From Polaromonas sp. (GTDB lineage Bacteria; Pseudomonadota; Gammaproteobacteria; Burkholderiales; Burkholderiaceae_C), in the NCBI GenBank assembly GCA_030654695.1, contig JAURWY010000029.1:62001-126000 (forward strand): a stretch of 64,000 nt of DNA. Reading direction: 5' to 3'. This document shows, piece after piece, positions 1 to 64,000 of the stretch (positions within the stretch are counted from its first letter, which is position 1; each line of letters starts with the position of its first letter). The translations under genes and the position numbers were made by a program. Below the pieces are notes generated by a model, which was not told the origin of the DNA, did not search any database, and saw only the letters and a list, made by a program, of their open reading frames with translations.

Positions 1-1
1 T

Positions 2-988
<987 letters not shown>

Positions 989-1025
989 AACCAACCAAAA
1001 CTAAAACCAAAGGAAAGGGTCTGCT

Positions 1026-1583
1026 TTGCAGGCCCTTTATTCATCTATGCGTTGGCTTAAAAATTTCGAGGAAGGCTTGATCGTCATCCTCATGGCGGCG
1101 ATGACGCTGCTCACCTTTGTGCAGGTGGTGGCGCGTTACGTCTTCAATTACAGCTTTGTCTGGGTAATGGAAGTCACCGGCATCATGTTCGCCTGGCTGA
1201 TTTTTGTCGGCATGTCGTATGGCGTGCGTGTGGGCGCCCACATTGGTGTCGATGCTTTGGTCAAATCCCTAGGCGCACGCGCCGCACGGCAAATGGCCAG
1301 CGCTGCGACGGTCTTGTGTATTTTTTACGCCTTGCTGGTCGCTTATGGTGGCTACCAATATGTTCACAAAATCTACACTGTCGGCATCTTGATGCAAGAC
1401 ATTCCCATTGAGAGCTGGATCCCCCGTGTGGTCTTGCCGCTTGGCTTTTTGCTGCTGGCTTTTCGCTTTGCACAAGTGCTGTGGCGACTGCTCAGTGGCC
1501 AAGACGCCCAATTGCTGGGTGACGAGGCTGAAGATGCTCTCAAGCTCAGAGAAGATGCTTCATTTGACGAGGTGAAAAAATGA
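1026..1583 (+). CDS. dctQ: TRAP transporter small permease subunit, DctQ type
   Basis: Small membrane subunit (185 residues) linking the DctP receptor to the DctM permease. Four hydrophobic segments are visible, with the family-typical region around residues 25-75 (V-ARYVFN, then WVMEV and FAWLIFVG). I chose the TTG at 1026 because an AGGAAAGG ribosome-binding site lies about 7 bases upstream. The first ATG (1047) would be too far from it but cannot be excluded. The gene ends in a 4-base ATGA overlap with the large permease, which indicates translational coupling. Confidence 0.93.
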   Translation: MQALYSSMRWLKNFEEGLIVILMAAMTLLTFVQVVARYVFNYSFVWVMEVTGIMFAWLIFVGMSYGVRVGAHIGVDALVKSLGARAARQMASAATVLCIFYALLVAYGGYQYVHKIYTVGILMQDIPIESWIPRVVLPLGFLLLAFRFAQVLWRLLSGQDAQLLGDEAEDALKLREDASFDEVKK

Positions 1584-2857
1584 CCATCGCTGCCCTTTTC
1601 ATCCTTCTGTTCGTTTTCATGGCGATCGGTATGCCGGTCGCTGTGGCGCTGGGTTTGTCCTCCATCTTGACCATCATGATGTTCGCGCAGGATTCGCTGG
1701 CCTCGCTCACGCTCAAGCTGTTTGAAACCGCCGAGCTCTACACCTTGCTGGCCATTCCGTTCTTTATTTTGGGTGGCTCTTTCATGACCACCGGCGGCGT
1801 GGCGCGGCGCATGATCAGCTTTGCGAATGCCTGTATCGGGCACTTGCGCGGCGGTCTGGGTATGGCGTCGGTGCTGGCATGTATGTTGTTTGCGGCGGTG
1901 TCGGGTTCCTCGCCAGCCACCGTGGTGGCGGTCGGTGCCATCGTGATTGCGGGCATGGTCAAGGCCGGCTACCCGAAGGAATTTGCAGCGGGCGTGATTT
2001 GCAATGCTGGCACGCTGGGGATTTTGATTCCACCCTCCATCGTGATGGTGGTTTACGGCGCAGCCACCGAGACATCAGTCGGCAAGCTGTTCTTGGCTGG
2101 TGTAATACCGGGCATCGTGCTGGGATTGATGCTGATCGTGGCGATTTACGTGCGCGCACGCATTCTCGACATCCCGCGGCAACCACGGGCATCGATGGTT
2201 GAGGTCCTCAAAACTGGCCGTGACTCGCTGTGGGGTTTGTTGCTGATCGTCATTATTCTGGGTGGCATTTATGGCGGTATCTTCACGCCGACTGAAGCCG
2301 CAGCCGTGGCCGCCGTCTACGCGTTCGTCATCGCTATCTATGTCTACCGCGACATCAAGATGACGCAGGTGCCGAAGGTCTTGCTGGACGCCGGCAAAGT
2401 CACCGTCATGCTGATGTTCATTGTGGCGAATGCCTTGCTGTTTGCGCACGTGCTGACCACCGAACGTATTCCGCAACAGATCGCAGAAACCATCATCGGC
2501 TGGGGCATGCCGGCCTGGCAGTTCCTGATCGTCGTCAACATCTTGCTGTTGATCGCTGGCATGTTCATGGAGCCCACTGGCATCATTTTGATCATGGCGC
2601 CGATCTTGTTCCCGATCGCCACACGGCTTGGCATTGACCCGGTGCACCTGGGCATCATCATGGTAGTGAACCTGGAGATCGGGATGGTGACACCGCCGAT
2701 TGGCTTGAACCTCTTTGTCACGGCGGGCATCACGAAAATGTCCATCATGGCGGTGGCGCGAGCCGCGCTGCCTTGGACGATGGTGTTAGTTGCGTTCCTG
2801 ATTCTCATCACCTACGTGCCAGCGGTCACTATGTTCTTGCCGAACTTGCTGTTCTGA
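1580..2857 (+). CDS. dctM: TRAP transporter large permease subunit, DctM type
   Basis: Main ion-coupled transport subunit of the TRAP system. At 425 residues it has the standard length of the family, unlike the two long paralogues near 49-55 kb. Hydrophobic helices run throughout. Family hallmarks are visible: GMPVAVALG near the N-terminus, the GSSPATV loop, GILIPPSI, TPTEAAAVAAVYA and a C-terminal EIGMVTPPIGLNLFV. The start overlaps the stop of dctQ by 4 bases. A strong terminator follows the stop, so transcription of the dctPQM operon probably ends here. Confidence 0.96.
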   Translation: MTIAALFILLFVFMAIGMPVAVALGLSSILTIMMFAQDSLASLTLKLFETAELYTLLAIPFFILGGSFMTTGGVARRMISFANACIGHLRGGLGMASVLACMLFAAVSGSSPATVVAVGAIVIAGMVKAGYPKEFAAGVICNAGTLGILIPPSIVMVVYGAATETSVGKLFLAGVIPGIVLGLMLIVAIYVRARILDIPRQPRASMVEVLKTGRDSLWGLLLIVIILGGIYGGIFTPTEAAAVAAVYAFVIAIYVYRDIKMTQVPKVLLDAGKVTVMLMFIVANALLFAHVLTTERIPQQIAETIIGWGMPAWQFLIVVNILLLIAGMFMEPTGIILIMAPILFPIATRLGIDPVHLGIIMVVNLEIGMVTPPIGLNLFVTAGITKMSIMAVARAALPWTMVLVAFLILITYVPAVTMFLPNLLF

Positions 2858-2868
2858 TCTATCGACTT

Positions 2869-2905
2869 GGGCGGACGCTCCATGCGGGGTGTCCGCCCTT
2901 TTTTT
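2869..2905 (+). terminator. Rho-independent terminator of dctPQM
   Basis: A perfect 8-bp stem (GGGCGGAC at 2869-2876 pairing with GTCCGCCC at 2891-2898) with a 14-base loop is followed directly by seven T residues. It lies 11 bases after the dctM stop. Confidence 0.9.
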
Positions 2906-2918
2906 GGCTCCCGTCAGG

Positions 2919-3785
2919 TCACCTAAGCAGCAGGGTGCTGACTTTTGTTGAGCGCAATAGAGCGCTGGTTTTGCTGCCGAACAGCCAAGCGCGCAAAGGC
3001 GAGTGGCTGTAGGAGCCCATGACCAGCAGGTCTATTTTTTTGTCTTGAACGATCTGCGGAATCGCCACTTCAGGGGCTTCGGTGCTGATCTCAGTGGTCA
3101 CGCTGAAACCAGCTGCCGTCAAGACCGCCTGAGCGTTGCCCACCAGCTTGGCGCTGTGCGCTTGGGCCTTGCCGGCCATGACGATGTGGATTGGCAAGCC
3201 TCTGAGCAAAGGGCTGTTGGCGATCATGTCGACGCCGCGGCGTGTCACACCGCTGCCATCGAAGGCCATCAGCACCCGACTGGGTTCGCTATAGCAGTCA
3301 CCGACAACCAGTGTGGGCCGACTGACGCTGCGAACCACCCATTCCAAATTTGATCCCAAATCTCGCTGCACAGTTTCGGCCGAAGCGCCTCGGCGACCCA
3401 GCACAAACAGGCGCACGTCGGCTTGTTGCTCAGACAAGGTCTCTTCAATGTGGCCATGGCGTTGGCGCACATCGACCGATGACGCGCCCGCAGCAAGGGC
3501 TTGCTCACGCAGTTGGTTGAGGAAAATACGACCGGTTTCGCGTCGGCTTCGGCTGCGCACTTCGTCTTCATCCGAGAGCTGGTTGAGCAGGTTTTCTTGT
3601 GCGTTCAAGCCGATCGATCCGCTGAGGTCCTGCACCGGTTCAAGGTCTGGATGCCGGTCGATCACATGCAAAAACTCAAGCGGTGCATCCAGCTTGCGTG
3701 CGGCCCAAGCCGCATAGCGGGCGACTGAAGTGGCAAAGCGGGATTGGTCGACACAGGCGAGGACGATTTTGTTGTCTTTTTTCAT
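2919..3785 (-). CDS. Universal stress protein, tandem UspA domains
   Basis: Cytoplasmic protein of 288 residues made of two UspA domains (about 5-162 and 168-288). The first domain keeps the nucleotide-binding signature G-2x-G-10x-G-S (G130, G133, G144, S145), so ATP binding is plausible. In the second, the corresponding segment GSYSHSPLRAWLFGSKT has a serine in place of the second glycine. The gene follows the SulP transporter after 13 bases on the same strand. The pair is probably one transcript, which suggests the Usp protein serves or senses the state of the transporter; that role is inferred. Confidence 0.92.
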   Translation of the reverse strand: MKKDNKIVLACVDQSRFATSVARYAAWAARKLDAPLEFLHVIDRHPDLEPVQDLSGSIGLNAQENLLNQLSDEDEVRSRSRRETGRIFLNQLREQALAAGASSVDVRQRHGHIEETLSEQQADVRLFVLGRRGASAETVQRDLGSNLEWVVRSVSRPTLVVGDCYSEPSRVLMAFDGSGVTRRGVDMIANSPLLRGLPIHIVMAGKAQAHSAKLVGNAQAVLTAAGFSVTTEISTEAPEVAIPQIVQDKKIDLLVMGSYSHSPLRAWLFGSKTSALLRSTKVSTLLLR

Positions 3786-3798
3786 GCGTGGGTGTCCT

Positions 3799-5280
3799 TC
3801 AGTGGCTGATCAGCACGTCGTCAGCGCCATCTTTGTCGTGGACGGCAAACTTGTCGACCATGGTGCGGCTCGCCGCATTCAGGCCAATGACTTCGACGTC
3901 CGTGCCTTCGCGGCGAAACTTGAGCACCACTTTGTCGAGTGCGCTAATGGCGGTGATGTCCCAAAAATGAGCGTTGCTGACGTCGATGCGCACGGTCTCG
4001 ACAACTTCCTTGTAGTCAAACGCGTTGATGAAGCGCTCGGCGGAGGCAAAAAATACCTGTCCGATCACTTGGTAAGTCCGGCTTCGGCCCTCGTCTTCGG
4101 TTTGCGAGCGGAACTTCAAGATGTGCCCGACCTTGTGCGCAAAAAAGAAACCCGACAACAGCACGCCGGTCAGAACGCCTTTGGCCAAGTCGTGGGTCGC
4201 CACGGTGACGATGACGGTGGCGAGCATGACCACGCTGGAGCTGGTCGGATGCGCGCGCAGGCTGCGAATGGAGTCCCAGTCGAAGGTGCCGATCGAGACC
4301 ATGATCATGACGGCGACCAAGGCTGCCATCGGAATTTGCTTGACCCAGTCGCCCAAGAAAACCACCAAGATCAGCAGCACCACGCCAGCAGTGAGGGTGG
4401 AGAGCCGACCGCGGCCGCCCGATTTCACGTTGATGACTGACTGGCCGATCATGGCGCAACCGGCCATGCCACCGATGAACCCGGTGGCGATGTTGGCCAC
4501 CCCTTGGCCAACACATTCGCGATTTTTGTCGCTCTTGGTGTCGGTCAGGTCGTCGACGATGGTGGCGGTCATGAGCGATTCAAGCAGCCCGACCACCATC
4601 AAAGTGGCCGAGTACGGAAAGATGATGGCCAGCGTTTCAAAGGTCAGCGGCACATCCGGAATCAATAACATCGGCAGGCTGTCGGGCAACTCGCCCATGT
4701 CGCCGACGGTTCGAATGTCCATGTTCAGCAGCATCGAGACGCCCGTCAGCACGACGATGGTCACCAGCGGTGACGGCACGGCTTTGGTGAGGTAAGGCAA
4801 GCCGTAGATGATGCCCAGACCGGCGGCGGTCATGGCGTAAACCTGCCAGCCGACATGGGTGAGTTCGGGCAGCTGCGCCATGAAAATCAAAATCGCCAAA
4901 GCGTTGACGAAACCGGTCACCACAGAGCGCGAGACAAAGCGCATCAAGACGCCCAGCTTGACCCAGCCAGCGATGACTTGCAGCACGCCCGTGAGCACCG
5001 TGGCGGCCAGCAAATACTCCAGCCCGTGGCTTTTGACCAGCGTCACCATCAGCAGCGCCATAGCCCCTGTAGCGGCGGAGATCATGCCGGGACGACCGCC
5101 AAAAAAGGCGAGCAGGGTGGCGATTGAAAAGGAAGCGTAAAGGCCGACTTTTGGGTCGACGCCAGCGATGATGGAGAACGCAATGGCTTCGGGGATGAGC
5201 GCCAGCGCGACCACCATGCCGGCTAACAAATCGTTGCGGACATTGGAGAGCCAGTCCTGGCGTAGGGAGTTGAAAGACAT
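3799..5280 (-). CDS. SulP family inorganic anion transporter with STAS domain
   Basis: Inner-membrane anion transporter of 493 residues. It has a long hydrophobic SulP core from about residue 15 to 385 (opening with [17 protein letters not shown]) and a C-terminal STAS domain (about 400-485) containing the [16 protein letters not shown] strand-helix. SulP members carry sulfate, bicarbonate or other anions. The short length and the Usp partner resemble BicA-like bicarbonate carriers more than classical sulfate permeases, but the substrate is not provable here. I start at ATG 5280. The reading frame is open much further upstream, but that part is antisense to the radical SAM gene and has no SulP similarity. 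Confidence 0.92.
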
Positions 5281-5373
5281 ACTTAAGTTTAAACGGGCAC
5301 TGTTTGTCCTTCTTCGCAGCAGCTCTTCGCATGGCTTCTTCTCGGCCAGTCTGAATGCTTCGATAATCACCCC

Positions 5374-7059
5374 ATGACCCGCTCCCCCCGGCCTTTGTCG
5401 CCTTTGCCTGCCACCGCCTCTGCGCCGCCGCCGCGCATCGTGCTGGCCACGCTCAACGCCAAGTACATCCACGCGTCGCTGGGCCTGCGTTGTTTGCTGG
5501 CCAACATGGACAGGCATGGCGGTGACGGCTTGCGCGCCGTGACGCAACTGCGGGAGTTCGTGATTCAACAGCGGCCGACGCAGATTGTGGAAGAACTGCT
5601 GGCGCTGAATCCGCAGGTGATCGGGCTGGGGATTTACATCTGGAACGTGGTCGAGACGACGCAGGTGCTGCGGCTGCTGAAAGCGTTGCGGCCCGACATC
5701 AAGGTGGTCTTGGGTGGCCCCGAGGTCAGCCATGAAATCGAGGCGCAAGACATTTGCCGTCTGGCGGACCATGTCATTACCGGCTGGGGCGACGTGAGCT
5801 TTCCGAAGGTCTGCCGCGCGCTGCTCGATGGCCCGCAGCCGCTGATGAAGGTCATCGCCGGCGAGCAACCACCGCTGGACGAGTTGGCTTTTCCGTATGA
5901 CGAGTACACCGACGCCGACATTGCCAAGCGACTGCTGTATGTGGAGGCGTCGCGCGGTTGCCCGTTCAAGTGTGAGTTTTGCCTGAGCGCGCTTGACAAG
6001 ACGGCTTGGGCCTTTGAGCTCGATGCCTTCATGGCCGAGATGGATGCCTTGTATCAGCGCGGCGCACGTAACTTCAAATTTGTAGACCGCACCTTTAACT
6101 TGAAGGTCGAGCATTCGGTGCGCATCTTGCAGTTCTTTTTAGACCGCTTGCAGACGGCCAATGAGGTCCCCAATTTGTTCGTGCACTTCGAAGTCGTGCC
6201 CGACAGCTTGCCGGATCGACTGAAGGAATTGATCGTGCAATTCCCCGCCGGGTCGCTGCAATTTGAAGTCGGTATTCAGAGCTTCAACCCTGAAGTGCAG
6301 CAGCGCATTTCGCGCAAGCAAGACAACCTGAAGACGGCTGACAACCTGCGTTGGTTGGTCAGCCAAAGTCAGGCGCATGTGCATGCTGATTTGATTTTTG
6401 GCCTGCCAGGTGAAACGTTGGAAAGCTTTGCCGCCGGCTTTGACCGGCTCTATGCCTTGGCACCACACGAGATTCAGTTCGGCATTTTGAAGCGGCTGCG
6501 CGGCACGCCTATTGCACGCCACACGCAAGACTTTGCGATGGTCTACGACCCGCAGACGCCCTACACCATCTTGCAAAATTCGACGATTGACTTTGCCACG
6601 CTGCAACGCATTCAGCGCTTTGCACGCTACTGGGACATGATCGCGAATTCGGGCCGGTTTTTGCGCGCTAGGTCCTTGTTGCTGGATGGTGTTGACGGCT
6701 CGCCGGTGTCGGCGTTCTCCGCGTTTTTGAACTTCAGCGACTGGCTTTGGCAGAGCACCGGCAAGACCCACGAATTTGCGTTGGAAAAACTCGTTGATTT
6801 GTTGTTTGAACATTTGACAGGACCGCGCGGCATGGCTGAAGACACGGTGCGGCAAGCGCTGTTGGCCGACTACCAAGCCAGCGGCGCGCGCGCCAAACCC
6901 AAGTGCTTGGCTGAGCTGCTGCAAGCCGCCAGCCCGCCGCTGACCCCAGCGGGGCAGGCGCGGGCCCAGCGGCAAAGCCGACACGTCAGCCAAAACATCC
7001 ACCAAAGCGTGGCCGGCCAGTTACGCAGCGAGATTCAGCAAGCGGCGGCTGCGGCGTGA
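5374..7059 (+). CDS. B12-binding-domain radical SAM protein (DUF4080 type)
   Basis: Protein of 561 residues. It has an N-terminal cobalamin-binding-like Rossmann domain (about 20-150), a radical SAM core with the cluster motif C196-x3-C200-x2-C203, and a C-terminal DUF4080-like region from about 380. Radical SAM enzymes reduce S-adenosylmethionine at a [4Fe-4S] cluster to start radical chemistry. Members with this domain order are often methyltransferases or ring-modifying enzymes, but this subfamily has no established reaction that I know of. The DxHxxG cobalamin motif is not evident, so B12 may be bound base-on or not at all. It is divergent from the SulP gene and not clearly in an operon. 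Confidence 0.88.
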
Positions 7060-7121
7060 ACGGCCTCACATCCCTCACCGCCGTAATTGCCTTAACCTTC
7101 CTTCATTGAATTAGCCCACGC

Positions 7122-7919
7122 ATGAACAATCCCACCCCCCGTTTTTGGGCTGATCTCAAAAGCCCTGACTTCGCGCGTTTGGACATGGGTCGAACCATTG
7201 CCGTGCTGCCACTGGCGGCGATCGAGCAACATGGCCCGCACCTGCCGCTGAGCGTGGACACTGACCTCGTCAATGGCGTGATTGCGCACGCACTGCCGCA
7301 TTTGGCTGCGGATCTCAACGTGTTGTTTTTGCCAACCCAAACTGTGGGCCGAAGCATTGAGCACGTGGCTTTTCCGGGCACGCTCACCCTCAGCGCTGCG
7401 GCGCTGATTCAAGCATGGGTTGACCTCGGGGAATGCGTCGCGCGCTCCGGTGTTAAAAAACTGGTGCTGTTGAATTCGCACGGCGGCAACGTCTCAACCA
7501 TGGACATCGTCGGCCGTGAGTTGCGGGCGCGTTTCGGTATGACGGTGGCGCTGGTCAACACCTTTGCCTTGCCCATGCCGGCTGCGGTGCAGGGTTTGTT
7601 CGGTGCTGACGAGCCGCGCTTTGGTGTGCATGGCGGCGACGTCGAAACCTCCATGATGCTGGCGCTGCACCCCGAGCGCGTCGACATGCAGCAAGCGCAA
7701 AATTTCGCGTCCAGCAGCCAAGCGCGTGCACAAAATTTCCCGATCATCGGCAACGGCAGCAGCGTCAAACTTGCTTGGGCCGCGCAAGACTTGAACCTCT
7801 CGGGTGCCGCTGGCAACGCCGCTGCAGCCACGGCAGACAAAGGCCGAGCCGTGCTCAATGCCAGTGGTCAGGCGCTGGCCACGTTGTTGGCCGAGTTCGA
7901 CACGCTGACACCCTTCTAA
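7122..7919 (+). CDS. Creatininase family amidohydrolase
   Basis: Cytoplasmic metal-dependent amidohydrolase of 265 residues. The metal ligands expected for the creatininase fold are present: E35 and H37 in the IEQHGPHLP motif, D46 in SVDTD, H120 in the NSHGGN motif, and E175 in HGGDVETS. The family includes creatinine amidohydrolase, the formamide hydrolase of riboflavin biosynthesis (ArfB) and mycofactocin MftE. Neighbours give no pathway, so the substrate stays open. The start at 7122 is an ATG with a weak upstream purine stretch. Confidence 0.9.
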   Translation: MNNPTPRFWADLKSPDFARLDMGRTIAVLPLAAIEQHGPHLPLSVDTDLVNGVIAHALPHLAADLNVLFLPTQTVGRSIEHVAFPGTLTLSAAALIQAWVDLGECVARSGVKKLVLLNSHGGNVSTMDIVGRELRARFGMTVALVNTFALPMPAAVQGLFGADEPRFGVHGGDVETSMMLALHPERVDMQQAQNFASSSQARAQNFPIIGNGSSVKLAWAAQDLNLSGAAGNAAAATADKGRAVLNASGQALATLLAEFDTLTPF

Positions 7920-7928
7920 GTCACAGGT

Positions 7929-8891
7929 TCACAAGGTCACGCTGCCGTCAATGCAGCTGACCGACTGCCCGCCGACCCAGACTTGCCCAGCAGCATCGCG
8001 CTGAATGTAGACCTGACCAGCGCGTCCGACGCAGACGCCTTGCGAGGCCAGGTAGCGTTCAGGCAAGTAGCCGTCGCAAATCAACCATTGCGCCAAACTG
8101 GCGTTCAGGCTGCCGGTGACCGGGTCTTCGTTGATGCCGGTGGCGGCGCAAAAACCACGCACTTCAAGCCGTGGCGTTTCGTCAGCGGCTTGGGCCGGCG
8201 CTACTGATTTTGCAAATGCAGCCGCCTCGCGGTTGATGCGTCCAATCAGCGGCGGTGCATTCGCGCTGTCGTCTGCGTACACACCAGCGACGCCGACTTT
8301 GATTTGGAGCTTGACCAGCGCTGCGTGGTCGGGCTCTAGTTGCAGCACGGTCTCTGGTGAGTCGAGCAAGAGGCCTAGAAAAACAGGGCCGTTGTCGAGC
8401 CGCTGGGCCGCCAAAATCTGCTTCGGCTGCAGGCCCAAAGCCTCAGCCACAGCGCCGAGCAACGCGGGTTCAGGTTGGCTGCGGCGCAGCGGTGGCGCGG
8501 CAAAAGCGAAACGCTCTGCGCGCTTGGTGTCATGTTGAAGTTCGCGCTGGCGATCACGTTTTATCGTCACCAATCCGACCGCACATTGCTGCACCACGTG
8601 GCCCGCCGCGCGCGCTTGACCGCCAGCTTCAAGCCAGGCGTGGCAACTGCCCAGCGTCGGGTGACCGGCAAACGGCAGCTCACCACCGGGGGTGAAAATT
8701 CGCACCCGGTAGTCGGCAGCCGCCTCGGTGGGTGGCAACAAAAATGTCGTTTCTGAAAGATTCGTCCAACGCGCAAAACGCTGCATTGCGTCCTCACTGA
8801 GTCCGTCGCCGTCCAACACCACGGCCAGTGCGTTGCCGAGGTAGGCGGTGTCGGTGAAGACGTCGACTTGTTTGAAGCGGCGGGAGCGCAT
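7929..8891 (-). CDS. PhzF family isomerase/epimerase-like protein
   Basis: Protein of 320 residues with the duplicated diaminopimelate-epimerase-like fold of the PhzF family. The catalytic glutamate is visible as E47 in the NLSETTF motif. It is followed by the conserved FTPGGELPFAGHPTLG loop, and CAATGINEDPVTGS in the second half marks the substrate pocket. PhzF proper isomerises a phenazine precursor, but no other phenazine genes are present, so this is a generic member of unknown substrate. The gene is convergent with the creatininase gene, with 9 bases between the stops. Confidence 0.9.
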   Translation of the reverse strand: MRSRRFKQVDVFTDTAYLGNALAVVLDGDGLSEDAMQRFARWTNLSETTFLLPPTEAAADYRVRIFTPGGELPFAGHPTLGSCHAWLEAGGQARAAGHVVQQCAVGLVTIKRDRQRELQHDTKRAERFAFAAPPLRRSQPEPALLGAVAEALGLQPKQILAAQRLDNGPVFLGLLLDSPETVLQLEPDHAALVKLQIKVGVAGVYADDSANAPPLIGRINREAAAFAKSVAPAQAADETPRLEVRGFCAATGINEDPVTGSLNASLAQWLICDGYLPERYLASQGVCVGRAGQVYIQRDAAGQVWVGGQSVSCIDGSVTL

Positions 8892-8911
8892 GGCGTGAAA
8901 TAGCCGAAGGT

Positions 8912-9562
8912 TCAGCTCAACGCCATGTCGAGCACGCCCTTGCTGGCTTGCCGCCCGCTGAGCACTTGAAACCAGCGCTCAATATTCGGTCGGCTTTCAC
9001 GCGGCTGCGGCAGATTGAACCAGCGGTGCACATCGCAACCGAGCGGAATGTCGGCCATGGTGAAGTGATCGCCGGCCATGAAAGCATGGCGGCCCAGATG
9101 GGCGTCCAGTCTGGCCATCAGGGTCTCAACCGCGGCGTTCGATTCGGCAATCGAATCGGCATTGCGTTGCTCCGGAGCGGTTCGGATCAGCTGCCAAAAT
9201 CCGGTCCTACTGGCCGGATTCAGTGTGGTCTGTTGCCAGTCCATCCACTGCTCAGCCACAAAACGTTCACGCAAATTGCTTGGGTACAACTGCCCTGGCG
9301 AGTGTTTGGCGCAGAGGTAGCGCACGATCACATTCGACTCCCATAGCGCAAAGTCCTCATCTTCAATCACCGGCACCGTTGAGTTCAGATTCAGGCGTAT
9401 GAACTCAGGCGTTTTGACCACGCCAAATTGGCCGCCTGCCTCAGTGCGCTGAAAGTCCAGTCCGAGCTCTTGCGCCGTCCAGACGACTTTCTTGACGTTG
9501 ATGGAGCTCATGCGCCCCCAGATATTCAGGGTGTTGGCAGCGCTCACGGTGGGTTCTTGCAT
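8912..9562 (-). CDS. Glutathione S-transferase family protein
   Basis: Cytosolic GST of 216 residues. It has an N-terminal thioredoxin-like domain (about 12-90) in which GRMSSINVKKV holds the probable catalytic serine region and VPVIEDEDFALWESNVI is the conserved cis-proline and glutathione-binding segment. An all-helical domain follows (about 100-210, with FTMADIPLGCDVHRW). The likely role is conjugation or reduction with glutathione. The ATG lies directly next to the stop of the upstream Bug receptor gene on the same strand, so the two are probably co-transcribed. Confidence 0.92.
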   Translation of the reverse strand: MQEPTVSAANTLNIWGRMSSINVKKVVWTAQELGLDFQRTEAGGQFGVVKTPEFIRLNLNSTVPVIEDEDFALWESNVIVRYLCAKHSPGQLYPSNLRERFVAEQWMDWQQTTLNPASRTGFWQLIRTAPEQRNADSIAESNAAVETLMARLDAHLGRHAFMAGDHFTMADIPLGCDVHRWFNLPQPRESRPNIERWFQVLSGRQASKGVLDMALS

Positions 9563-10567
9563 TTATTGTTCCAGCTTCAGGTTGGCGTCTTTCACCAGCT
9601 TTTCAAACTTCACGCTCTCGGCGCGCACGTAGCTGGCGAATTCAGCGGGCGAGTTTTTCGGAACAGCCAGATTGTCGGCATCAAAGCGCGCCCGAATATC
9701 GGGGCTGGCCAAGATGGCGTTGACGTCGCGGTTCAGGCTGTCGATCACCGATGCGGGCGTTCCTGCCGGCGCAAACAAACCGCCCCACAGCGTGTAGCTG
9801 AAGCCCGGCAAGCCAGATTCGGCAATCGTTGGCACCTGTGGCAAGGAGCTCATGCGCTGCGGCGTGGTCACGGCGAGTGCTTTGAGTTTGCCGCCTTTGA
9901 CCTGCGGCACTGCCGCTGACGCGCTGCTGAAAAATGCTTGCAGACGGCCGGCGATCAGATCTGACAGCAGTGGTCCGACACCTTTGTAAGGTACGTGAAC
10001 CATATTGAGGTTCAAGCCCAGACCCAAGGCCACGGCCGACAGGTGCCCAGGGGTGCCAGCGCCAACCGTGCCGTAGCTGAATTCGCCCGGTTTGGCGCGC
10101 GCCATTTGAATGAATTCTGCGACCGTGTTGTAAGGTGCATCCACCGGCGCCAGCATCACCAAAGGGGCGTTGCCGATCATCACCACTGGCGACAGCTCTT
10201 TGATGGGGTCGTAGCCAAGGTCCTTCATCAACGCACGGTTGACGGCGATTTCACCTGTTTGACCTAGGAACAAGGTGTAGCCATCGTTCTTGGCTTTGGC
10301 CGCGAAGCGGGTACCGATGGTACCGGACACGCCGGGTTTGTTATCGATCACCACGGGCTGCTTGTACAAGGTGGTGAGGCGCTCACCGACGATACGGGCG
10401 AAGGTGTCGCCCTGACCGCCCGGCGCATAAGCGACGACGATGGAAATGGGTTTGGTGGGATAAGGGTCTGCGGCGATGGCTGGCCCGCCCAGCAGCGCCG
10501 AGGTCAGCAGCAAGCACAAAGTGACAAGCGGTTTGGGGGTGTGTTGCTGGGGTGCAAAGTATTTCAT
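9563..10567 (-). CDS. Bug-family tripartite tricarboxylate transporter receptor (TctC-like)
   Basis: Periplasmic substrate-binding protein of 334 residues with a signal peptide ending near residue 33 (GGPAIAAD). The Bug signature follows: YPTKPISIVVAYAPGGQGD, where the backbone around the GG loop holds a carboxylate group. HVPYKGVGPLLSDLIAGR and a C-terminal lysine-rich helix complete the family pattern. No tctA or tctB membrane genes are nearby, so it must use a distant transporter or act as a sensor. It sits directly upstream of the GST gene. Confidence 0.93.
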   Translation of the reverse strand: MKYFAPQQHTPKPLVTLCLLLTSALLGGPAIAADPYPTKPISIVVAYAPGGQGDTFARIVGERLTTLYKQPVVIDNKPGVSGTIGTRFAAKAKNDGYTLFLGQTGEIAVNRALMKDLGYDPIKELSPVVMIGNAPLVMLAPVDAPYNTVAEFIQMARAKPGEFSYGTVGAGTPGHLSAVALGLGLNLNMVHVPYKGVGPLLSDLIAGRLQAFFSSASAAVPQVKGGKLKALAVTTPQRMSSLPQVPTIAESGLPGFSYTLWGGLFAPAGTPASVIDSLNRDVNAILASPDIRARFDADNLAVPKNSPAEFASYVRAESVKFEKLVKDANLKLEQ

Positions 10568-10690
10568 GCGTGTCTCGATTGTTGTGTTTTTCGTCGTTTT
10601 TGTTTGGCGCGGTGTTTCCGCACACGCTTCAACAAATTAGCCGGAAAATATTGTATGGCCTGCGCGGGCGTCCGTGCGTCACTGCAGCCG

Positions 10691-11302
10691 TTAGCGCAGC
10701 AGCATCCAGCCAGCTGTGAGCACCAGTACGCCAGCCATCACGCGGTTGAACCAGCGCAGGCGTTGGCGGGTGTCATCCGGTCCGGCCAGCCACTCTCGCA
10801 GCAGCGAGCCGACCAGCGCATAGGCCAGATTGCTGGCAAAGGCAAAGCCCAACATGACCGGCAAGACGATGGCAAAACGCCAGCCCGCGTCGGCATGTCC
10901 GGCGACCCAGCCGCTGACAATCGCCAGCGCCAGCATCCACGCCTTGATGTTCACCAGCTGCAGCGCCGCACCTTGCCAGAAGCCGACTTGTAGCCTTCTG
11001 GCGTCGGCTTGGCCGAGCTCTTGTGTCATGGCCAAGCGCCGCGCCAGCCACACCAAGTAAGCCGCGCCGGCCAGCTTCACGCCCCAAGCCAGCCAGGGCA
11101 GAGCGACCAGCAAGGCGCCCACGCCGAGCGCGCTGAAGGTCAGCAGCAGGCCCCAGCCCAAGGGCACGGCGCAAACAAAAGGCATGGCGTGGCGCAAGCC
11201 GTGGTTGGCCGCCATCGCAGTGGACAGGGCGGTGTTCGGGCCGGGCGTGAAGCTCATGGCTGTGGCCAGCACCAACAGGGCGATGAATTCAGTACTGCTC
11301 AT
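10691..11302 (-). CDS. LysE/RhtB family amino-acid exporter
   Basis: Inner-membrane protein of 203 residues with about six hydrophobic segments. The N-terminal family motif FTPGPNTALSTAMAANHG is followed by a conserved glycine-rich second helix. LysE/RhtB members export amino acids or their analogues. The substrate is unknown and no regulator is adjacent. It is transcribed away from htpG with a 113-base divergent gap. Confidence 0.92.
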   Translation of the reverse strand: MSSTEFIALLVLATAMSFTPGPNTALSTAMAANHGLRHAMPFVCAVPLGWGLLLTFSALGVGALLVALPWLAWGVKLAGAAYLVWLARRLAMTQELGQADARRLQVGFWQGAALQLVNIKAWMLALAIVSGWVAGHADAGWRFAIVLPVMLGFAFASNLAYALVGSLLREWLAGPDDTRQRLRWFNRVMAGVLVLTAGWMLLR

Positions 11303-11415
11303 GCGCTCGACTTTAGCCTGCCGGAGCAGACCGGCCGCAGAGTTTTCTAGAATCAGGGTTTGTGCTGTGGCCGACAGCTCTTGAATTCACCCTGCATCAA
11401 CCCAACTATCAATCC

Positions 11416-13305
11416 ATGCAAAAACAGACACTCGCTTTTCAGGCCGAAGTAGCCCAGCTGCTTCAACTCGTCACCCACTCGCTGTATTCCAACCCTGAGA
11501 TTTTTCTGCGTGAGTTGATCTCCAACGCGTCAGACGCTTGCGACAAGCTGCGTTTTGAGGCACTGAACGACGCCACGCTGTATGAAAACGTGCCTGAACT
11601 CAAGGTGCGCGTGAGTTTTGACCGGGCCGCCAAGACCCTGACCATTGCCGACAACGGCATCGGCTTGTCGCAACAAGAAGCCATCGACAACCTCGGCACC
11701 ATCGCCAAGAGCGGCACCCGTGACTTTGTCTCCAAGCTCTCCGGCGACCAAAAGAGCGACTCGCAGTTGATCGGCCAATTTGGTGTCGGTTTTTATTCGG
11801 GCTTCATCGTCGCCGACTCGATCACGGTTGAAAGCCGCCGCGCCGGCCTGCCCACCAGCCAAGGCGTGCGCTGGAGCAGCACCGGCACGGGTGAGTTTGA
11901 CGTTAGTGAGATCGAGCGCGCTGAGCGTGGCAGCAGCGTCATCTTGCACTTGAAAGACGACGCAGCCGACTACCTCAATGCCTGGAAGCTCAAAGGCATC
12001 ATCAACAAATACTCCGACCACATTTCCCTGCCCATCGAGATGGAAAAGGAAGAATGGAAAGAGGGCGAAAACGACCAACCCGGCGGTATGGTTTTCACCG
12101 GTGAATGGGAAACCGTCAACCAAGCCGCAGCGCTCTGGTCGCGCGCTAAAAAAGACATCACCCAAGAGCAGTACGACGAGTTCTACAAGCAAATCAGCTA
12201 CGACCACGAAGCGCCGCTGGCCACCACGCACAACCGCGTTGAAGGCAGCACCGAATACACGCAGCTCTTGTTCATTCCGGCCAAAGCGCCTATGGATTTG
12301 TTCAACCGCGACAAAGCCGCTGGCGTCAAGTTGTACGTCAAACGTGTCTTCATCATGGACGACGCGCAAGCCTTGTTGCCCAGCTACTTGCGCTTCGTCA
12401 AAGGCGTGGTGGACTCGTCTGACTTGCCGCTGAATGTGTCGCGCGAACTGCTGCAAGAAAGCCGCGCCGTCAAAGCTATTCGCGAAGGCAACACGCGTCG
12501 TGTGCTGTCCATGATCGAAGACTTAGCTGCCAACGAACCTGAAAAATTCACCGCTTTCTACGCTGAGTTTGGCGCGGTGCTGAAAGAAGGTTTGGGCGAA
12601 GACAACGCCAACCGCGACCGCCTCGCCAAGCTGCTGCGTTTTGCCAGCTCAACCACCGACTCTGTCACCGTCAGCTTGGCCGACTACAAGGCGCGCATGA
12701 AGGAAGGCCAAGCGGCCATTTATTACATCACCGCTGACACGCAAGCTGCCGGCAAGAACAGCCCGCAGCTGGAAATCTTCGGCAAAAAAGGCATTGAAGT
12801 GCTGCTCATGACCGACCGCGTCGACGAGTGGGCGCTGAACTACCTGAACGAGTTTGACGGCACGCCGATGCAGTCGGTGGCCAAGGGCGCGGTCGACTTG
12901 GGCACGCTGCAAGACGACGACGAAAAGAAAGCGGCTGAAGACGTACAAACCCAATTCAAGCCCGTCCTCGACAAGCTCAAAGAGGCGCTGAAAGACAAAG
13001 CCAAAGACGTGCGCGCCACCACGCGCTTGGTCGACTCCGCTGCGTGTCTGGTGGTGCAAGACGGCGACATGTCGACCCAGCTGGCCCGCATGCTCAAGCA
13101 AGCCGGCCAGCCTGCGCCTGAAGTCAAGCCGATCCTTGAAGTCAATGCCCAGCACCCGCTGGCCAAAAAGCTCGAAGCCAGCGTTGACGACGCGCAGTTC
13201 AACGACCTCGCGCACATCTTGTTTGACCAAGCGCTGTTGTCTGAAGGCGGTTTGCCGGATGACCCTGCGGCGTATGTGCGGCGCATCAACGCGCTGCTGG
13301 TTTAA
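11416..13305 (+). CDS. htpG: Molecular chaperone HtpG (Hsp90)
   Basis: ATP-dependent cytosolic chaperone of 629 residues, a normal length for bacterial Hsp90. The N-terminal GHKL ATP site is clear: [14 protein letters not shown] (N-box), [22 protein letters not shown] and [11 protein letters not shown]. Middle and C-terminal dimerisation domains follow, with [14 protein letters not shown] in the middle domain. I start at ATG 11416 (MQKQTLAFQ), matching the usual N-terminus. The frame extends upstream but without homology. Confidence 0.98.
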
Positions 13306-13328
13306 GTTCTAGCTGCCTTACGGAACCC

Positions 13329-14027
13329 ATGCGCCAAAGACCGAAAATCCTCGCGTTTGACATCTTTGGCACGGTGGTGGATTGGCATGGCTCTATCGTT
13401 CGTGAGCTTGAGGCGCTGTACCCGCAAGTCGATGGCAACGCTTTCGCCTTGGCTTGGCGTGCGGGTTACCAGCCGGCCATGCAGCGCGTACGCTCAGGGG
13501 AGTTGGGTTGGGTTCGCATTGATGAATTGAACCGGACGATTCTGGATGCGATGTTGCCGACCTTCGGGCTGGAACATCTGAGCGAAGCCGAGCGTCAACA
13601 CCTGAACCGTGTTTGGCATCGGCTGGAAGCTTGGCCCGACAGCGTGGCCGGTTTGCTGCGGTTGAAAACCCGCTATACCTTGTGCACGCTGTCCAACGGC
13701 AACATCGGCTTGCTCACCAACATGGCCAAACGCGCCGGTCTGCCGTGGGACTGCATCTTGTCAGCCGAAGTTTTTCGCGCCTACAAGCCGGACCCGGCCA
13801 CCTATCTGGGCGTGGCGAAAGTGTTTGATGTGTCGCCCGAGCAAGTCATGCTCTGCGCCGCCCACCACGATGATTTAGCTGCCGCCCGCGCCTGCGGTTT
13901 GCAAACCGCGTACATCGAGCGGCCGCTGGAATTCGGTGCTGCTCAAGTCAAGGATGTGTCGCCGCAAGACGGCAATGATGTGCATGCGCGGGACATCTTG
14001 CAGCTGGCTGAGTTGCTGGGCTGTTGA
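13329..14027 (+). CDS. HAD superfamily hydrolase, haloacid dehalogenase type II
   Basis: Cytosolic protein of 232 residues with HAD motifs. The nucleophile aspartate is in KILAFDIFGTVVDW, motif II serine in TLSNGN, the motif III lysine in RAYKPDP, and the acidic pair in AAHHDDLAAA. The pattern matches L-2-haloacid dehalogenases, which replace a halogen on 2-haloalkanoates with hydroxyl. Many family members act as phosphatases, so the real substrate is uncertain. The gene lies 23 bases after htpG on the same strand and may be read through from it. Confidence 0.88.
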   Translation: MRQRPKILAFDIFGTVVDWHGSIVRELEALYPQVDGNAFALAWRAGYQPAMQRVRSGELGWVRIDELNRTILDAMLPTFGLEHLSEAERQHLNRVWHRLEAWPDSVAGLLRLKTRYTLCTLSNGNIGLLTNMAKRAGLPWDCILSAEVFRAYKPDPATYLGVAKVFDVSPEQVMLCAAHHDDLAAARACGLQTAYIERPLEFGAAQVKDVSPQDGNDVHARDILQLAELLGC

Positions 14028-14060
14028 GCCCCCCGTTTTACTTCCCCACTAGGCCACCCT

Positions 14061-15182
14061 ATGAGTTTGCTTTTTTCTCCTCTGCAATTGCCCTCGCCAC
14101 GCGGTGGTTTGGCCTTGGCCAATCGTATTGTGATTGCCCCAATGTGTCAGTACCAGTCGATCGCCGGTGAGGCTAACGACTGGCATTTGACCCACTGGAC
14201 TAGCCTGCTTAACAGTGGTGCGGCCATGCTCACTCTGGAGGCCACAGCGGTTACTGAGCAGGGGCGTATCACCCCGGGGTGCTTGGGCCTGTGGGACGAT
14301 CGCACTGAGCAGGCGCTGGGCCAGACGCTGCAGCGTGCCCGCCAACTGGCCCCGGCTATGCCGGTCTGTATCCAGTTGGCCCATGCGGGGCGAAAAGCCT
14401 CTAGTGCCGCGCCTTGGAACGGCGGCCAATTGCTGTCATCTGCTCAGGGCGGCTGGCAAACAGTCGGGCCATCGGCGCTGTCGCAACTGCCCGATGAAGC
14501 ACCACCCCAAGCATCGACTCTGGAACAAATGGCACAGATTTGCAATGCCTTTGTACTGGCGGCCCAGCGCGCTGATCGGCTCGGCATTGAGGCCGTGGAG
14601 CTGCATGCCGCGCACGGCTATTTGTTGCATCAATTTTTGTCGCCGCTGAGCAATCAACGAGATGACGAATACGGTGGAAGTTTTGAGAATCGGGTGCGCT
14701 TCCCGCTGGAAGTTTTTACCGCAGTACGCGCCGTGTTTAAGGGTAGCTTGGGTCTTCGCATTTCGGCGAGTGATTGGGTCGAGGGCGGCTGGGACGTCAC
14801 TCAAAGCAGCCAGCTGGCGTGTCGGCTCAAGGCTCTCGGCTGCGACTTTATTCATGTCTCGTCCGGGGGCGTCTCGCCGCAGCAAAAAATTGCCGTTGGG
14901 CCGAACTACCAGGTTTCCATGGCTCGGCAGATACGCCAGACCTCCGGCCTGATCACCACCGCCGTCGGTTTGATCACTGAGTCGGCACAGGCCGAGGCGA
15001 TTTTGCAAGCTGGCGACGCGGACTTGATCGCGCTGGCCCGTGTGATGTTGTACAAGCCGCGTTGGCCGTGGGAGGCGGCGGCCGCGCTAGGCGCAAAAGT
15101 CACAGCAAGCCCGCAGTACTGGCGTTGCTTGCCGCGCGAAGCGCAAGCAGTGTTTGGAAGTGTCCGGATCGGCCAGCGCTAG
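14061..15182 (+). CDS. NADH:flavin oxidoreductase, old yellow enzyme family (YqjM-like)
   Basis: FMN-dependent ene-reductase of 373 residues with a TIM barrel. YqjM-class features are visible: NRIVIAPMCQYQ with the redox-tuning cysteine, LAHAGRKAS, and the EAVELHAAHGYLLHQFLSP active-site motif followed by NQRDDEYGGS. Such enzymes reduce activated C=C bonds with NAD(P)H. The gene follows the HAD gene by 33 bases on the same strand and converges with a ModA-like gene. Confidence 0.94.
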   Translation: MSLLFSPLQLPSPRGGLALANRIVIAPMCQYQSIAGEANDWHLTHWTSLLNSGAAMLTLEATAVTEQGRITPGCLGLWDDRTEQALGQTLQRARQLAPAMPVCIQLAHAGRKASSAAPWNGGQLLSSAQGGWQTVGPSALSQLPDEAPPQASTLEQMAQICNAFVLAAQRADRLGIEAVELHAAHGYLLHQFLSPLSNQRDDEYGGSFENRVRFPLEVFTAVRAVFKGSLGLRISASDWVEGGWDVTQSSQLACRLKALGCDFIHVSSGGVSPQQKIAVGPNYQVSMARQIRQTSGLITTAVGLITESAQAEAILQAGDADLIALARVMLYKPRWPWEAAAALGAKVTASPQYWRCLPREAQAVFGSVRIGQR

Positions 15183-15224
15183 AAAGTTTTGGAAATTGAG
15201 TGCGGTTGGTTATGACCAACCCGC

Positions 15225-15923
15225 TCAGCCTTCAAATCCGCACGCGGCCCTCAGTGCGGCAGACGCTCTGCTTGCCAACAAAGCAATCAAGGCAGCTGCC
15301 GCAGCAGGCTGTTCAGCGCCCGTGCAAACCGCGGCGGTATACACCGTGGCGAGTTCAAATTCTTTGGGCAAATCGGCGATCAAGTCGACGCCTTCGATGT
15401 ACAAAATCTCGGTGTCTTGCGTGCAGCCGAGCAGCCCTTTTTCAGTGGATTGGGCCATCGCCGTCATGGCGGCGGCGCCGTTCGGGTAGGGCCGCAGTCG
15501 GTCGGCGAGTTCTTGGTCGAGGCCCAATTGCTTGAGCACGCTCATGAAGTGAATGCCCGCCGTTGATTTGACCGCGTCAGGGAAGTAAATACCGTTGGCG
15601 GCTTTGAGCGCGGCTGTGAGTTCGACACGTGTGGCGACAGCCGGACGGGCTTCGCCGGTTTTCACGGCGATGCCGGTTTTAACCACGCCCAAAGCTTGGG
15701 CAGTGCCGGCCGCCAGTTGGCCGCTGCTGGTGAGCTGCGCGATGAGGGCGTCGGTCAAGATCAGGACGTCGCAAGGCGCACCGCCCAGCAGCTTGTCTTT
15801 CATCAAGCCGACCGCCCCAAAGGTCGGTTCAATGGCGTAGCCGTGCAGGGCCATAAAGCGTTCTTGGAAGCGGGTGACCAAGGCTTGTGCGGCGCCCGCA
15901 CTGATCAGTTGAAGCGAGTTCAT
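15225..15923 (-). CDS. ModA-like substrate-binding-fold protein without signal peptide
   Basis: Protein of 232 residues resembling the molybdate/sulfate-type periplasmic binding fold (SBP_bac_11). It opens directly with the first strand (MNSLQLISAGAAQALV) and has the hinge segment CDVLILTDALIAQL. No signal peptide is present with the ATG at 15923, and the longer GTG/ATG options upstream add a polar, not hydrophobic, stretch. It is therefore predicted to be cytoplasmic, which is unusual for this fold. It lies 8 bases after the stop of a Bug receptor on the same strand and may belong to that operon. Ligand and role are unknown. Confidence 0.85.
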   Translation of the reverse strand: MNSLQLISAGAAQALVTRFQERFMALHGYAIEPTFGAVGLMKDKLLGGAPCDVLILTDALIAQLTSSGQLAAGTAQALGVVKTGIAVKTGEARPAVATRVELTAALKAANGIYFPDAVKSTAGIHFMSVLKQLGLDQELADRLRPYPNGAAAMTAMAQSTEKGLLGCTQDTEILYIEGVDLIADLPKEFELATVYTAAVCTGAEQPAAAAALIALLASRASAALRAACGFEG

Positions 15924-15931
15924 GCAGATTG

Positions 15932-16912
15932 TCAGTCGAGTTTGATGTTGGCGGTCTTGATGACGCGGTTCCATTTGGCGATGTCGTCGCGCATGTACTT
16001 GTCGAAGACCACCGTGTTCATGACCATGGGCGCTGCGCCTTGCTTGGTCCAGGCTTGTTTGACATCGGGTTGACTGGCGATTTTGGAGACGGCGTCATTG
16101 AGCTTGTCGACGACGGCTTTGGGGGTGCCAGTCGGGGCCATCAGGCCGAGCCAGATGGTGGCTTCGTAGCCGGGCACGCCGGCTTCGTTCAGGGTCGGCG
16201 CTTCAGGCAGCACATCGGAACGGCGCTGACCACTGGTCGCCAGCGCCTTGACTTTGCCAGCGCGCACTTGTTCGGCCATGGTGGTCACGGCGTCAAACAT
16301 CACATCGACTTGACCGCCGATGACGTCGGTACGCGCACCCGAGCTGCCTTTGTAAGGCACGTGCACCATATTGATGTCGGCCATGCTTTTGAAGAGTTCA
16401 CCGGCCATGTGGTACGGCGTGCCGGGGCCTGAAGACGCGTAGTTCAGCTTGCCCGGGTTGGCCTTGGCGTAAGCGATGAATTCTTTCAAATTGTTGGCCG
16501 GGACTTTCGGATTGGCGACCAGCACCAAGTCCGAATAGTTGATGGGTGCGACGGCGATGAAGTCGCGCATCAAGTTGAAGGGCTTGTTCGGGATCAGCGT
16601 TTCGTTGACCGTGTGGGTGTTCGACATCAGCAGCAGCGTGTAGCCGTCTGCCGGCGACTTGGCCGCGATGTCGGTGCCGATGACGGAGCCCGCGCCCGGT
16701 TTGTTGTCGACGATGTAAGACTGTCCGAGTGTGTCTGTCAGACGCTGCGCGATGAAGCGTGCGTAGACGTCAGCCGGGCCGCCGGCAGCAAACGGAACAA
16801 TGATTTTGACGGCACGGGTCGGGTAGGTTTGGGCCGAAGCCGTGGTGTGGGCCAGCACGCTGGCCAAGCCGATCACGGCGAGGCTGGTGCGAAGGAATGT
16901 TTGACGGCGCAT
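15932..16912 (-). CDS. Bug-family tricarboxylate-type receptor (TctC-like)
   Basis: Periplasmic receptor of 326 residues with a cleavable signal peptide (ending around TTASAQTYP) and the Bug ligand motif YPTRAVKIIVPFAAGGPADVY. HVPYKGSSGARTDVIGGQVD is also conserved. It is the second of two Bug genes in a row (26 bases apart) and is followed by the ModA-like gene. No TctAB membrane subunits are adjacent. Ligands of Bug proteins range from citrate to nicotinate and aromatic acids, so none is assigned. Confidence 0.93.
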   Translation of the reverse strand: MRRQTFLRTSLAVIGLASVLAHTTASAQTYPTRAVKIIVPFAAGGPADVYARFIAQRLTDTLGQSYIVDNKPGAGSVIGTDIAAKSPADGYTLLLMSNTHTVNETLIPNKPFNLMRDFIAVAPINYSDLVLVANPKVPANNLKEFIAYAKANPGKLNYASSGPGTPYHMAGELFKSMADINMVHVPYKGSSGARTDVIGGQVDVMFDAVTTMAEQVRAGKVKALATSGQRRSDVLPEAPTLNEAGVPGYEATIWLGLMAPTGTPKAVVDKLNDAVSKIASQPDVKQAWTKQGAAPMVMNTVVFDKYMRDDIAKWNRVIKTANIKLD

Positions 16913-16938
16913 AAAGGTCTCCGGTTTTAATTGATTGA

Positions 16939-17916
16939 TTACTCGATCTTGCCCATTTTCTTAACGACTTCGGCCATGCGCTTGGCATCGGCTTGTACGT
17001 ATTTTTCAAAGTCCGCACTGTCCTGGTACATCACTGGGCTACCCGCGGCCAAGATGACTTCTTTCACGCGTGCGTCTTGTGCTGCAAAGCGGGCAGCAGT
17101 ACGCAGGCGCTGTGCAATCGGCTCTGGCGTAGCGGCTGGAATAAACATGCCCGACCACTGCGCGTATTCGGCGTTGATACCGGCGTCTTTGAGGCTGGTC
17201 AGCTCAGGCATGGCCGTCAGTTTGCCATTGCCCCAATGACCCAAGACACGCAACTTGCCGGCTCTGACATGCTGCAGTACGGTGGCGGGTCCAGACGACA
17301 CGGCGTCGATTTGGCCACCCAGCAGCGCCACCACGGCCGGTCCTGCGCCGGTGAACGGAATGTGCGTGAGCTTGGTGCCGGTGTTTTGCGCCAAAATTTC
17401 CATCGGCACGTGCATGGTGCCGTAATTACCCGACGAGCCGTAGTTGATGGCGCCCGGACGTTTCTTGGCGTCGTTGACAAAATCTTGTGCTGTTTTCCAG
17501 GGCGATTCGGCACGCACGGCGAGCACCGTTGGGTCGGCGGTGTAGCGTGCAATCGGTCGCAAGTCTTGCAGTGCAAACATGGCGGGTCGGCCCAGCAGCA
17601 CGTCAGCTTCGGGGATCACGGTGAGCGACGACAGGGCCATCAAGATGGTGTAGCCGTCTGGCTTGGCTTTGGCGGCAACGCTCATGCCAATGCCGCCGCC
17701 TGCGCCCGCCCGGTTTTCAATCACCACCGGCTGGCCCAAATCGCGCGACATCGCTTCCGCGACAGGGCGCGCCACCAAGTCAGCCAGACCACCGGGCGGA
17801 AAAGGCACGATCATGGTGATGGAGCGGGTCGGCCAAGTGCCTTGGGCGCCAGCCAAAGTGGCTGCGCAAAGCAGCAAGCCAGCCAGCAGTGCGGAATGTC
17901 GTGGTGTGTTTTTCAA
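16939..17916 (-). CDS. Bug-family tricarboxylate-type receptor (TctC-like)
   Basis: Periplasmic receptor of 325 residues. It has a signal peptide (MKNTPRHSALLAGLLLCAAT, cleavage near LAGAQGTW), the Bug motif WPTRSITMIVPFPPGGLAD, and LTHIPFTGAGPAVVALLGGQ. It differs enough from the neighbouring Bug gene to suggest a different ligand. It is the first gene of the minus-strand cluster and is divergent from the fumarylacetoacetase-family hydrolase across a 172-base gap, so a shared regulatory region is likely. Confidence 0.93.
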   Translation of the reverse strand: MKNTPRHSALLAGLLLCAATLAGAQGTWPTRSITMIVPFPPGGLADLVARPVAEAMSRDLGQPVVIENRAGAGGGIGMSVAAKAKPDGYTILMALSSLTVIPEADVLLGRPAMFALQDLRPIARYTADPTVLAVRAESPWKTAQDFVNDAKKRPGAINYGSSGNYGTMHVPMEILAQNTGTKLTHIPFTGAGPAVVALLGGQIDAVSSGPATVLQHVRAGKLRVLGHWGNGKLTAMPELTSLKDAGINAEYAQWSGMFIPAATPEPIAQRLRTAARFAAQDARVKEVILAAGSPVMYQDSADFEKYVQADAKRMAEVVKKMGKIE

Positions 17917-18088
17917 GGGTGTCTCCTGGTCGTTTGTGGTGGGCTTGGGTCAGCGAAACCGGGGCCGGTGCGCAAGGCTCAAAGCCAGTTGGCATGCTAA
18001 CATTCCATCGGTATTTTGGTGTCAGCGGAATCCCTAACTTTTTTGGCCGCATGACATTTTGCAACCCAATAACACGGACAGACAGCCC

Positions 18089-18961
18089 ATGAAAATCGCA
18101 GCGTTCAATCACCAAGGTCAGCCTGGCGTCGGTCTGGTCTCGAGCGACTTGAAGTCAGTCCAACCGTTTGACTTGAGCCTGGTTGAGCGCGAACTGGGTG
18201 CTCTGCCTATTATTGAGCGCCAAGCCAAAGGCGAGAGCTTGCCGGCCTTGTTGCCCGCCCTCGCGCTGGCCGACGTGACGCTGCGTGCACCGTTGCCGCG
18301 TCCACGTCGCAACATTTTCTGCGTTGGTAAAAACTACTTTGAGCATGCCAAAGAATTCGCTGGCAGCGGCTTTGACAGCAGCGCCAAATCGGGTGGTGCT
18401 ATTCCTGAGCACCCGATCTATTTCAGCAAAGTGCCCGAGTCCGTGATCGGCACCGGTGCAACGGTTGAAATGCCGGCCGCATCAACCGCGATTGACTACG
18501 AAGCCGAGTTGGCCGTCATCATCGGTCGGGGTGGCAAAGGCATTGCGGCCAAGGACGCCATGAGCCATGTGTGGGGTTACACCATCATCAACGACGTGAC
18601 CGCGCGTGACTGGCAAAGCCGCCATCAACAATGGTTGCTGGGCAAGTCCTTCGACACCTTTTGCCCGATGGGCCCGTGGTTGGTCAGCGCCGACGAACTC
18701 GACGGCACCAACACGCGCATGCGTGGCTACGTGAACGGTGAGTTGCGCCAAGACGTCTCAACCCAAGACCTGATTTTTGACATCCCCACACTGATCGAAG
18801 TGCTGTCGGCCGGCATCACGCTGTACCCCGGCGACGTGATCGCCACCGGTACGCCCGTCGGTGTGGGCATTGGCTTCAAGCCACCGAAGTACTTGGTCTC
18901 GGGCGACCAGTTGCGCATCGAGATCGACGGCATCGGTTCTTTGGACAATCCAGTCCGCTGA
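18089..18961 (+). CDS. Fumarylacetoacetate hydrolase family protein
   Basis: Metal-dependent hydrolase or decarboxylase of 290 residues with the FAH fold. NIFCVGKNY opens the catalytic domain, DYEAELAVIIG supplies the two acidic metal ligands, and NDVTARDWQ follows with the third ligand region. This family acts on acylpyruvates and ring-cleavage products such as 2-hydroxyhepta-2,4-diene-1,7-dioate. Its position opposite two carboxylate receptors suggests a catabolic role for an imported acid, but the substrate is not known. I use ATG 18089 because family members normally begin with MK(I/L)A. Confidence 0.93.
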   Translation: MKIAAFNHQGQPGVGLVSSDLKSVQPFDLSLVERELGALPIIERQAKGESLPALLPALALADVTLRAPLPRPRRNIFCVGKNYFEHAKEFAGSGFDSSAKSGGAIPEHPIYFSKVPESVIGTGATVEMPAASTAIDYEAELAVIIGRGGKGIAAKDAMSHVWGYTIINDVTARDWQSRHQQWLLGKSFDTFCPMGPWLVSADELDGTNTRMRGYVNGELRQDVSTQDLIFDIPTLIEVLSAGITLYPGDVIATGTPVGVGIGFKPPKYLVSGDQLRIEIDGIGSLDNPVR

Positions 18962-18964
18962 AGA

Positions 18965-20053
18965 TCACACCACCAGCGGTGTTTCTTGCATCGCTTCGGT
19001 TTGCTCGACCAACATGTCGACCTGGCCCTTCCAGTAGTCGCTAGAGCCGAACCAGGGAAAGTTGATCGGGAAAATCGGGTCACTCCAGCGCTGGGCCAAC
19101 CACGCGCTGTAGTGCACCAGCCGCAGTGTGCGCAGCGGCTCGATCAAGGCCAGTTCGCGCCGGTCAAATTCATGAAACTCTTCATAGCCGTCGACCAATG
19201 CGCCAAGCTGCCGCGTGCATTGCGGCCGGTCGCCAGACAACAGCATCCACATGTCTTGCACGGCCGGTCCGGTGCGCGCGTCATCCAGATCAACAAAGTG
19301 CGGGCCGGCATCAGCGGTGCCTTCGGGTGTCCACAAGATGTTGCCGGGATGGCAGTCACCGTGCAGCCGCAAGGTGCGCACGCTGCCAACGCTGTTGATG
19401 ACGCCTTGGGCCACTTGCATGGCTTCGTCAAACGCGTTACGCCAGCGTGACTCCATGTCCAGCGGCAGGTAGTTGCCGGCCAGCAAAACGTCGCGACTGG
19501 CGAAGCCGAAGGTGTCGATGTTGAGCGCCGGCCTGTCTGTGAACGAGCTGCGGGCGCCAACGCTGTGAATCCGCGCCAGAAAGCGCCCAATCCATTCAAG
19601 CACGGCGTTGTCTTCCAGCTCGGGCCTGCGACCACCGCGACGCGGTGAGACGCTGAACGAAAAACCGGCAAAGTGGTGCAGCGTTTGGCCACTCAAGGTC
19701 AAGGCACCGATGACCGGAATTTCGGCCGCCATCAACTCGGTCGCAAAGGCGTGCTCTTCTAAAATTTGCGCATCGCTCCAGCGACCCGGGCGGTAAAACT
19801 TGGCGACCACGGTGTCGCCTGCGCCGCCGGCGTTGCCTTCAGGTGGCGCCGGGCTTTCGAGTGAAATTTGGTAGACGCGGTTCTCGTAGCTTGACAGTGC
19901 GGTCAGCCGGCCATCGCCCCAAAGCCCCACGCTGGCCAGCGCATCGAGCACCACATCCGGGGTGAGGAATTCATACGGATGTGCGGCGTTGTCGTTTTTA
20001 TCGGGAGAGCCTTGTGTGCTGTCAGCGCGGTTGCCATCGGGGAGTTCGTTCAT
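18965..20053 (-). CDS. srkA: Stress response serine/threonine kinase, SrkA/YihE-like
   Basis: Cytosolic kinase of the aminoglycoside-phosphotransferase/choline-kinase fold, 362 residues. Catalytic features are RLHGDCHPGNILW (catalytic Asp and Asn) and HFVDLDDARTGPAVQDMW (metal-binding Asp). The early YENRVYQI segment matches SrkA. E. coli SrkA protects against stress-induced death. The N-terminus carries about 30 extra polar residues. A GTG at 20092 would lengthen it further, so the start is uncertain. It converges with the FAH-family gene (3 bases between stops) and lies just behind ohr on the same strand. Confidence 0.88.
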   Translation of the reverse strand: MNELPDGNRADSTQGSPDKNDNAAHPYEFLTPDVVLDALASVGLWGDGRLTALSSYENRVYQISLESPAPPEGNAGGAGDTVVAKFYRPGRWSDAQILEEHAFATELMAAEIPVIGALTLSGQTLHHFAGFSFSVSPRRGGRRPELEDNAVLEWIGRFLARIHSVGARSSFTDRPALNIDTFGFASRDVLLAGNYLPLDMESRWRNAFDEAMQVAQGVINSVGSVRTLRLHGDCHPGNILWTPEGTADAGPHFVDLDDARTGPAVQDMWMLLSGDRPQCTRQLGALVDGYEEFHEFDRRELALIEPLRTLRLVHYSAWLAQRWSDPIFPINFPWFGSSDYWKGQVDMLVEQTEAMQETPLVV

Positions 20054-20098
20054 GGCACCGATTGTGGGGCTTGGCCTCAAGTTTGGCCCCACGCTTGA

Positions 20099-20527
20099 TC
20101 AAGCCAAAGACAAGTCGACGACGATGTTGCCGCGGGTGGCGTTCGAGTACGGGCAGACCAAATGCGCTGCGTCAACCAGTTGTTGTCCAACCGCGCGGTC
20201 AACACCAGGCAAGCTCACCACCAGTTTGACTTCAATACCGAAGCCTGCAGGGATCTGGCCAATGCCAACGCTTGACGCGATGGATGCATCGGCCGGCACT
20301 GCTACTTTTTGTACGCCGGCAACGTGCTTCAGTGCACCCAAAAAGCAAGCCGCGTAGCCTGCTGCAAACAGCTGTTCAGGGTTGGTCGCACCGCCCGCGC
20401 CGCCAAGTTCTTTGGGCGGTGTCAGTTTCACGTCGAGCAAATTGTCTGAGCTGACGGCCCGGCCTTCGCGGCCGCCGGTAGCTGTCGCGTGTGCGGTGTA
20501 AAGAACTTTATCGAGTTTGGTAACCAT
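20099..20527 (-). CDS. ohr: Organic hydroperoxide resistance protein Ohr
   Basis: Thiol peroxidase of 142 residues in the OsmC/Ohr family that reduces organic hydroperoxides. Both redox cysteines are present: C61 in AAGYAACFLGAL and C125 in HLVCPYSNATRG. The protein has the full family length. It is preceded by a CTCCTGAA-type Shine-Dalgarno complement and by an inverted repeat that may be its operator. No ohrR regulator gene is adjacent. SrkA-like kinase follows on the same strand, which suggests a small stress operon. Confidence 0.96.
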   Translation of the reverse strand: MVTKLDKVLYTAHATATGGREGRAVSSDNLLDVKLTPPKELGGAGGATNPEQLFAAGYAACFLGALKHVAGVQKVAVPADASIASSVGIGQIPAGFGIEVKLVVSLPGVDRAVGQQLVDAAHLVCPYSNATRGNIVVDLSLA

Positions 20528-20551
20528 TAAAAAATACTCCTGAAAGTGGGT

Positions 20552-20595
20552 GTCTAAGTTGAGTTAGACCATACCATTCAGAGCAGAAGTTAGAC
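20552..20595. promoter_or_regulatory. Putative operator between ohr and the methyltransferase gene
   Basis: GTCTAA (20552-20557) and TTAGAC (20564-20569) form a perfect inverted repeat with a 6-base spacer. A third half-site TTAGAC lies at 20590-20595. They occupy the 78-base gap between divergent genes, so one regulator could control both. The regulator is unknown; a MarR-family OhrR-like protein is one option, though this is not the classical OhrR box. Confidence 0.45.
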
Positions 20596-20605
20596 TCAGC
20601 ACCCC

Positions 20606-21511
20606 ATGCTAAAACCCTACAACCCTTCCGCCAACAAACATCCAAAACCCGCGCCGGCCGCGCAAGTGATTGAAGAACTTCGCCCCGGCCAGTCGATTGA
20701 ATTGCTCAAAGAGCTGCACATCCTGACGCGTGAAGGCAAGCTGAACCAAGACACGCGGCGCAAGTTGAAACAGGTCTATCACCTGTACCAGTTCATCGAG
20801 CCGCTGCTGAACGATGCGTTTGCGCGCAACCCGGCGCCGTCCTTGGCCGACCACGGCGCGGGCAAGTCGTATTTGGGTTTCATCTTGTACGACTTGTTTT
20901 TCAATGTCGCCCATCGCGCTGAAAAAACCACCGGTCATGTCTATGGCATCGAAACCCGCCCGGAGCTGGTCGCCAAATCACGCGAGTTAGCCAGCCGACT
21001 CGGTTTTACGCGCATGAGTTTTCTCAATTTGTCGGTGCAGGAAGCCACCGCTTCAGACCAGTTGCCGCCGGTGGTCGACATCATCACAGCGCTACACGCC
21101 TGCGACACCGCTACCGACGACGCGATTGCCTTTGGCTTGGCGCGCCAAGCCCGCCACATGGTGCTGGTGCCGTGCTGTCAGGCAGAGGTGGCTGGCGTGC
21201 TGAAAAAAGGCCGCGTGTTGTCGCTGGCGCGCACGCCCTTGGCCGAGTTGTGGCGGCATCCGCTGCACACCCGTGAGTTCGGCAGCCAGATCACCAATGT
21301 GTTGCGCTGCCTGCAGCTCGAAGCGCATGGCTACGATGTCACCGTCACCGAGTTGGTCGGCTGGGAGCATTCGATGAAAAACGAATTGATTCTGGCCAGC
21401 CGACCTGAGCAGCCGCGTGTTGCCGCTATTAATACTGCCCGGGAACGCTTGACGCAGGTGTTGGACGAGTTGGGCTTGGGTGAGTTGAAGGCGCGGTTTG
21501 GGGTGGCTTAA
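20606..21511 (+). CDS. Class I SAM-dependent methyltransferase (Methyltransf_32 type)
   Basis: Protein of 301 residues. A helical N-terminal part (about 20-75) is followed by a Rossmann methyltransferase domain. The SAM-binding glycine region is degenerate (LADHGAGKSYLGFIL), HVYGIETRPELV provides the acidic loop, and ITALHACDTATDDAIAFG is typical of this family, whose members include eukaryotic METTL25-like proteins. HMVLVPCCQAEV carries a conserved Cys-Cys pair. Methyl acceptor unknown; RNA is a common guess. Divergent from ohr across a shared regulatory gap. Confidence 0.85.
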   Translation: MLKPYNPSANKHPKPAPAAQVIEELRPGQSIELLKELHILTREGKLNQDTRRKLKQVYHLYQFIEPLLNDAFARNPAPSLADHGAGKSYLGFILYDLFFNVAHRAEKTTGHVYGIETRPELVAKSRELASRLGFTRMSFLNLSVQEATASDQLPPVVDIITALHACDTATDDAIAFGLARQARHMVLVPCCQAEVAGVLKKGRVLSLARTPLAELWRHPLHTREFGSQITNVLRCLQLEAHGYDVTVTELVGWEHSMKNELILASRPEQPRVAAINTARERLTQVLDELGLGELKARFGVA

Positions 21512-21520
21512 CGCCACCGA

Positions 21521-22474
21521 TCAAGTCATGACCTGTCCACGTCGTAAGGCCGCGAGTTGACGAATCGCTGTCAGCACCACGTGCTGGGTGTCGGTGGGTG
21601 TCGCGTCGGCACGCCGCGTCAGCCCGACAAGTTCTTCGCTGCCGTGCATGTTGACGGGCAGAGCGCTCAACACGCTGGCGTCCAGGTCGGCCTGGGCAGC
21701 ACTCGCAGGCGTCAGCCAGACGGCATCGCTGTCGGCGGTGTAGCTGCGCGCCACCGACACCGCCAAGGTCTCCACCGTGCGTGGTGGCTGGCTCAAGCCT
21801 CGCGTGACAAAAAAGTTGTCGGCAGTGAGTCTGATCGCTGTGCCTTGTAAGGGCAGCACCAAAGTGAAGGCTGACAGATGCGCCAGAGGATGGGCGTTGA
21901 GCGCGGTATCTTGCAATAGCGGATGGCCGGGCCGGACGGCCAGCACCAGCGGCTCGGCATAGAGGTTTTCAAACGTCAGCCCGAGCATGTGCACAGGCTC
22001 GGCAAAGCGGCCAATCACCAGATCGAGTTCGCGCTGGCGCAGTTGTGTCAGCAACGCCGGGTTGTGGTCAGTGTGGATCTTCAGGCTCAGCGCCAGCCCG
22101 CCACTGGCTGCTACTCCGTCAAGTTGGTGGAGCAGTTGCGGCATCAGCCAAGGTGCGACCGTCGGCAACACCCCTAGCGTGACGACGGCTTGGCCGTTCT
22201 GCCGCGTCGGTGAGACGCTGGCCACGGCTTCGCGCAGCGCGTTCACGCTGGCCCCGGCGTGGCGGAAAAAAGTCTCACCGCTGCGCGTCAGCACGGCGCC
22301 ACGGCGGCCGCGTTCAAACAACCTCACGCTCACCAAGGCTTCGAGTTCCTTCAGTGTTTTGGACACCGCCGGTTGCGTGATGGACAAGACGTCAGCGGCT
22401 TTTTGCAGGCTGCCGTGCTGCGCCACAGCCAAAAAGCACTGCAAATGACGGAACTTGATGCGCTCATCGATCAT
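21521..22474 (-). CDS. pcaQ: LysR-family regulator of protocatechuate genes, PcaQ
   Basis: DNA-binding regulator of 317 residues. It has an N-terminal winged helix (FRHLQCFLAVAQHGSLQKAA, then TQPAVSKTLKELE) and a LysR effector domain from about 90. The sequence style and its position divergent from pcaHG identify it as PcaQ. In characterised systems PcaQ activates protocatechuate cleavage genes in response to a pathway intermediate (beta-carboxymuconate or beta-carboxymuconolactone). It likely binds in the 121-base gap before pcaH. Confidence 0.88.
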   Translation of the reverse strand: MIDERIKFRHLQCFLAVAQHGSLQKAADVLSITQPAVSKTLKELEALVSVRLFERGRRGAVLTRSGETFFRHAGASVNALREAVASVSPTRQNGQAVVTLGVLPTVAPWLMPQLLHQLDGVAASGGLALSLKIHTDHNPALLTQLRQRELDLVIGRFAEPVHMLGLTFENLYAEPLVLAVRPGHPLLQDTALNAHPLAHLSAFTLVLPLQGTAIRLTADNFFVTRGLSQPPRTVETLAVSVARSYTADSDAVWLTPASAAQADLDASVLSALPVNMHGSEELVGLTRRADATPTDTQHVVLTAIRQLAALRRGQVMT

Positions 22475-22493
22475 GGGGTGACAACGTCATTTG

Positions 22494-22530
22494 GTTATGT
22501 AAAACTAGAAAAAATGTCACTATACATAAC
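22494..22530. promoter_or_regulatory. Inverted repeat in the pcaQ-pcaH control region
   Basis: GTTATGTA (22494-22501) and TACATAAC (22523-22530) are perfect inverted arms separated by 21 AT-rich bases. They lie between the divergent pcaQ and pcaH starts. The placement suits binding of PcaQ, but a LysR T-N11-A core is not clear, so the assignment is inferred from position. Confidence 0.45.
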
Positions 22531-22595
22531 ATTTTGGAGTGATTACAGTGCTGGGTTGCTGCCTGTTTAATTTTGAAACTTAGTGGAGACAAGAC

Positions 22596-23315
22596 ATGAA
22601 AGCCGACGTCGATACCCGCAACACCGTCATTTCCCCGCGTGACTGGGCCTGCCACCCGGCCCACATTGACCCGCGCTACAAGTCCACCGTGTTGCGCGGC
22701 CCGAAGCAGGCCTTGGTGCCCATGAAGCACGCGCTGGCGCAGCGCAATGCGCCGGTCTACAACGCCACCCAGTTTGGCGCGCTCGACAACGACATGACGA
22801 AAAATGCCGTGATGAACGGCGAGCCTTTGGGTGAACGCATCATCGTCACCGGCAGCGTGCTGGATGAAGATGGCCGGCCGGTGCGCAACACGCTGGTGGA
22901 AGTCTGGCAAGCCAACGCCGCCGGTCGCTACGTGCACAAGGTCGACCAACATGATGCGCCGCTGGACCCGAACTTTTTGGGTGCCGGTCGCTGCCTCACC
23001 GACGACCAAGGTTGCTACTCCTTCAAGACCATCAAGCCCGGCGCCTACCCGTGGGGCAACCACCCGAACGCTTGGCGTCCCAACCACATTCACTTCTCGC
23101 TGTTTGGGGATTACTTCGCCAGCCGCTTGGTGACGCAGATGTATTTCCCAGGTGACCCGCTGCTGCCGTACGACCCGATGTACATGGGTGCACCCGAGCA
23201 CCTGCGGGACCTCATGGTCTCCAAATTCAGCCTCGACGTGACCCAGCCCGACTATGCGCTGGGCTATGTGTTTGACATCGTGTTGCGCGGCGCCAAAGCC
23301 ACGCGTTTTGAATAA
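22596..23315 (+). CDS. pcaH: Protocatechuate 3,4-dioxygenase beta subunit
   Basis: Iron(III)-binding subunit (239 residues) of the intradiol dioxygenase that opens protocatechuate to beta-carboxy-cis,cis-muconate. The four iron ligands of the family are visible: tyrosines in AAGRYVHK and PGAYPWGNH, and two histidines in RPNHIHFS. The N-terminal DWACHPAHIDPRYKSTVLR segment is typical of PcaH. A GGAGACAAGAC ribosome-binding site precedes the ATG. Twenty bases separate it from pcaG, so the two subunits are co-expressed. Confidence 0.97.
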   Translation: MKADVDTRNTVISPRDWACHPAHIDPRYKSTVLRGPKQALVPMKHALAQRNAPVYNATQFGALDNDMTKNAVMNGEPLGERIIVTGSVLDEDGRPVRNTLVEVWQANAAGRYVHKVDQHDAPLDPNFLGAGRCLTDDQGCYSFKTIKPGAYPWGNHPNAWRPNHIHFSLFGDYFASRLVTQMYFPGDPLLPYDPMYMGAPEHLRDLMVSKFSLDVTQPDYALGYVFDIVLRGAKATRFE

Positions 23316-23335
23316 AAAGACCAAGGATTTTTGCC

Positions 23336-23935
23336 ATGACGCAACTCAAACAAACCCCTTCGCAAACCGTAGGACCTTACTTCGCTTACGGCCTGTCGCC
23401 GACCCAATACGGCTACGACTTCAAAAGCCTGTTCACCCCGGTGTTGACGCAAGCGCATGCTGACGGCGAGCACATTCGCATCACGGGTCAGGTATTTGAT
23501 GGCGCAGGAAACCCCGTTAACGATGCGCTGGTCGAGATCAATCAGCCCGACGCGCAAGGCCAGGTCATCAGCAGCGTAGAAGACGCCGAGCGCAAAGGCT
23601 TCGCTGGTTTTGGCCGCTGCGGCACCGGCACATTGGCCGGCAACCACTTCAGCTTTGACACTGTCAAACCGGGCGCGCTGGGTGAAGGTCAAGCGCCGTT
23701 CATCGACGTCTGCGTGACCATGCGCGGCTTGTTGGTGCACACTTTTTCGCGCATCTACTTTTCAGACGAAGCCGCAGCCAATGCCCAAGATGACGTCTTG
23801 AACAGCGTGCCCGCCGAGCGCCGCGCCACCTTGGTGGCCCGGCGCGAGACGATGAATGCCGGGCCGGTTTACCGGTTTGACATTCACATGCAAGACAGTT
23901 CGCACGGCAAAGAAACCTTGTTTTTTGATCTCTAA
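23336..23935 (+). CDS. pcaG: Protocatechuate 3,4-dioxygenase alpha subunit
   Basis: Non-iron subunit (199 residues) that pairs with PcaH to form the active site. The family N-terminus PSQTVGPYFAYGLSP and the LLVHTFSRIYFSDE strand are present, while the iron-ligand tyrosines and histidines of PcaH are absent, as expected. The gene ends 3 bases before the stop of the convergent NodJ-like gene. The remaining pathway genes (pcaBCD, pcaIJ) are not in this window. Confidence 0.96.
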   Translation: MTQLKQTPSQTVGPYFAYGLSPTQYGYDFKSLFTPVLTQAHADGEHIRITGQVFDGAGNPVNDALVEINQPDAQGQVISSVEDAERKGFAGFGRCGTGTLAGNHFSFDTVKPGALGEGQAPFIDVCVTMRGLLVHTFSRIYFSDEAAANAQDDVLNSVPAERRATLVARRETMNAGPVYRFDIHMQDSSHGKETLFFDL

Positions 23936-23938
23936 GGA

Positions 23939-24754
23939 TCAGCTCCGAAAGCGCTTGCGCGTCAGCGCCAGCGCGACCCAAAACGCCACCACCGCGTAGA
24001 CCAGCAGCACCGCCAGATGCAGCAGGCCTTTTGCTGGCCATTGGCCCATGAAGAGCGGCCGGATCAGTTCGACCGCGGCGGTCAGCGGTAAGAACTCCGA
24101 GATCACCCGCATGAAATTGGGCAACTGATCTCTGGGGAAAAAAACGCCGCTTAAAAACATGGTCGGCGTTAAAAACAGCGTGAAGTAGTAGGTGAAAAAG
24201 TCGTAGCCTTTGGCCAGCGCATTGAAGATCAGCGCGATGCTGGCGAACACGATGCCGACCAAGCCCAGCAGCGGCCAAGCCAGCAGCAACCAAAAGCTGT
24301 TGCTGATGCCCAGCGCCAGCATCACCAGCAAGATCACGCCGCTGGTGAACAGCGACTTGAATGCGGCCCAGAGCATCTCGGCCATCAGCACGTCGTCAAG
24401 GCGTACCGGCGCGTTCATGATGCCGTCCCACGTGCGCTGCACGTGCATGCGTGAAAAAGCTGAGTACAAGGCCTCAAAAGAAGCGGCGTTCATGGCGCTC
24501 ATACAAATCGCGCCGCTGGCCAAAAACAAGATGTAGGGCACGGCTTGGCCGTTCAGCTGAACTTGCCCGATCAAGGCACCCAAGCCGTAGCCAAAAGCCA
24601 CCAGCGTGATGAGCGGCTCGGCGATGTTGCCGACCAGACTCGGCACAAACAGCTTGCGCCAGACCAGCAGATTGCGCCTGAAAACCGGCCACCAGCGCCA
24701 ACTGAGTTGGGGTGTGCTGAACAGGCTAGACGGACTAGATAAACGGGTCATCAC
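23939..24754 (-). CDS. ABC-2 type exporter permease, NodJ-like
   Basis: Inner-membrane permease of 271 residues with about six hydrophobic helices and the ABC-2 signature region GVFFPRDQLPNFMRVISEFLP near the C-terminus. NLLVWRKLFVPSLVGN at the N-terminus is characteristic of the NodJ family. In rhizobia NodIJ exports Nod factor. Here no nod genes are near, so it is a generic exporter of unknown cargo. Its start overlaps the stop of the ATPase gene by 4 bases. Confidence 0.92.
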   Translation of the reverse strand: MMTRLSSPSSLFSTPQLSWRWWPVFRRNLLVWRKLFVPSLVGNIAEPLITLVAFGYGLGALIGQVQLNGQAVPYILFLASGAICMSAMNAASFEALYSAFSRMHVQRTWDGIMNAPVRLDDVLMAEMLWAAFKSLFTSGVILLVMLALGISNSFWLLLAWPLLGLVGIVFASIALIFNALAKGYDFFTYYFTLFLTPTMFLSGVFFPRDQLPNFMRVISEFLPLTAAVELIRPLFMGQWPAKGLLHLAVLLVYAVVAFWVALALTRKRFRS

Positions 24755-25692
24755 GCGTCCTCCCGGATCTTGCGACCCGTCAGCTTGAGGAACAAGTCCT
24801 CCAGATTCGCCGGCCGGTGCAGCGTGCGCAGCTGCGGGTAATCGGTCAGCGCCGTCAGCAGGCGCTTGGCGTCTTGGGTGTAGAAAAACACGGTTTCGCC
24901 GCTCACCTCTAAGCGTGCGGCCAGCTCTTTCAGGGGCGAGTTGACCAAGGCCAAGGCGCCCGCGCCATAGACCTCAACCACGTCAGGTTCTAAGTTCTCG
25001 GCTATCAAGTCTCGCGGTGTGCCCTCAGTCATTTTCTGTCCGTGGTCCAACACCAGCAGACGGTTGCACAGGCGCTCGGCCTCATCCATGAAGTGCGTTG
25101 TCAGCAAGATCGATTTGCCTTGTTGCAGCAGTCGTTGCAGGCGTTCCCACATCAGGTGCCTCGCTTGCGGGTCGAGCCCGGTGGTGGGTTCGTCGAGCAA
25201 CAACAATTGCGGGTCATTCACCAATGCCCGCGCCAGAGACAGGCGGCGCTTCATGCCGCCAGACAACTCGGTCAGCTTGGCGTCGGCCTTGTGCGTGAGG
25301 GAGGCAAATTCGAGCAGCTGCGGAATGCGCGACTTGATGAGCGAGTCGGGCATGCCGAAATACCGGCCAAAGACCAGCAGGTTTTCGCTGCACGAAAAGT
25401 CCGGGTCCAGGCTGTCGAACTGGCTGACGATGCCGAGCTGTTCCTTGATGGCCAGCGCATCTTGCGGCATCTGCAGTGTGGGTTGGCCGGGCGGCGAAAA
25501 AATCACTTCGCCAGCGTCGGGAGTGGTCAAGCCCAGGCACATGCGGATGGTGGTGGTCTTGCCGGCGCCATTGGGGCCGATCACGCCAAGGCATTCGCCA
25601 GGGGCGATGCTGAAGGACAAGTCGTTGACCACGGTGCTGCTGCCGTAGCGCTTGCTGAGCGCTCGCACTGAAAAAATCGTCTCACTGTTCAT
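24751..25692 (-). CDS. ABC exporter ATP-binding protein, NodI-like
   Basis: ATPase of 313 residues partnering the NodJ-like permease. Motifs are complete: Walker A GPNGAGKTTTIR, the Q-loop region IVSQFDSLDPDF, signature LSGGMKRRLSLA, Walker B LLLLDEPTTGLDP, and the switch histidine in LLTTHFMDEA. The C-terminal extension matches the NodI/DrrA-like accessory domain. I use ATG 25692 rather than the upstream in-frame codon because MNSETIF leads straight into the domain. The two genes form one operon. Confidence 0.94.
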   Translation of the reverse strand: MNSETIFSVRALSKRYGSSTVVNDLSFSIAPGECLGVIGPNGAGKTTTIRMCLGLTTPDAGEVIFSPPGQPTLQMPQDALAIKEQLGIVSQFDSLDPDFSCSENLLVFGRYFGMPDSLIKSRIPQLLEFASLTHKADAKLTELSGGMKRRLSLARALVNDPQLLLLDEPTTGLDPQARHLMWERLQRLLQQGKSILLTTHFMDEAERLCNRLLVLDHGQKMTEGTPRDLIAENLEPDVVEVYGAGALALVNSPLKELAARLEVSGETVFFYTQDAKRLLTALTDYPQLRTLHRPANLEDLFLKLTGRKIREDA

Positions 25693-25829
25693 GGCTAGAT
25701 TGTGACCTCGAAGCAAGAATCTGAAGGACTCTTCAAGCCGCAGAAGGTGCGTTCAGGGGTGATGCTGTAAATTGGAGGGTCTGGCTTTGGCGGTACAACC
25801 GCTGTCCCCACGCTCAACTCTCTCGATTC

Positions 25830-27095
25830 ATGACCACTTCAAACACCTCCAAATCTTCTATTTCTGCCACAACCTTCGGCACGCCGCTGTCGCCGCACGC
25901 CACCAAAGTCATGCTGCTCGGCTCCGGCGAGCTCGGCAAGGAAGTGCTGATTGCGCTGCAACGACTCGGTGTCGAAACCATCGCCACCGACCGTTACGAA
26001 AACGCCCCCGGCCAGCAGGTCGCGCACCATGCGCGGACCATCACCATGAGTGATCCGGCGCAACTCAAGGCCTTGATTGAACAAGAACGGCCGCACCTGG
26101 TGGTGCCTGAAATTGAAGCGATCGCGACACCGATGCTCGAAGAGCTCGAAGCCGCTGGCGTCGTGCGCGTGGTGCCCACCGCCCGCGCTGCGCGTCTGAC
26201 AATGGACCGTGAAGGCATTCGCCGGCTGGCCGCCGAGACGTTGGGTTTGCCAACCAGCCCTTATGTGTTTTGCGATTCGCTGGCCGAGCTACAAGCCGCG
26301 ATTGACGACAAGATTGGTTACCCCTGCATCGTCAAGCCGGTCATGAGCTCGTCGGGCAAAGGGCAAAGCAAGATTGCCGGCCCCGCCGATGTGAAGACTG
26401 CCTGGGACCACGCCATGGCCGGTGGTCGCGTCAGTCATGGCCGCATCATCGTTGAAGGCTTCATTGACTTTGACTACGAAATCACCCAGTTGACGGTGCG
26501 CGCCATGGGCGCCAGCGGCGAGATTGAAACGCATTTTTGCGAACCGATCGGCCATGTGCAGGTCAACGGCGATTACGTCGAAAGCTGGCAGCCGCACCCA
26601 ATGCGCCCAGCGGCCCTGCAAAAAAGCCGCGACATTTCAAAAGCCGTGACCGACAACTTAGGCGTCGGCTTTGACGGCCAACCGTCGGGCATGGGTCTGT
26701 ATGGTGTGGAGCTTTTTGTCAAAGGTGACGAGGTTTGGTTCAGTGAAGTCAGCCCACGGCCACACGACACCGGCATGGTGACGCTGTGCACGCAATGGCA
26801 AAACGAATTTGAACTGCACGCCCGCGCCATTTTGGGTTTGCCGGTCAACACCGCCTTGAAAAGCCCGGGTGCCAGCGCCGTGATTTACGGTGGCGTCGAC
26901 GCCAAGGGCATCGTCTTTGACGGCGTAGCCCAAGCGCTGAGCGTACCGAACACCGACATTCGTCTGTTTGGCAAACCCGAGAGTTTTGTCAAACGCCGCA
27001 TGGGTGTGGCGCTGGCCTTTGATGCCGATGTCAAAGTCGCACGCAGCCGTGCCAAGCAAGCTGCGGCGCTGGTGAAACCCCGCGTGGCCGGGTAA
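25830..27095 (+). CDS. purT: Formate-dependent phosphoribosylglycinamide formyltransferase 2
   Basis: ATP-grasp enzyme of 421 residues that makes N-formyl-GAR from GAR, formate and ATP in purine synthesis. [20 protein letters not shown] is the N-terminal substrate domain, the ATP-grasp centre includes [15 protein letters not shown], and [15 protein letters not shown] is the diagnostic metal and phosphate motif of PurT. The N-terminus carries about 25 extra Ser/Thr-rich residues compared with E. coli PurT; a start nearer the domain is possible. It is followed after 9 bases by the MscS gene. Confidence 0.97.
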
Positions 27096-27104
27096 CCGCA
27101 GGGC

Positions 27105-28193
27105 ATGGATAATTTGACTGACGAGCTCATCGATCTTCTGACTGACCCGGCTTGGGGCGTGCTCTTAGGCGCGCTGGTGGCCACGCTGGTCGCCTTGGTG
27201 TTGCACCGGACCGGCTCAGTGGTGTTGCGGCGTATTGCGCGCGGGCCCGTGGCCATCGCGGTGGTGGCCAGTTGCGCGCGACCAGCCCGCATGGCGCTGC
27301 CGTTGATTGCCTTGCAAAGCGTTTGGCAAGCGGCTCCCGACTCCATCCTGCTGATCAGCCAGGTGCGCCATGGCAACGCCTTGCTGCTGATGATGGCGCT
27401 GACATGGTTGGTGTTGAACGCTCTCGAGGGCATGACCAAGGGCATCTCTGAGCGCAACTCCTTCGATGTGGCTGACAACCAAGATGCCCGCCGCATCATG
27501 ACGCAAACGCGGCTGCTGGTGCGAGTGGCCAGCACGGCGGTGGTGGTGGCTGGTTTGTCGCTCATGCTCATGACCTTCCCGGGCGCGCGGCAGGTCGGGG
27601 CGAGTCTGCTGGCGTCGGCGGGTGTCTTGGGTCTGGTGGTTGGTATTGCTGCCCGGCCAGTGATGAGCAACATGATTGCGGGTTTGCAGTTGGCGCTGGC
27701 GCAACCGATTCGGCTGGACGACGTGTTGATCTTGAAGGGTGAGTGGGGCCGCGTCGAAGAAATCACGGCGACTTATGTGGTGCTGAAGATCTGGGACGAA
27801 CGCCGACTGATCATCCCCTTGCATTGGTTCATTGAAAACACCTTTGAAAACTGGACCCGCAACAGCTCCCAGATCATGGGCACGGTCTTGATGTGGGTGG
27901 ACTACAGCATGCCCTTGGCTCCGCTGCGTGAAGAGGCGCAACGCGTGTGTGAGGCCGCGGCTGAATGGGACAAACGGCTGTGCCAACTGCAGGTGGTTGA
28001 AGCCGGCGAGCGCAGTATTCAGCTGCGGGTGTTGGTGACCTCAGCCGACGCCGGACTGAACTGGGATTTGCGCTGCAAAGTGCGCGAGGCGCTGGTCGAT
28101 TTCATGCAGCGCGAGTACCCGCAGCACCTGCCGATGATGCGTGCCGATGTGGCTGCGCCGCAGTCAGCGGTGGCCGCTCTGGCCAAAATTTAA
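27105..28193 (+). CDS. Mechanosensitive ion channel, MscS family
   Basis: Inner-membrane channel of 362 residues. N-terminal helices are followed by the MscS pore-lining helix region (about 160-190, GASLLASAGVLGLVVGIAAR) and a cytoplasmic beta domain (LALAQPIRLDDVLILKGEWG, then ENWTRNSSQIMG). Such channels release solutes during osmotic downshock. The protein is longer than E. coli MscS (286) at the N-terminal side, with extra membrane segments. It lies between purT and a LysR gene at very short spacing. Confidence 0.93.
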   Translation: MDNLTDELIDLLTDPAWGVLLGALVATLVALVLHRTGSVVLRRIARGPVAIAVVASCARPARMALPLIALQSVWQAAPDSILLISQVRHGNALLLMMALTWLVLNALEGMTKGISERNSFDVADNQDARRIMTQTRLLVRVASTAVVVAGLSLMLMTFPGARQVGASLLASAGVLGLVVGIAARPVMSNMIAGLQLALAQPIRLDDVLILKGEWGRVEEITATYVVLKIWDERRLIIPLHWFIENTFENWTRNSSQIMGTVLMWVDYSMPLAPLREEAQRVCEAAAEWDKRLCQLQVVEAGERSIQLRVLVTSADAGLNWDLRCKVREALVDFMQREYPQHLPMMRADVAAPQSAVAALAKI

Positions 28194-28196
28194 GCC

Positions 28197-29135
28197 ATGG
28201 AACTGCGTCAACTGCGCTACCTTGTGCGGGTCATTGAACTTGGCAGCATCAGCCGCGCCGCGCTGGATCTGGAACTGGTGCAGTCGGCGTTGAGCCAGCA
28301 AATCAGCCGGCTGGAAAGCGAGCTCTCAACGCGTCTGTTGCAACGCAGCCCCAAGGGCGTGACACCGACCGAGGCCGGACTGGCTTTTTTCAGGGAGGCG
28401 CAGTTGGTGCTGCGGCATGCCGAGCAGGCGGTGCGCTCGGCGCAAGAGTCGCGGCTGTCGGGCAGCGTCAGTGTTGGCATGGCACCGACCACCGCCGCCG
28501 TGTTGGGTCTGCCGCTGCTGCGCGCCATGCGCGAACGCTACCCCGATGTGCGCCTGCATGTGGTCGAAAGCCTGTCGGGCCACCTCAACGCCATGCTGAA
28601 TGCGCGCCAGCTTGATTTGGCCATTCTCTTTGACAGCCAGGCCGGACGGCGCTGGAGCGTGATGCCGCTGCTGGAAGAAAAACTCTTTTTGATTGAATCG
28701 CGGCATGCAGTTCAAGCCACTGCAGTCAAGTCAACTAAACGAATGAGCGTGGCGCAACTGGCTGGTTTGCCGCTGATTTTGCCGACCGGTTTGCACGGTT
28801 TACGCAGCACGCTGGAGAGCGCCTTTGCGCGGGCCAAGTGCAAGCCCAATGTGGTCGCCGAAATCGATTCACTGGCCATGTTGATGGACGCGGTGGACAG
28901 CGGTTTTGGCTGCACTGTGCAGCCTTGGGCGGCGGTCGGCCGTTATGCCGATGCCGCGCAACGCTTCAAGCTCACCGAGATCAGCGACACGCTGGCCCGG
29001 CGGGCGACGGCGCTGTGCAGCCTGTCGGACGATGAACTCTCGCCGGCGGGTCTGGCTGCCCGTGTGGTGCTGGCCGATTGCGCACGTGAAGCTGTGCATT
29101 CAGGCCGCTGGGTTGGGGCTCGACTAGTCAGCTGA
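28197..29135 (+). CDS. LysR-family transcriptional regulator, possible TcuR
   Basis: Regulator of 312 residues. The N-terminal winged helix is clear (LRQLRYLVRVIELGSISRAA, then QSALSQQISRLESEL) and the effector domain begins near 90. It resembles the Nac/Cbl-like branch of LysR proteins. In Salmonella the LysR protein TcuR controls tcuABC. Its location directly upstream of tcuAB on the same strand makes the same role plausible, but it is only 3 bases behind the MscS gene and may also be read from that promoter. Confidence 0.85.
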   Translation: MELRQLRYLVRVIELGSISRAALDLELVQSALSQQISRLESELSTRLLQRSPKGVTPTEAGLAFFREAQLVLRHAEQAVRSAQESRLSGSVSVGMAPTTAAVLGLPLLRAMRERYPDVRLHVVESLSGHLNAMLNARQLDLAILFDSQAGRRWSVMPLLEEKLFLIESRHAVQATAVKSTKRMSVAQLAGLPLILPTGLHGLRSTLESAFARAKCKPNVVAEIDSLAMLMDAVDSGFGCTVQPWAAVGRYADAAQRFKLTEISDTLARRATALCSLSDDELSPAGLAARVVLADCAREAVHSGRWVGARLVS

Positions 29136-29166
29136 GGGGCTTGCCATCACAAATCGTGATGGCCCC
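29136..29166 (+). other. Stable hairpin after the LysR gene
   Basis: GCCATCAC (29143-29150) pairs perfectly with GTGATGGC (29156-29163) around a 5-base loop, with outer GGGG and CCC that can extend the stem. It starts right at the LysR stop. No T-run follows, so it may be a weak terminator or mRNA-stabilising structure rather than a classical intrinsic terminator. Confidence 0.5.
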
Positions 29167-29255
29167 ATGTGGCTCGCCTGCTTTCAGTCTGGCGTCACTT
29201 GCTCTACAGTCTGCATCTTCATAGTCCGGGTAAGCCAACGGTGGGGAGTGACTGA

Positions 29256-30701
29256 ATGCTTGATGTTTTGGTGATTGGTGGCGGCAATGCTGCCTTGTGT
29301 GCGGCGCTGATGGCGCGTGAGGCGGGTGCCAGCGTGCTGGTGCTGGAGTCGGCTCCGCGCGAATGGCGCGGCGGCAACTCAGTGCACACGCGCAACCTGC
29401 GCTGCATGCATGACGCGCCGCAAGACGTGCTGACCGAGGCTTATCCAGAAGAAGAATTCTGGCAAGACTTGCTCAAAGTCACCGGCGGATTGACCGATGA
29501 AAAACTGGCTCGCTTGGCGATTCGCGAGTCGTCGAACTGCCGTGACTGGATGCGCCATCACGGTGTGCGTTTTCAGCCGTCGCTGTCAGGCACGCTGCAT
29601 CTCTCGCGCACCAATGCGTTTTTCATGGGTGGCGGTAAAGCGCTCATGAACGCGTATTACCGAAGTGCCGAAAATCTCGGCATCGAGGTGCGTTACGAGA
29701 CGACGGTGAATCGCCTTGAACTCCAAGACGGCCGCTTTGTGGCCGCACACATGACCGGCCCAAAGGGTGAGCAGCGCATTGAAGCGCGGACCTGCGTGGT
29801 GGCCAGCGGCGGCTTTGAGTCCAATCTCGAATGGATGCGAGAAGTCTGGGGCCAGAACGCCGCGGGCGAATGGCCGTCCGACAACTTCGCCATTCGCGGC
29901 ACGCGCTTCAACATGGGTGTGCTGTTGCGCGACTTGATCGACCAGGGCGCTGACACAACCGGTGAGCCAGACCAAAGCCATTGCGTCGCTGTTGACGCGC
30001 GCGCGCCGCTGTACGACGGCGGCATTTGCACGCGGGTCGACTGCGTCTCGCTGGGTGTGGTGGTGAACAAACACGCCAAACGTTTTTATGACGAAGGCGA
30101 AGATTTTTGGCCAAAACGCTATGCGATCTGGGGTCGTTTGGTGGCGCACCAACCGGCGCAAGTGGCGTACTCGATCATCGACGCCAAAGCCGTGGGCCGC
30201 TTCATGCCGCCGGTGTTCCCCGGCGAAAAAGCGGATACGTTGGAGCAACTGGCGCGTCAGCTCGGCCTTGACGAACAAGCCGTCCTCAAAACCGTGCAGG
30301 ACTACAACACCGCTTGCAAGGTGGGCACCTTTGACCATGGCGTGCTCGACGACTGCCACACCGAAGGCTTGAGCCCCGCCAAGACGCATTGGGCGCGGCC
30401 GATTGATACCGCGCCGTTTTACGGTTACGCGCTCAAACCAGGCATCACCTTCACTTACCTCGGCATGAAGACCAACGAAACCACCGCTGTACATTTCGGC
30501 GGTCAGGCCAGCCCGAACCTGTTTGCCGCTGGTGAGCTGATGGCTGGTAACGTGCTGGGCAAGGGTTACACCGCAGGCGTTGGCATGACCATTGGCACGG
30601 CTTTTGGTCGCATTGCCGGGGTTCAAGCGGCCAAGGCCGCCAAGGCTCAAAAAACATCCACATCAACGACTTTGACGGAAGACCAACATGCAGCAGCTTG
30701 A
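29256..30701 (+). CDS. tcuA: FAD-dependent tricarballylate dehydrogenase TcuA
   Basis: Flavoprotein of 481 residues that oxidises tricarballylate to cis-aconitate in the known system. The N-terminal FAD-binding motif is [20 protein letters not shown], and the rest matches the fumarate reductase/succinate dehydrogenase flavoprotein family. [22 protein letters not shown] closes the FAD site at the C-terminus. It overlaps tcuB by 14 bases, so electrons probably pass to TcuB. A weak GGGGAG ribosome-binding site lies about 9 bases before the ATG. Confidence 0.93.
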
Positions 30702-31878
30702 AGCCCTGACCCGTGAGGCGCGCGCCCTGGCCACTGGCGATCTGTCGCTGACAGCGAACGAATCAGAAGTCAGCCGGCAAATGCAAATTTGCAACGCCTG
30801 CCGCTACTGCGAAGGTTTTTGTGCGGTGTTTCCGGCCATGACGCGGCACCTCGAATTCGGCAAAGCCGACATTCATTACCTGGCCAATCTGTGCCACAAC
30901 TGCGGTGCTTGTTTGCATGCCTGCCAGTATTCGCCACCGCATGAATTCGCCATCAATGTGCCGCAGGCCATGGCCCAAGTGCGCGTGCAGACTTATGCAG
31001 ATTACGCGTGGCCGCCAGCGCTGGGTGCGCTCTACAAACGTCAAGGCTTGACAGTGGCCTTGGCGCTGGCCGCCGGCCTCGCGCTGTTTCTGGTGCTGGC
31101 GATTCAGATGCAAGGTCAGCTCTTTCACGAGCCGCTGGCGGGTAATTTCTACGCCATCTTTCCGCACAACCTGCTGGTCTCGATGTTCGCGCCGATCTTC
31201 TTGTTCGCCGTGTTGGCCCTGGGGCTGGGCGTGCGCAGTTTCTGGCGCGACGTCTCACCCGCGAAAGCCTCCGATGCCTTGGGTGACGCCGCCATGGAAG
31301 CAACGTCTGCCGCGCTGCGCTTGAAGTACCTCGACGGCGCCAACCAGACCAGCGGCAACGAGCCCATCGAAGGCTGCCCGAACGACGACGACAAACCCAC
31401 GCTGTGGCGCAGGCGTTTTCACCATTTAACCTTCTACGGTTTCATGTTGTGTTTTGCTGCCACCTCGGTCGCCACGCTGTATCACTACCTGTTCAACTGG
31501 CAAGCGCCTTACGGCTACACCAGCTTGCCGGTCTTGCTCGGCACTGTTGGCGGTATTGGTTTGTTGATCGGCCCAGCCGGTTTGCTTTGGCTCAACTTCA
31601 CTCGTCACCCCAGCCACGGTGATGCGGCCCAAAAGCCGATGGACCGCGGTTTCATTGTCTTGCTGTTTTGGGTCAGCCTGACTGGTTTGGCCCTGCTGGC
31701 TTGGCGCGACACCTCGTCCATGGCCTTGCTGTTGGCGGTGCATTTGGGCGCCGTGATGGCCTTGTTCTTGACCTTGCCTTACGGTAAGTTTGCGCACGGC
31801 ATTTTCCGCAGTGCAGCGCTGCTTAAATTCGCCATTGAAAAACGCCAGCCGACCAACTTGGCCCTGCCGGAAGCCTGA
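30688..31878 (+). CDS. tcuB: Tricarballylate utilisation iron-sulfur membrane protein TcuB
   Basis: Electron-transfer partner of TcuA, 396 residues. Two ferredoxin-type cysteine sets lie at C35-C38-C41-C45 and C69-C72-C75-C79, consistent with two [4Fe-4S] clusters. About six hydrophobic helices follow from residue 125 on, with histidines suited to quinone or haem contact. TcuB reoxidises TcuA's flavin and delivers electrons to the membrane quinone pool. The citrate-type permease gene tcuC that accompanies tcuAB in Salmonella is absent. Confidence 0.93.
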
Positions 31879-31926
31879 TCTTCGGCTCCTATACTTGACA
31901 TCAATTAGAACTGTCAGGAGACACGA

Positions 31927-32715
31927 ATGACGACAAGCAGCCGTTTGCAAATTTCAAGCATGAAAGACCGCTGCAGCGAAGCCGAGTGGCAAGCGCGGGT
32001 CGACCTCGCGGCCTGCTACCGGCTGGTCGAGCATTACGGCATGGCCGACATGATGGCCAATCACATCTCGGCCCGTGTGCCGGACGAAGACGGCGCTTTC
32101 TTGATCAATGCCTACGGCATGATGTACGAAGAAATCACCGCGTCGAGCCTGATCAAAATTGACCATCATGGGAAGATTCTGGCGCAGCCGGATTTCGGTG
32201 ATTTGAACTACGGCATCAACAAAGCCGGCTACGTGATCCACAGCGCCGTGCATGAAGCCCGCCCTGAAGTGGCCTGCGTCATACATACCCACAGTTGGGC
32301 CTCGATGGCGGTCTCCGCGCTCGAATGTGGCTTGTTGCCAATCACGCAAACGGCCATGCGCTTTTTGAAGATCAGCTACCACGACTATTACGGCGTGGTG
32401 CTGAATCTTGACGAACAAGAATCGCTGGTGCGCGACCTGGGCAACGGCGAAGCGCTGATCTTGCGCAACCACGGTGCGCTCACCGTCGGTCGCACCATCG
32501 GTGAAGCCTTCAACTGGATGCACCGTCTTGAGCTGGCCTGCCGTTCGCAGCTCGCGGCCATGGCCTGCAACTCGCCTTTGTCGCCGGTATCAAAGCCGGT
32601 GCTGGAAGAAACCTGGAACAACTACCAGCCCAGCACCCGACGTCCGTATGGCGTGATGGAGTGGCCGGCGCTACTGCGCAAGTTAGACCGCATGGACGCC
32701 AGTTTTCGTACCTGA
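31927..32715 (+). CDS. Class II aldolase/adducin family protein
   Basis: Metal-dependent aldolase-fold protein of 262 residues. The zinc-binding histidines are visible in CVIHTHSWASMA and ILRNHGALTVG, and DMMANHISARVPD is the family's substrate and phosphate loop. Class II aldolases include fuculose-phosphate aldolase and decarboxylases; this subfamily has no fixed substrate. AGGAG lies 6 bases before the ATG. It is 48 bases behind tcuB and 92 before a hydroxyacid dehydrogenase, so all four may serve one carboxylate pathway; that link is inferred. Confidence 0.9.
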   Translation: MTTSSRLQISSMKDRCSEAEWQARVDLAACYRLVEHYGMADMMANHISARVPDEDGAFLINAYGMMYEEITASSLIKIDHHGKILAQPDFGDLNYGINKAGYVIHSAVHEARPEVACVIHTHSWASMAVSALECGLLPITQTAMRFLKISYHDYYGVVLNLDEQESLVRDLGNGEALILRNHGALTVGRTIGEAFNWMHRLELACRSQLAAMACNSPLSPVSKPVLEETWNNYQPSTRRPYGVMEWPALLRKLDRMDASFRT

Positions 32716-32768
32716 TTTCCTACCAACGCCGCACACTGCGCGCAGTTCATACAAAAGGAAAACGCCCA

Positions 32769-32807
32769 ATGCAAAGCTATCGTCGAATCCTTGGGTGCGA
32801 CCGCTGA
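32769..32807 (+). CDS. 12-codon mini-ORF abutting the dehydrogenase start
   Basis: ATG at 32769 opens a 12-residue peptide (MQSYRRILGCDR) with an AAAAGGAAAA ribosome-binding site 7-9 bases upstream. It ends with TGA at 32805-32807, directly followed by the ATG of the next gene in the same frame. The downstream ATG lacks its own ribosome-binding site, so this could be a leader for re-initiation. Alternatively the TGA interrupts an N-terminal extension. Expression is not shown. Confidence 0.4.
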   Translation: MQSYRRILGCDR

Positions 32808-33818
32808 ATGAGCGTTGCAGCCCGTCCTGTCGGTCTCGTCAGTCCACTGCGCATCTTGCTGTCCGATGCCGCGCGGGTGGCCCTCGGGCCGCGTCTGACT
32901 GAGACGCTGGGCACGGTGGCGCATGTCTTGCTCAGCCCGGCCCAAGAGCCGGCGGACTTCGACATCGCCTTTGTCTCGCGCGATGTGACCGGTCTCTCGA
33001 CCAAGCACGCGGTGCTGCCAGCGACTCAGCACTTTTATGACTTGTTGACGAATGCACCCAGCTTGGCGTGGGTGCAGTTGCATTCCGCTGGCGCCGATCG
33101 GCCGGTGTACGTGAAATTGTTGGCGCAGGGCGTGGCTCTGAGTTCGTCGGCTGGCAGCAATGCCGGTGTGGTGGCGCAGTCGGCGCTGGCTGGCGTGCTG
33201 GCTTTGGCCAGACGCTTGCCGCAACTCATGGCGGCGCAGCGTGCGCATGTCTGGGCGCCGTTGCTCAAAACCGGTTTGCCGCGCGACATGGGCGGACAAA
33301 CGGCGGTTATCGTCGGTTGGGGCGGCATCGGTCAGCAACTCGGCTCTGTGCTGCGCTTGCTGGGGCTGCGCGTGGTGGTGGTGCGTAGCAGCGCCACACC
33401 AGCGGGCGAGGGCATTGAAACCGTCGCTTACGAAGCCATCGACAGCGTGTTGCCGCAGGCCGACTGGCTGCTGCTGGCGTGTCCGTTGTCAGATCGCACA
33501 CAAGGTCTCATCAGCGCCAGTGCACTGGCTTTGCTACCTGCTGGCGCGCACGTCATCAACGTTGCCAGGGGTGAGGTGATCGACGAGCCGGCACTGATTG
33601 AGGCGTTGCAAAACGGCAGAGTCGCCGGGGCTTATCTGGATGTGTTCGCACACGAACCCTTGCCAGTGCAATCACCGCTCTGGGACATGCCGAACGTGAT
33701 TGCATCTCCCCACAGCGCCGGCTTTTCAGATGCCAACGTAGCGCGGGTAGAAGAGGTGTTTTTGGACAACCTTGAGCGCAGGCTGCAAGGTCAAGCGATG
33801 CGTAATCTGGTGGGCTGA
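32808..33818 (+). CDS. D-2-hydroxyacid dehydrogenase (NAD-dependent)
   Basis: Cytosolic oxidoreductase of 336 residues interconverting 2-hydroxy acids and 2-oxo acids. The nucleotide site is IVGWGGIGQQLGSVLRLLG. The catalytic residues are visible as Arg in INVARGEVID, Glu in FAHEPLP and His in ASPHSAGFS. The start follows an in-frame TGA and a 12-codon mini-ORF, and no ribosome-binding site precedes it. It is downstream of tcuAB and the class II aldolase and may act on the same carbon chain. Confidence 0.92.
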   Translation: MSVAARPVGLVSPLRILLSDAARVALGPRLTETLGTVAHVLLSPAQEPADFDIAFVSRDVTGLSTKHAVLPATQHFYDLLTNAPSLAWVQLHSAGADRPVYVKLLAQGVALSSSAGSNAGVVAQSALAGVLALARRLPQLMAAQRAHVWAPLLKTGLPRDMGGQTAVIVGWGGIGQQLGSVLRLLGLRVVVVRSSATPAGEGIETVAYEAIDSVLPQADWLLLACPLSDRTQGLISASALALLPAGAHVINVARGEVIDEPALIEALQNGRVAGAYLDVFAHEPLPVQSPLWDMPNVIASPHSAGFSDANVARVEEVFLDNLERRLQGQAMRNLVG

Positions 33819-33857
33819 CGTCAAGACGCTGTAACGTCAAACTGGATAATTGCAGGG

Positions 33858-34124
33858 TCAATCGTCGTAATGCCCACGACACGCGATCACGTCAAAGTCT
33901 GCATCGTCAGCGGCATACACAAGGCGGTGTGTTTCATCAATGCGCCGCGACCAATAGCCCGACAGGCTGCCCAGCAAAGGTTCTGGTTTTCCGATCCCCG
34001 CAAATGGGTCACGTCGCGCTGCCTCAATCAGGGTATTGATGCGCTTTAAAGTCTTTTTATCCTGCCCCTGCCAGTAGGTGTAGTCCTCCCAAGCTGCCGG
34101 GGTGAAGCGAATGGAGCGGCTCAC
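33858..34124 (-). CDS. yoeB: Toxin YoeB (mRNA interferase)
   Basis: Ribosome-dependent mRNA endonuclease toxin of 88 residues. The catalytic set known from E. coli YoeB is preserved with an offset of two: E48 in GKPEPLLG, R67 in DETHRLVY and H85 in CRGHY. It starts with GTG and overlaps the antitoxin stop by 4 bases (GTGA), as expected for a coupled antitoxin-toxin pair. It appears intact. No plasmid or prophage genes surround it. Confidence 0.95.
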   Translation of the reverse strand: MSRSIRFTPAAWEDYTYWQGQDKKTLKRINTLIEAARRDPFAGIGKPEPLLGSLSGYWSRRIDETHRLVYAADDADFDVIACRGHYDD

Positions 34125-34384
34125 TTGTTACTAGCGTCTACCAACTCACGCCGTACTGATTTGCCGGCTTTGTGTTGGGCAATGGACTTGACCAAGTGCG
34201 CGACATTTGCCGGGGTCGACAGCAGGTGCATGGTTTCCATCATGCTTTGATACTGGTCTAGCGACATGACGACGGCATCCGCACCATCCCGGCGACTGAT
34301 GATGGTCACGTCAGCATCATCATTCACTTGGTCCAGCACGGATTTGAGCGAACTGCGCGCGTCGGAATAGCTAACGATTTTCAT
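34121..34384 (-). CDS. yefM: Antitoxin YefM (Phd/YefM family)
   Basis: Antitoxin and autorepressor of 87 residues. The N-terminal Phd/YefM DNA-binding domain is MKIVSYSDARSSLKSVLDQV, followed by SRRDGADAVVMSLDQYQSMMET. The C-terminal tail (about 60-87) would wrap YoeB. I use ATG 34384, the standard N-terminus; the frame extends 22 codons upstream across its own promoter and operator. An inverted repeat just upstream fits autoregulation. Confidence 0.94.
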   Translation of the reverse strand: MKIVSYSDARSSLKSVLDQVNDDADVTIISRRDGADAVVMSLDQYQSMMETMHLLSTPANVAHLVKSIAQHKAGKSVRRELVDASNK

Positions 34385-34401
34385 GGGCTGGCCTTGTTTG
34401 A

Positions 34402-34450
34402 CTTGTACTAGATTAAGTGCAAGTATAAACGAGTAAAGTTGCTGCGTCAC
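34402..34450 (-). promoter_or_regulatory. yefM-yoeB promoter and autoregulatory operator
   Basis: On the plus strand CTTGTACT (34402-34409) and AGTGCAAG (34416-34423) form an inverted repeat with one mismatch and a 6-base spacer. TTGTAC is the core recognised by YefM in E. coli. On the minus strand a TATACT -10 (34427-34422) abuts it, with a GTGACG -35-like element 17 bases upstream. Binding of YefM here would block the promoter. Confidence 0.6.
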
Positions 34451-34471
34451 GGGCCGACCGCAATCGTCAGC

Positions 34472-35980
34472 CTACTGAAAAGCCACCTCTGAAAAGCTGC
34501 GCAGCTTGCGGCTGTGCAACTGGTCGCTGCCGCCCATACGCAGCAATTCAAGCGCCCGAATGCCGATGCGCAAATGCTGGTCGACGCGTTCGCGGTAAAA
34601 GTGATTCGCCATGCCCGGCAGCTTGATCTCACCGTGCAAGGGCTTGTCGCTGACGCACAGCAGCGTCCCGTAGGGCACCCTAAAACGAAAGCCGTTGGCG
34701 GCAATGGTGGCACTTTCCATGTCGAGCGCGACGGCCCGGCTTTGGCTGAAACGGCGTTGCGGCTGGTTGCCCGGCAGCAGTTCCCAGTTGCGGTTGTCGG
34801 TGCTGGCCACCGTGCCTGTGCGCATGATGCGTTTCAGCTCTTGCCCTTGTAAATGCGTCACGTCTTCAACCGCTTGTTGCAAGGCCATTTGAATTTCGGC
34901 CAGCGCTGGAATCGGCACCCACAGCGGCAACTCTTCGTCGAGCACATGGTCTTCGCGCACATAGCCGTGGGCCAGCACGTAGTCGCCCAGTTGCTGGCTG
35001 CTGCGCAAGCCGGCGCAATGGCCGAGCATGATCCAAGCGTGTGGCCGCAGCACGGCGATGTGGTCGGTGATGTTTTTGGCGTTGGCCGGGCCGACACCGA
35101 TGTTGACCATGCTGATGCCGGAACGGTCAGCGCGAAGCAAGTGGTAGCCCGGCATTTGCGGCAGGCGCGGCGGTGCTGCGCCGAGGTCATCGCCGTCCAC
35201 AGACGGCAGTCCGCTGCGCCGCGTGACGACGTTGCCGGGTTCGACAAAGGCCACGAAGGGGCTGTCGGCACGGCTCATTTCGGCATGGCCGAGACGCACA
35301 AATTCGTCGATGTAAAACTGGTAATTGGTGAACAGCACGTAGTTCTGAAACCAGTCGGGCGAGGTGCCGGTGTAGTGGCGCAGCCGCTGCAGGGAATAGT
35401 CGACGCGCGCCGCCGTGAACAGCGCCAGCGGTTGCGACTCGCCGGCTTTCGGTTCATAGGTGCCGTTGGCAATGCCGTCGTCCATAGCCGCGAGGTCGGG
35501 CAGGTCAAACGCGTCGCGCATCAGCATGCGGCGCTCGGCGCTCAAGTCGCCTTCAATGTGGTCATGCTCAGCAAACGAGAAGTGCACCGGTATCGGCTGG
35601 GTGCTGGTGCCGATTTCGAGTTCGACCGAATGGTTTTCCAGCAACAAGCGAAACTGCTCAAGGAAGTAATTGGCGTACAGGTCGGGTCGCGTCAGCGTCG
35701 TTTCGAAAGTGCCGGGGCCCGCCACAAAGCCGTAACTCAGCTGCGTGATGTCGGGCATTTCTAGCGTTGCGCGAGCCACGGTTTCGGTGTGAATGCGGAC
35801 AAACGGATAGCAGGCACGGACCCGGCCAGGCAGCGTTTCACCCGCCACATAGCGCTGCATGCAGTCACGCAAATGCGCAATTTGTTGGTTGTAAATCAGC
35901 TGCACTTGCGTCAGTGCAGCCAGCGCATCGGTGTAGCGGCTGGGCGCGATGTAGGTCGAGAGGTAAGGCATGGGTTTCAT
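34472..35980 (-). CDS. amn: AMP nucleosidase
   Basis: Enzyme of 502 residues that splits AMP to adenine and ribose 5-phosphate. An N-terminal Amn-specific domain (about 1-180) precedes a nucleoside-phosphorylase-like domain, where MVNIGVGPANAKNITDHIAVLRP and AWIMLGHCAGLR are typical. VALDMESATIAANGFRF near residue 415 holds the nucleoside-binding Met-Glu pair. Full length for the family. It begins 4 bases after the stop of gor on the same strand, so the two are probably co-transcribed. Confidence 0.96.
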   Translation of the reverse strand: MKPMPYLSTYIAPSRYTDALAALTQVQLIYNQQIAHLRDCMQRYVAGETLPGRVRACYPFVRIHTETVARATLEMPDITQLSYGFVAGPGTFETTLTRPDLYANYFLEQFRLLLENHSVELEIGTSTQPIPVHFSFAEHDHIEGDLSAERRMLMRDAFDLPDLAAMDDGIANGTYEPKAGESQPLALFTAARVDYSLQRLRHYTGTSPDWFQNYVLFTNYQFYIDEFVRLGHAEMSRADSPFVAFVEPGNVVTRRSGLPSVDGDDLGAAPPRLPQMPGYHLLRADRSGISMVNIGVGPANAKNITDHIAVLRPHAWIMLGHCAGLRSSQQLGDYVLAHGYVREDHVLDEELPLWVPIPALAEIQMALQQAVEDVTHLQGQELKRIMRTGTVASTDNRNWELLPGNQPQRRFSQSRAVALDMESATIAANGFRFRVPYGTLLCVSDKPLHGEIKLPGMANHFYRERVDQHLRIGIRALELLRMGGSDQLHSRKLRSFSEVAFQ

Positions 35981-35984
35981 CGCA

Positions 35985-37370
35985 TCAAGCTTTCACGGGT
36001 TCGCGCATGGTGACGAACTCTTCAGCCGCTGTTGGGTGAATGCCAATGGTGCTGTCGAACACGGCTTTGGTGGCGCCGGCTTTCATGGCGACAGCAAAGC
36101 CTTGGACGATTTCACCGGCCTCAGCGCCGACCATGTGGAGACCGACCACGCGGTCAGAGGCGTCGTCGACCAGCAGCTTCATGAAGGTGCGTTCCGTGCT
36201 GCCACTGAGCGTGTGCTTGAGTGCTTTGAACTCGCTTTTGTAAACGCTAATCTGGCCAAACTCAGCACGTGCATCGGTCTCAGAAAAGCCCACTGTGCCA
36301 ATGTTCGGATGCGTGAACACCGCTGTCGGAATGAAGTCGTAACTCATGCTGCGCGGCGCTTTGCCGGGTGCAGGGCCGAGCAAATGATCGACCAAAACCA
36401 TCGCTTCGCCCAGCGCGACCGGCGTCAGTTGCAGGCGTGCCGTGACGTCGCCCAAGGCGTAGATGCTCGGCACCGAAGTTTGGTACTGCGCGTTGACTTG
36501 GACCGAGCCATCGTCTTTTTGCGCCACGCCCACAGCCGCTAAACCAAGCCCGTTGACATTCGGCACACGGCCGGTGGCGTAGAGCACGGCGTCAACTTCG
36601 AGGGTGCTGCCATCGGCCAGATGGACCCACAGTGGGCCCACATTTTTGGTACCGCTGGGCGTTCGTGTGATGTTGGTGACGTCTGCATTCAGCCGCAAGT
36701 CAACGCCGGCTTTCAGCATCTCAGCTGAGATGAAGTTGCGCACATCGTCGTCAAAACCGCGCAGCACTTGTTCGCCGCGATACAGCTGCGTCACCTGCGA
36801 ACCCAGACCGTTGAAGATCGAGGCGAATTCGCAGGCGATGTAGCCGCCGCCGACCACCAGCAAGCGCTTCGGAAACGGCTCGATGTCAAAAATCTCGTTC
36901 GAGGTGATGACATGCTCGCGGCCAGCGATGTCGGGCACGCTGGGTGTGCCGCCGGTGGCGATGAGTAAATTTTGAGCGCTGTAGCGCTGCCCGGCCACCT
37001 CGACGGTGTGCGCGTCCACCAGAGTGGCCCAACCTTCAATGATCTGCACGCCAGCGTTTTTGAGCAGCTGCAGGTAAATGCCGTTCAGCCGCGTGATCTC
37101 GCGGGCGCGGCCGGCCTTCAGCGCAGACCAGTCGAGTGTCGGTGCTGCACCGACCCAGCCAAAGCCGTGCGACTCTTCAAAAGACTCGGCGAAGTGCGCC
37201 GCGTAGCTGTACAGTTTTTTGGGAATGCAGCCAACGTTGACACAGGTGCCACCCATGGCTTGAGCCTCCACCAGCGCCACCCGCGCACCGCGCTGGGCCG
37301 CCATGCGGGCAGCGCGCACGCCACCGCTGCCACCACCAACCACCAACAAATCAAATTCAAAAACTGCCAT
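35985..37370 (-). CDS. gor: Glutathione-disulfide reductase
   Basis: FAD enzyme of 461 residues reducing GSSG with NADPH. The redox disulfide is C43-x4-C48 in GGTCVNVGCIPKK. The FAD motif is VVGGGSGGVRAARMA, the NAD(P) site is VVGGGYIACEFASIFNGLG, and the C-terminal catalytic base is in GIHPTAAEEFVTM. Full length. It is divergent from dbpA across 151 bases, and amn follows directly. Confidence 0.95.
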   Translation of the reverse strand: MAVFEFDLLVVGGGSGGVRAARMAAQRGARVALVEAQAMGGTCVNVGCIPKKLYSYAAHFAESFEESHGFGWVGAAPTLDWSALKAGRAREITRLNGIYLQLLKNAGVQIIEGWATLVDAHTVEVAGQRYSAQNLLIATGGTPSVPDIAGREHVITSNEIFDIEPFPKRLLVVGGGYIACEFASIFNGLGSQVTQLYRGEQVLRGFDDDVRNFISAEMLKAGVDLRLNADVTNITRTPSGTKNVGPLWVHLADGSTLEVDAVLYATGRVPNVNGLGLAAVGVAQKDDGSVQVNAQYQTSVPSIYALGDVTARLQLTPVALGEAMVLVDHLLGPAPGKAPRSMSYDFIPTAVFTHPNIGTVGFSETDARAEFGQISVYKSEFKALKHTLSGSTERTFMKLLVDDASDRVVGLHMVGAEAGEIVQGFAVAMKAGATKAVFDSTIGIHPTAAEEFVTMREPVKA

Positions 37371-37521
37371 GTGAAGCCTTCGCGCAAGGGAAGATAAATA
37401 CGTTAAAAGGGGCTGCAGACCACCTCATGCACTAAACCTTACCACCGCTGCCTGACCCTTTGCCGCGCTACGGTCATGCGCGTTCTGCGGCCGAAATGCC
37501 ACGATTGACGATAATCCGAGG

Positions 37522-38934
37522 ATGACTGCAACTGCTTCCACCTCCCAAGATTTCGCCAGCTTATCCCTGACGCCAGCCGCCCTGGCCAACCTCAAACTCC
37601 TCGGTTACGAGCAAATGACGCCGATTCAGGCTGCCAGCCTGCCGATTGCGCTGCTCGGCAAAGACCTCATCGCCCAAGCCAAAACCGGCAGTGGCAAGAC
37701 CGCCGCCTTTGCGCTGGCGCTGCTGTCCAACCTGAACGCACGGCGCTTTGCCGTGCAGTCGCTGGTGCTGTGCCCGACGCGTGAGCTGGCCGACCAAGTC
37801 ACCCAAGAAATCCGGCGCTTAGCGCGGGCCGAAGAAAACATCAAGGTCGTCACGCTCTGCGGCGGTGTCGCCATGCGCGGCCAAATTGCCAGCCTGGAGC
37901 ATGGTGCGCACATCGTGGTCGGCACGCCCGGCCGCATCATGGACCATCTGCAACGCGGCAATTTGAAGTTAGACGCGCTCAACACCTTGGTGCTGGACGA
38001 AGCAGACCGCATGCTCGACATGGGCTTTTTCGACGACATCGCGGTGGTGGCCCGCCAGTGCCCGGCTGAGCGCCAGACGCTGCTGTTTTCTGCGACCTAC
38101 CCCGAAGGCATTGCCAAGATCAGCCAGCAGTTCATGCGGCAACCGCAAACCGTCACCGTCGCGGCGCAACACGACAGCAACAAGATCCGCCAGCGTTGGT
38201 ACCAGGTGCGCGAAAGTGAGCGCCTGCACGCGGTGTCTGCCGTGCTCAACCACTACCGGCCGGCCAGCACGCTGGCTTTTTGCAACACCAAGGTGCAGTG
38301 CCGTGAGCTGGTCCAGGTCTTGAAGGCGCAAGGTTTCAGTGCGTTGGCGCTCTACGGCGAGCTGGAGCAGCGTGAACGTGACCAAGTGCTGGTGCAGTTT
38401 TCAAACCGCAGTTGTTCGGTGCTGGTGGCGACGGATGTGGCCGCGCGTGGGCTCGACATTTCGCAGCTTGAGATGGTCATCAATGTCGACGTGACGCCAG
38501 ACGCTGAGGTGCATATTCACCGTATCGGGCGGACCGGTCGTGCCGACGAAGAAGGCTGGGCCATCAGCCTGGCCAGCATGAACGAGATGGGGTCGGTCGG
38601 CAAGATCGAGCAGCTGCAAAAGGCCGAATCCGAGTGGCACAAGTTGGAGGAACTCACGCCGGCCAGCCATGAGCCGCTGGTGCCGCCCATGGTGACGTTG
38701 CAAATTGTCGGTGGCCGCAAGGAAAAAATTCGCGCCGGTGACGTGCTGGGCGCGCTCACCGGCGACGCCGGTTTCACGCGCGAGCAAGTCGGCAAGATCA
38801 ATGTCAACGAGTTCTCAACCTATGTGGCGCTGGACCGCAGCATCGCCAACGAAGCCCTGCAAAAACTGACGGTGGGCAAGGTCAAGGGCAAGAGCGTCAG
38901 GGTGCGTTTGCTTGACGACGAATCCTTGGCGTGA
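37522..38934 (+). CDS. dbpA: ATP-dependent RNA helicase DbpA
   Basis: DEAD-box helicase of 470 residues acting in 50S ribosome assembly. Motifs appear in order: Q motif, AKTGSGKT (I), PTRELA (Ia), VLDEADRM (II, DEAD), FSATYP (III), ATDVAARGLD (V) and HRIGRTGR (VI). The C-terminal DbpA RNA-binding domain (about 390-470, starting MVTLQIVGGRKEKIRAGDVL) binds hairpin 92 of 23S rRNA in characterised members. The stop overlaps the next gene's GTG start by 4 bases. Confidence 0.96.
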   Translation: MTATASTSQDFASLSLTPAALANLKLLGYEQMTPIQAASLPIALLGKDLIAQAKTGSGKTAAFALALLSNLNARRFAVQSLVLCPTRELADQVTQEIRRLARAEENIKVVTLCGGVAMRGQIASLEHGAHIVVGTPGRIMDHLQRGNLKLDALNTLVLDEADRMLDMGFFDDIAVVARQCPAERQTLLFSATYPEGIAKISQQFMRQPQTVTVAAQHDSNKIRQRWYQVRESERLHAVSAVLNHYRPASTLAFCNTKVQCRELVQVLKAQGFSALALYGELEQRERDQVLVQFSNRSCSVLVATDVAARGLDISQLEMVINVDVTPDAEVHIHRIGRTGRADEEGWAISLASMNEMGSVGKIEQLQKAESEWHKLEELTPASHEPLVPPMVTLQIVGGRKEKIRAGDVLGALTGDAGFTREQVGKINVNEFSTYVALDRSIANEALQKLTVGKVKGKSVRVRLLDDESLA

Positions 38935-39647
38935 CGTCAACGTCCCCCCGACCATGCTTGGCCTTGGTGATTGGCGCTGGTGGCGGCTTGGGTGCGGCCT
39001 TGGTGCAGCAGCTGTCCGCCGATGCTGAGTATCAAGTCTTGGCCCTAGGCCGCAACTCCCAACCCGCCCTCGACTACGCCGACGAAGCCAGCCTGCGCAC
39101 AGCTGCCGGCTGGGTAGCCGAGCAATGCGCAGCACAACACGCCGACTTGCGCTTGTTGGTGGTGGCCAGCGGGTTTTTGCATGGTGAGCAGGGTCAACCG
39201 GAACGCAGCTGGTCGCATCTGGATGCCGACTATTTAAGCCATGTGTTTCGCATCAACACCATCGGCCCGGCGCTGGTGATGAAGTATTTTTTGCCGCTGT
39301 TGCCCAAGCAAGGGCGCTGCGTGGCGGGCTTTGTGTCGGCCAAGGTCGGCAGCATCGGCGACAACGCGCTGGGCGGCTGGTACGGCTATCGCGCCTCCAA
39401 GGCGGCGCTGAACCAGCTGGTCAAGACGGCGTCTATCGAACTGGCACGGCGCAACTCACAGGCTATTTGCGTGGCGCTGCACCCGGGTACGGTTGACACC
39501 GCTTTGTCGCAGCCCTTTGCCAAGAACGGCCTCAAAGTACGACCCGCTGCCGAGGCCGCGAGCGACTTGCTGGCGGTGCTGACCAGCCTCACCCACTCGC
39601 AGACGGGTGCCTTGGTGGACTACCAAGGGCAGACACTGCCCTGGTGA
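38931..39647 (+). CDS. Short-chain dehydrogenase/reductase
   Basis: SDR of 238 residues. The N-terminal cofactor motif is VIGAGGGLGAALVQQL, VVASGFLHGE corresponds to the NAG-like strand, and the catalytic Tyr and Lys are in YGYRASKAAL. It resembles the C-factor/CsgA-like SDR branch, with unknown substrate. The GTG start lies in the GTGA overlap with dbpA, so translation is probably coupled. No functional link to the helicase is known to me. Confidence 0.9.
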   Translation: MTSTSPRPCLALVIGAGGGLGAALVQQLSADAEYQVLALGRNSQPALDYADEASLRTAAGWVAEQCAAQHADLRLLVVASGFLHGEQGQPERSWSHLDADYLSHVFRINTIGPALVMKYFLPLLPKQGRCVAGFVSAKVGSIGDNALGGWYGYRASKAALNQLVKTASIELARRNSQAICVALHPGTVDTALSQPFAKNGLKVRPAAEAASDLLAVLTSLTHSQTGALVDYQGQTLPW

Positions 39648-39660
39648 TTGACTTAGTGTT

Positions 39661-40614
39661 TTAAAGCGCAGCGCGGCGGCGACGCTCGCGGAAGGCTTGC
39701 AGTTCGCCTACCACGCCTTTGCGAAAGGTCAGCACGCACAGCACAAAGATCACACCGATGATGACGGTGACCCAAGAGCCAACCTTGTCGGCTAGCAGGT
39801 TCTGCAGCGCAATCACGATACCCGCGCCAAAGGCCGGACCGAAGAAGGTACCGACACCGCCGAGCAGCGTCATCAAGATCACCTCGCCCGACATCGACCA
39901 ATGCACATCGGTCAGCGTGGCAAAACCCATGACGATGGTTTTGAGCGAACCGGCCACACCGGCCAAGGCCGCAGACAACACAAAAGCCAGCAGCTTATAG
40001 CGGTCGACTTGGTAGCCCAACGAAACAGCCCGTGGCTCGTTTTCGCGAATCATCTTCAGCACCTGGCCAAAGGGCGAGTTGACCACGCGCGAGATCAGTA
40101 AAAAAGCGATGACAAAAACAGCCGCCACGAAGTAATACATGGTGGTGTCGGACTTGAGCGAAATCAGGCCAAACAAGTTGCCGCGCGGCACGCCTTGCAA
40201 GCCGTCTTCGCCGCCGGTGAAAGACGCTTGCAGGCAGACGAAGTAAATCATCTGCGCAATCGCCAGCGTGATCATGGCGAAGTAAATACCCTGACGCCGA
40301 ATGGCCACCATGCCGACCACCAGCCCTATCAGCCCTGCCGACACGCCGCCAGCCAAAATGGCCATCTCAGGCGTCCAGCCCTGCGACTTGACGAACCATC
40401 CGGTGACATACGCGGCCGAGCCAAAAAACGCGGCATGGCCAAAAGACAGCAGTCCAGTGAAACCCAGCAGCAAATTAAAGGCGCACGCAAACAGTGCAAA
40501 GCACAGCAGCTTCATCACAAACACCGGGTACAGCCCCAGCATTGGTGCGGTCAGCAGCAGTGCTAGCAGCACCAAATAAGTGATACGCGTGAGCGTTTTA
40601 GCGTGCATCATCAA
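39661..40614 (-). CDS. livM: Branched-chain amino acid ABC transporter permease LivM
   Basis: Inner-membrane permease of 317 residues with about eight to nine helices. The family segment GHAAFFGSAAYVTGW and the cytoplasmic coupling loop MIRENEPRAVSLGYQVDRYKL, which contacts the ATPases, are visible. Last gene of the livGFKHM run. Its start overlaps livH by 4 bases. Three consecutive methionine codons leave the exact start open. The LivM stop is 13 bases from the stop of the convergent SDR gene. Confidence 0.95.
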   Translation of the reverse strand: MMMHAKTLTRITYLVLLALLLTAPMLGLYPVFVMKLLCFALFACAFNLLLGFTGLLSFGHAAFFGSAAYVTGWFVKSQGWTPEMAILAGGVSAGLIGLVVGMVAIRRQGIYFAMITLAIAQMIYFVCLQASFTGGEDGLQGVPRGNLFGLISLKSDTTMYYFVAAVFVIAFLLISRVVNSPFGQVLKMIRENEPRAVSLGYQVDRYKLLAFVLSAALAGVAGSLKTIVMGFATLTDVHWSMSGEVILMTLLGGVGTFFGPAFGAGIVIALQNLLADKVGSWVTVIIGVIFVLCVLTFRKGVVGELQAFRERRRRAAL

Positions 40615-41495
40615 TTCTCTTTTCCGAACAGTCCGGCCGGTCGCACCATCAGCACCAGCACCATGATGACGAAGACCACAATGCTGGAAGCTTCTGGGTA
40701 AAAGACACGGGTCATGCCTTCAATCAAGCCCAGCCCGAGCCCTGTTAACACCGAGCCCAAGATAGAGCCCATGCCGCCGATCACCACCACTGCAAACACC
40801 ACGATGATGAGGTTCGAGCCCATCAGCGGGCTCACCTGAATGATGGGCGCGGCCAACACCCCTGCCAGACCCGCCAGGCCGGCGCCAGCGCCATAGGTCA
40901 GCATGACCATCAGCGGCACATTGATACCAAAGGCTTGCACCAGCGGCGCGTTTTCAGTGCCGGCGCGCAAGTAAGCGCCAAGCCGCGTGCGTTCGATCAA
41001 ATACCAAGTACCCAGGCACACTACCAGCGACACCAGCACCACCCATGCGCGGTAATTGGGCAGCACCATGAAGCCGAGGTCGGTGGCGCCGGAGAGTAGC
41101 TCCGGCACTCTGTAGTTTTGGCCAGACACGCCGTACAGCTCACGGAAAACGCCCTCGAGAATCAGCGCCAAGCCAAAGGTCAGCAGCAAGCCGTAAAGCG
41201 GGTCGAGTTTGTAGAGATGCTTCAGGAACAGCCGCTCGATCACCACGCCGATAGCACCGACGATGAGGGGCGCCAAGACCAGCGCATACCAGTAGTTCAG
41301 GCCGAACTGGTCGAACAAAATCCAAGCCGCAAAAGCGCCCAGCATGTACAGCGCACCGTGTGCAAAATTGACGATGCCCAGCAGTCCAAAAATCACCGCC
41401 AAGCCCAAGCTGAGCATGGCGTAAAAAGCGCCGTTGACCAAGCCCAGCAAGAGCTGGCCCAGAAACGCCTGATGAGGGATGCCGAAAATTTCCAT
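40611..41495 (-). CDS. livH: Branched-chain amino acid ABC transporter permease LivH
   Basis: Inner-membrane permease of 294 residues. It has the LivH N-terminus LLLGLVNGAFYAMLSLGLAV, the GIVNFAHGALYMLGAF segment, and the coupling loop RTRLGAYLRAGTENAPLVQAFGIN. It forms a heterodimer with LivM. A repeat element, not a gene, fills the 159 bases between it and livK. Confidence 0.95.
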   Translation of the reverse strand: MEIFGIPHQAFLGQLLLGLVNGAFYAMLSLGLAVIFGLLGIVNFAHGALYMLGAFAAWILFDQFGLNYWYALVLAPLIVGAIGVVIERLFLKHLYKLDPLYGLLLTFGLALILEGVFRELYGVSGQNYRVPELLSGATDLGFMVLPNYRAWVVLVSLVVCLGTWYLIERTRLGAYLRAGTENAPLVQAFGINVPLMVMLTYGAGAGLAGLAGVLAAPIIQVSPLMGSNLIIVVFAVVVIGGMGSILGSVLTGLGLGLIEGMTRVFYPEASSIVVFVIMVLVLMVRPAGLFGKEN

Positions 41496-41535
41496 GAAAA
41501 CCTGTCAGTTCATACCTGTCAATGCGATAAAAATC

Positions 41536-41638
41536 CGTCATTGCTAGGCCTTAGCTCCGTCATCGCGAGGCCGTAGGCCGTGGCGATCCATGTTGGCGTA
41601 CCGCGACGATGGATTGCCGCGCTACGCTCGCAATGACG
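41536..41638. repeat. Palindromic intergenic repeat with extra half-arm
   Basis: A left arm (41558-41591, starting CGTCATCGCGAGGCCGTAGG and ending GGCGATCCAT) and a right arm (41609-41638, starting ATGGATTGCC and ending GCAATGACG) are imperfect inverted copies around a 17-base centre. A degenerate extra copy of the arm start (CGTCATTGCTAGGCCTTAGC) lies just left, at 41537-41556. This is the GTCATTGCGAG...CAATCCAT type of dispersed repeat found in many bacterial genomes. It sits between livK and livH inside the operon and could fold in the mRNA. Confidence 0.8.
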
Positions 41639-41654
41639 AAAGTGGTCGGCCTGC

Positions 41655-42860
41655 TTATTTTTTCAGCAACGAGCACTTCGACTCAGCCACCGTGGTGAAG
41701 GCTTGCTCGCCCGGCACTTTGGCGATGGTCTTGTAGTAGTCCCATGGGGTGGTTGACTCTTTCGAGCCCTTGACCTGGAACAGGTACATGTCGTGGATCA
41801 TGCGGCCGTCGGCCCGGATTTTGCCTTTGGTATAAAAGTCATTGAATTGCATGCTTTTGAGCGTGGCCATGACCTTGTCTGCGTCTGTGGTGCCTGCGGT
41901 CTGAACGGCTTTCAGGTAATTCGCTGCAGCCGAGTAGTCAGCTGCTTGCAGGCTCGATGGCATGCGTTGGTACTTGGCAAAAAAGCGCTGGGCAAACTTG
42001 CGCGAGGCGTCGTCCTGGTTCCAATACCAGCTGTCGGCTAATTGCAAGCCTTCGGTGTTGGCCAAGCCCAAGCTGTGCACGTCGTTGATGAACACCAACA
42101 AGCCGGCGACCTTCATGGATTTGGTGATGCCGAATTCTTTGGCGGCTTTCATGGCGTTGGTGAAGTCACCGCCTGCATTGGCCAAGGCCAAAATTTGTGC
42201 TTTCGAGGACTGCGCTTGCAGCATGAACGATGAGAAATCAGAGGCATTGAGTGGGTGACGAACCGTCCCGGCCACCGTGCCGCCGTTGGCCTTGACCACG
42301 GCCGCTGCATCGCCTTCCAGCGAATAGCCAAAGGCATAGTCGGCGGTCAGGAAAAACCAGTTTTTGTTGCCGGCCTTGACCAGCGCACTGCCGGCGACTT
42401 TGGCCAGCGCCACGGTGTCGTAGGCGTAGTGAACCGAGTAAGGGCTGCAGTCTTCATTCGTCAAGCGGGCCGAGCCCGCACCAATGGCGATGAAGGGGCG
42501 CTTCTTGGCCGTCGTCACTTTGGACATAGCAATCGCCGTGCCCGAACTGGTGCCGCCGATCAACATCGACAGTCCGTCGTTGTCGATCCATTCGCGTGCT
42601 TTGGAACTGGCCACGTCGGCTTTGTTTTGGTGGTCGGCCACCAGCACTTCAATCGGACGATTCAGCACCTTGCCCCCAAAGTCTTGCGCTGCCCAGCGAA
42701 TCATTTCCGCCCCAGCTGGGCCGTCAATGTCGGCGTAGAGGCTGGACATGTCCGTGATGAAGCCAATCTTCACCGGCCCGGTGGTAGGTTGTGCCGAGGC
42801 GATGCCAGCAAAGCCGATAAAGCCACTGGCCAAAGCGGCAACGAGAGTTTTGATTTTCAT
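41655..42860 (-). CDS. livK: Branched-chain amino acid-type ABC transporter substrate-binding protein
   Basis: Periplasmic receptor of 401 residues with a signal peptide (cleaved near GIASAQPTTG) and the type I binding-protein fold (Peripla_BP_6). GPVKIGFITDMSS opens the mature domain, and GGTSSGTAIAMSKV forms the ligand loop. HAAT-family receptors bind branched-chain amino acids, amides, aromatic acids or urea, so leucine-type specificity is only a default. It lies between livF and livH in the same direction. Confidence 0.92.
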   Translation of the reverse strand: MKIKTLVAALASGFIGFAGIASAQPTTGPVKIGFITDMSSLYADIDGPAGAEMIRWAAQDFGGKVLNRPIEVLVADHQNKADVASSKAREWIDNDGLSMLIGGTSSGTAIAMSKVTTAKKRPFIAIGAGSARLTNEDCSPYSVHYAYDTVALAKVAGSALVKAGNKNWFFLTADYAFGYSLEGDAAAVVKANGGTVAGTVRHPLNASDFSSFMLQAQSSKAQILALANAGGDFTNAMKAAKEFGITKSMKVAGLLVFINDVHSLGLANTEGLQLADSWYWNQDDASRKFAQRFFAKYQRMPSSLQAADYSAAANYLKAVQTAGTTDADKVMATLKSMQFNDFYTKGKIRADGRMIHDMYLFQVKGSKESTTPWDYYKTIAKVPGEQAFTTVAESKCSLLKK

Positions 42861-42903
42861 GGGGACTCCTGATGGTGAAAGTAAAGAACAAACAATAAAA
42901 ATT

Positions 42904-42928
42904 AAAAAAATTGGGGTCAGACCCCCAA
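42904..42928 (-). terminator. Hairpin and T-run overlapping the livF stop codon
   Basis: On the minus strand TTGGGG (42928-42923) pairs with CCCCAA (42916-42911), and a run of seven T residues follows (42910-42904). The livF stop codon (42919-42917) lies in the loop. It would act as a terminator or attenuator between livGF and livKHM. Confidence 0.6.
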
Positions 42929-43621
42929 GTATTCCTGCAACATGCCCATGTTTTCTTTCAGCTCTCCCTGGGCGAACTGCTTGACGATGGTTCCGTGCTC
43001 CATGACATAAAAGCGGTCAGCCAGCGGTGCAGCAAAGCGAAAGTTCTGCTCCACCAGCACGATGGTGTAGCCCTTAGCTTTGAGCGTCAAAATCATCTCA
43101 GCGAGTTTTTGCACGATCACCGGGGCCAAGCCTTCGGAGATTTCGTCGAGCAACAACAAGCGCGCGCCGGTGCGCAAAATCCGCGCGACCGCCAGCATTT
43201 GCTGCTCACCGCCTGACAGCCGAGTGCCCGGGCTGGACGCGCGTTCTTGCAGGTTCGGGAACATGGTGTAAATCTCTTCCACACTCATGCCACCTGGCGC
43301 AATCACGGGCGGCAGCATCAGGTTTTCTTCCGCCGTCAGGCTAGAGAAGATGCCGCGCTCTTCAGGGCAATATCCCACGCCAAGGCCAGCCACTTTGTGG
43401 GGTGCCAGCTTCAGCACGTCTTGGCCATTGATCTTGACCGCACCCTTGCGTGCACCCGTCATACCGACAATCGCGCGCAGGGTGGTCGTGCGTCCCGCGC
43501 CGTTGCGACCTAGCAAGGTCACCACCTCGCCCTCGTTCACCGTGAGGTTCACACCATGCAAGATGTGCGACTCGCCGTACCAAGCGTGCAGGTCTTCGAT
43601 GCGCAGCAGTTCTTTGGCCAT
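42917..43621 (-). CDS. livF: Branched-chain amino acid ABC transporter ATPase LivF
   Basis: ATPase of 234 residues. The signature LSGGEQQMLAVAR, Walker B LLLLDEISEGLAP and the switch region IVLVEQNFRFA are normal. The Walker A reads GRNGAGRTTTLR: the invariant lysine is replaced by arginine (R44, codon CGC read on the minus strand). Nothing else suggests decay, so this may be a tolerated subfamily variant. It starts one base into the livG stop (TGATG), so translation is coupled. Confidence 0.94.
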   Translation of the reverse strand: MAKELLRIEDLHAWYGESHILHGVNLTVNEGEVVTLLGRNGAGRTTTLRAIVGMTGARKGAVKINGQDVLKLAPHKVAGLGVGYCPEERGIFSSLTAEENLMLPPVIAPGGMSVEEIYTMFPNLQERASSPGTRLSGGEQQMLAVARILRTGARLLLLDEISEGLAPVIVQKLAEMILTLKAKGYTIVLVEQNFRFAAPLADRFYVMEHGTIVKQFAQGELKENMGMLQEYLGV

Positions 43622-44394
43622 CAGTGGGCTCCCGCCAAGGCGGCGTCGGCGGTGCCCATGTAGGCCTCAATCACCAAGGGGTTTTGCGACACGTCGGCGT
43701 AGGGCCCGTCGGCAATGATGGCGCCGCGCTGTAACACCGTGATGCGGTCGGCAATCGACGAGACCACGTTCATGTTGTGTTCGACCATCAGGATGGTGCG
43801 ACCGATCGAGACTTTTTTAATGAGTTGGGTGACGCGGTCGACGTCTTCATGACCCATGCCTTGCGTTGGTTCGTCGAGCAGCATGAGGTCTGGCTCTAGC
43901 GCCAGCGTGGTGGCCAGTTCCAGCGCGCGTTTGCGACCGTAGGGCAGGTTGACGGTGAGCTCATCGGCGAAGTCTTGCAAATCGACTTCTGCCAGCAGTT
44001 GCTCAGCGCGCGCATGCAGATGAAACAGCGAACTCTCTGGCTTCCAAAAATGAAACGAGGTGCCCAAGTTGCGTTGCAGTGCTGCGCGAACGTTCTCAAG
44101 CACGGTCATGTGCGGAAACACCGCCGAAATCTGGAACGACCGGACGATGCCGCGCCTAGCCGTTTGCGCCGGCTTCTCAGCCGTGATGTCGACACCGTTG
44201 TAAACAATGCGGCCACGGGTAGGCGTTAAAAACTTGGTCAGCAGATTGAAGAAAGTGGTTTTGCCTGCACCATTCGGGCCGATCAGGGCGTGAATATGGC
44301 CGCGCTGAACCTTCAGGTCGACCTGATTGACCGCCACGAATCCCTTGAATTCTTTGGTCAGTCCTTGGGTTTCTAGGATGAACTCGGCCGACAC
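43621..44394 (-). CDS. livG: Branched-chain amino acid ABC transporter ATPase LivG
   Basis: ATPase of 257 residues, first gene of the liv run. Walker A GPNGAGKTTFFNLL is canonical. RRGIVRSFQISAVFPHMTVLENV holds the Q-loop, LPYGRKRALELATTLA is the LivG-type degenerate signature, LMLLDEPTQGMGHEDVD is Walker B, and ILMVEHNMNVV has the switch histidine. With LivF it energises LivHM. The 198-base gap upstream, divergent from the uncharacterised protein gene, probably carries the operon promoter; I see no clear operator there. Confidence 0.95.
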   Translation of the reverse strand: MSAEFILETQGLTKEFKGFVAVNQVDLKVQRGHIHALIGPNGAGKTTFFNLLTKFLTPTRGRIVYNGVDITAEKPAQTARRGIVRSFQISAVFPHMTVLENVRAALQRNLGTSFHFWKPESSLFHLHARAEQLLAEVDLQDFADELTVNLPYGRKRALELATTLALEPDLMLLDEPTQGMGHEDVDRVTQLIKKVSIGRTILMVEHNMNVVSSIADRITVLQRGAIIADGPYADVSQNPLVIEAYMGTADAALAGAH

Positions 44395-44592
44395 ATGCTT
44401 CTCCGGATGGATGAATGTTGAGTTGAAAAAAATAAATTCAATTAAATGATTTTAAGTTTGCCTAGTGAGTCTACTGTTGGCCGATGAGCGAAACTTTAGG
44501 TGTTTCTACTTGTGCCGTCAAAATAGTTGTTGACACTCAGCTCAGCCGTACGCGGTCGCTTTGAGGTTTGGCTTTGTGCGACGATCACACCC

Positions 44593-45657
44593 ATGCAAAA
44601 TTTTTGGCCTTCCAGCGGATTCGGACAACTCCAACGCAACGCGCGGGGTTGGCTGGTGCCGACTGATGACTACCTGCGTCTTTTCCTAGAACGCCCAGAG
44701 CTGGCTTTGTTGCCTGAATCCTGCCCCAACGAATGCAAGCTGCACGCTGCGCTGCAGGCCGCGCCGAGCCGCAAGGTCGGGCTGGTGGAACTGGCGGCTA
44801 TCAAAGACCCCGACGCCCGCGAAAGCTACACGCTCTATGTGAATTTCCGGGACGAGTTGCTGGCCGCCGGCTCCCTGGAAGCTTGTTATTTGGGCCTCTT
44901 CAGACGCGGCGTGATGGGTGTGCCGCCGCTTTTCCTTGACCTGATGGCGCAAGCCATCGTCCGCAACGTGCTGGACGACGCCAATGATGCCTACGAAGTG
45001 CGCGCCGCCGAAATGTTGTTTCGCCCGCAGCGCATCTCAATTGAAGAAGGACAAATCCTTTCCGGCGATTTAGGCGTCTTGGATATGCTCAATGAGACCG
45101 GCGGCTTAGGCGATATCGGTCGCTTGCTGGCCGAGGCCAAAGCGCCCATGCGAGAAGTGCAAATTAAAGTGCTGGCCGACGCCAACGCAGCCGATTACTG
45201 GCGTGCCGGTGAGCGCTACAACTTCTTGCTTGACCTGACGCACGAGGTCAACAACGACCTCAGCCATGGCTTGGTCTTGACCATGACGCGCGCGCGCTCC
45301 GGCCTGACGGCCTTAGCCCGTGTCCTTGAAAAATGGGTGCAGCATTTTCTGGGCGTGGCGGTTCGTATCAAGCCCTTGCAAAAAATCGACGACGACGCTT
45401 GGCGCTGGCACCTTGGGCTGGACGTGCATGCCACGTCACTGCTCAACGATTTGTACGAAGACCGTCCCGTCGAGTCCGACCGGATGCAGCGCCTGCTCAG
45501 CCTGTTCAAGCTCGAATTTGCCAATCCGCTAGAGATGCGCGCGGATGTGGCGGGCAAGCCGGTTTACTTGGGTTTGATGATGAGCGAGGCCCGCGAGCTT
45601 CGTCTCAAGCCACAAAACCTGCTGTTGAATTTGCCTTTGGCGCCGGTTTTTCAGTAG
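44593..45657 (+). CDS. Uncharacterised protein (DUF6352-like)
   Basis: Soluble protein of 354 residues with no signal peptide or membrane segments. It resembles an uncharacterised family known mostly from Burkholderiales, which I believe is DUF6352. Conserved-looking parts are GWLVPTDDYLRLFLERPELAL near the N-terminus and YNFLLDLTHEVNNDLSHGL in the middle. It seems mostly helical. No catalytic motif is evident. I use ATG 44593 (MQNFWPSSGFGQLQR) because the upstream frame is not conserved-looking. A small basic protein gene follows 55 bases later on the same strand. Confidence 0.8.
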   Translation: MQNFWPSSGFGQLQRNARGWLVPTDDYLRLFLERPELALLPESCPNECKLHAALQAAPSRKVGLVELAAIKDPDARESYTLYVNFRDELLAAGSLEACYLGLFRRGVMGVPPLFLDLMAQAIVRNVLDDANDAYEVRAAEMLFRPQRISIEEGQILSGDLGVLDMLNETGGLGDIGRLLAEAKAPMREVQIKVLADANAADYWRAGERYNFLLDLTHEVNNDLSHGLVLTMTRARSGLTALARVLEKWVQHFLGVAVRIKPLQKIDDDAWRWHLGLDVHATSLLNDLYEDRPVESDRMQRLLSLFKLEFANPLEMRADVAGKPVYLGLMMSEARELRLKPQNLLLNLPLAPVFQ

Positions 45658-45712
45658 TTGCCTCGCCTTGGCATAAAATCCGACATTCAGCTATTTTTAA
45701 CCGGAGCCCTCC

Positions 45713-45877
45713 ATGCCTAAAAAAATTCGTGTCGAAGCCGACCGATGCGCACCTAGACCTACTCTTGCACCTGGCATGACCCGCACTGCCGGTCACGGCC
45801 AAAAAATCAGTCTTGAGCGCGGCTCATGGACGCGCAGCAAGAAAAATCCGGGTAAGCGCCCGCAAAAAGGCGGTTAA
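45713..45877 (+). CDS. Small highly basic protein of 54 residues, unknown
   Basis: An ATG preceded by GGAG at a 6-base spacing opens a 54-codon frame ending in TAA, followed 16 bases later by a strong terminator. The peptide starts MPKKIRVEADRC, has a central GMTRTAGHGQKISLERGSW, and ends SKKNPGKRPQKGG. It has about 14 Lys/Arg against 4 acidic residues, so it may bind nucleic acid or ribosomes; this is inferred from charge only. It could be a separate gene or the second gene after the DUF6352-like gene. I do not recognise a family. Confidence 0.65.
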   Translation: MPKKIRVEADRCAPRPTLAPGMTRTAGHGQKISLERGSWTRSKKNPGKRPQKGG

Positions 45878-45893
45878 TCCTCTTTTTTGACTC

Positions 45894-45919
45894 GATCGGC
45901 CTCCGGGCCGATTTTTTTT
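45894..45919 (+). terminator. Rho-independent terminator after the small basic gene
   Basis: ATCGGCC (45895-45901) pairs with GGCCGAT (45906-45912) around a 4-base loop, followed by seven further T residues to 45919. It ends plus-strand transcription before the convergent icmF gene. No T-run exists in the opposite direction. Confidence 0.9.
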
Positions 45920-45936
45920 GCGCGCGTTGTTGGCTA

Positions 45937-48900
45937 TTACATATTCCGCCGGTACTGCCCGCCGACTTCAAACAGCGCGTTGGTGATCTGCCCGAGCGAG
46001 CAGACGCGAACCGCGTCCATCAGCACGTCAAACACATTCTTGTTTTCAATCACTGCTTGTTGCAGGCGCTTGAGCATGGCTGGTGCTGCGTCGGCGTGCA
46101 GGGTGTGAAAGGCTTCTAGGCGCTGCAACTGGCTTTGTTTTTCGGCTTCGGTGGAGCGGGCCAGTTCTAGCTTGTCTTGCACTTTGTCACCGTGCGGATT
46201 ACGGAAGGTGTTGACGCCGATGATGGGTAGCTCTCCTGTGTGTTTGAGCATTTCGTAGTGCATGGATTCGTCTTGAATCCGGCCGCGCTGGTAGCCGGTT
46301 TCCATGGCTCCGAGTACGCCGCCGCGTTCGGCGATGCGTTCAAACTCCAGCAGCACGGCTTCTTCTAGCAACTCCGTCAGCTCTTCGATGATGAAGGCGC
46401 CTTGCGACGGATTTTCGGTTTTAGCCAAACCCCACTCGCGGTTGATGATGAGCTGAATCGCCATGGCTCGACGCACCGACTCCTGGGTCGGCGTGGTGAT
46501 GGCTTCGTCAAAGGCGTTGGTATGCAGGCTGTTGCAGTTGTCGTAAATCGCGATCAGCGCTTGCAGCGTGGTGCGGATGTCGTTGAACTGAATCTCTTGC
46601 GCGTGCAGGCTGCGGCCACTGGTTTGAATGTGGTATTTCAGCTTTTGACTGCGCTCGTTGGCGCCGTATTTTTCCTTCATGGCGACGGCCCAGATGCGGC
46701 GCGCAACGCGGCCCATCACCGTGTATTCCGCGTCCATGCCGTTGCTGAAGAAGAAGCTCAGGTTCGGTGCAAAGTCATCGATGTGCATGCCGCGCGCCAA
46801 GTACGCTTCGACAAAGGTGAAACCGTTGCTGAGCGTGAAAGCCAGCTGGCTGATCGGGTTGGCGCCGGCCTCGGCAATGTGATAACCGCTGATCGAGACG
46901 CTGTAGAAATTGCGTACCTTGTGGTGCACAAAATACTCGGCGATGTCACCCATCACTTTGAGTGAAAACTCAGTTGAAAAGATGCAGGTGTTTTGCCCCT
47001 GGTCTTCTTTCAAGATGTCGGCTTGCACTGTGCCGCGCACATTTTCTTGCACCCATTCGCGGATTTTGGCTGTCTCTGTGTCGGTCGGCTCACGGCCGTT
47101 GTCGAGTTTGAATTTGTCTAAGTTCTGGTCGATGGCGGTGTTCATGAACATGGCCAAAATGCTGGGCGCCGGGCCGTTGATGGTCATGCTGACGCTGGTG
47201 GCGGGGTTGCACAAATCAAAGCCGCTGTAGAGAACTTTCATGTCGTCCAGCGTGGCGATGCTGACGCCCGAGTTGCCGACCTTGCCGTAGATGTCGGGCC
47301 GCACATCGGGATCGTTGCCGTAGAGCGTGACCGAGTCAAAAGCGGTGCTCAGACGCTTGGCCGGCATGCCTTCGCTGAGCAGTTTGAAGCGGGTGTTGGT
47401 CCGAAAGGCGTCGCCTTCGCCGGCGAACATGCGGGTCGGGTCTTCACCTTCACGTTTGAAGGCGAAGGTGCCGGCGGTGTAAGGGTAGCTGCCGGGCACG
47501 TTGTCGAGCATCAGCCACTTCAAAATTTCGCCGTGGTCTTCGTACTTTGGCAACGTGACTTTGCGGATGGTCGTGCCGCTTAGTGTTTTGGTGGTGAGTG
47601 CCGTGCGGATTTCTTTGTCGCGGATTTTCACCACGTACTCGTCGCCGGCGTAGGCGGCTTGCATGTCTGGCCATTGGCCCAGCAGATGCCGCGCATCGGC
47701 GTCCATGCGCGCTTTGCGGTGACCCGCCAAGTCGAGTGCTGCTTCGGCTGCTGGCGCGCGCCCGGGCTTGTCGATTTTCAGCATAGCGGCGGCAGCTTGG
47801 AGTTGCTGCACTTCACGCGCCAGTTGTGCTTGCGCCAACGTGCGTTTTTTATAGCCGCGCACGGTGTCGCTGATTTCCGCCAAGTAACGGGTGCGCGCCG
47901 CTGGCACCACCGGTGTTTGGTTGGTGCTGTGGCGCACCAACACGTGGGGCAAAATCCCGTCCTTCAACGTCAAGCCCAGAGACTGCAAACGCGGTTTGAG
48001 GGCTTGGTACAACGCCGTCACGCCGTCGTCATTGAAGCGCGCGGCCATGGTGCCAAAGACCGGCATCTGCTCGGTCGGTGTGGTCCAGGCTTCTTTGTTG
48101 CGCTGCACTTGCTTGGCAACATCGCGCAGTGCGTCTAGCGAGCCTTTGCGGTCAAACTTGTTGATGGCGATGAACTCGGCAAAGTCCAGCATGTCGATTT
48201 TTTCTAGCTGGCTGGCCGCGCCAAACTCTGGCGTCATCACGTACATCGGCACGTTCACATGCGGGACGATGGCCGCGTCCCCCTGGCCGATGCCCGAGGT
48301 CTCCACCACGATGACATCGAAACCAGCGACCTTGCAAGCGGCGATCACATCGGGCAAGGCCTTGCTGATTTCCGAGCCGAAATCACGCGTGGCCAAGCTG
48401 CGCATGAAGACGCGTTGGCCTGAGTCCTTGCTGAGTGCATTGGTTTTCCAAGGGCTGATGGCATTCATGCGAATCCGGTCGCCCAGCAAGGCGCCGCCGC
48501 TTTTACGCCGACTCGGGTCAATGCTGATGACGGCGATGCGCAGGCTGTCGCCTTGGTCCAGCCGCAGGCGACGGATCAACTCATCTGTGAGGGACGACTT
48601 GCCAGCACCGCCCGTGCCGGTGATGCCCAGCACCGGCACTTGGCAGGTGGCGGCTTGCTGCCGAATTTCATTGACCAAAGAGGCATTGGCTTGGTCGTTT
48701 TCCAGCGCCGTGATGAGCTGAGCCAGCGCGCGCCAGTTCATTTCGCCGTGGCCTTGGATGGCTTTGAATTCTTTGGGTGCAAAGCTGGTGAGGTCTTTGT
48801 CGCAGCGCATGACCATCTCGCCGATCATGCCGGCGAGGCCCATTCTTTGGCCGTCTTCCGGGCTGAAAATATGCGTCACGCCGTAGGCATGGAGCTCGCG

Positions 48901-49251
48901 GATTTCGGGCGGCACGATGACGCCACCGCCGCCGCCAAAGACCTGAATGTGCTCGCCGCCCCGGCTCTTGAGTAAATCCACCATGTACTTGAAGTACTCA
49001 ACGTGGCCGCCTTGGTAAGAGCTGATGGCGATGCCTTGCGCGTCTTCTTGCAGGGCTGCGGTGACGACTTCGTCGACGCTGCGGTTGTGGCCCAAGTGGA
49101 TCACCTCGGCACCCATGCCTTGCAAGATGCGCCGCATGATGTTGATGGCCGCGTCATGCCCGTCAAACAGCGATGCTGCGGTGACAAAGCGCACCTTGTG
49201 GGTCGGGCGATAGTTGGCAAGGGCTTGGTAGTCTGCGTACAAATCGGTCAT
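45937..49251 (-). CDS. icmF: Fused isobutyryl-CoA mutase IcmF
   Basis: Adenosylcobalamin enzyme of 1104 residues that interconverts isobutyryl-CoA and n-butyryl-CoA (some members isomerise other acyl-CoAs). Domain order is the IcmF hallmark: an N-terminal B12-binding domain (about 15-145, with D30 and H32 of the DxHxxG motif), a MeaI-like GTPase chaperone (P-loop GTGGAGKSS at 212-220), and a C-terminal mutase barrel ([27 protein letters not shown]). The sixth position of the B12 motif is Ala35, not Gly. ATG 49251 matches the normal N-terminus. A LiuR-type palindrome lies upstream. Confidence 0.95.
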
Positions 49252-49287
49252 GGATATCTTTCGCAAAAATCGGGTGTGCCTTCTGGC

Positions 49288-49316
49288 TTTTAACTTGACG
49301 TTGACGTTAACGTCAA
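49288..49316 (-). promoter_or_regulatory. icmF promoter with LiuR-type palindrome
   Basis: TTGACGTTAACGTCAA (49301-49316) is a perfect 16-bp palindrome, and an extra TTGACG half-site precedes it at 49295-49300. On the minus strand TTGACG serves as a -35, with a 17-base spacer and a TTAAAA -10 (49293-49288). The palindrome therefore overlaps the promoter. It closely resembles sites described for the MerR-family regulator LiuR of branched-chain amino acid degradation; no liuR gene is in the window. Confidence 0.6.
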
Positions 49317-49334
49317 TCTTACCGTTTCTGCATG

Positions 49335-49358
49335 AAAAAGGGCGCTCGCGCGCCCTTT
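49335..49358 (-). terminator. Terminator of the first TakP-like TRAP operon
   Basis: On the minus strand AAAGGGCGC pairs with GCGCCCTTT around a 4-base loop (49358-49337), and the T-run continues to 49335. It lies 24 bases after the long DctM stop. Confidence 0.85.
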
Positions 49359-49381
49359 CCAATCAGCACGAAGCAATGACT

Positions 49382-51319
49382 TTATTTGTACAGTAGTTCT
49401 GGCAGCCAGAGACCGATGGCCGGGAACTGATACAGCAGCACGATGGCCAGCACCTGGATCGCCATGAAAGGCATCATGCCAGCAAAAATCTGGTTCAGCG
49501 TCACGTGCGGCGGGCTCACACCTTTCAGGTAAAACGCAGCCATCGCCACGGGTGGGCTCAGGAAAGCGGTCTGCAGATTCAGCGCCACCAACAAGCCAAA
49601 GAACAGCGGGTCAATGCCAAAGTGCGGCAGCAAGGGAATGAAAATCGGCATGAAAATCACGATGATCTCAGTCCATTCCAGCGGCCAGCCCAACAGGAAA
49701 ATCACCACTTGAGCCAGAATCATGAACTGCACCGGCGTCATGTCCAGCGACAGCACCCAGGTGTTGATCAGCTCTTGGCCGCCCAACAAGGCAAAAGCGG
49801 CCGAGAAGATGCTCGAGCCGACGAATAGCCAGCAGACCATGGCGCTGGTTTTGGCGGTCAAGAAAACCGACTCACGCAACACGTTCATGTTGAGCTTGCG
49901 GTAAGCCGCCGCCAACACCAAGCCACCCATCGACCCCATGGCCGCCGCTTCAGTTGGCGTGGCCAAACCAAAGACAATGGTGCCCAGCACCGCCAGAATC
50001 ATCACCGCCAGCGGGAAGAACGAGCCCAGCAGCATCTTGAAGATTTCCAAGCGGGCAAAGCTGAAGTACGCATAAAACAGCGCTAGCGCCACCGCGCAAC
50101 TGGCCAGCCCGATCCAGAAACTCGCTGGCGCAGCTATTCGCTCCTGCGCGGTCACGGGAGCCGCAGCGACCGCCGGTGCGCTTGGGGCGACCACCTCAGC
50201 GGGGGCCTTGGCGACAGCTTCAGGCGCAGCAGCCTCGCTCGGCAGGGCTTGCAGACCGCCGATTTCTACAGGTTCCTGCAGGCCACCAACACTCGCGGTC
50301 TCTTCTTCAATGCTTTCTGTGAAACCGCCGCCCATCGCGACGACTCCCTCCGCATCGACCAGTGGGGCGGGTGCTGTCACCTTCAGAAAGATGGCGCCCA
50401 TGATGACCGCCACGGCCAAAGCAGGCAGGATGGCGATGCCCAAATGCTTGAGCAGGTCCTGCATCGGAACGGCGGCGTTGCGCTTGCCTTTGATGGCACC
50501 GATCAGACCTGGCAAGACCTTGTTGCTGATGCTGGTCGATACGATTTCAGCGAAAGGCGGCAAGGGCACAATCCGGTCTTCGGCTGACATCGGCGGCGCC
50601 AGATGTGGCTTGAACTTGGCCAAGACGATGACATACAGAATGTACAAAGTCGCGAGCATGATACCGGGGAAAAAGGCACCGGCATAGAGCTTGACCACCG
50701 ACACGCCAGCGGTGGCGCCATAAACAATCAACATGACTGACGGCGGAATCAAAATACCCAAACAGCCACCCGCTGTGATGGCGCCAGCAGACAGCTGAAC
50801 GCTGTAACCGGCGCGTAGCATGGCGGGCAGGGCCAGCAAGCCCATCAAGGTCACCACCGCGCCGACGATGCCCGTGGCTGTCGCGAAAATAGCACAGGTG
50901 ACGATGGTCGCTACGGCCAGTGAGCCTGGCACGCGGGCCGTGGCTAGGTGCATGCTCTTGAAAAGCTTTTCGATCAGGTTAGCGCGTTCAATCAGGTAAC
51001 CCATGAAGACGAACAGCGGGATCGATATCAGCACGTCGTTCGACATGACCGAGTACGTGCGCTGCACCATCAAGTCCAGCGTTTGTTGAACCGCCAGGTC
51101 GGGGTTGGAACTCTTGTAGGCAATCCACGCGAACACCATGCCCATGCCCATCAGGGTAAAGGCCGTCGGAAAACCCAGCATGATGGCGACTACCACCAGA
51201 GCTAGCATCAACAGCCCCAAATGACCGTTGGTCATCATGGACGGTGCTGGCAACAATACAAAGGCGGCCAACACGACCGCAGCCATGATGGTCAGCCCAA
51301 ACCAAACTTCTTTTCTCAC
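49382..51319 (-). CDS. TRAP transporter large permease with long internal insertion (DctM type)
   Basis: Membrane transport subunit of 645 residues, about 220 longer than a standard DctM. The core motifs are intact (GFPTAFTLMGMG, GILIPPSVMLIVYGATAGVS, GLATPTEAAAMGSMGG, FLSPPVAMAAFYLKG). The extra length lies in the middle, about 255-430: a cytoplasmic or periplasmic stretch, a helix (ILPALAVAVIMGAIFL), an Ala/Pro/Val-rich low-complexity linker of about 80 residues, and another helix. The same architecture recurs in the paralogue at 53386-55317. Its start overlaps the DctQ stop by 4 bases. Confidence 0.94.
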   Translation of the reverse strand: MRKEVWFGLTIMAAVVLAAFVLLPAPSMMTNGHLGLLMLALVVVAIMLGFPTAFTLMGMGMVFAWIAYKSSNPDLAVQQTLDLMVQRTYSVMSNDVLISIPLFVFMGYLIERANLIEKLFKSMHLATARVPGSLAVATIVTCAIFATATGIVGAVVTLMGLLALPAMLRAGYSVQLSAGAITAGGCLGILIPPSVMLIVYGATAGVSVVKLYAGAFFPGIMLATLYILYVIVLAKFKPHLAPPMSAEDRIVPLPPFAEIVSTSISNKVLPGLIGAIKGKRNAAVPMQDLLKHLGIAILPALAVAVIMGAIFLKVTAPAPLVDAEGVVAMGGGFTESIEEETASVGGLQEPVEIGGLQALPSEAAAPEAVAKAPAEVVAPSAPAVAAAPVTAQERIAAPASFWIGLASCAVALALFYAYFSFARLEIFKMLLGSFFPLAVMILAVLGTIVFGLATPTEAAAMGSMGGLVLAAAYRKLNMNVLRESVFLTAKTSAMVCWLFVGSSIFSAAFALLGGQELINTWVLSLDMTPVQFMILAQVVIFLLGWPLEWTEIIVIFMPIFIPLLPHFGIDPLFFGLLVALNLQTAFLSPPVAMAAFYLKGVSPPHVTLNQIFAGMMPFMAIQVLAIVLLYQFPAIGLWLPELLYK

Positions 51320-51942
51320 TTGCTATTCTCCTTAGGCGTGACGACAAATGCGTCCAATTTGGCAATGTCTTCGTCTTTCACGTTCACCATTTCTTTGAGT
51401 TTTTCGACATCGACTTCTTCAACGTCCTCGCCGCGGGACGGCCACACGCCTTGCTGTAAGCAGACGATGCAGCGAACGATTTCAACCAGACCTTGCAGCA
51501 ACAAAAATGCGCCGGCAATGGGAATGATGGTTTTGAAGGGGTACACCGGCGGCCCATTGGCCGTGATGTTGGAGTGTTCGTTGATGGCCCAGGAATCTGC
51601 AGCGTAGTTGTAGCCAGCCCAAGCCAGCGCGAACACGCCTGGAATAAAGAACAGTAAGTACAGTGCCAGATCCAAGCCGGCTTGCAGGCGTGGCGGGAAA
51701 AAGCCATACAGCACGTCACCGCGGACGTGGCCATTTTTGGACAGCGTGTAAGCGCCCGCCATCATGAACAAGCTGCCGTACATCATGCTCATCGCGTCAA
51801 AGGCCCAAGGGTGCGGGTTGTCCAAAACGTAGCGGGAAAAAACTTCCCAGGTGATCATGAAGGTGAGGGCGACGATGAGCCATGCAAAAAACTGACCTAC
51901 ATAAGTGCTGAGCTTGTCGATAGAAATGAGAATTTTTTGCAT
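51316..51942 (-). CDS. TRAP transporter small permease subunit (DctQ type)
   Basis: Small membrane subunit of 208 residues with four main helices (for example WLIVALTFMITWEVFSRYVL and LALYLLFFIPGVFALAW). The C-terminal tail after residue 165 is long, acidic and lysine-rich (GEDVEEVDVEKLKEMVNVKDED), a feature shared with the paralogue at 55314-55949. It lies between the receptor gene, separated by a hairpin, and the overlapping large permease. Confidence 0.93.
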   Translation of the reverse strand: MQKILISIDKLSTYVGQFFAWLIVALTFMITWEVFSRYVLDNPHPWAFDAMSMMYGSLFMMAGAYTLSKNGHVRGDVLYGFFPPRLQAGLDLALYLLFFIPGVFALAWAGYNYAADSWAINEHSNITANGPPVYPFKTIIPIAGAFLLLQGLVEIVRCIVCLQQGVWPSRGEDVEEVDVEKLKEMVNVKDEDIAKLDAFVVTPKENSK

Positions 51943-51956
51943 TTTGGTGCTTACGT

Positions 51957-51995
51957 AAAAAAATCAGCCATCCGAATTTTGTCCGGATGGCTGAT
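51957..51995 (-). terminator. Intercistronic hairpin after the TakP-like receptor gene
   Basis: On the minus strand a perfect 12-bp stem, ATCAGCCATCCG (51995-51984) with CGGATGGCTGAT (51974-51963), is followed by a run of T residues to 51957. It lies inside the operon between receptor and DctQ genes, so it probably gives partial termination and protects the receptor mRNA, raising receptor over permease. Confidence 0.88.
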
Positions 51996-52012
51996 GTGGG
52001 AGCAGTTAACGC

Positions 52013-53143
52013 TTAAGCTTTTTTCGGTGCTGCTTTGGCTCCGAAGAAATGGTTCACAGCCATACGGCGGCTGATGTTGGTGTCTTGATCCCACTTCACG
52101 GCGCGTTCTGCAAAAGCTTTCTGCGAGGCCACAATTTCTTTGAAGAGTGGATTTTCGGCAGATTTTTTGACGAGAATGTTGTCCCACAATTTGAGCTGTT
52201 CTTGCAGAATAGTGTCAGGCGTTTTGTAGAACTTGACCTTGTCTTTGGTTTGGAGCTCGATGTAGTCTTTGGAGTAACGGTCAATGGCTTTCCAAGACAT
52301 GTCGGCCGATGCTGCTTCTGTCGCGATCGCGATGATAGATTTCATCTTGGCTGGCAGTGCGTCGTACTTGTTCTTGTTGAACATGATCTCGAAGGTTTCT
52401 GCGCTCTGGTGATAGCTTTGCAGCATGCAGACTTTGGAGACGTCCGGGAAGCCCAAAATACGGTCAGACGTGGCGTTGTTGAACTCGGCGCCGTCAAGCA
52501 GGCCGCGGTCCATCGCTGGCACAATCTCGCCGCCTGGCAGCGCATTCACGGCCGCACCCATAGCAGTGAACAAGTCAATGGCCAAGCCATTGGTGCGGAA
52601 CTTTAGACCCTTGAAATCGCTCGACTTGGTGATCGGCTTTTTGAACCAGCCCAGCGGTTGGGTCGACATCGGGCCGTAAAGGAACGACTGCACATTACCG
52701 CCAATGGAGGCATACAGTTTGGCCAGCAAATCTGCACCGCCGCCATACTTGTGCCAAGCCAAAACCATGTTGGCATCCATGCCGAATGCTGGGCCTGAGT
52801 TCCACAAGGCCAGTGCATTTTGTTTACCGTAGTGGTAACCCAGCACGCCGTGACCGCCATCCAATGTGCCTTTTGAAACCGCTTCGAACAAACCGAAGGC
52901 TGGCACCACGGCGCCAGCGGGCAGCACCTCAATTTTCAAGTCGCCACCGGTCATGTCATTGACTTTTTTGGAGTAATCCAAAGCGTATTCATGGAAGATG
53001 TCTTTGGCTGGCCAAGTGCTCTGCCAGCGCATGGAGATCGGGCCCGCTTGGGCGTTGGCGATCATTGGTGCGCTCATCGCGCCCGCTGCAATGGCAGCGC
53101 CCTTGAGAAGACCGCGGCGGCGCGGGGTTTTGTTGTCAGTCAT
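52013..53143 (-). CDS. TRAP solute-binding protein, TakP-like, Tat-exported
   Basis: Periplasmic receptor of 376 residues with a twin-arginine signal (PRRRGLLKGAAIAAG, cleavage near IANAQAG). It belongs to the DctP branch that contains TakP of Rhodobacter, which binds 2-oxo acids. WQSTWPAKDIFHEYA, KIEVLPAGAVVPAFGLFEAV and GGEIVPAMDRGLLDGAEF align with that branch. The Tat signal suggests folding before export. The receptor differs from the C4-dicarboxylate type at the window start. GGAG lies about 6 bases before the ATG. Confidence 0.93.
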   Translation of the reverse strand: MTDNKTPRRRGLLKGAAIAAGAMSAPMIANAQAGPISMRWQSTWPAKDIFHEYALDYSKKVNDMTGGDLKIEVLPAGAVVPAFGLFEAVSKGTLDGGHGVLGYHYGKQNALALWNSGPAFGMDANMVLAWHKYGGGADLLAKLYASIGGNVQSFLYGPMSTQPLGWFKKPITKSSDFKGLKFRTNGLAIDLFTAMGAAVNALPGGEIVPAMDRGLLDGAEFNNATSDRILGFPDVSKVCMLQSYHQSAETFEIMFNKNKYDALPAKMKSIIAIATEAASADMSWKAIDRYSKDYIELQTKDKVKFYKTPDTILQEQLKLWDNILVKKSAENPLFKEIVASQKAFAERAVKWDQDTNISRRMAVNHFFGAKAAPKKA

Positions 53144-53385
53144 GTCGATCTCCAGTTGTAATAAAACGTTAGCGGGCTATCTTTCTCCGGAATTGAATCG
53201 CCTGAACAGAGGGTTTTCACTAAGAGGCATGTGGCAAGTTCATTTATTTGGCGATAAATTGACTTTAAGCAAATGTTTGTCAAGTGATTTGTCAGAATTC
53301 AGTCAGAAAAGTCGTCGGCGCACGCTACTCGTGGGCAAAAAAAAGCGACCCCTTAGGGGTCGCTTTGAATGGTCGTGATCCCAGC
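53144..53385. promoter_or_regulatory. Control region between the two TakP-like TRAP operons
   Basis: Gap of 242 bases before the receptor gene on the minus strand. It holds AGAGGGTTTTCAC (53208-53220; minus-strand reading GTGAAAACCCTCT), which recurs at the same distance before the paralogous receptor. A TTGAC/GTCAA pair lies around 53258-53282. The terminator of the downstream operon is at its right end. No gene seen. Confidence 0.5.
53337..53366 (-). terminator. Terminator of the second TakP-like TRAP operon
   Basis: On the minus strand AAAGCGACCCC pairs with GGGGTCGCTTT (53366-53342) around a 3-base loop, followed by T residues to 53337. It lies 20 bases after the long DctM stop. Confidence 0.92.
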
Positions 53386-55317
53386 TTATTTGTAAAGCAG
53401 TTCTGGTAACCACATGCCAATGGCTGGGAACTGGTACAGCATGATGATGGCCAGAATCTGGATGCCCATGAACGGCAGCATGCCCAAGAAAATCTGGTTC
53501 AAGGTCACATGTTTCGGGGCCACCCCTTTTAGGTAGAAGGCGGCCATGGCCACTGGCGGGCTCAAGAAAGCTGTTTGCAAATTCAGCGCCACCAGCAAGC
53601 CAAAGAACAGCGGGTCGACCCCAAAGTTGTCCAGCAGCGGGATGAAGATGGGCATGAAAATCACGATGATCTCAGTCCACTCCAGTGGCCAGCCCAGCAG
53701 GAAAATCACCACCTGACTCATGATCAAAAATTGGGTCGTGCTGAGGTCCATGCTGAGAACCCATTCTTCCACCAGATTCTGGCCACCAAGCAGCGCAAAC
53801 GCGGCTGAGAAAATGGCCGACCCAACGAACAGCCAGCACACCATGGCTGAGGTTTTGGCGGTCAAAAACACCGCTTCTTGCAAGACCCGCAGGGTCAGCC
53901 GCCTGTAGGCTGCGGCCAGCACAAAGCCGCCCAGTGCGCCCATGGCGGCCGCTTCCGTTGGCGTTGCCAGCCCCATGACGATGGAGCCCAGCACGGAGAT
54001 GATCAGCACCATCAGCGGAAAAAACGAGGACAAGAGCATCTTGAAGATCTCAAGCCGCGCAAAGCTCAAGAACAGATAAAACAGCGTCACCAGCGCACCC
54101 AAAATAGCAAAGCAAACCCACCACCAAGTCGGTGCGTCGCGGGTCGTCGCGGTTTCGGGCTCGGCTGGTGTCGCCGGCTCTTCGCTGGCCATGCTGGCAG
54201 CGAGTGATGACGGAATCGATGGCTCTGCGCCAGGCGGCTCTTGCACGCCTGAAGACAGCGGGACTTGCAGCTCGTCGCCATTGAGTGGCGGCGATTGCAA
54301 GCCGCCGCTGTCTTCTCTGGTGACTGGCTCACTGTACGAACCTATCGGCTGAATGTCATAAACCGGAATGGCGTCCACTGTGGTCGCCGCCTTGAAACTG
54401 CTCACGGCAATCAGCAAGAAAATCAGGCCTGGCAAAACCACGATGCTGAGCTGCCGCAAAATATGACTCAGCGGGACCTCGGCATTGCGGCGGCCTTTGA
54501 GTGCACCCACCAGACGCGTGAAGGCGTAGACGCTGGTGTCGGTGGTCAGCTTTTGTGTCAGCGGCGGCAGCGTCACCACGCGGTCTGCGGCTGACAAAGG
54601 TGGTGCCCAAGCCGGCTTGAGTTTGGCCACCAAAATAATGTACAAAATATACAAGCCGGTCAGCATCAGGCCGGGGAAAAAGGCACCTGCGTACAGCTGC
54701 ACCACCGAGACGCCCGCGGTGGCGCCATAGACAATCAGCAGCACGGAAGGGGGGATCAAAATCCCTAGGCAACCGCCCGCCGTGATGGCGCCGGCCGCCA
54801 GCGGCACGCTGTAGCCGGCGCGCAACATTTGCGGCAAGGCCAGCAAGCCCATCAAGGTGACCACAGCACCGACGATGCCGGTGGCGGTTGCAAAAATGGC
54901 GCAGGTCGCCAAGGTGGCCACCGCCAGTGAGCCTGGAATACGGGCCATCGCTAGGTGCAAGCTTGAAAACAGCTTTTCAATCAGGTTGGCGCGCTCGACC
55001 AAATAGCCCATGAAGACAAACAAGGGAATGGCGATCAGCACATCGCTGGCCATGGTCTTGTAGGCAGACTGCACCATCAAATCCAACGTCTGGATGGTGT
55101 TTTGGTCATAGGCCATCCAAGAAAAAATCATGCCCATGCCCATCAGCGTGAACGCCGTTGGGAAGCCCAGCATGATGGCCGTCACGACCAGTGACAACAT
55201 CAGCAGGCCCAAGTGGCCGTTGGTGATGGTTTCAACGCTGAGCAACATGTAAATCGCACCAGCGACCACCAGCGACATAAAGACCAAACCAAACCAGAGT
55301 TCTCTGCGGATCTTCAT
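53386..55317 (-). CDS. TRAP transporter large permease with long internal insertion (DctM type), paralogue
   Basis: Membrane subunit of 643 residues, closely related to the permease at 49382-51319 in both halves (GFPTAFTLMGMGMIFSW, GILIPPSVLLIVYGATAGVS, EWTEIIVIFMPIFIPLL). The inserted region (about 255-430) has the same plan, with a helix, a Pro/Glu/Ser-rich linker and another helix, but the linker sequence has diverged. It shares only short pieces such as GGLQ. The linker is thus free to vary, while the flanking helices are kept. Overlaps the DctQ stop by 4 bases. Confidence 0.94.
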   Translation of the reverse strand: MKIRRELWFGLVFMSLVVAGAIYMLLSVETITNGHLGLLMLSLVVTAIMLGFPTAFTLMGMGMIFSWMAYDQNTIQTLDLMVQSAYKTMASDVLIAIPLFVFMGYLVERANLIEKLFSSLHLAMARIPGSLAVATLATCAIFATATGIVGAVVTLMGLLALPQMLRAGYSVPLAAGAITAGGCLGILIPPSVLLIVYGATAGVSVVQLYAGAFFPGLMLTGLYILYIILVAKLKPAWAPPLSAADRVVTLPPLTQKLTTDTSVYAFTRLVGALKGRRNAEVPLSHILRQLSIVVLPGLIFLLIAVSSFKAATTVDAIPVYDIQPIGSYSEPVTREDSGGLQSPPLNGDELQVPLSSGVQEPPGAEPSIPSSLAASMASEEPATPAEPETATTRDAPTWWWVCFAILGALVTLFYLFLSFARLEIFKMLLSSFFPLMVLIISVLGSIVMGLATPTEAAAMGALGGFVLAAAYRRLTLRVLQEAVFLTAKTSAMVCWLFVGSAIFSAAFALLGGQNLVEEWVLSMDLSTTQFLIMSQVVIFLLGWPLEWTEIIVIFMPIFIPLLDNFGVDPLFFGLLVALNLQTAFLSPPVAMAAFYLKGVAPKHVTLNQIFLGMLPFMGIQILAIIMLYQFPAIGMWLPELLYK

Positions 55318-55949
55318 TTGCGCTCTCCTTGAAGGGCTAGATCTCGCTCAAGGGCTACCATGTCTTCGTCTTTAACGTGCACCATGGCCTTGAGTTTTTC
55401 TACATCGACTTCCTCCACATCGCCGTCGCGCGGCGCCCAGATCCCTGTTTTGAGACACAGAATGCAGCGGATGATTTCCACCACGCCTTGCAGTAGCAGC
55501 AGGGCGCCAGACAGCGGGATGATGAACTTGAAGGGGTACAGCGGCAGCTGGTCAGCAGAAAAAGTCTGCTCATTGATGGCCAGCGATTCGTTGAAGTAAA
55601 TCCAGCCGGCCCACGTCAGCGCCAGCACGCCCGGCAGAAAAAACACCAGGTACAGGGTCAGGTCAATCACCGCTTGCGTGCGGGGCTGCAGAAAGCCGTA
55701 CAGCACGTCACCTCGAACGTGGCCGTTCTTGCTCAAGGTGTAGGCCCCAGCGGTCATGAAGAGGGTGCCATACAGCATGATCTGGGCGTCAAGCACCCAG
55801 GCGTGCGGGCGGTTCAGCACATAGCGAGAAAAAACCTCCCATGCAATCAACAGTGTCAGCGCCACCACGCTCCAAGCAAAGGCCTTGCCAATCCACGTGG
55901 AAAATCGGTCCACACCTAACATAAATGACTGCATTGAAGCTCCTGACAT
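55314..55949 (-). CDS. TRAP transporter small permease subunit (DctQ type), paralogue
   Basis: Small membrane subunit of 211 residues. It parallels the DctQ at 51316-51942 helix by helix (WSVVALTLLIAWEVFSRYVL, SKNGHVRGDVLYGFLQPR) and has the same acidic C-terminal tail (GDVEEVDVEKLKAMVHVKDED). This tail is well conserved between the two copies, so it probably has a function, perhaps contacting the long DctM insertion; that is inferred. Confidence 0.93.
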   Translation of the reverse strand: MSGASMQSFMLGVDRFSTWIGKAFAWSVVALTLLIAWEVFSRYVLNRPHAWVLDAQIMLYGTLFMTAGAYTLSKNGHVRGDVLYGFLQPRTQAVIDLTLYLVFFLPGVLALTWAGWIYFNESLAINEQTFSADQLPLYPFKFIIPLSGALLLLQGVVEIIRCILCLKTGIWAPRDGDVEEVDVEKLKAMVHVKDEDMVALERDLALQGERK

Positions 55950-55967
55950 AGCGCGCTATTGGTCCAC

Positions 55968-56002
55968 ACAAAAACAAGGGGGCACCGGATGGATGCCCCC
56001 TT
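55968..56002 (-). terminator. Intercistronic hairpin after the second TakP-like receptor gene
   Basis: On the minus strand AAGGGGGCA (56002-55994) pairs with TGCCCCCTT (55984-55976) around a 9-base loop, followed by a T-rich tail to 55968. Same position as the hairpin in the paralogous operon but unrelated in sequence. Confidence 0.82.
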
Positions 56003-56041
56003 TGGATTCAGTTCGGATTCACTTGGAATTCAAAGACTCCA

Positions 56042-57166
56042 TCAGGCTTTCTTGGCGTTTCTGCCAAAGTAATGGTTGAAAGCCATTTTGAAATCGACGG
56101 AGTAATCGTTTTGCCACTGGCCCGCACGCTCTGCAAAGGCTTTTTGCGAGGCCAGAACCTTTTTAAACATGGGGTTTTCTGCTGATTTTTTAGCAATCGT
56201 TTTGTCCCATGCAGCCAGCTGTGCACGCAGCACGGCGTCAGGCGTTTTGTAGAAATTGACGCCCTGTTTTTTCAGCGCAATGTAGTCTTCTGAATTGCGT
56301 TGAATGGCTTTCCAGCTCATGTCGGCGCTGGCTGCTTGCACCGCGTAGTCAATGATCGATTTCAGTTCAGTTGGCAAGCCTGCAAGCTTGGTTCGGTTGA
56401 ATAAAATTTCGAACTGCTCACCACTTTGGTGGAAGCTCTGCAACATACAGTTTTTGGCGACGTCAGGGAAGCCCAGAACTCGGTCACTGGAGGCATTGTT
56501 GAACTCTGCCGCGTCAATCAGGCCACGGTCCAGTGCAGGCACAATCTCGCCACCCGGCAGCGGGTTCACCGCCGTCCCCAACTCAGTGAAGATGTCGACC
56601 GCCAGGCCCACGGTACGGAACTTCAGTCCTTTCATGTCTTCGACTCGGGCCACTGGTTTCTTGAACCAGCCGAGTGGCTGTGTTGGCATGGGGCCGTAGA
56701 GGTAGGACGCCACGTCAAGGTTCAAGCTCTTGTAGATTTCGTCGACCAGGGCCTTGCCACCGCCGTAGTTGTGCCACGCCAGCACCATGTTGGCATCCAT
56801 GCCAAATGCCGGACCCGAACCCCACAAGGCCAATGCCGTGTTCTTGCCATACCAATAGGCGACCACGCCATGGCCGCCGTCGAGCGTACCTTTGCTGACG
56901 GCGTCCAGTAGCTGAAATGCTGGCACCACGGCACCGGCTGGCAACACTTCGATTTTAAGTTTTCCACTGGCCATGTCGTTGACTTTTTTGGCGAAGTCGG
57001 TGGCGTACTCATGGAAGATGTCTTTGGCTGGCCAAGTGCTTTGAAAGCGCAGAGTGGTGGATGTTTGTGCGGTGGCCAGCATCGGGGCCGCCATGGCCCC
57101 TGCACCGGCTGCGATGGCCGCACCTTTGAGAAGGCCGCGACGGCGAGGGCTTTTGTGTTCAGTCAT
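56042..57166 (-). CDS. TRAP solute-binding protein, TakP-like, Tat-exported, paralogue
   Basis: Periplasmic receptor of 374 residues with a twin-arginine signal (PRRRGLLKGAAIAAGAG, cleavage near LATAQT). It is highly similar along its length to the receptor at 52013-53143 (FQSTWPAKDIFHEYATDF, GGEIVPALDRGLIDAAEF, FGMDANMVLAWHNYGGG). The C-terminal halves differ more, so ligands may differ. The TakP branch suggests a 2-oxo acid. It heads the second tandem TRAP operon; GGAG lies 7 bases before the ATG. Confidence 0.93.
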   Translation of the reverse strand: MTEHKSPRRRGLLKGAAIAAGAGAMAAPMLATAQTSTTLRFQSTWPAKDIFHEYATDFAKKVNDMASGKLKIEVLPAGAVVPAFQLLDAVSKGTLDGGHGVVAYWYGKNTALALWGSGPAFGMDANMVLAWHNYGGGKALVDEIYKSLNLDVASYLYGPMPTQPLGWFKKPVARVEDMKGLKFRTVGLAVDIFTELGTAVNPLPGGEIVPALDRGLIDAAEFNNASSDRVLGFPDVAKNCMLQSFHQSGEQFEILFNRTKLAGLPTELKSIIDYAVQAASADMSWKAIQRNSEDYIALKKQGVNFYKTPDAVLRAQLAAWDKTIAKKSAENPMFKKVLASQKAFAERAGQWQNDYSVDFKMAFNHYFGRNAKKA

Positions 57167-57239
57167 TGAATGTTCTCCAGTTAAAAATAGTTATTTATTT
57201 ACTATTTACAGATGTTCGCCTGATAAAAAGTAATAACAA

Positions 57240-57252
57240 AGAGGGTTTTCAC
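57240..57252 (-). promoter_or_regulatory. Element shared with the paralogous TRAP promoter
   Basis: On the minus strand GTGAAAACCCTCT, identical over 13 bases to the element at 53220-53208. Both lie 65-75 bases upstream of a TakP-like receptor start, and both are followed by CAGGCGA. The surrounding gap sequence is otherwise different, so this is a candidate regulator site. The binding protein is unknown. Confidence 0.45.
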
Positions 57253-57327
57253 CGATAAATGGGAGTCGATTAGCTTTATTTTGGGCAAAGCTGTTGTGCG
57301 CTCATCGATTCGGCAAAATACGTCGCT

Positions 57328-57753
57328 ATGAACCTTCGAAACACTTCATCTGTCACTCCGGCTGCTGGCTACGCTGGCGACGTCTCGCCCGAACTTGCCT
57401 GGCGCTGGGTCCAGTCTGGCGAAGCCGTTTTGGTCGATGTGCGCAGCGATGCCGAGCGCGAGTGGGTCGGTTGTGTGCCCAGTGCCGTACCGCTGGCCTG
57501 GAAACAGTGGCCGGGCATGGCCATGAACCCGAGCTTTGACGAGGTTATTAAAGCGGCCGTGCCGGCCGGACACAAAGCAGTCTTGCTGTGTCGCAGCGGT
57601 GTTCGCTCCATCGCCGCCGCCAAACGCGCGACCGAGTTGGGACTGGAGGCTTACAACATTCTCGAAGGCTTTGAGGGTGATGCCAACGCCGACGGCCACC
57701 GCGGTTTGTTGGCGGGTTGGCGTCAACGGGGTTTGCCGTGGCGGCAGAATTGA
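57328..57753 (+). CDS. Rhodanese-like domain protein
   Basis: Single-domain sulfurtransferase-like protein of 141 residues. The active-site loop CRSGVRS begins at C88. VSPELAWRWVQSGEAVLVDVR and the C-terminal GFEGDANADGHRG are typical of a rhodanese module. It may carry persulfide or transfer sulfur in the cytoplasm. It precedes coaX by 21 bases on the same strand, and a functional link is not evident. Confidence 0.93.
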   Translation: MNLRNTSSVTPAAGYAGDVSPELAWRWVQSGEAVLVDVRSDAEREWVGCVPSAVPLAWKQWPGMAMNPSFDEVIKAAVPAGHKAVLLCRSGVRSIAAAKRATELGLEAYNILEGFEGDANADGHRGLLAGWRQRGLPWRQN

Positions 57754-57774
57754 AAGTGTTCATAATTCAGCCCA

Positions 57775-58545
57775 ATGACTTTTTTAGCGCTTGACGTAGG
57801 GAACACCCGCCTGAAATGGGCTTATTACGAAGCCCCCATGAGGGGGGCTCGGTTGTTGGCGCACGGCGCTGTGTTTTTAGAAAACATCGACAAACTCGCT
57901 GAGCAAGAGTTCAAGGACTTGCCGCCGCCGGACTGTATTTTGGGTTGCATCGTGGCGGGGGACGCCATCAAAGGCCGCGTGGCGGAACAGATGGAGCACT
58001 GGGATGCCGTGCCGCGTTGGGTGGTGTCAACCACGCAAGAATGCGGCGTCAACAACGGTTACGAGCACCCAGCTCGGTTAGGCGCTGACCGGTGGGTGGC
58101 GATGATTGGCGCGCGCCACCGCCTGCTGGCGCGCGGCCTGCAAAAGCCTTGCGTCGTGGTCATGGTCGGCACCGCCGTCACGGTCGAAGCACTCGATGGT
58201 CAAGGCAATTTTTTGGGCGGCATTATCTTGCCCGGCCACGGCATCATGTTGCGGGCGCTGGAGTCTGGCACCGCCGGTCTGCATGTGCCCACCGGAGACG
58301 TCATTGATTTCCCAACCAACACCAGCGATGCGCTCACCAGTGGCGGCACCTTCGCCATTGCGGGTGCTGTGCAGCGCATGGTTGAGAACTTGACTCGGCA
58401 TTGCGGCGAAGCGCCTGTTTGCATGATGACCGGCGGCGCCGGTTGGAAAATGGCGCCCAGCATGACCGGGCATTTTGAGCTGGTCGACAGCCTTATTTTT
58501 GACGGCCTGCTGGAGATTGCTTCACAGCGTTTTGTCACCGCTTGA
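57775..58545 (+). CDS. coaX: Type III pantothenate kinase
   Basis: First enzyme of coenzyme A synthesis, 256 residues. The ASKHA-fold phosphate motif is [31 protein letters not shown] is the second signature, [14 protein letters not shown] is the third, and [24 protein letters not shown] closes the pantothenate site. Type III enzymes are common in betaproteobacteria. Its 3' end overlaps the convergent PHA-region gene by 24 bases. Confidence 0.96.
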
Positions 58546-58851
58546 GAGCGCTGCCTCGAACGGTTGGGCCAGCAGCGTGTCGAGATTTTTTTGAATCTCG
58601 CTTTCAATGCGGTCTTTGAAGGCGCCCAGCAAAAAGCCCAAGCGCGCATCAATTTCAAACTTCTCTGGGCTGACGGTCAGCGTACCGCTCACGCCTGAGC
58701 GCGTGAAGCTGACTTGATCGCTCTCTAAACCATCGACATAAGTGCAGCGCATGTCGAACTTTTCTTCGGCTTGCTGGACCCATCGTGCGGCAATCTTGCG
58801 CGCATCGGTTAGGTCCATGCGGTGTTCGCGTTCAATATGAATATCGGCCAT
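58522..58851 (-). CDS. Polyhydroxyalkanoic acid system family protein (PHA_gran_rgn)
   Basis: Small cytosolic protein of 109 residues. The family pattern is clear: [21 protein letters not shown] at the N-terminus, a central [30 protein letters not shown], and an acidic-amphipathic C-terminus. Members are found near PHA granule genes, but the function is unknown. I use ATG 58851 ([10 protein letters not shown]). No PHA synthase or phasin is in the window. Overlaps coaX tail to tail. Confidence 0.88.
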
Positions 58852-58927
58852 TGATTTCTTTTCCTGTTGCAAACAGCATTTTCCGTCAGTCTGCAATGCC
58901 ACTGCTATGTTTAGGCTGCTTGTTCCG

Positions 58928-59320
58928 CTAAACGCGTTCGGAAATCTCAATCAGGTTCAGATCCGGGTCGCGCATATACACAGAACGGATTTTGCCGGTG
59001 GCACCCGTGCGCAAGACTGGTCCTTCGATGATCGGCCAGCTGTCGCGCTGCAGTTTGTCGATGACCTGCTGCAGCGGCACGCTGGCGATAAAACACAAGT
59101 CCAGCGCGCCAGGTACCGGCAAGTGCGCCTTCGGCTCAAACTCCGCGCCTTTGACGTGCAGGTTGATTTTTTGCTGCCCAAACTTGAAGGCTTGGCGCGT
59201 CACGGGCGGTGTGCCGCCGACGAAGCTCTCCAGCGTCATGCCCAGCACCCGCGTGTAAAAGTCCAAGCAAGCGGGTTCGTTGTTGGTGGTCAGCACCAAG
59301 TGGTCGAGGTGGTCAATCAT
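58928..59320 (-). CDS. VOC family (glyoxalase/bleomycin-resistance fold) protein
   Basis: Protein of 130 residues with the paired beta-alpha-beta-beta-beta VOC modules. IDHLDHLVLTTNNEPACLDFYTRVL opens module one with a metal-binding His. KINLHVKG, LDLCFIA and YMRDPDLNLIEISERV carry the other expected ligands, including the last Glu. Family members range from glyoxalase I to ring dioxygenases and resistance proteins, so the substrate is unknown. ATG 59320 starts right at the first strand. Confidence 0.92.
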   Translation of the reverse strand: MIDHLDHLVLTTNNEPACLDFYTRVLGMTLESFVGGTPPVTRQAFKFGQQKINLHVKGAEFEPKAHLPVPGALDLCFIASVPLQQVIDKLQRDSWPIIEGPVLRTGATGKIRSVYMRDPDLNLIEISERV

Positions 59321-59397
59321 GTGGGCATGTCCCGAGTTGATATTTTTTTGGAATCTGGTCTTATACCGCACGCAGCAGTCACAAGTGCCCGTCAGTT

Positions 59398-60288
59398 ATG
59401 CTCTTTAAAATCTCATCTGTCCGCCCATCATCTATGTTGCCCATGCTCGGCCTTTTCAAGTTAATGCGCCCGCACCAGTGGCTCAAAAACGTTTTTGTTT
59501 TTGCCGGCCTGTTGTTCAGTGAAAACTGGCGCAACCCTGCGCTCATCCATCACGTCCTTGTCGCCTTCGCGGCGTTTTGCTGCGTGTCCAGCATGGTCTA
59601 TATCGTCAACGACTGGCTCGATCGCCATGCCGATGCCGAGCACCCAAGCAAGCGTTTTCGCCCGCTTGCCAGTGGGCAGGTGACGCTCCCGCAGGCCGCC
59701 ATCTTGGGGCTGGCGTTGCTGGTCGCGGGCGTCTGGCTTGCTGCAGGCAACAAGGTATTGCTGACACTGCTGGCGCTGTACATCGCGCTCAATGTGGCTT
59801 ATTCGTTGAAGCTCAAACGGGTGCCGGTGGTCGACGTCGGCGTCATCGCTTCCGGCTTCATGATTCGCCTGCTCGCGGGGACGCTGGCGGTGGGCATTGC
59901 ACCGTCGCGCTGGTTGCTGCTCACGGGCTTGTTTGTGGCGCTGTTTCTCGGCTTTTCCAAACGCAAGGCCGAAACCTTTCATGACCTGGCCAGCCAGCGT
60001 GCCGTGTTGGCGGATTACCCGCCGGCGCTGTTAGACAGCTTCATGGCTGTCACCATGACCGCCACCATCATCACCTACAGTTTGTTTGCCACCAGCCCCG
60101 AAGCGCAGGGCATGCACGGTGAACGCCTGATTTACACCGTGCCCTTTGTCATCTTCGGCTTGCTGCGTTACGCCTACCAAGTGCACCGCGGCAAAGGTGA
60201 AGACGTGGCGCGCGATCTGGTGCGCGACCCGTGGACCTTGGCTGCTGGCGTGGCTTGGCTGCTGGTGTTTTTCGGATTTCTCTGGTGA
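59398..60288 (+). CDS. UbiA-family prenyltransferase, decaprenyl-phosphate phosphoribosyltransferase-like
   Basis: Membrane enzyme of 296 residues. Instead of the ubiquinone-type UbiA pattern it has DPPR-synthase features: RPHQWLKNVFVFAGLLF, VNDWLDRHADAEHPSKRFRPLASG (NDxxDxxxD motif with KRxRPL), and a second conserved loop ending LGFSKRKAE. In mycobacteria this enzyme (Rv3806c) joins phosphoribosyl pyrophosphate to decaprenyl phosphate. The likely product is polyprenyl-phosphoryl-5-phosphoribose. The start is uncertain (59398, 59434 or 59443). First gene of a four-gene run. Confidence 0.88.
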   Translation: MLFKISSVRPSSMLPMLGLFKLMRPHQWLKNVFVFAGLLFSENWRNPALIHHVLVAFAAFCCVSSMVYIVNDWLDRHADAEHPSKRFRPLASGQVTLPQAAILGLALLVAGVWLAAGNKVLLTLLALYIALNVAYSLKLKRVPVVDVGVIASGFMIRLLAGTLAVGIAPSRWLLLTGLFVALFLGFSKRKAETFHDLASQRAVLADYPPALLDSFMAVTMTATIITYSLFATSPEAQGMHGERLIYTVPFVIFGLLRYAYQVHRGKGEDVARDLVRDPWTLAAGVAWLLVFFGFLW

Positions 60289-61256
60289 GTCCGTTGCGGG
60301 CTGAACAGCCAGCACCGCGTCTGTCCCTCAAAAAGCTCTTGCTGGTGTTAGGGCTGGTGGCAACTGCCTATGCCGCTGCACTGACATTTTTTGGAGAGGC
60401 GTCGCCTGCTGTTGCTCTCAATGGATTGTTCTCCCTCACCGGGCTGGCGGCTGCCGCGCTGTGTCTGCTGAACTACCTGCTGCGCGGCTTGCGCTGGCGT
60501 GGCTGGATGGCGCACTACCAGCGTCCGTTTGGTGTGCTGGAGGGCTTGCGCCTGTATGTCGCCGGCTACGCGCTCACGCCCACGCCCGGCAACGTGGGCG
60601 AGGCCGTGCGCGGGCTGTGGCTGGTGCGCCAGCCCTTGAGTACGGCGCAAAGTCTGGCGATTTTTGGCGCGGAGCGCTTGGCCGATTTACTCTGCCTCAT
60701 GCTCATGGCCTTGCCTGCGCTGGGCTGGCTGTGGTGGCACAGCACTCAGGGTGTGACGGCTTGGGGTCTTGGCTTTTGGGGCTGGAGCGCTGGCTTGTTG
60801 GCAGTCGCTGCGGTGGGCGTGCTGGGGGTTTTTCTGGCTGCGCGCCGCATCGTTCGTCAGCCGCGTTGGGCTGAGCGTCTGGCTTGGTTGCAGGAGGCTT
60901 GGCATTGCTTAGCCCATCAACCGTGGCGCTGGCTGGCGCTGACGCTGGCGGCTTGGGCAGCACAAGGCTTGGCGGTAGCGCTGTTGTGCCGAGCCGCTGG
61001 TCTGGACACCGCGACGTGGCTGGCCGCCGGTTTTTATGCATTGGCCATGGTGGGCGGTGCATTGTCTGCCTTGCCCGCCGGACTGGGCGGTACCGAAGCC
61101 GTGTTGGTGGCGCTGCTGGTCGGGCAGGGTGCAGCCGTTGGCGCTGCCGTGGCGGTGACGGTGCTGGTGCGTTTGCTGACGCTTTGGTTGGCCGTGGCTC
61201 TGGGCTTGTTGGCTCTGCTTTACAGTGTGGCCATTCGCAAAGACATCCGTTTTTAA
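60285..61256 (+). CDS. LPG-synthase-TM/YbhN-like membrane protein (flippase-like)
   Basis: Polytopic inner-membrane protein of 323 residues with the lysylphosphatidylglycerol-synthase TM domain (PF03706), which has no transferase part here. GYALTPTPGNVGEAVRGLWLV and AERLADLLCLM are diagnostic, and the C-terminal SALPAGLGGTEAVLVALLV segment is also conserved. Such stand-alone proteins are proposed lipid or polyprenyl-sugar flippases. I use GTG 60285, overlapping the previous stop by 4 bases; an earlier start would overlap the UbiA gene by about 57 bases. The cluster suggests it flips a polyprenyl-phosphate sugar. Confidence 0.86.
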   Translation: MSPLRAEQPAPRLSLKKLLLVLGLVATAYAAALTFFGEASPAVALNGLFSLTGLAAAALCLLNYLLRGLRWRGWMAHYQRPFGVLEGLRLYVAGYALTPTPGNVGEAVRGLWLVRQPLSTAQSLAIFGAERLADLLCLMLMALPALGWLWWHSTQGVTAWGLGFWGWSAGLLAVAAVGVLGVFLAARRIVRQPRWAERLAWLQEAWHCLAHQPWRWLALTLAAWAAQGLAVALLCRAAGLDTATWLAAGFYALAMVGGALSALPAGLGGTEAVLVALLVGQGAAVGAAVAVTVLVRLLTLWLAVALGLLALLYSVAIRKDIRF

Positions 61257-61265
61257 CTTCTCGTC

Positions 61266-62846
61266 ATGAACTCCACTTCTGCTTCCACGCCGTCCGGCTT
61301 TGCAACGTCAGCCCACCCAGACTTTCAAGGCGACTTTAAGGGTGGATTGATGCGCTGGCTGCTGGCCGTCGGGCTGGCTTCGCTGGCCTTGCGGCTGTGG
61401 ATTGCCGTGGTTTTCCCCATCACCGGAGACGAGGCTTTTTTCTACTGGTGGGGCGTCTACAAAGACTGGGGCTACTACGACCACCCGCCGATGGTCGGCT
61501 GGCTGATCGGCCTGATGCGCGATGTCTTTGGCGACTCGCTCTGGGCCATTCGCCTGCCTGCTGTGTTGCTGCCGCTGGCTTTGGGCGCCGTGCTGGGTTG
61601 GGCGCTGCAGCCGGTGGCCGGGCAACGCGCTGGTTGGGCCGTGCTGTTCTTTTGGCTGGCTCCCATCAACTGGCTCAACGTGCTCATCACCACCGACACG
61701 CCTTTGATGTTCTGGTCGATGTTGTCGGTGGCCGCCATGCTGCGCGCCGAACTGCGACCGCGCTTGGACGCTGCAGCGCGTGGCCTCTACGCGCTGTCGG
61801 GTGTGTTTCTGGGTTGCGCCTTTTTGTCCAAGTACTTTTCTGTGGTGCTCGGGCTGACGTATTTGGTCTACTTCGCGTTCTACCGGCGAAACCGCTGGCA
61901 GGGACTCGTGCTGGTGGTGCTATGCGCCTTGCCCGGCCCGGCCATCAACATCGCCTGGAACATGGACCACGGCTGGTCGAACATCATGTTCAACGTCTTC
62001 AACCGCAACGAAGACGACCACTTTGAGCTGCGCAAACCCTTCATGTACCTCGGCATGATGCTGTACCTCGCCAGCCCGGCGGCGGTCTGGCTGGGTTGGA
62101 AGCACCGGCAGGCGCTACGCAGCACCGCCGTGCAGCACCGACTGCTGGCGTCTTTGGTGCTGGTGCCGCTGGCCTTTTTTGCGCTGCTGTCTTTTAAGAA
62201 AGTCATCGGCCTGCACTGGGTGCTGTCGTTTTACCCCTTCGGTTTTGCGCTGCTGGCGCTGGCCTTGCCGGCTGAACGGCTCAAAGCCTGCGCTCTCGGC
62301 TTGGCGGTGTTTGCCGGGCTGCATGTGTTGGTGGTGGCCGGCATCGGCATGAGCTCGCCCGCCGACTGGAAAAAAGCCTCGCTTTACCCGAGCATCGTGC
62401 GCAGCTTTGACGCCCAAGCGATTTTGAAGCAGGTTGATGCGCCGGGCGTCGTGCTCATGGCTGACGCTTACACGCCAGCCTCAATCTATGGTTTTGAACT
62501 GGGCCGCTACGTGCCGGTGTTTGGCCCGGGCCGCTTTCATGCGCGGCAAGACGACATGTTGGTCGATTTCTCGCTGTACCAAGGCAAGACCGTTCGCATC
62601 ATCCACGGCGGCCAGCCCGACTTGGCCAACTACCGGCCTTATTTTGACGCGGTCAATGTCCGTCCGATTGAGCAAAGCGGTGTGACGTTTTACGTGGTCG
62701 AAGGGCAGGGCTTTAACTTCATGGCCTATCGCGACGGCGTGTTGGCGACGATTTTCAAGCGCTACTACAACATCCCCACTTGGCTGCCCATGACCGGTTG
62801 CCCGTTTTGTGAACGCTATTGCGGCGAGGTGCGATGCCCGCGCTAG
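61266..62846 (+). CDS. GT39/ArnT-like glycosyltransferase
   Basis: GT-C-type membrane glycosyltransferase of 526 residues. The first periplasmic loop has the catalytic acidic motif in GDEAFFYWWGVYKDWGYYDHPPMVGW, and the N-terminal half has about ten hydrophobic helices. A soluble C-terminal part (about 400-526) follows. Family members (ArnT, protein mannosyltransferases) use a polyprenyl-phosphate sugar donor in the periplasm. Downstream of the UbiA and flippase-like genes, this points to transfer of a polyprenyl-phosphate pentose. The acceptor is unknown. Confidence 0.92.
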   Translation: MNSTSASTPSGFATSAHPDFQGDFKGGLMRWLLAVGLASLALRLWIAVVFPITGDEAFFYWWGVYKDWGYYDHPPMVGWLIGLMRDVFGDSLWAIRLPAVLLPLALGAVLGWALQPVAGQRAGWAVLFFWLAPINWLNVLITTDTPLMFWSMLSVAAMLRAELRPRLDAAARGLYALSGVFLGCAFLSKYFSVVLGLTYLVYFAFYRRNRWQGLVLVVLCALPGPAINIAWNMDHGWSNIMFNVFNRNEDDHFELRKPFMYLGMMLYLASPAAVWLGWKHRQALRSTAVQHRLLASLVLVPLAFFALLSFKKVIGLHWVLSFYPFGFALLALALPAERLKACALGLAVFAGLHVLVVAGIGMSSPADWKKASLYPSIVRSFDAQAILKQVDAPGVVLMADAYTPASIYGFELGRYVPVFGPGRFHARQDDMLVDFSLYQGKTVRIIHGGQPDLANYRPYFDAVNVRPIEQSGVTFYVVEGQGFNFMAYRDGVLATIFKRYYNIPTWLPMTGCPFCERYCGEVRCPR

Positions 62847-63541
62847 AAAAGCCAGGCCAGCACGCTCAAAGCGACATTTGCGTGGCGGCGTTTGACTTTG
62901 ACGGCACCCTCACGCACGGCGACACCTTGCTGCCTTTTCTGGCCACCGCGCTGGGCTGGCCGCGTTTTGCGTGGGCGCTGCTGCGCAGCAGTCCGTGGTT
63001 GCTCGGCCATGCGCTGCGGTTGGTGCGCAACGACATCGCCAAGGCGCGCTTGTTCAAGGCCGCCTTGCAAGGCGTGCTCGTGGCCGATGTGCAGCGCTGG
63101 GCCGAACGCTGGGCCAGCGAACAATTACCGGGGCAGTTGCGGGGCGATCAAGACCCGACCATGGCCCGTCTTGCATGGCACCAAACTCAAGGGCACTGCT
63201 GCGTCATGGTCAGCGCCTCACCCGATATTTACCTTCAGCGGGCGGCTCAGCTTTTGGGCTTCGACGGCCTGATCTGCACGCAGATGGAAGTCGAACGCAA
63301 AGAGCCGGAACTCACAGGGCAGGGCTTGCAAGTTGCTGAACAACTCAGCGGCCGCATGAAAACACCGAACTGCCATGGCCAACAAAAAGTCATCCGCTTG
63401 CAAGCTTGGCTGGCCGAGCGCTACGACCCAGCCACATTGGCCAGCATGACGCTCTATGCGTATGGCGACACCTCCGGCGACAAACCGATGCTGCGCATGG
63501 CACAAAAAGCTTGGTATCGCGGCAAGCCGTTTGTGGGTTGA
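62834..63541 (+). CDS. HAD-IB family phosphatase
   Basis: Phosphatase of 235 residues with HAD motifs: AAFDFDGTLTHGDTL (D21 nucleophile, D23 acid/base), VMVSASPDIYLQ (motif II), a lysine in QQKVIRL, and AYGDTSGDKPML (acidic motif). This subclass is related to phosphoserine phosphatase. In the context of a DPPR-synthase-like gene, removal of the 5-phosphate from a polyprenyl-phosphoryl-phosphoribose is a natural reaction, but it is inferred. It overlaps the GT39 gene by 13 bases. No more genes follow on this strand. Confidence 0.9.
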   Translation: MPALEKPGQHAQSDICVAAFDFDGTLTHGDTLLPFLATALGWPRFAWALLRSSPWLLGHALRLVRNDIAKARLFKAALQGVLVADVQRWAERWASEQLPGQLRGDQDPTMARLAWHQTQGHCCVMVSASPDIYLQRAAQLLGFDGLICTQMEVERKEPELTGQGLQVAEQLSGRMKTPNCHGQQKVIRLQAWLAERYDPATLASMTLYAYGDTSGDKPMLRMAQKAWYRGKPFVG

Positions 63542-63552
63542 TGGCCGCTCCT

Positions 63553-64000
63553 TCAGTTCTGCAACTCCACCCGTGCCAGCGCCACGCCGAGTCTTTCCAG
63601 TGCGTCTTGGGGCTGGCTGGCCACAGCTTGTTGGTAAAGCTTGGTGGCTTCTTTGATTTTTTTATCGCCTTCGAGCATGACCAGTCCGTTGGCGTAATCG
63701 ATCAAGCTCACGGGTGAGTCGGGGTTGAGTTGCAGGGCTTGCTTGAACAGCGCTAAGCCGGTTTCTTTTTTGGCACCGTAGGTCATGCTGGCAATCAGCG
63801 CGCCGACTTTGTCGATCGCTTCGGCGTGAAAAGACGCCAGCGCCAAGTGCGCGTCGGCGTGCACGGGGCAGAGCGCTATCGTTTGGTTCAACGCCTCCTT
63901 AACCTTGTTGCCCAAGCCCTGCGCCATGCCTTTGGCCACGCTGATGGCTTGGCTGTATTGGCTCAGCGCATAGGCCTGCCAAAAAAAGGCGTTCGGGTTG
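63553..64000 (-). CDS. TPR-like protein (5' end outside window)
   Basis: C-terminal 149 residues of a larger protein. The frame is open to the right edge, so the start is missing. Repeats of the tetratricopeptide type are visible, such as GLALFKQALQLNPDSPVSLIDYANGL, EATKLYQQAVASQPQDALERL and ALNQTIALCPVHADAHLALASFHAEA. TPR proteins mediate protein contacts. No other domain can be judged from the part present. Convergent with the HAD-IB gene, 11 bases apart. Confidence 0.85.
   Translation of the reverse strand, partial: NPNAFFWQAYALSQYSQAISVAKGMAQGLGNKVKEALNQTIALCPVHADAHLALASFHAEAIDKVGALIASMTYGAKKETGLALFKQALQLNPDSPVSLIDYANGLVMLEGDKKIKEATKLYQQAVASQPQDALERLGVALARVELQN

Follow-up and report, generated by a model that had tools for sequence, protein, structure and literature searches.

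The mycobacterial decaprenyl-phosphoryl-arabinose (DPA) pathway includes the synthase Rv3806c, the epimerase DprE1/DprE2, an Rv3807c-type phosphatase and a small proposed transporter, Rv3789, and the Azorhizobium noe genes are said to make a pentofuranose donor with a related synthase. In Citrobacter youngae O1/O2, Kelly et al., 2024 described a three-component pentofuranose side-chain system (ORF15, ORF14 and ORF12; PMC11127046) consisting of a UbiA-type polyprenyl phosphoribose synthase fused to a HAD phosphatase, a proposed flippase of the small four-helix MATE type, and a GT-C transferase, ORF12, that founds family GT136. The O1 strain has no epimerase and adds ribofuranose (PMC11127046). 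As described in PMC11127046 and PMC12369383, the Pseudomonas paraeruginosa PSPA7_6245-6251/TfpW system likewise pairs a polyprenyl phosphoribose synthase with a Gram-negative GT-C transferase, but it uses D-arabinofuranose, its acceptor is pilin, and its transferase gene lies inside a pilin cassette.

Within the window, the whole 64,000-nucleotide stretch of Polaromonas DNA that was analysed, four genes (Table 1) are likely to form a cassette for extracytoplasmic pentofuranosylation by a stepwise ribofuranose pathway. By analogy with Rv3806c and Citrobacter ORF15, the UbiA protein would place ribose-5-phosphate on polyprenyl phosphate. The HAD enzyme would then remove the 5'-phosphate to give undP-ribofuranose, a step suggested by its family, its catalytic residues, gene linkage, and HAD–UbiA fusions in relatives; the LPG_synthase_TM protein would bring the sugar, still on its lipid, across the inner membrane to the leaflet facing the periplasm; and an ArnT-like GT-C enzyme would transfer ribofuranose to a periplasmic acceptor. 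A first-pass annotation had proposed that the cassette makes, dephosphorylates, flips and transfers a ribofuranosyl unit, a reading that protein families and gene order support and in which we infer the flipping, the sugar and the acceptor. It had also described four same-strand genes with two overlaps and one gap, and our coordinates agree: the UbiA stop and LPG_synthase_TM start share 4 bases (GTGA), a 9-base gap precedes the transferase gene, and the transferase and HAD genes overlap by 13 bases.

Table 1. Genes of the proposed pentofuranosylation cassette (positions in the window).
Feature	Position	Strand	Evidence and remarks
UbiA phosphoribosyltransferase (Rv3806c type)	59398..60288	+	NF008977, PF01040; alternative start 59443
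LPG_synthase_TM protein, proposed polyprenyl-P-ribose carrier	60285..61256	+	start GTG 60285; PF03706
GT-C glycosyltransferase, proposed ribofuranosyltransferase	61266..62846	+	PF13231, PF02366 (PMT_2); ArnT-like fold
HAD-IB hydrolase, proposed 5'-phosphatase of polyprenyl-P-ribose-5-P	62834..63541	+	start ATG 62834; PF12710, TIGR01490

The UbiA protein passed the cut-offs of NF008977 (decaprenyl-phosphate phosphoribosyltransferase; 249.5 bits, cut-off 234) and NF008978 (220.3 bits, cut-off 207) and fell below that of NF008976 (159.9 bits, cut-off 474). Its only PDB sequence matches were 8j8j and 8j8k, both decaprenyl-phosphate phosphoribosyltransferase, and assignment as a quinone or haem prenyltransferase was rejected at scores far below the cut-offs (ubiA_proteo, 28 bits; cyoE_ctaB, 43 bits). 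The NF008977 and PDB results thus place it with Rv3806c rather than with quinone or haem enzymes, and the NDxxDxxxD plus KRxRPL pattern noted in the first pass was found at residues 71 (NDWLDRHAD) and 85 (KRFRPLAS). PMC11127046 names active-site residues in NDxxDxxxD and RxxE motifs, and all of them are present here (N71, D72, D75, D79, R189, and E192), spaced as N247, D248, D251, D255, R366, and E369 are in Citrobacter ORF15 (PMC11127046). Across 68 UbiA sequences, N71, D72, D79, R88, P89, and R189 were invariant, D75 was kept in 67, and E192 in 62. L001 and L002, two further UbiA-family genes of the genome, were separate matches and formed the outgroup of one tree; because their branches were very long, that tree is not itself the test of family. 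These results support the identification of this protein, by family, as a polyprenyl-phosphate phosphoribosyltransferase, its activity being predicted. Its true start may be Met16, because outside the nearest lake group most alignments to relatives begin only at about residue 4–23. A long N-terminal extension in L091, L093, and L117 (cluster c39) was discounted by eye as an open antisense frame.

The HAD protein matched PF12710 (135.1 bits, cut-off 27, with the frame read from 62819) and TIGR01490 (121.5 bits, cut-off 98.3), and a PDB sequence search with it gave no match. It carries the motifs DFDGT (residue 21) and GDTSGD (residue 211), and the catalytic-motif Asp was invariant in 43 sequences; as in the Citrobacter system, there is a predicted HAD-family phosphatase with a catalytic Asp, here assigned at the level of the HAD-IB family (TIGR01490). 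The likeness between the free-standing HAD and the HAD part of fusions is at family level only (25.5 bits in locus L065), and the HAD part of the fusion in L177 scored 37 bits to Pfam HAD.

The transferase, the only PMT_2 match in its genome, scored 61.9 bits against PF13231 (cut-off 26.1) and also matched PF02366; its GDEA and DHPP motifs were invariant across 22 sequences. A PDB sequence search found no match, and the best PDB matches of the structure model (pLDDT 88.5) were ArnT structures 5f15/5ezm (TM 0.60, 15% identity), the nearest fold being undP-bound ArnT. By predicted fold only, the protein would correspond to the GT-C transferase with a lipid-linked donor of the Citrobacter system. 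Its earlier description as a GT39 transferase holds as to transferase, whereas the GT39 label is loose because the Pfam assignment is PMT_2 and ArnT is the closest fold among solved structures. In the final transferase tree, from which the long-branched L149 was left out and in which L142 was unlabelled (its locus shows no DprE link), transferases of DprE-less loci formed a single clade, whose donors come from two distinct modules. Locus L177 has an orthologous transferase with a HAD–UbiA fusion and an ArnE/ArnF-like small transporter, which scored below the NCBIfam cut-offs for those names and above Pfam's for EamA and Multi_Drug_Res. The L065 transferase matched AZOBR_p60025 weakly (27.8 bits, cut-off 150), and a literature search on AZOBR_p60025 found no paper.

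Conservation of gene order in relatives, which the first pass had named as a check, was assessed in 78 distinct UbiA loci, 70 of them close (at least 250 bits) and 15 of these 70 cut by a contig end. The same four-gene order was kept in 45 of the 55 uncut close loci, which is more than a chance arrangement. Cultured environmental relatives with the complete order include Polaromonas sp. YR568 (L078) and Curvibacter delicatus NBRC 14919 (L107). Five uncut loci had UbiA and the transferase alone and one had UbiA, transferase and HAD, so linkage of the carrier and HAD is not constant; L055, L058, and L059 had no linked HAD. In L130 a 395-residue minus-strand frame was discounted, since the opposite strand holds plausible genes that by eye look MsrP- and MsrQ-like. 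Among 12 same-genus genomes without a UbiA orthologue, none had the LPG_synthase_TM carrier and none a close transferase (best 58 bits, versus 816 in a relative that has the cassette). Across the genus, then, the UbiA, carrier, and transferase genes are either all present or all absent.

The same four families recur in distant gammaproteobacterial loci, four of which (L143, L144, L146, and L149) hold a transferase, DprE1-like, DprE2-like, HAD, UbiA, and LPG_synthase_TM gene together, with a fifth such locus split over two contigs; these six-gene loci connect the families with the chemistry of lipid-linked pentofuranoses on evidence from outside the window. The DprE probe genes scored below NCBIfam cut-offs (450.7 versus 500 for DprE1, 175.1 versus 250 for DprE2) and are therefore called DprE1-like and DprE2-like. 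No DprE2 gene lies within the four-gene cassette. A profile search of the Polaromonas genome for DprE1 found no ALO domain match, and a DprE1-like query (self-score 1023 bits) reached 35 bits there; six same-genus genomes gave it 32–38 bits or no match at all. Seven FAD_binding_4 matches in the genome were rejected as DprE1 because by eye they look like glycolate/lactate-type oxidases and MurB. The first-pass suggestion that the sugar may be ribose, made from the lack of DprE1/DprE2 in the run, thus extends to an empty genome-wide search for DprE1; with none found, the sugar should stay ribose and the donor is probably polyprenyl-P-ribofuranose.

The LPG_synthase_TM protein, the only PF03706 match in its genome, scored 139.9 bits against that family (cut-off 33.4) and marginally matched TIGR00374 (43.5 bits, cut-off 43.2). 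It carries the motif TPTPGNVGE, and each of the four PDB matches that its structure model (pLDDT 84.4) gave at E≤0.001 was to MprF (TM 0.57–0.60). The MprF transport domain, YbhN and GpgF (PF03706) share this fold, with glycerophospholipids as their known or proposed substrates, whereas the link of the cassette subfamily is to synthases of polyprenyl-P pentofuranose. P. aeruginosa MprF scrambles many lipids in vitro (PMC11980842), and P. aeruginosa GpgF is also a predicted flippase whose operon includes an enzyme that makes a glycolipid (PMC12713373). No paper connecting PF03706 with a pentofuranose donor was found at the level of titles or abstract beginnings. We infer the flipping role from the predicted fold and the clade-specific link to the synthase.

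It is somewhat unlikely that the protein instead serves lipid scrambling or lipid homeostasis in general and that another protein flips undP-ribose. The UbiA–transferase loci that lack an LPG_synthase_TM gene would fit such a role, as would the GtrA or ArnE/ArnF-like proteins that adjoin the synthase in other loci and the discussion of E. coli YbhN as a possible bulk-lipid transporter (PMC11980842). However, the 4-base overlap of the UbiA and second genes is present in 58 of 67 listed loci (some contigs entered twice, start codons chosen by script), 9 of 40 sampled genomes have a PF03706 gene no more than 600 bases from the synthase, and a tree of PF03706 proteins put 20/20 synthase-linked members, and with them the Polaromonas carrier, in one clade and 29/32 unlinked ones outside; the single PF03706 gene of the Polaromonas genome is that of the cassette. 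In genomes with partial loci, unlinked PF03706 proteins belong to other subfamilies, and 2 of 10 such genomes have none at all. By our tally of sampled genomes, GtrA and an LPG-type carrier occur together in one genome only (G197); the numbers are too small for a claim of complementary occurrence.

For the sugar, another pentofuranose such as xylofuranose, formed through an unlinked SDR epimerase, is very unlikely: SDRs are common, and in Citrobacter O2 one SDR epimerase alone converts ribose to xylose (PMC11127046), but in the 45 full-order loci the four genes are adjacent and none between them was recognised as an epimerase, linked epimerases are the rule in our sample (28 of 40 loci with DprE1 within 6 kb), and DprE1 was not detected in the Polaromonas genome. 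As the acceptor, gene neighbourhood weakly favours LPS O-antigen or another surface polysaccharide as likeliest: in the relatives L039, L052, L059, L070, and L075 the cassette is followed at about 3 kb by Wzz and rml genes, and in L106 and L110 rml genes come immediately after HAD. These neighbours speak against a role of the same donor pathway in modifying a protein, for example type IV pilin by P. paraeruginosa TfpW; we regard this reading as unlikely. Pilin arabinosylation is the other well-described Gram-negative use of such donors (PMC12369383), and PilM-P-like genes, named by eye, lie about 10 kb downstream of the Polaromonas cassette, but unrelated genes stand between.

With its pathway type in print since 2024 (PMC11127046), the system is not wholly new. 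The first pass was not aware of this gene set being described as a system in Comamonadaceae; the pathway type is published, though the main text of PMC11127046 contains no 'Comamon', 'Burkholder', 'LPG', 'GT39' or 'Azorhizobium'. Judged from sequence, this variant has a free-standing HAD in place of the Citrobacter fusion, an ArnT-like PMT_2 transferase, and an MprF-type carrier instead of a MATE/SMR protein; in contrast to the Citrobacter O-antigen locus, cassettes of the Polaromonas type were found both outside and near O-antigen loci. With the mycobacterial pathway the cassette shares the first-enzyme family, a lipid-linked pentofuranose donor, and GT-C transferases, and it differs in lacking a detected DprE1 in its genome, in using HAD rather than an Rv3807c-type phosphatase, and in having LPG_synthase_TM rather than Rv3789.

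A broader proposal, which we hold to be evenly balanced, is that the TxTPG[K/N]xGE subfamily of MprF-type proteins is a dedicated gammaproteobacterial carrier of polyprenyl-P-pentofuranose that replaces the GtrA, SMR or MATE proteins suggested for other systems and that, with one ArnT-like clade, makes up a ribofuranosylation cassette gained and lost as a unit, an epimerase-free branch of the six-gene arabinose-type cassette. Such a protein would be a third carrier type, of different structure; linked with the synthase both in operons and in phylogeny, it is a testable candidate, and an in vitro scrambling assay already exists for the MprF fold. The six-gene and four-gene forms lend themselves to comparing arabinose with ribose donors. 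From the cassette, a surface glycan carrying ribofuranose is predicted for many genomes of Polaromonas, Curvibacter, and Hylemonella.

The four cassette genes lie on the plus strand in the layout claimed by the first-pass annotation, as gene coordinates and Pfam families confirm. Rhodanese, type III pantothenate kinase, PHA_gran_rgn protein, and glyoxalase genes lie upstream, and a TPR protein gene lies downstream on the opposite strand (Pfam); no further pathway candidates were recognized among the 29 window ORFs scanned. Elsewhere in the window, a single ORF has a domain arrangement known from IcmF-type fused acyl-CoA mutases.

Features of the cassette and of one other ORF in the window
Feature	Position	Strand	Family or remark
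UbiA synthase gene	59398-60288	+	Pfam UbiA
LPG_synthase_TM carrier gene	60285-61256	+	GTG start, 4-base overlap with UbiA stop; Pfam LPG_synthase_TM
GT gene	61266-62846	+	Pfam PMT_2/PMT
Cys-rich GT tail	62800-62846		GCPFCERYCGxVRCP
HAD gene	62834-63541	+	Pfam HAD
Single ORF	45937-49362	-	B12-binding, MeaB, methylmalonyl-CoA mutase domains

The UbiA protein is of the Rv3806c type rather than a quinone or haem enzyme, as the first-pass annotation had proposed: it passes the NCBIfam cut-off for decaprenyl-phosphate phosphoribosyltransferase (249.5 bits compared to 234), scores far below the cut-offs of the NCBIfam quinone and haem enzyme models, and has only 8j8j and 8j8k, both decaprenyl-phosphate phosphoribosyltransferase, as PDB sequence matches. 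This protein has the residues that Kelly et al. (2024; PMC11127046) single out, and they are nearly invariant among 68 sequences. According to that study, 8j8j (structure paper PMC10994848) is the M. tuberculosis enzyme. For Citrobacter youngae, it showed that polyprenyl-P-ribofuranose is formed from PRPP by a HAD–UbiA protein and that the pentofuranose is then added by a GT-C enzyme, and it proposed a small MATE-type flippase. Because of these Citrobacter youngae results, the earlier scheme, in which the cassette makes, dephosphorylates, flips, and transfers a ribofuranosyl unit, is correct in type, with a prototype already in print; this functional reading is supported.

The HAD protein scores above the TIGR01490 cut-off and keeps the catalytic Asp, with no PDB match by sequence. 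Its link to the domain that Kelly et al. (PMC11127046) describe as a phosphoribose phosphatase holds at the family level only. A HAD profile built from the window's group gave 25.5 bits with the fusion protein of locus L065. In several Curvibacter/Hylemonella-type loci, a PAP2 phosphatase gene (in L076, at 9325-10014) stands directly 5′ of UbiA, after an LptF/LptG-type gene, and its product could be a second pathway phosphatase or unrelated.

UbiA homologues (E ≤ 1e-20) occurred in 28 of 61 genomes searched, and same-genus orthologues with 66–100% identity occurred in 25 of 37 genomes, including the organism's own. Among 78 distinct UbiA loci, 70 were close (at least 250 bits), and 15 of these were cut by a contig end before a complete run was possible. 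The conserved gene order that the annotation had suggested looking for was found: UbiA–LPG–GT–HAD is kept in 45 of the 55 uncut close loci, the others being UbiA–GT only (five), UbiA–GT–HAD (one), GT–UbiA (one), and three loci missing a linked HAD gene (L055, L059, and L058, the last with its GT match spread over two frames). Twelve genus genomes (completeness 70–100%) had no UbiA orthologue, 11 with zero UbiA matches and G028 with a 35% match; an absence test in these 12, covering the carrier and GT, detected neither a carrier homologue (E ≤ 1e-5) nor any close GT (top GT score 58 bits compared to 816 in the positive relative G024). The cassette-free G028 has a HAD–UbiA fusion with GtrA, DprE1-like, and DprE2-like genes (L064, 7652-11436), which is an arabinose-type donor set. 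Rubrivivax/Rhizobacter-type loci (L085, L089, L093, L100, L118) have UbiA and GT without a linked carrier or HAD gene.

In a class-wide sample, the synthase family (E ≤ 1e-40) was present in 64 of 369 genomes, including the organism's own, as single enzymes of ~300 aa and longer proteins of ~490 aa, the latter being HAD–UbiA types among those scanned. Neighborhoods were taken for 40 of the 63 genomes besides the organism's own, picked mostly for single-domain enzymes; a DprE1-like gene lay within 6 kb in 28 of these 40 loci, and thus most sets are of the arabinose type and the window's type is in the minority. Four loci (L143, L144, L146, L149) combine GT, DprE1-like, DprE2-like, HAD, UbiA, and LPG_synthase_TM genes, the L149 GT being a weak homologue (113 bits) on the opposite strand. 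L176 has all of this set except the carrier, which is missing because the UbiA gene is split between contigs; on the second contig (L212), a carrier lies beside the remaining UbiA match. Prevotella-type Bacteroidota loci (L124–L127) have a synthase and then a HAD-like gene, without a cassette-type carrier or GT.

L177, from another genus of the window organism's family, encodes an orthologous GT together with a HAD–UbiA protein and a small transporter of the ArnE/ArnF-like type, and L065 combines the GT with a HAD–UbiA protein; both synthases fall on a separate branch from the window synthase in the UbiA tree. In the GT tree, from which L149 was omitted, the 20 rows from loci free of DprE1/DprE2-like genes over the fetched stretches (including for G056, G039, and G167), the window's among them, formed one clade (bootstrap 95, SH-aLRT 93); L142, with no such gene in its available stretch, was left unlabelled. 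Two distinct donor modules thus serve this one GT clade, both without a linked epimerase.

PF03706 proteins, the family of the carrier, were found at 38 places in 28 of 40 sampled genomes, and by match coordinates a copy lay within 600 bases of the synthase in nine of the 40, on the opposite strand in G265 and beside the second half of a split UbiA gene in G301. In a 52-row carrier tree, all 20 linked and three unlinked rows grouped in a single clade (SH-aLRT 99 by the quick method); outside it fell the remaining 29 unlinked rows, many of them long-branched. The three unlinked members (G394:C7, G095:C33, G299:C15; L216–L218) have no recognized pathway gene, and no GT, alongside; their genomes have synthase and DprE1/DprE2-like genes located elsewhere. 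TxTPGKxGE occurs in 9/9 linked carriers from outside the window's group compared to 3/34 unlinked ones; the window carrier has TPTPGNVGE. Its model (pLDDT 84.4) matched only MprF at E ≤ 0.001, and P. aeruginosa MprF scrambles many lipids in vitro (PMC11980842). As a counterpoint to the carrier role, some UbiA–GT loci lack a carrier. Eight of the 10 genomes with GT beside the synthase and no linked PF03706 gene have an unlinked one, and these proteins, where placed in the tree, fall outside the linked clade.

The GT model (pLDDT 88.5) best matched undecaprenyl phosphate-bound ArnT of Cupriavidus metallidurans (5f15; TM 0.60, 15% identity), followed at E ≤ 0.001 by Pmt4 and oligosaccharyltransferases and more weakly by the arabinofuranosyltransferases AftB (E 0.0017), AftD (E 0.0086), and AftA (E 0.23); sequence alone gave no PDB match. 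Transferases of the window's group end in a Cys-rich tail (alignment A1); L177 and L065 retain only part of it, and the DprE-linked L143 and L146 do not have it in this form.

The DprE1 search elsewhere in the genome that the annotation had recommended found none: no ALO-domain match occurred, with control matches in Corynebacterium glutamicum, and the L143 DprE1-like query gave only a 35-bit FAD-oxidase match in the organism's own genome and 32–38 bits or no match in six same-genus genomes. This absence makes ribofuranose the likeliest donor sugar; xylofuranose made through an unlinked SDR may be an alternative. For the acceptor of the probable ribofuranose, surface-polysaccharide-type neighbors are a weak pointer. 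Wzz-type and then RmlB-type genes lie ~3 kb past the cassette in L039, L052, L059, L070, and L075, and rmlB and rmlD directly follow HAD in L106 and L110 (families checked in L075 and L110, assigned by cluster membership in the other loci); in the organism's own genome, a ManC-type gene occupies this slot. The LptF/LptG-type and PAP2 genes 5′ of the cassette in several Curvibacter/Hylemonella-type loci belong among these neighbors. Pilin may also be the acceptor, and remains a candidate because PilM-P-like genes, named by eye, lie farther downstream in the same genome.

The cassette is a variant of an already published pathway type. Its strongest new findings are a carrier subfamily linked to the synthase and a transferase clade whose loci have no linked epimerase.
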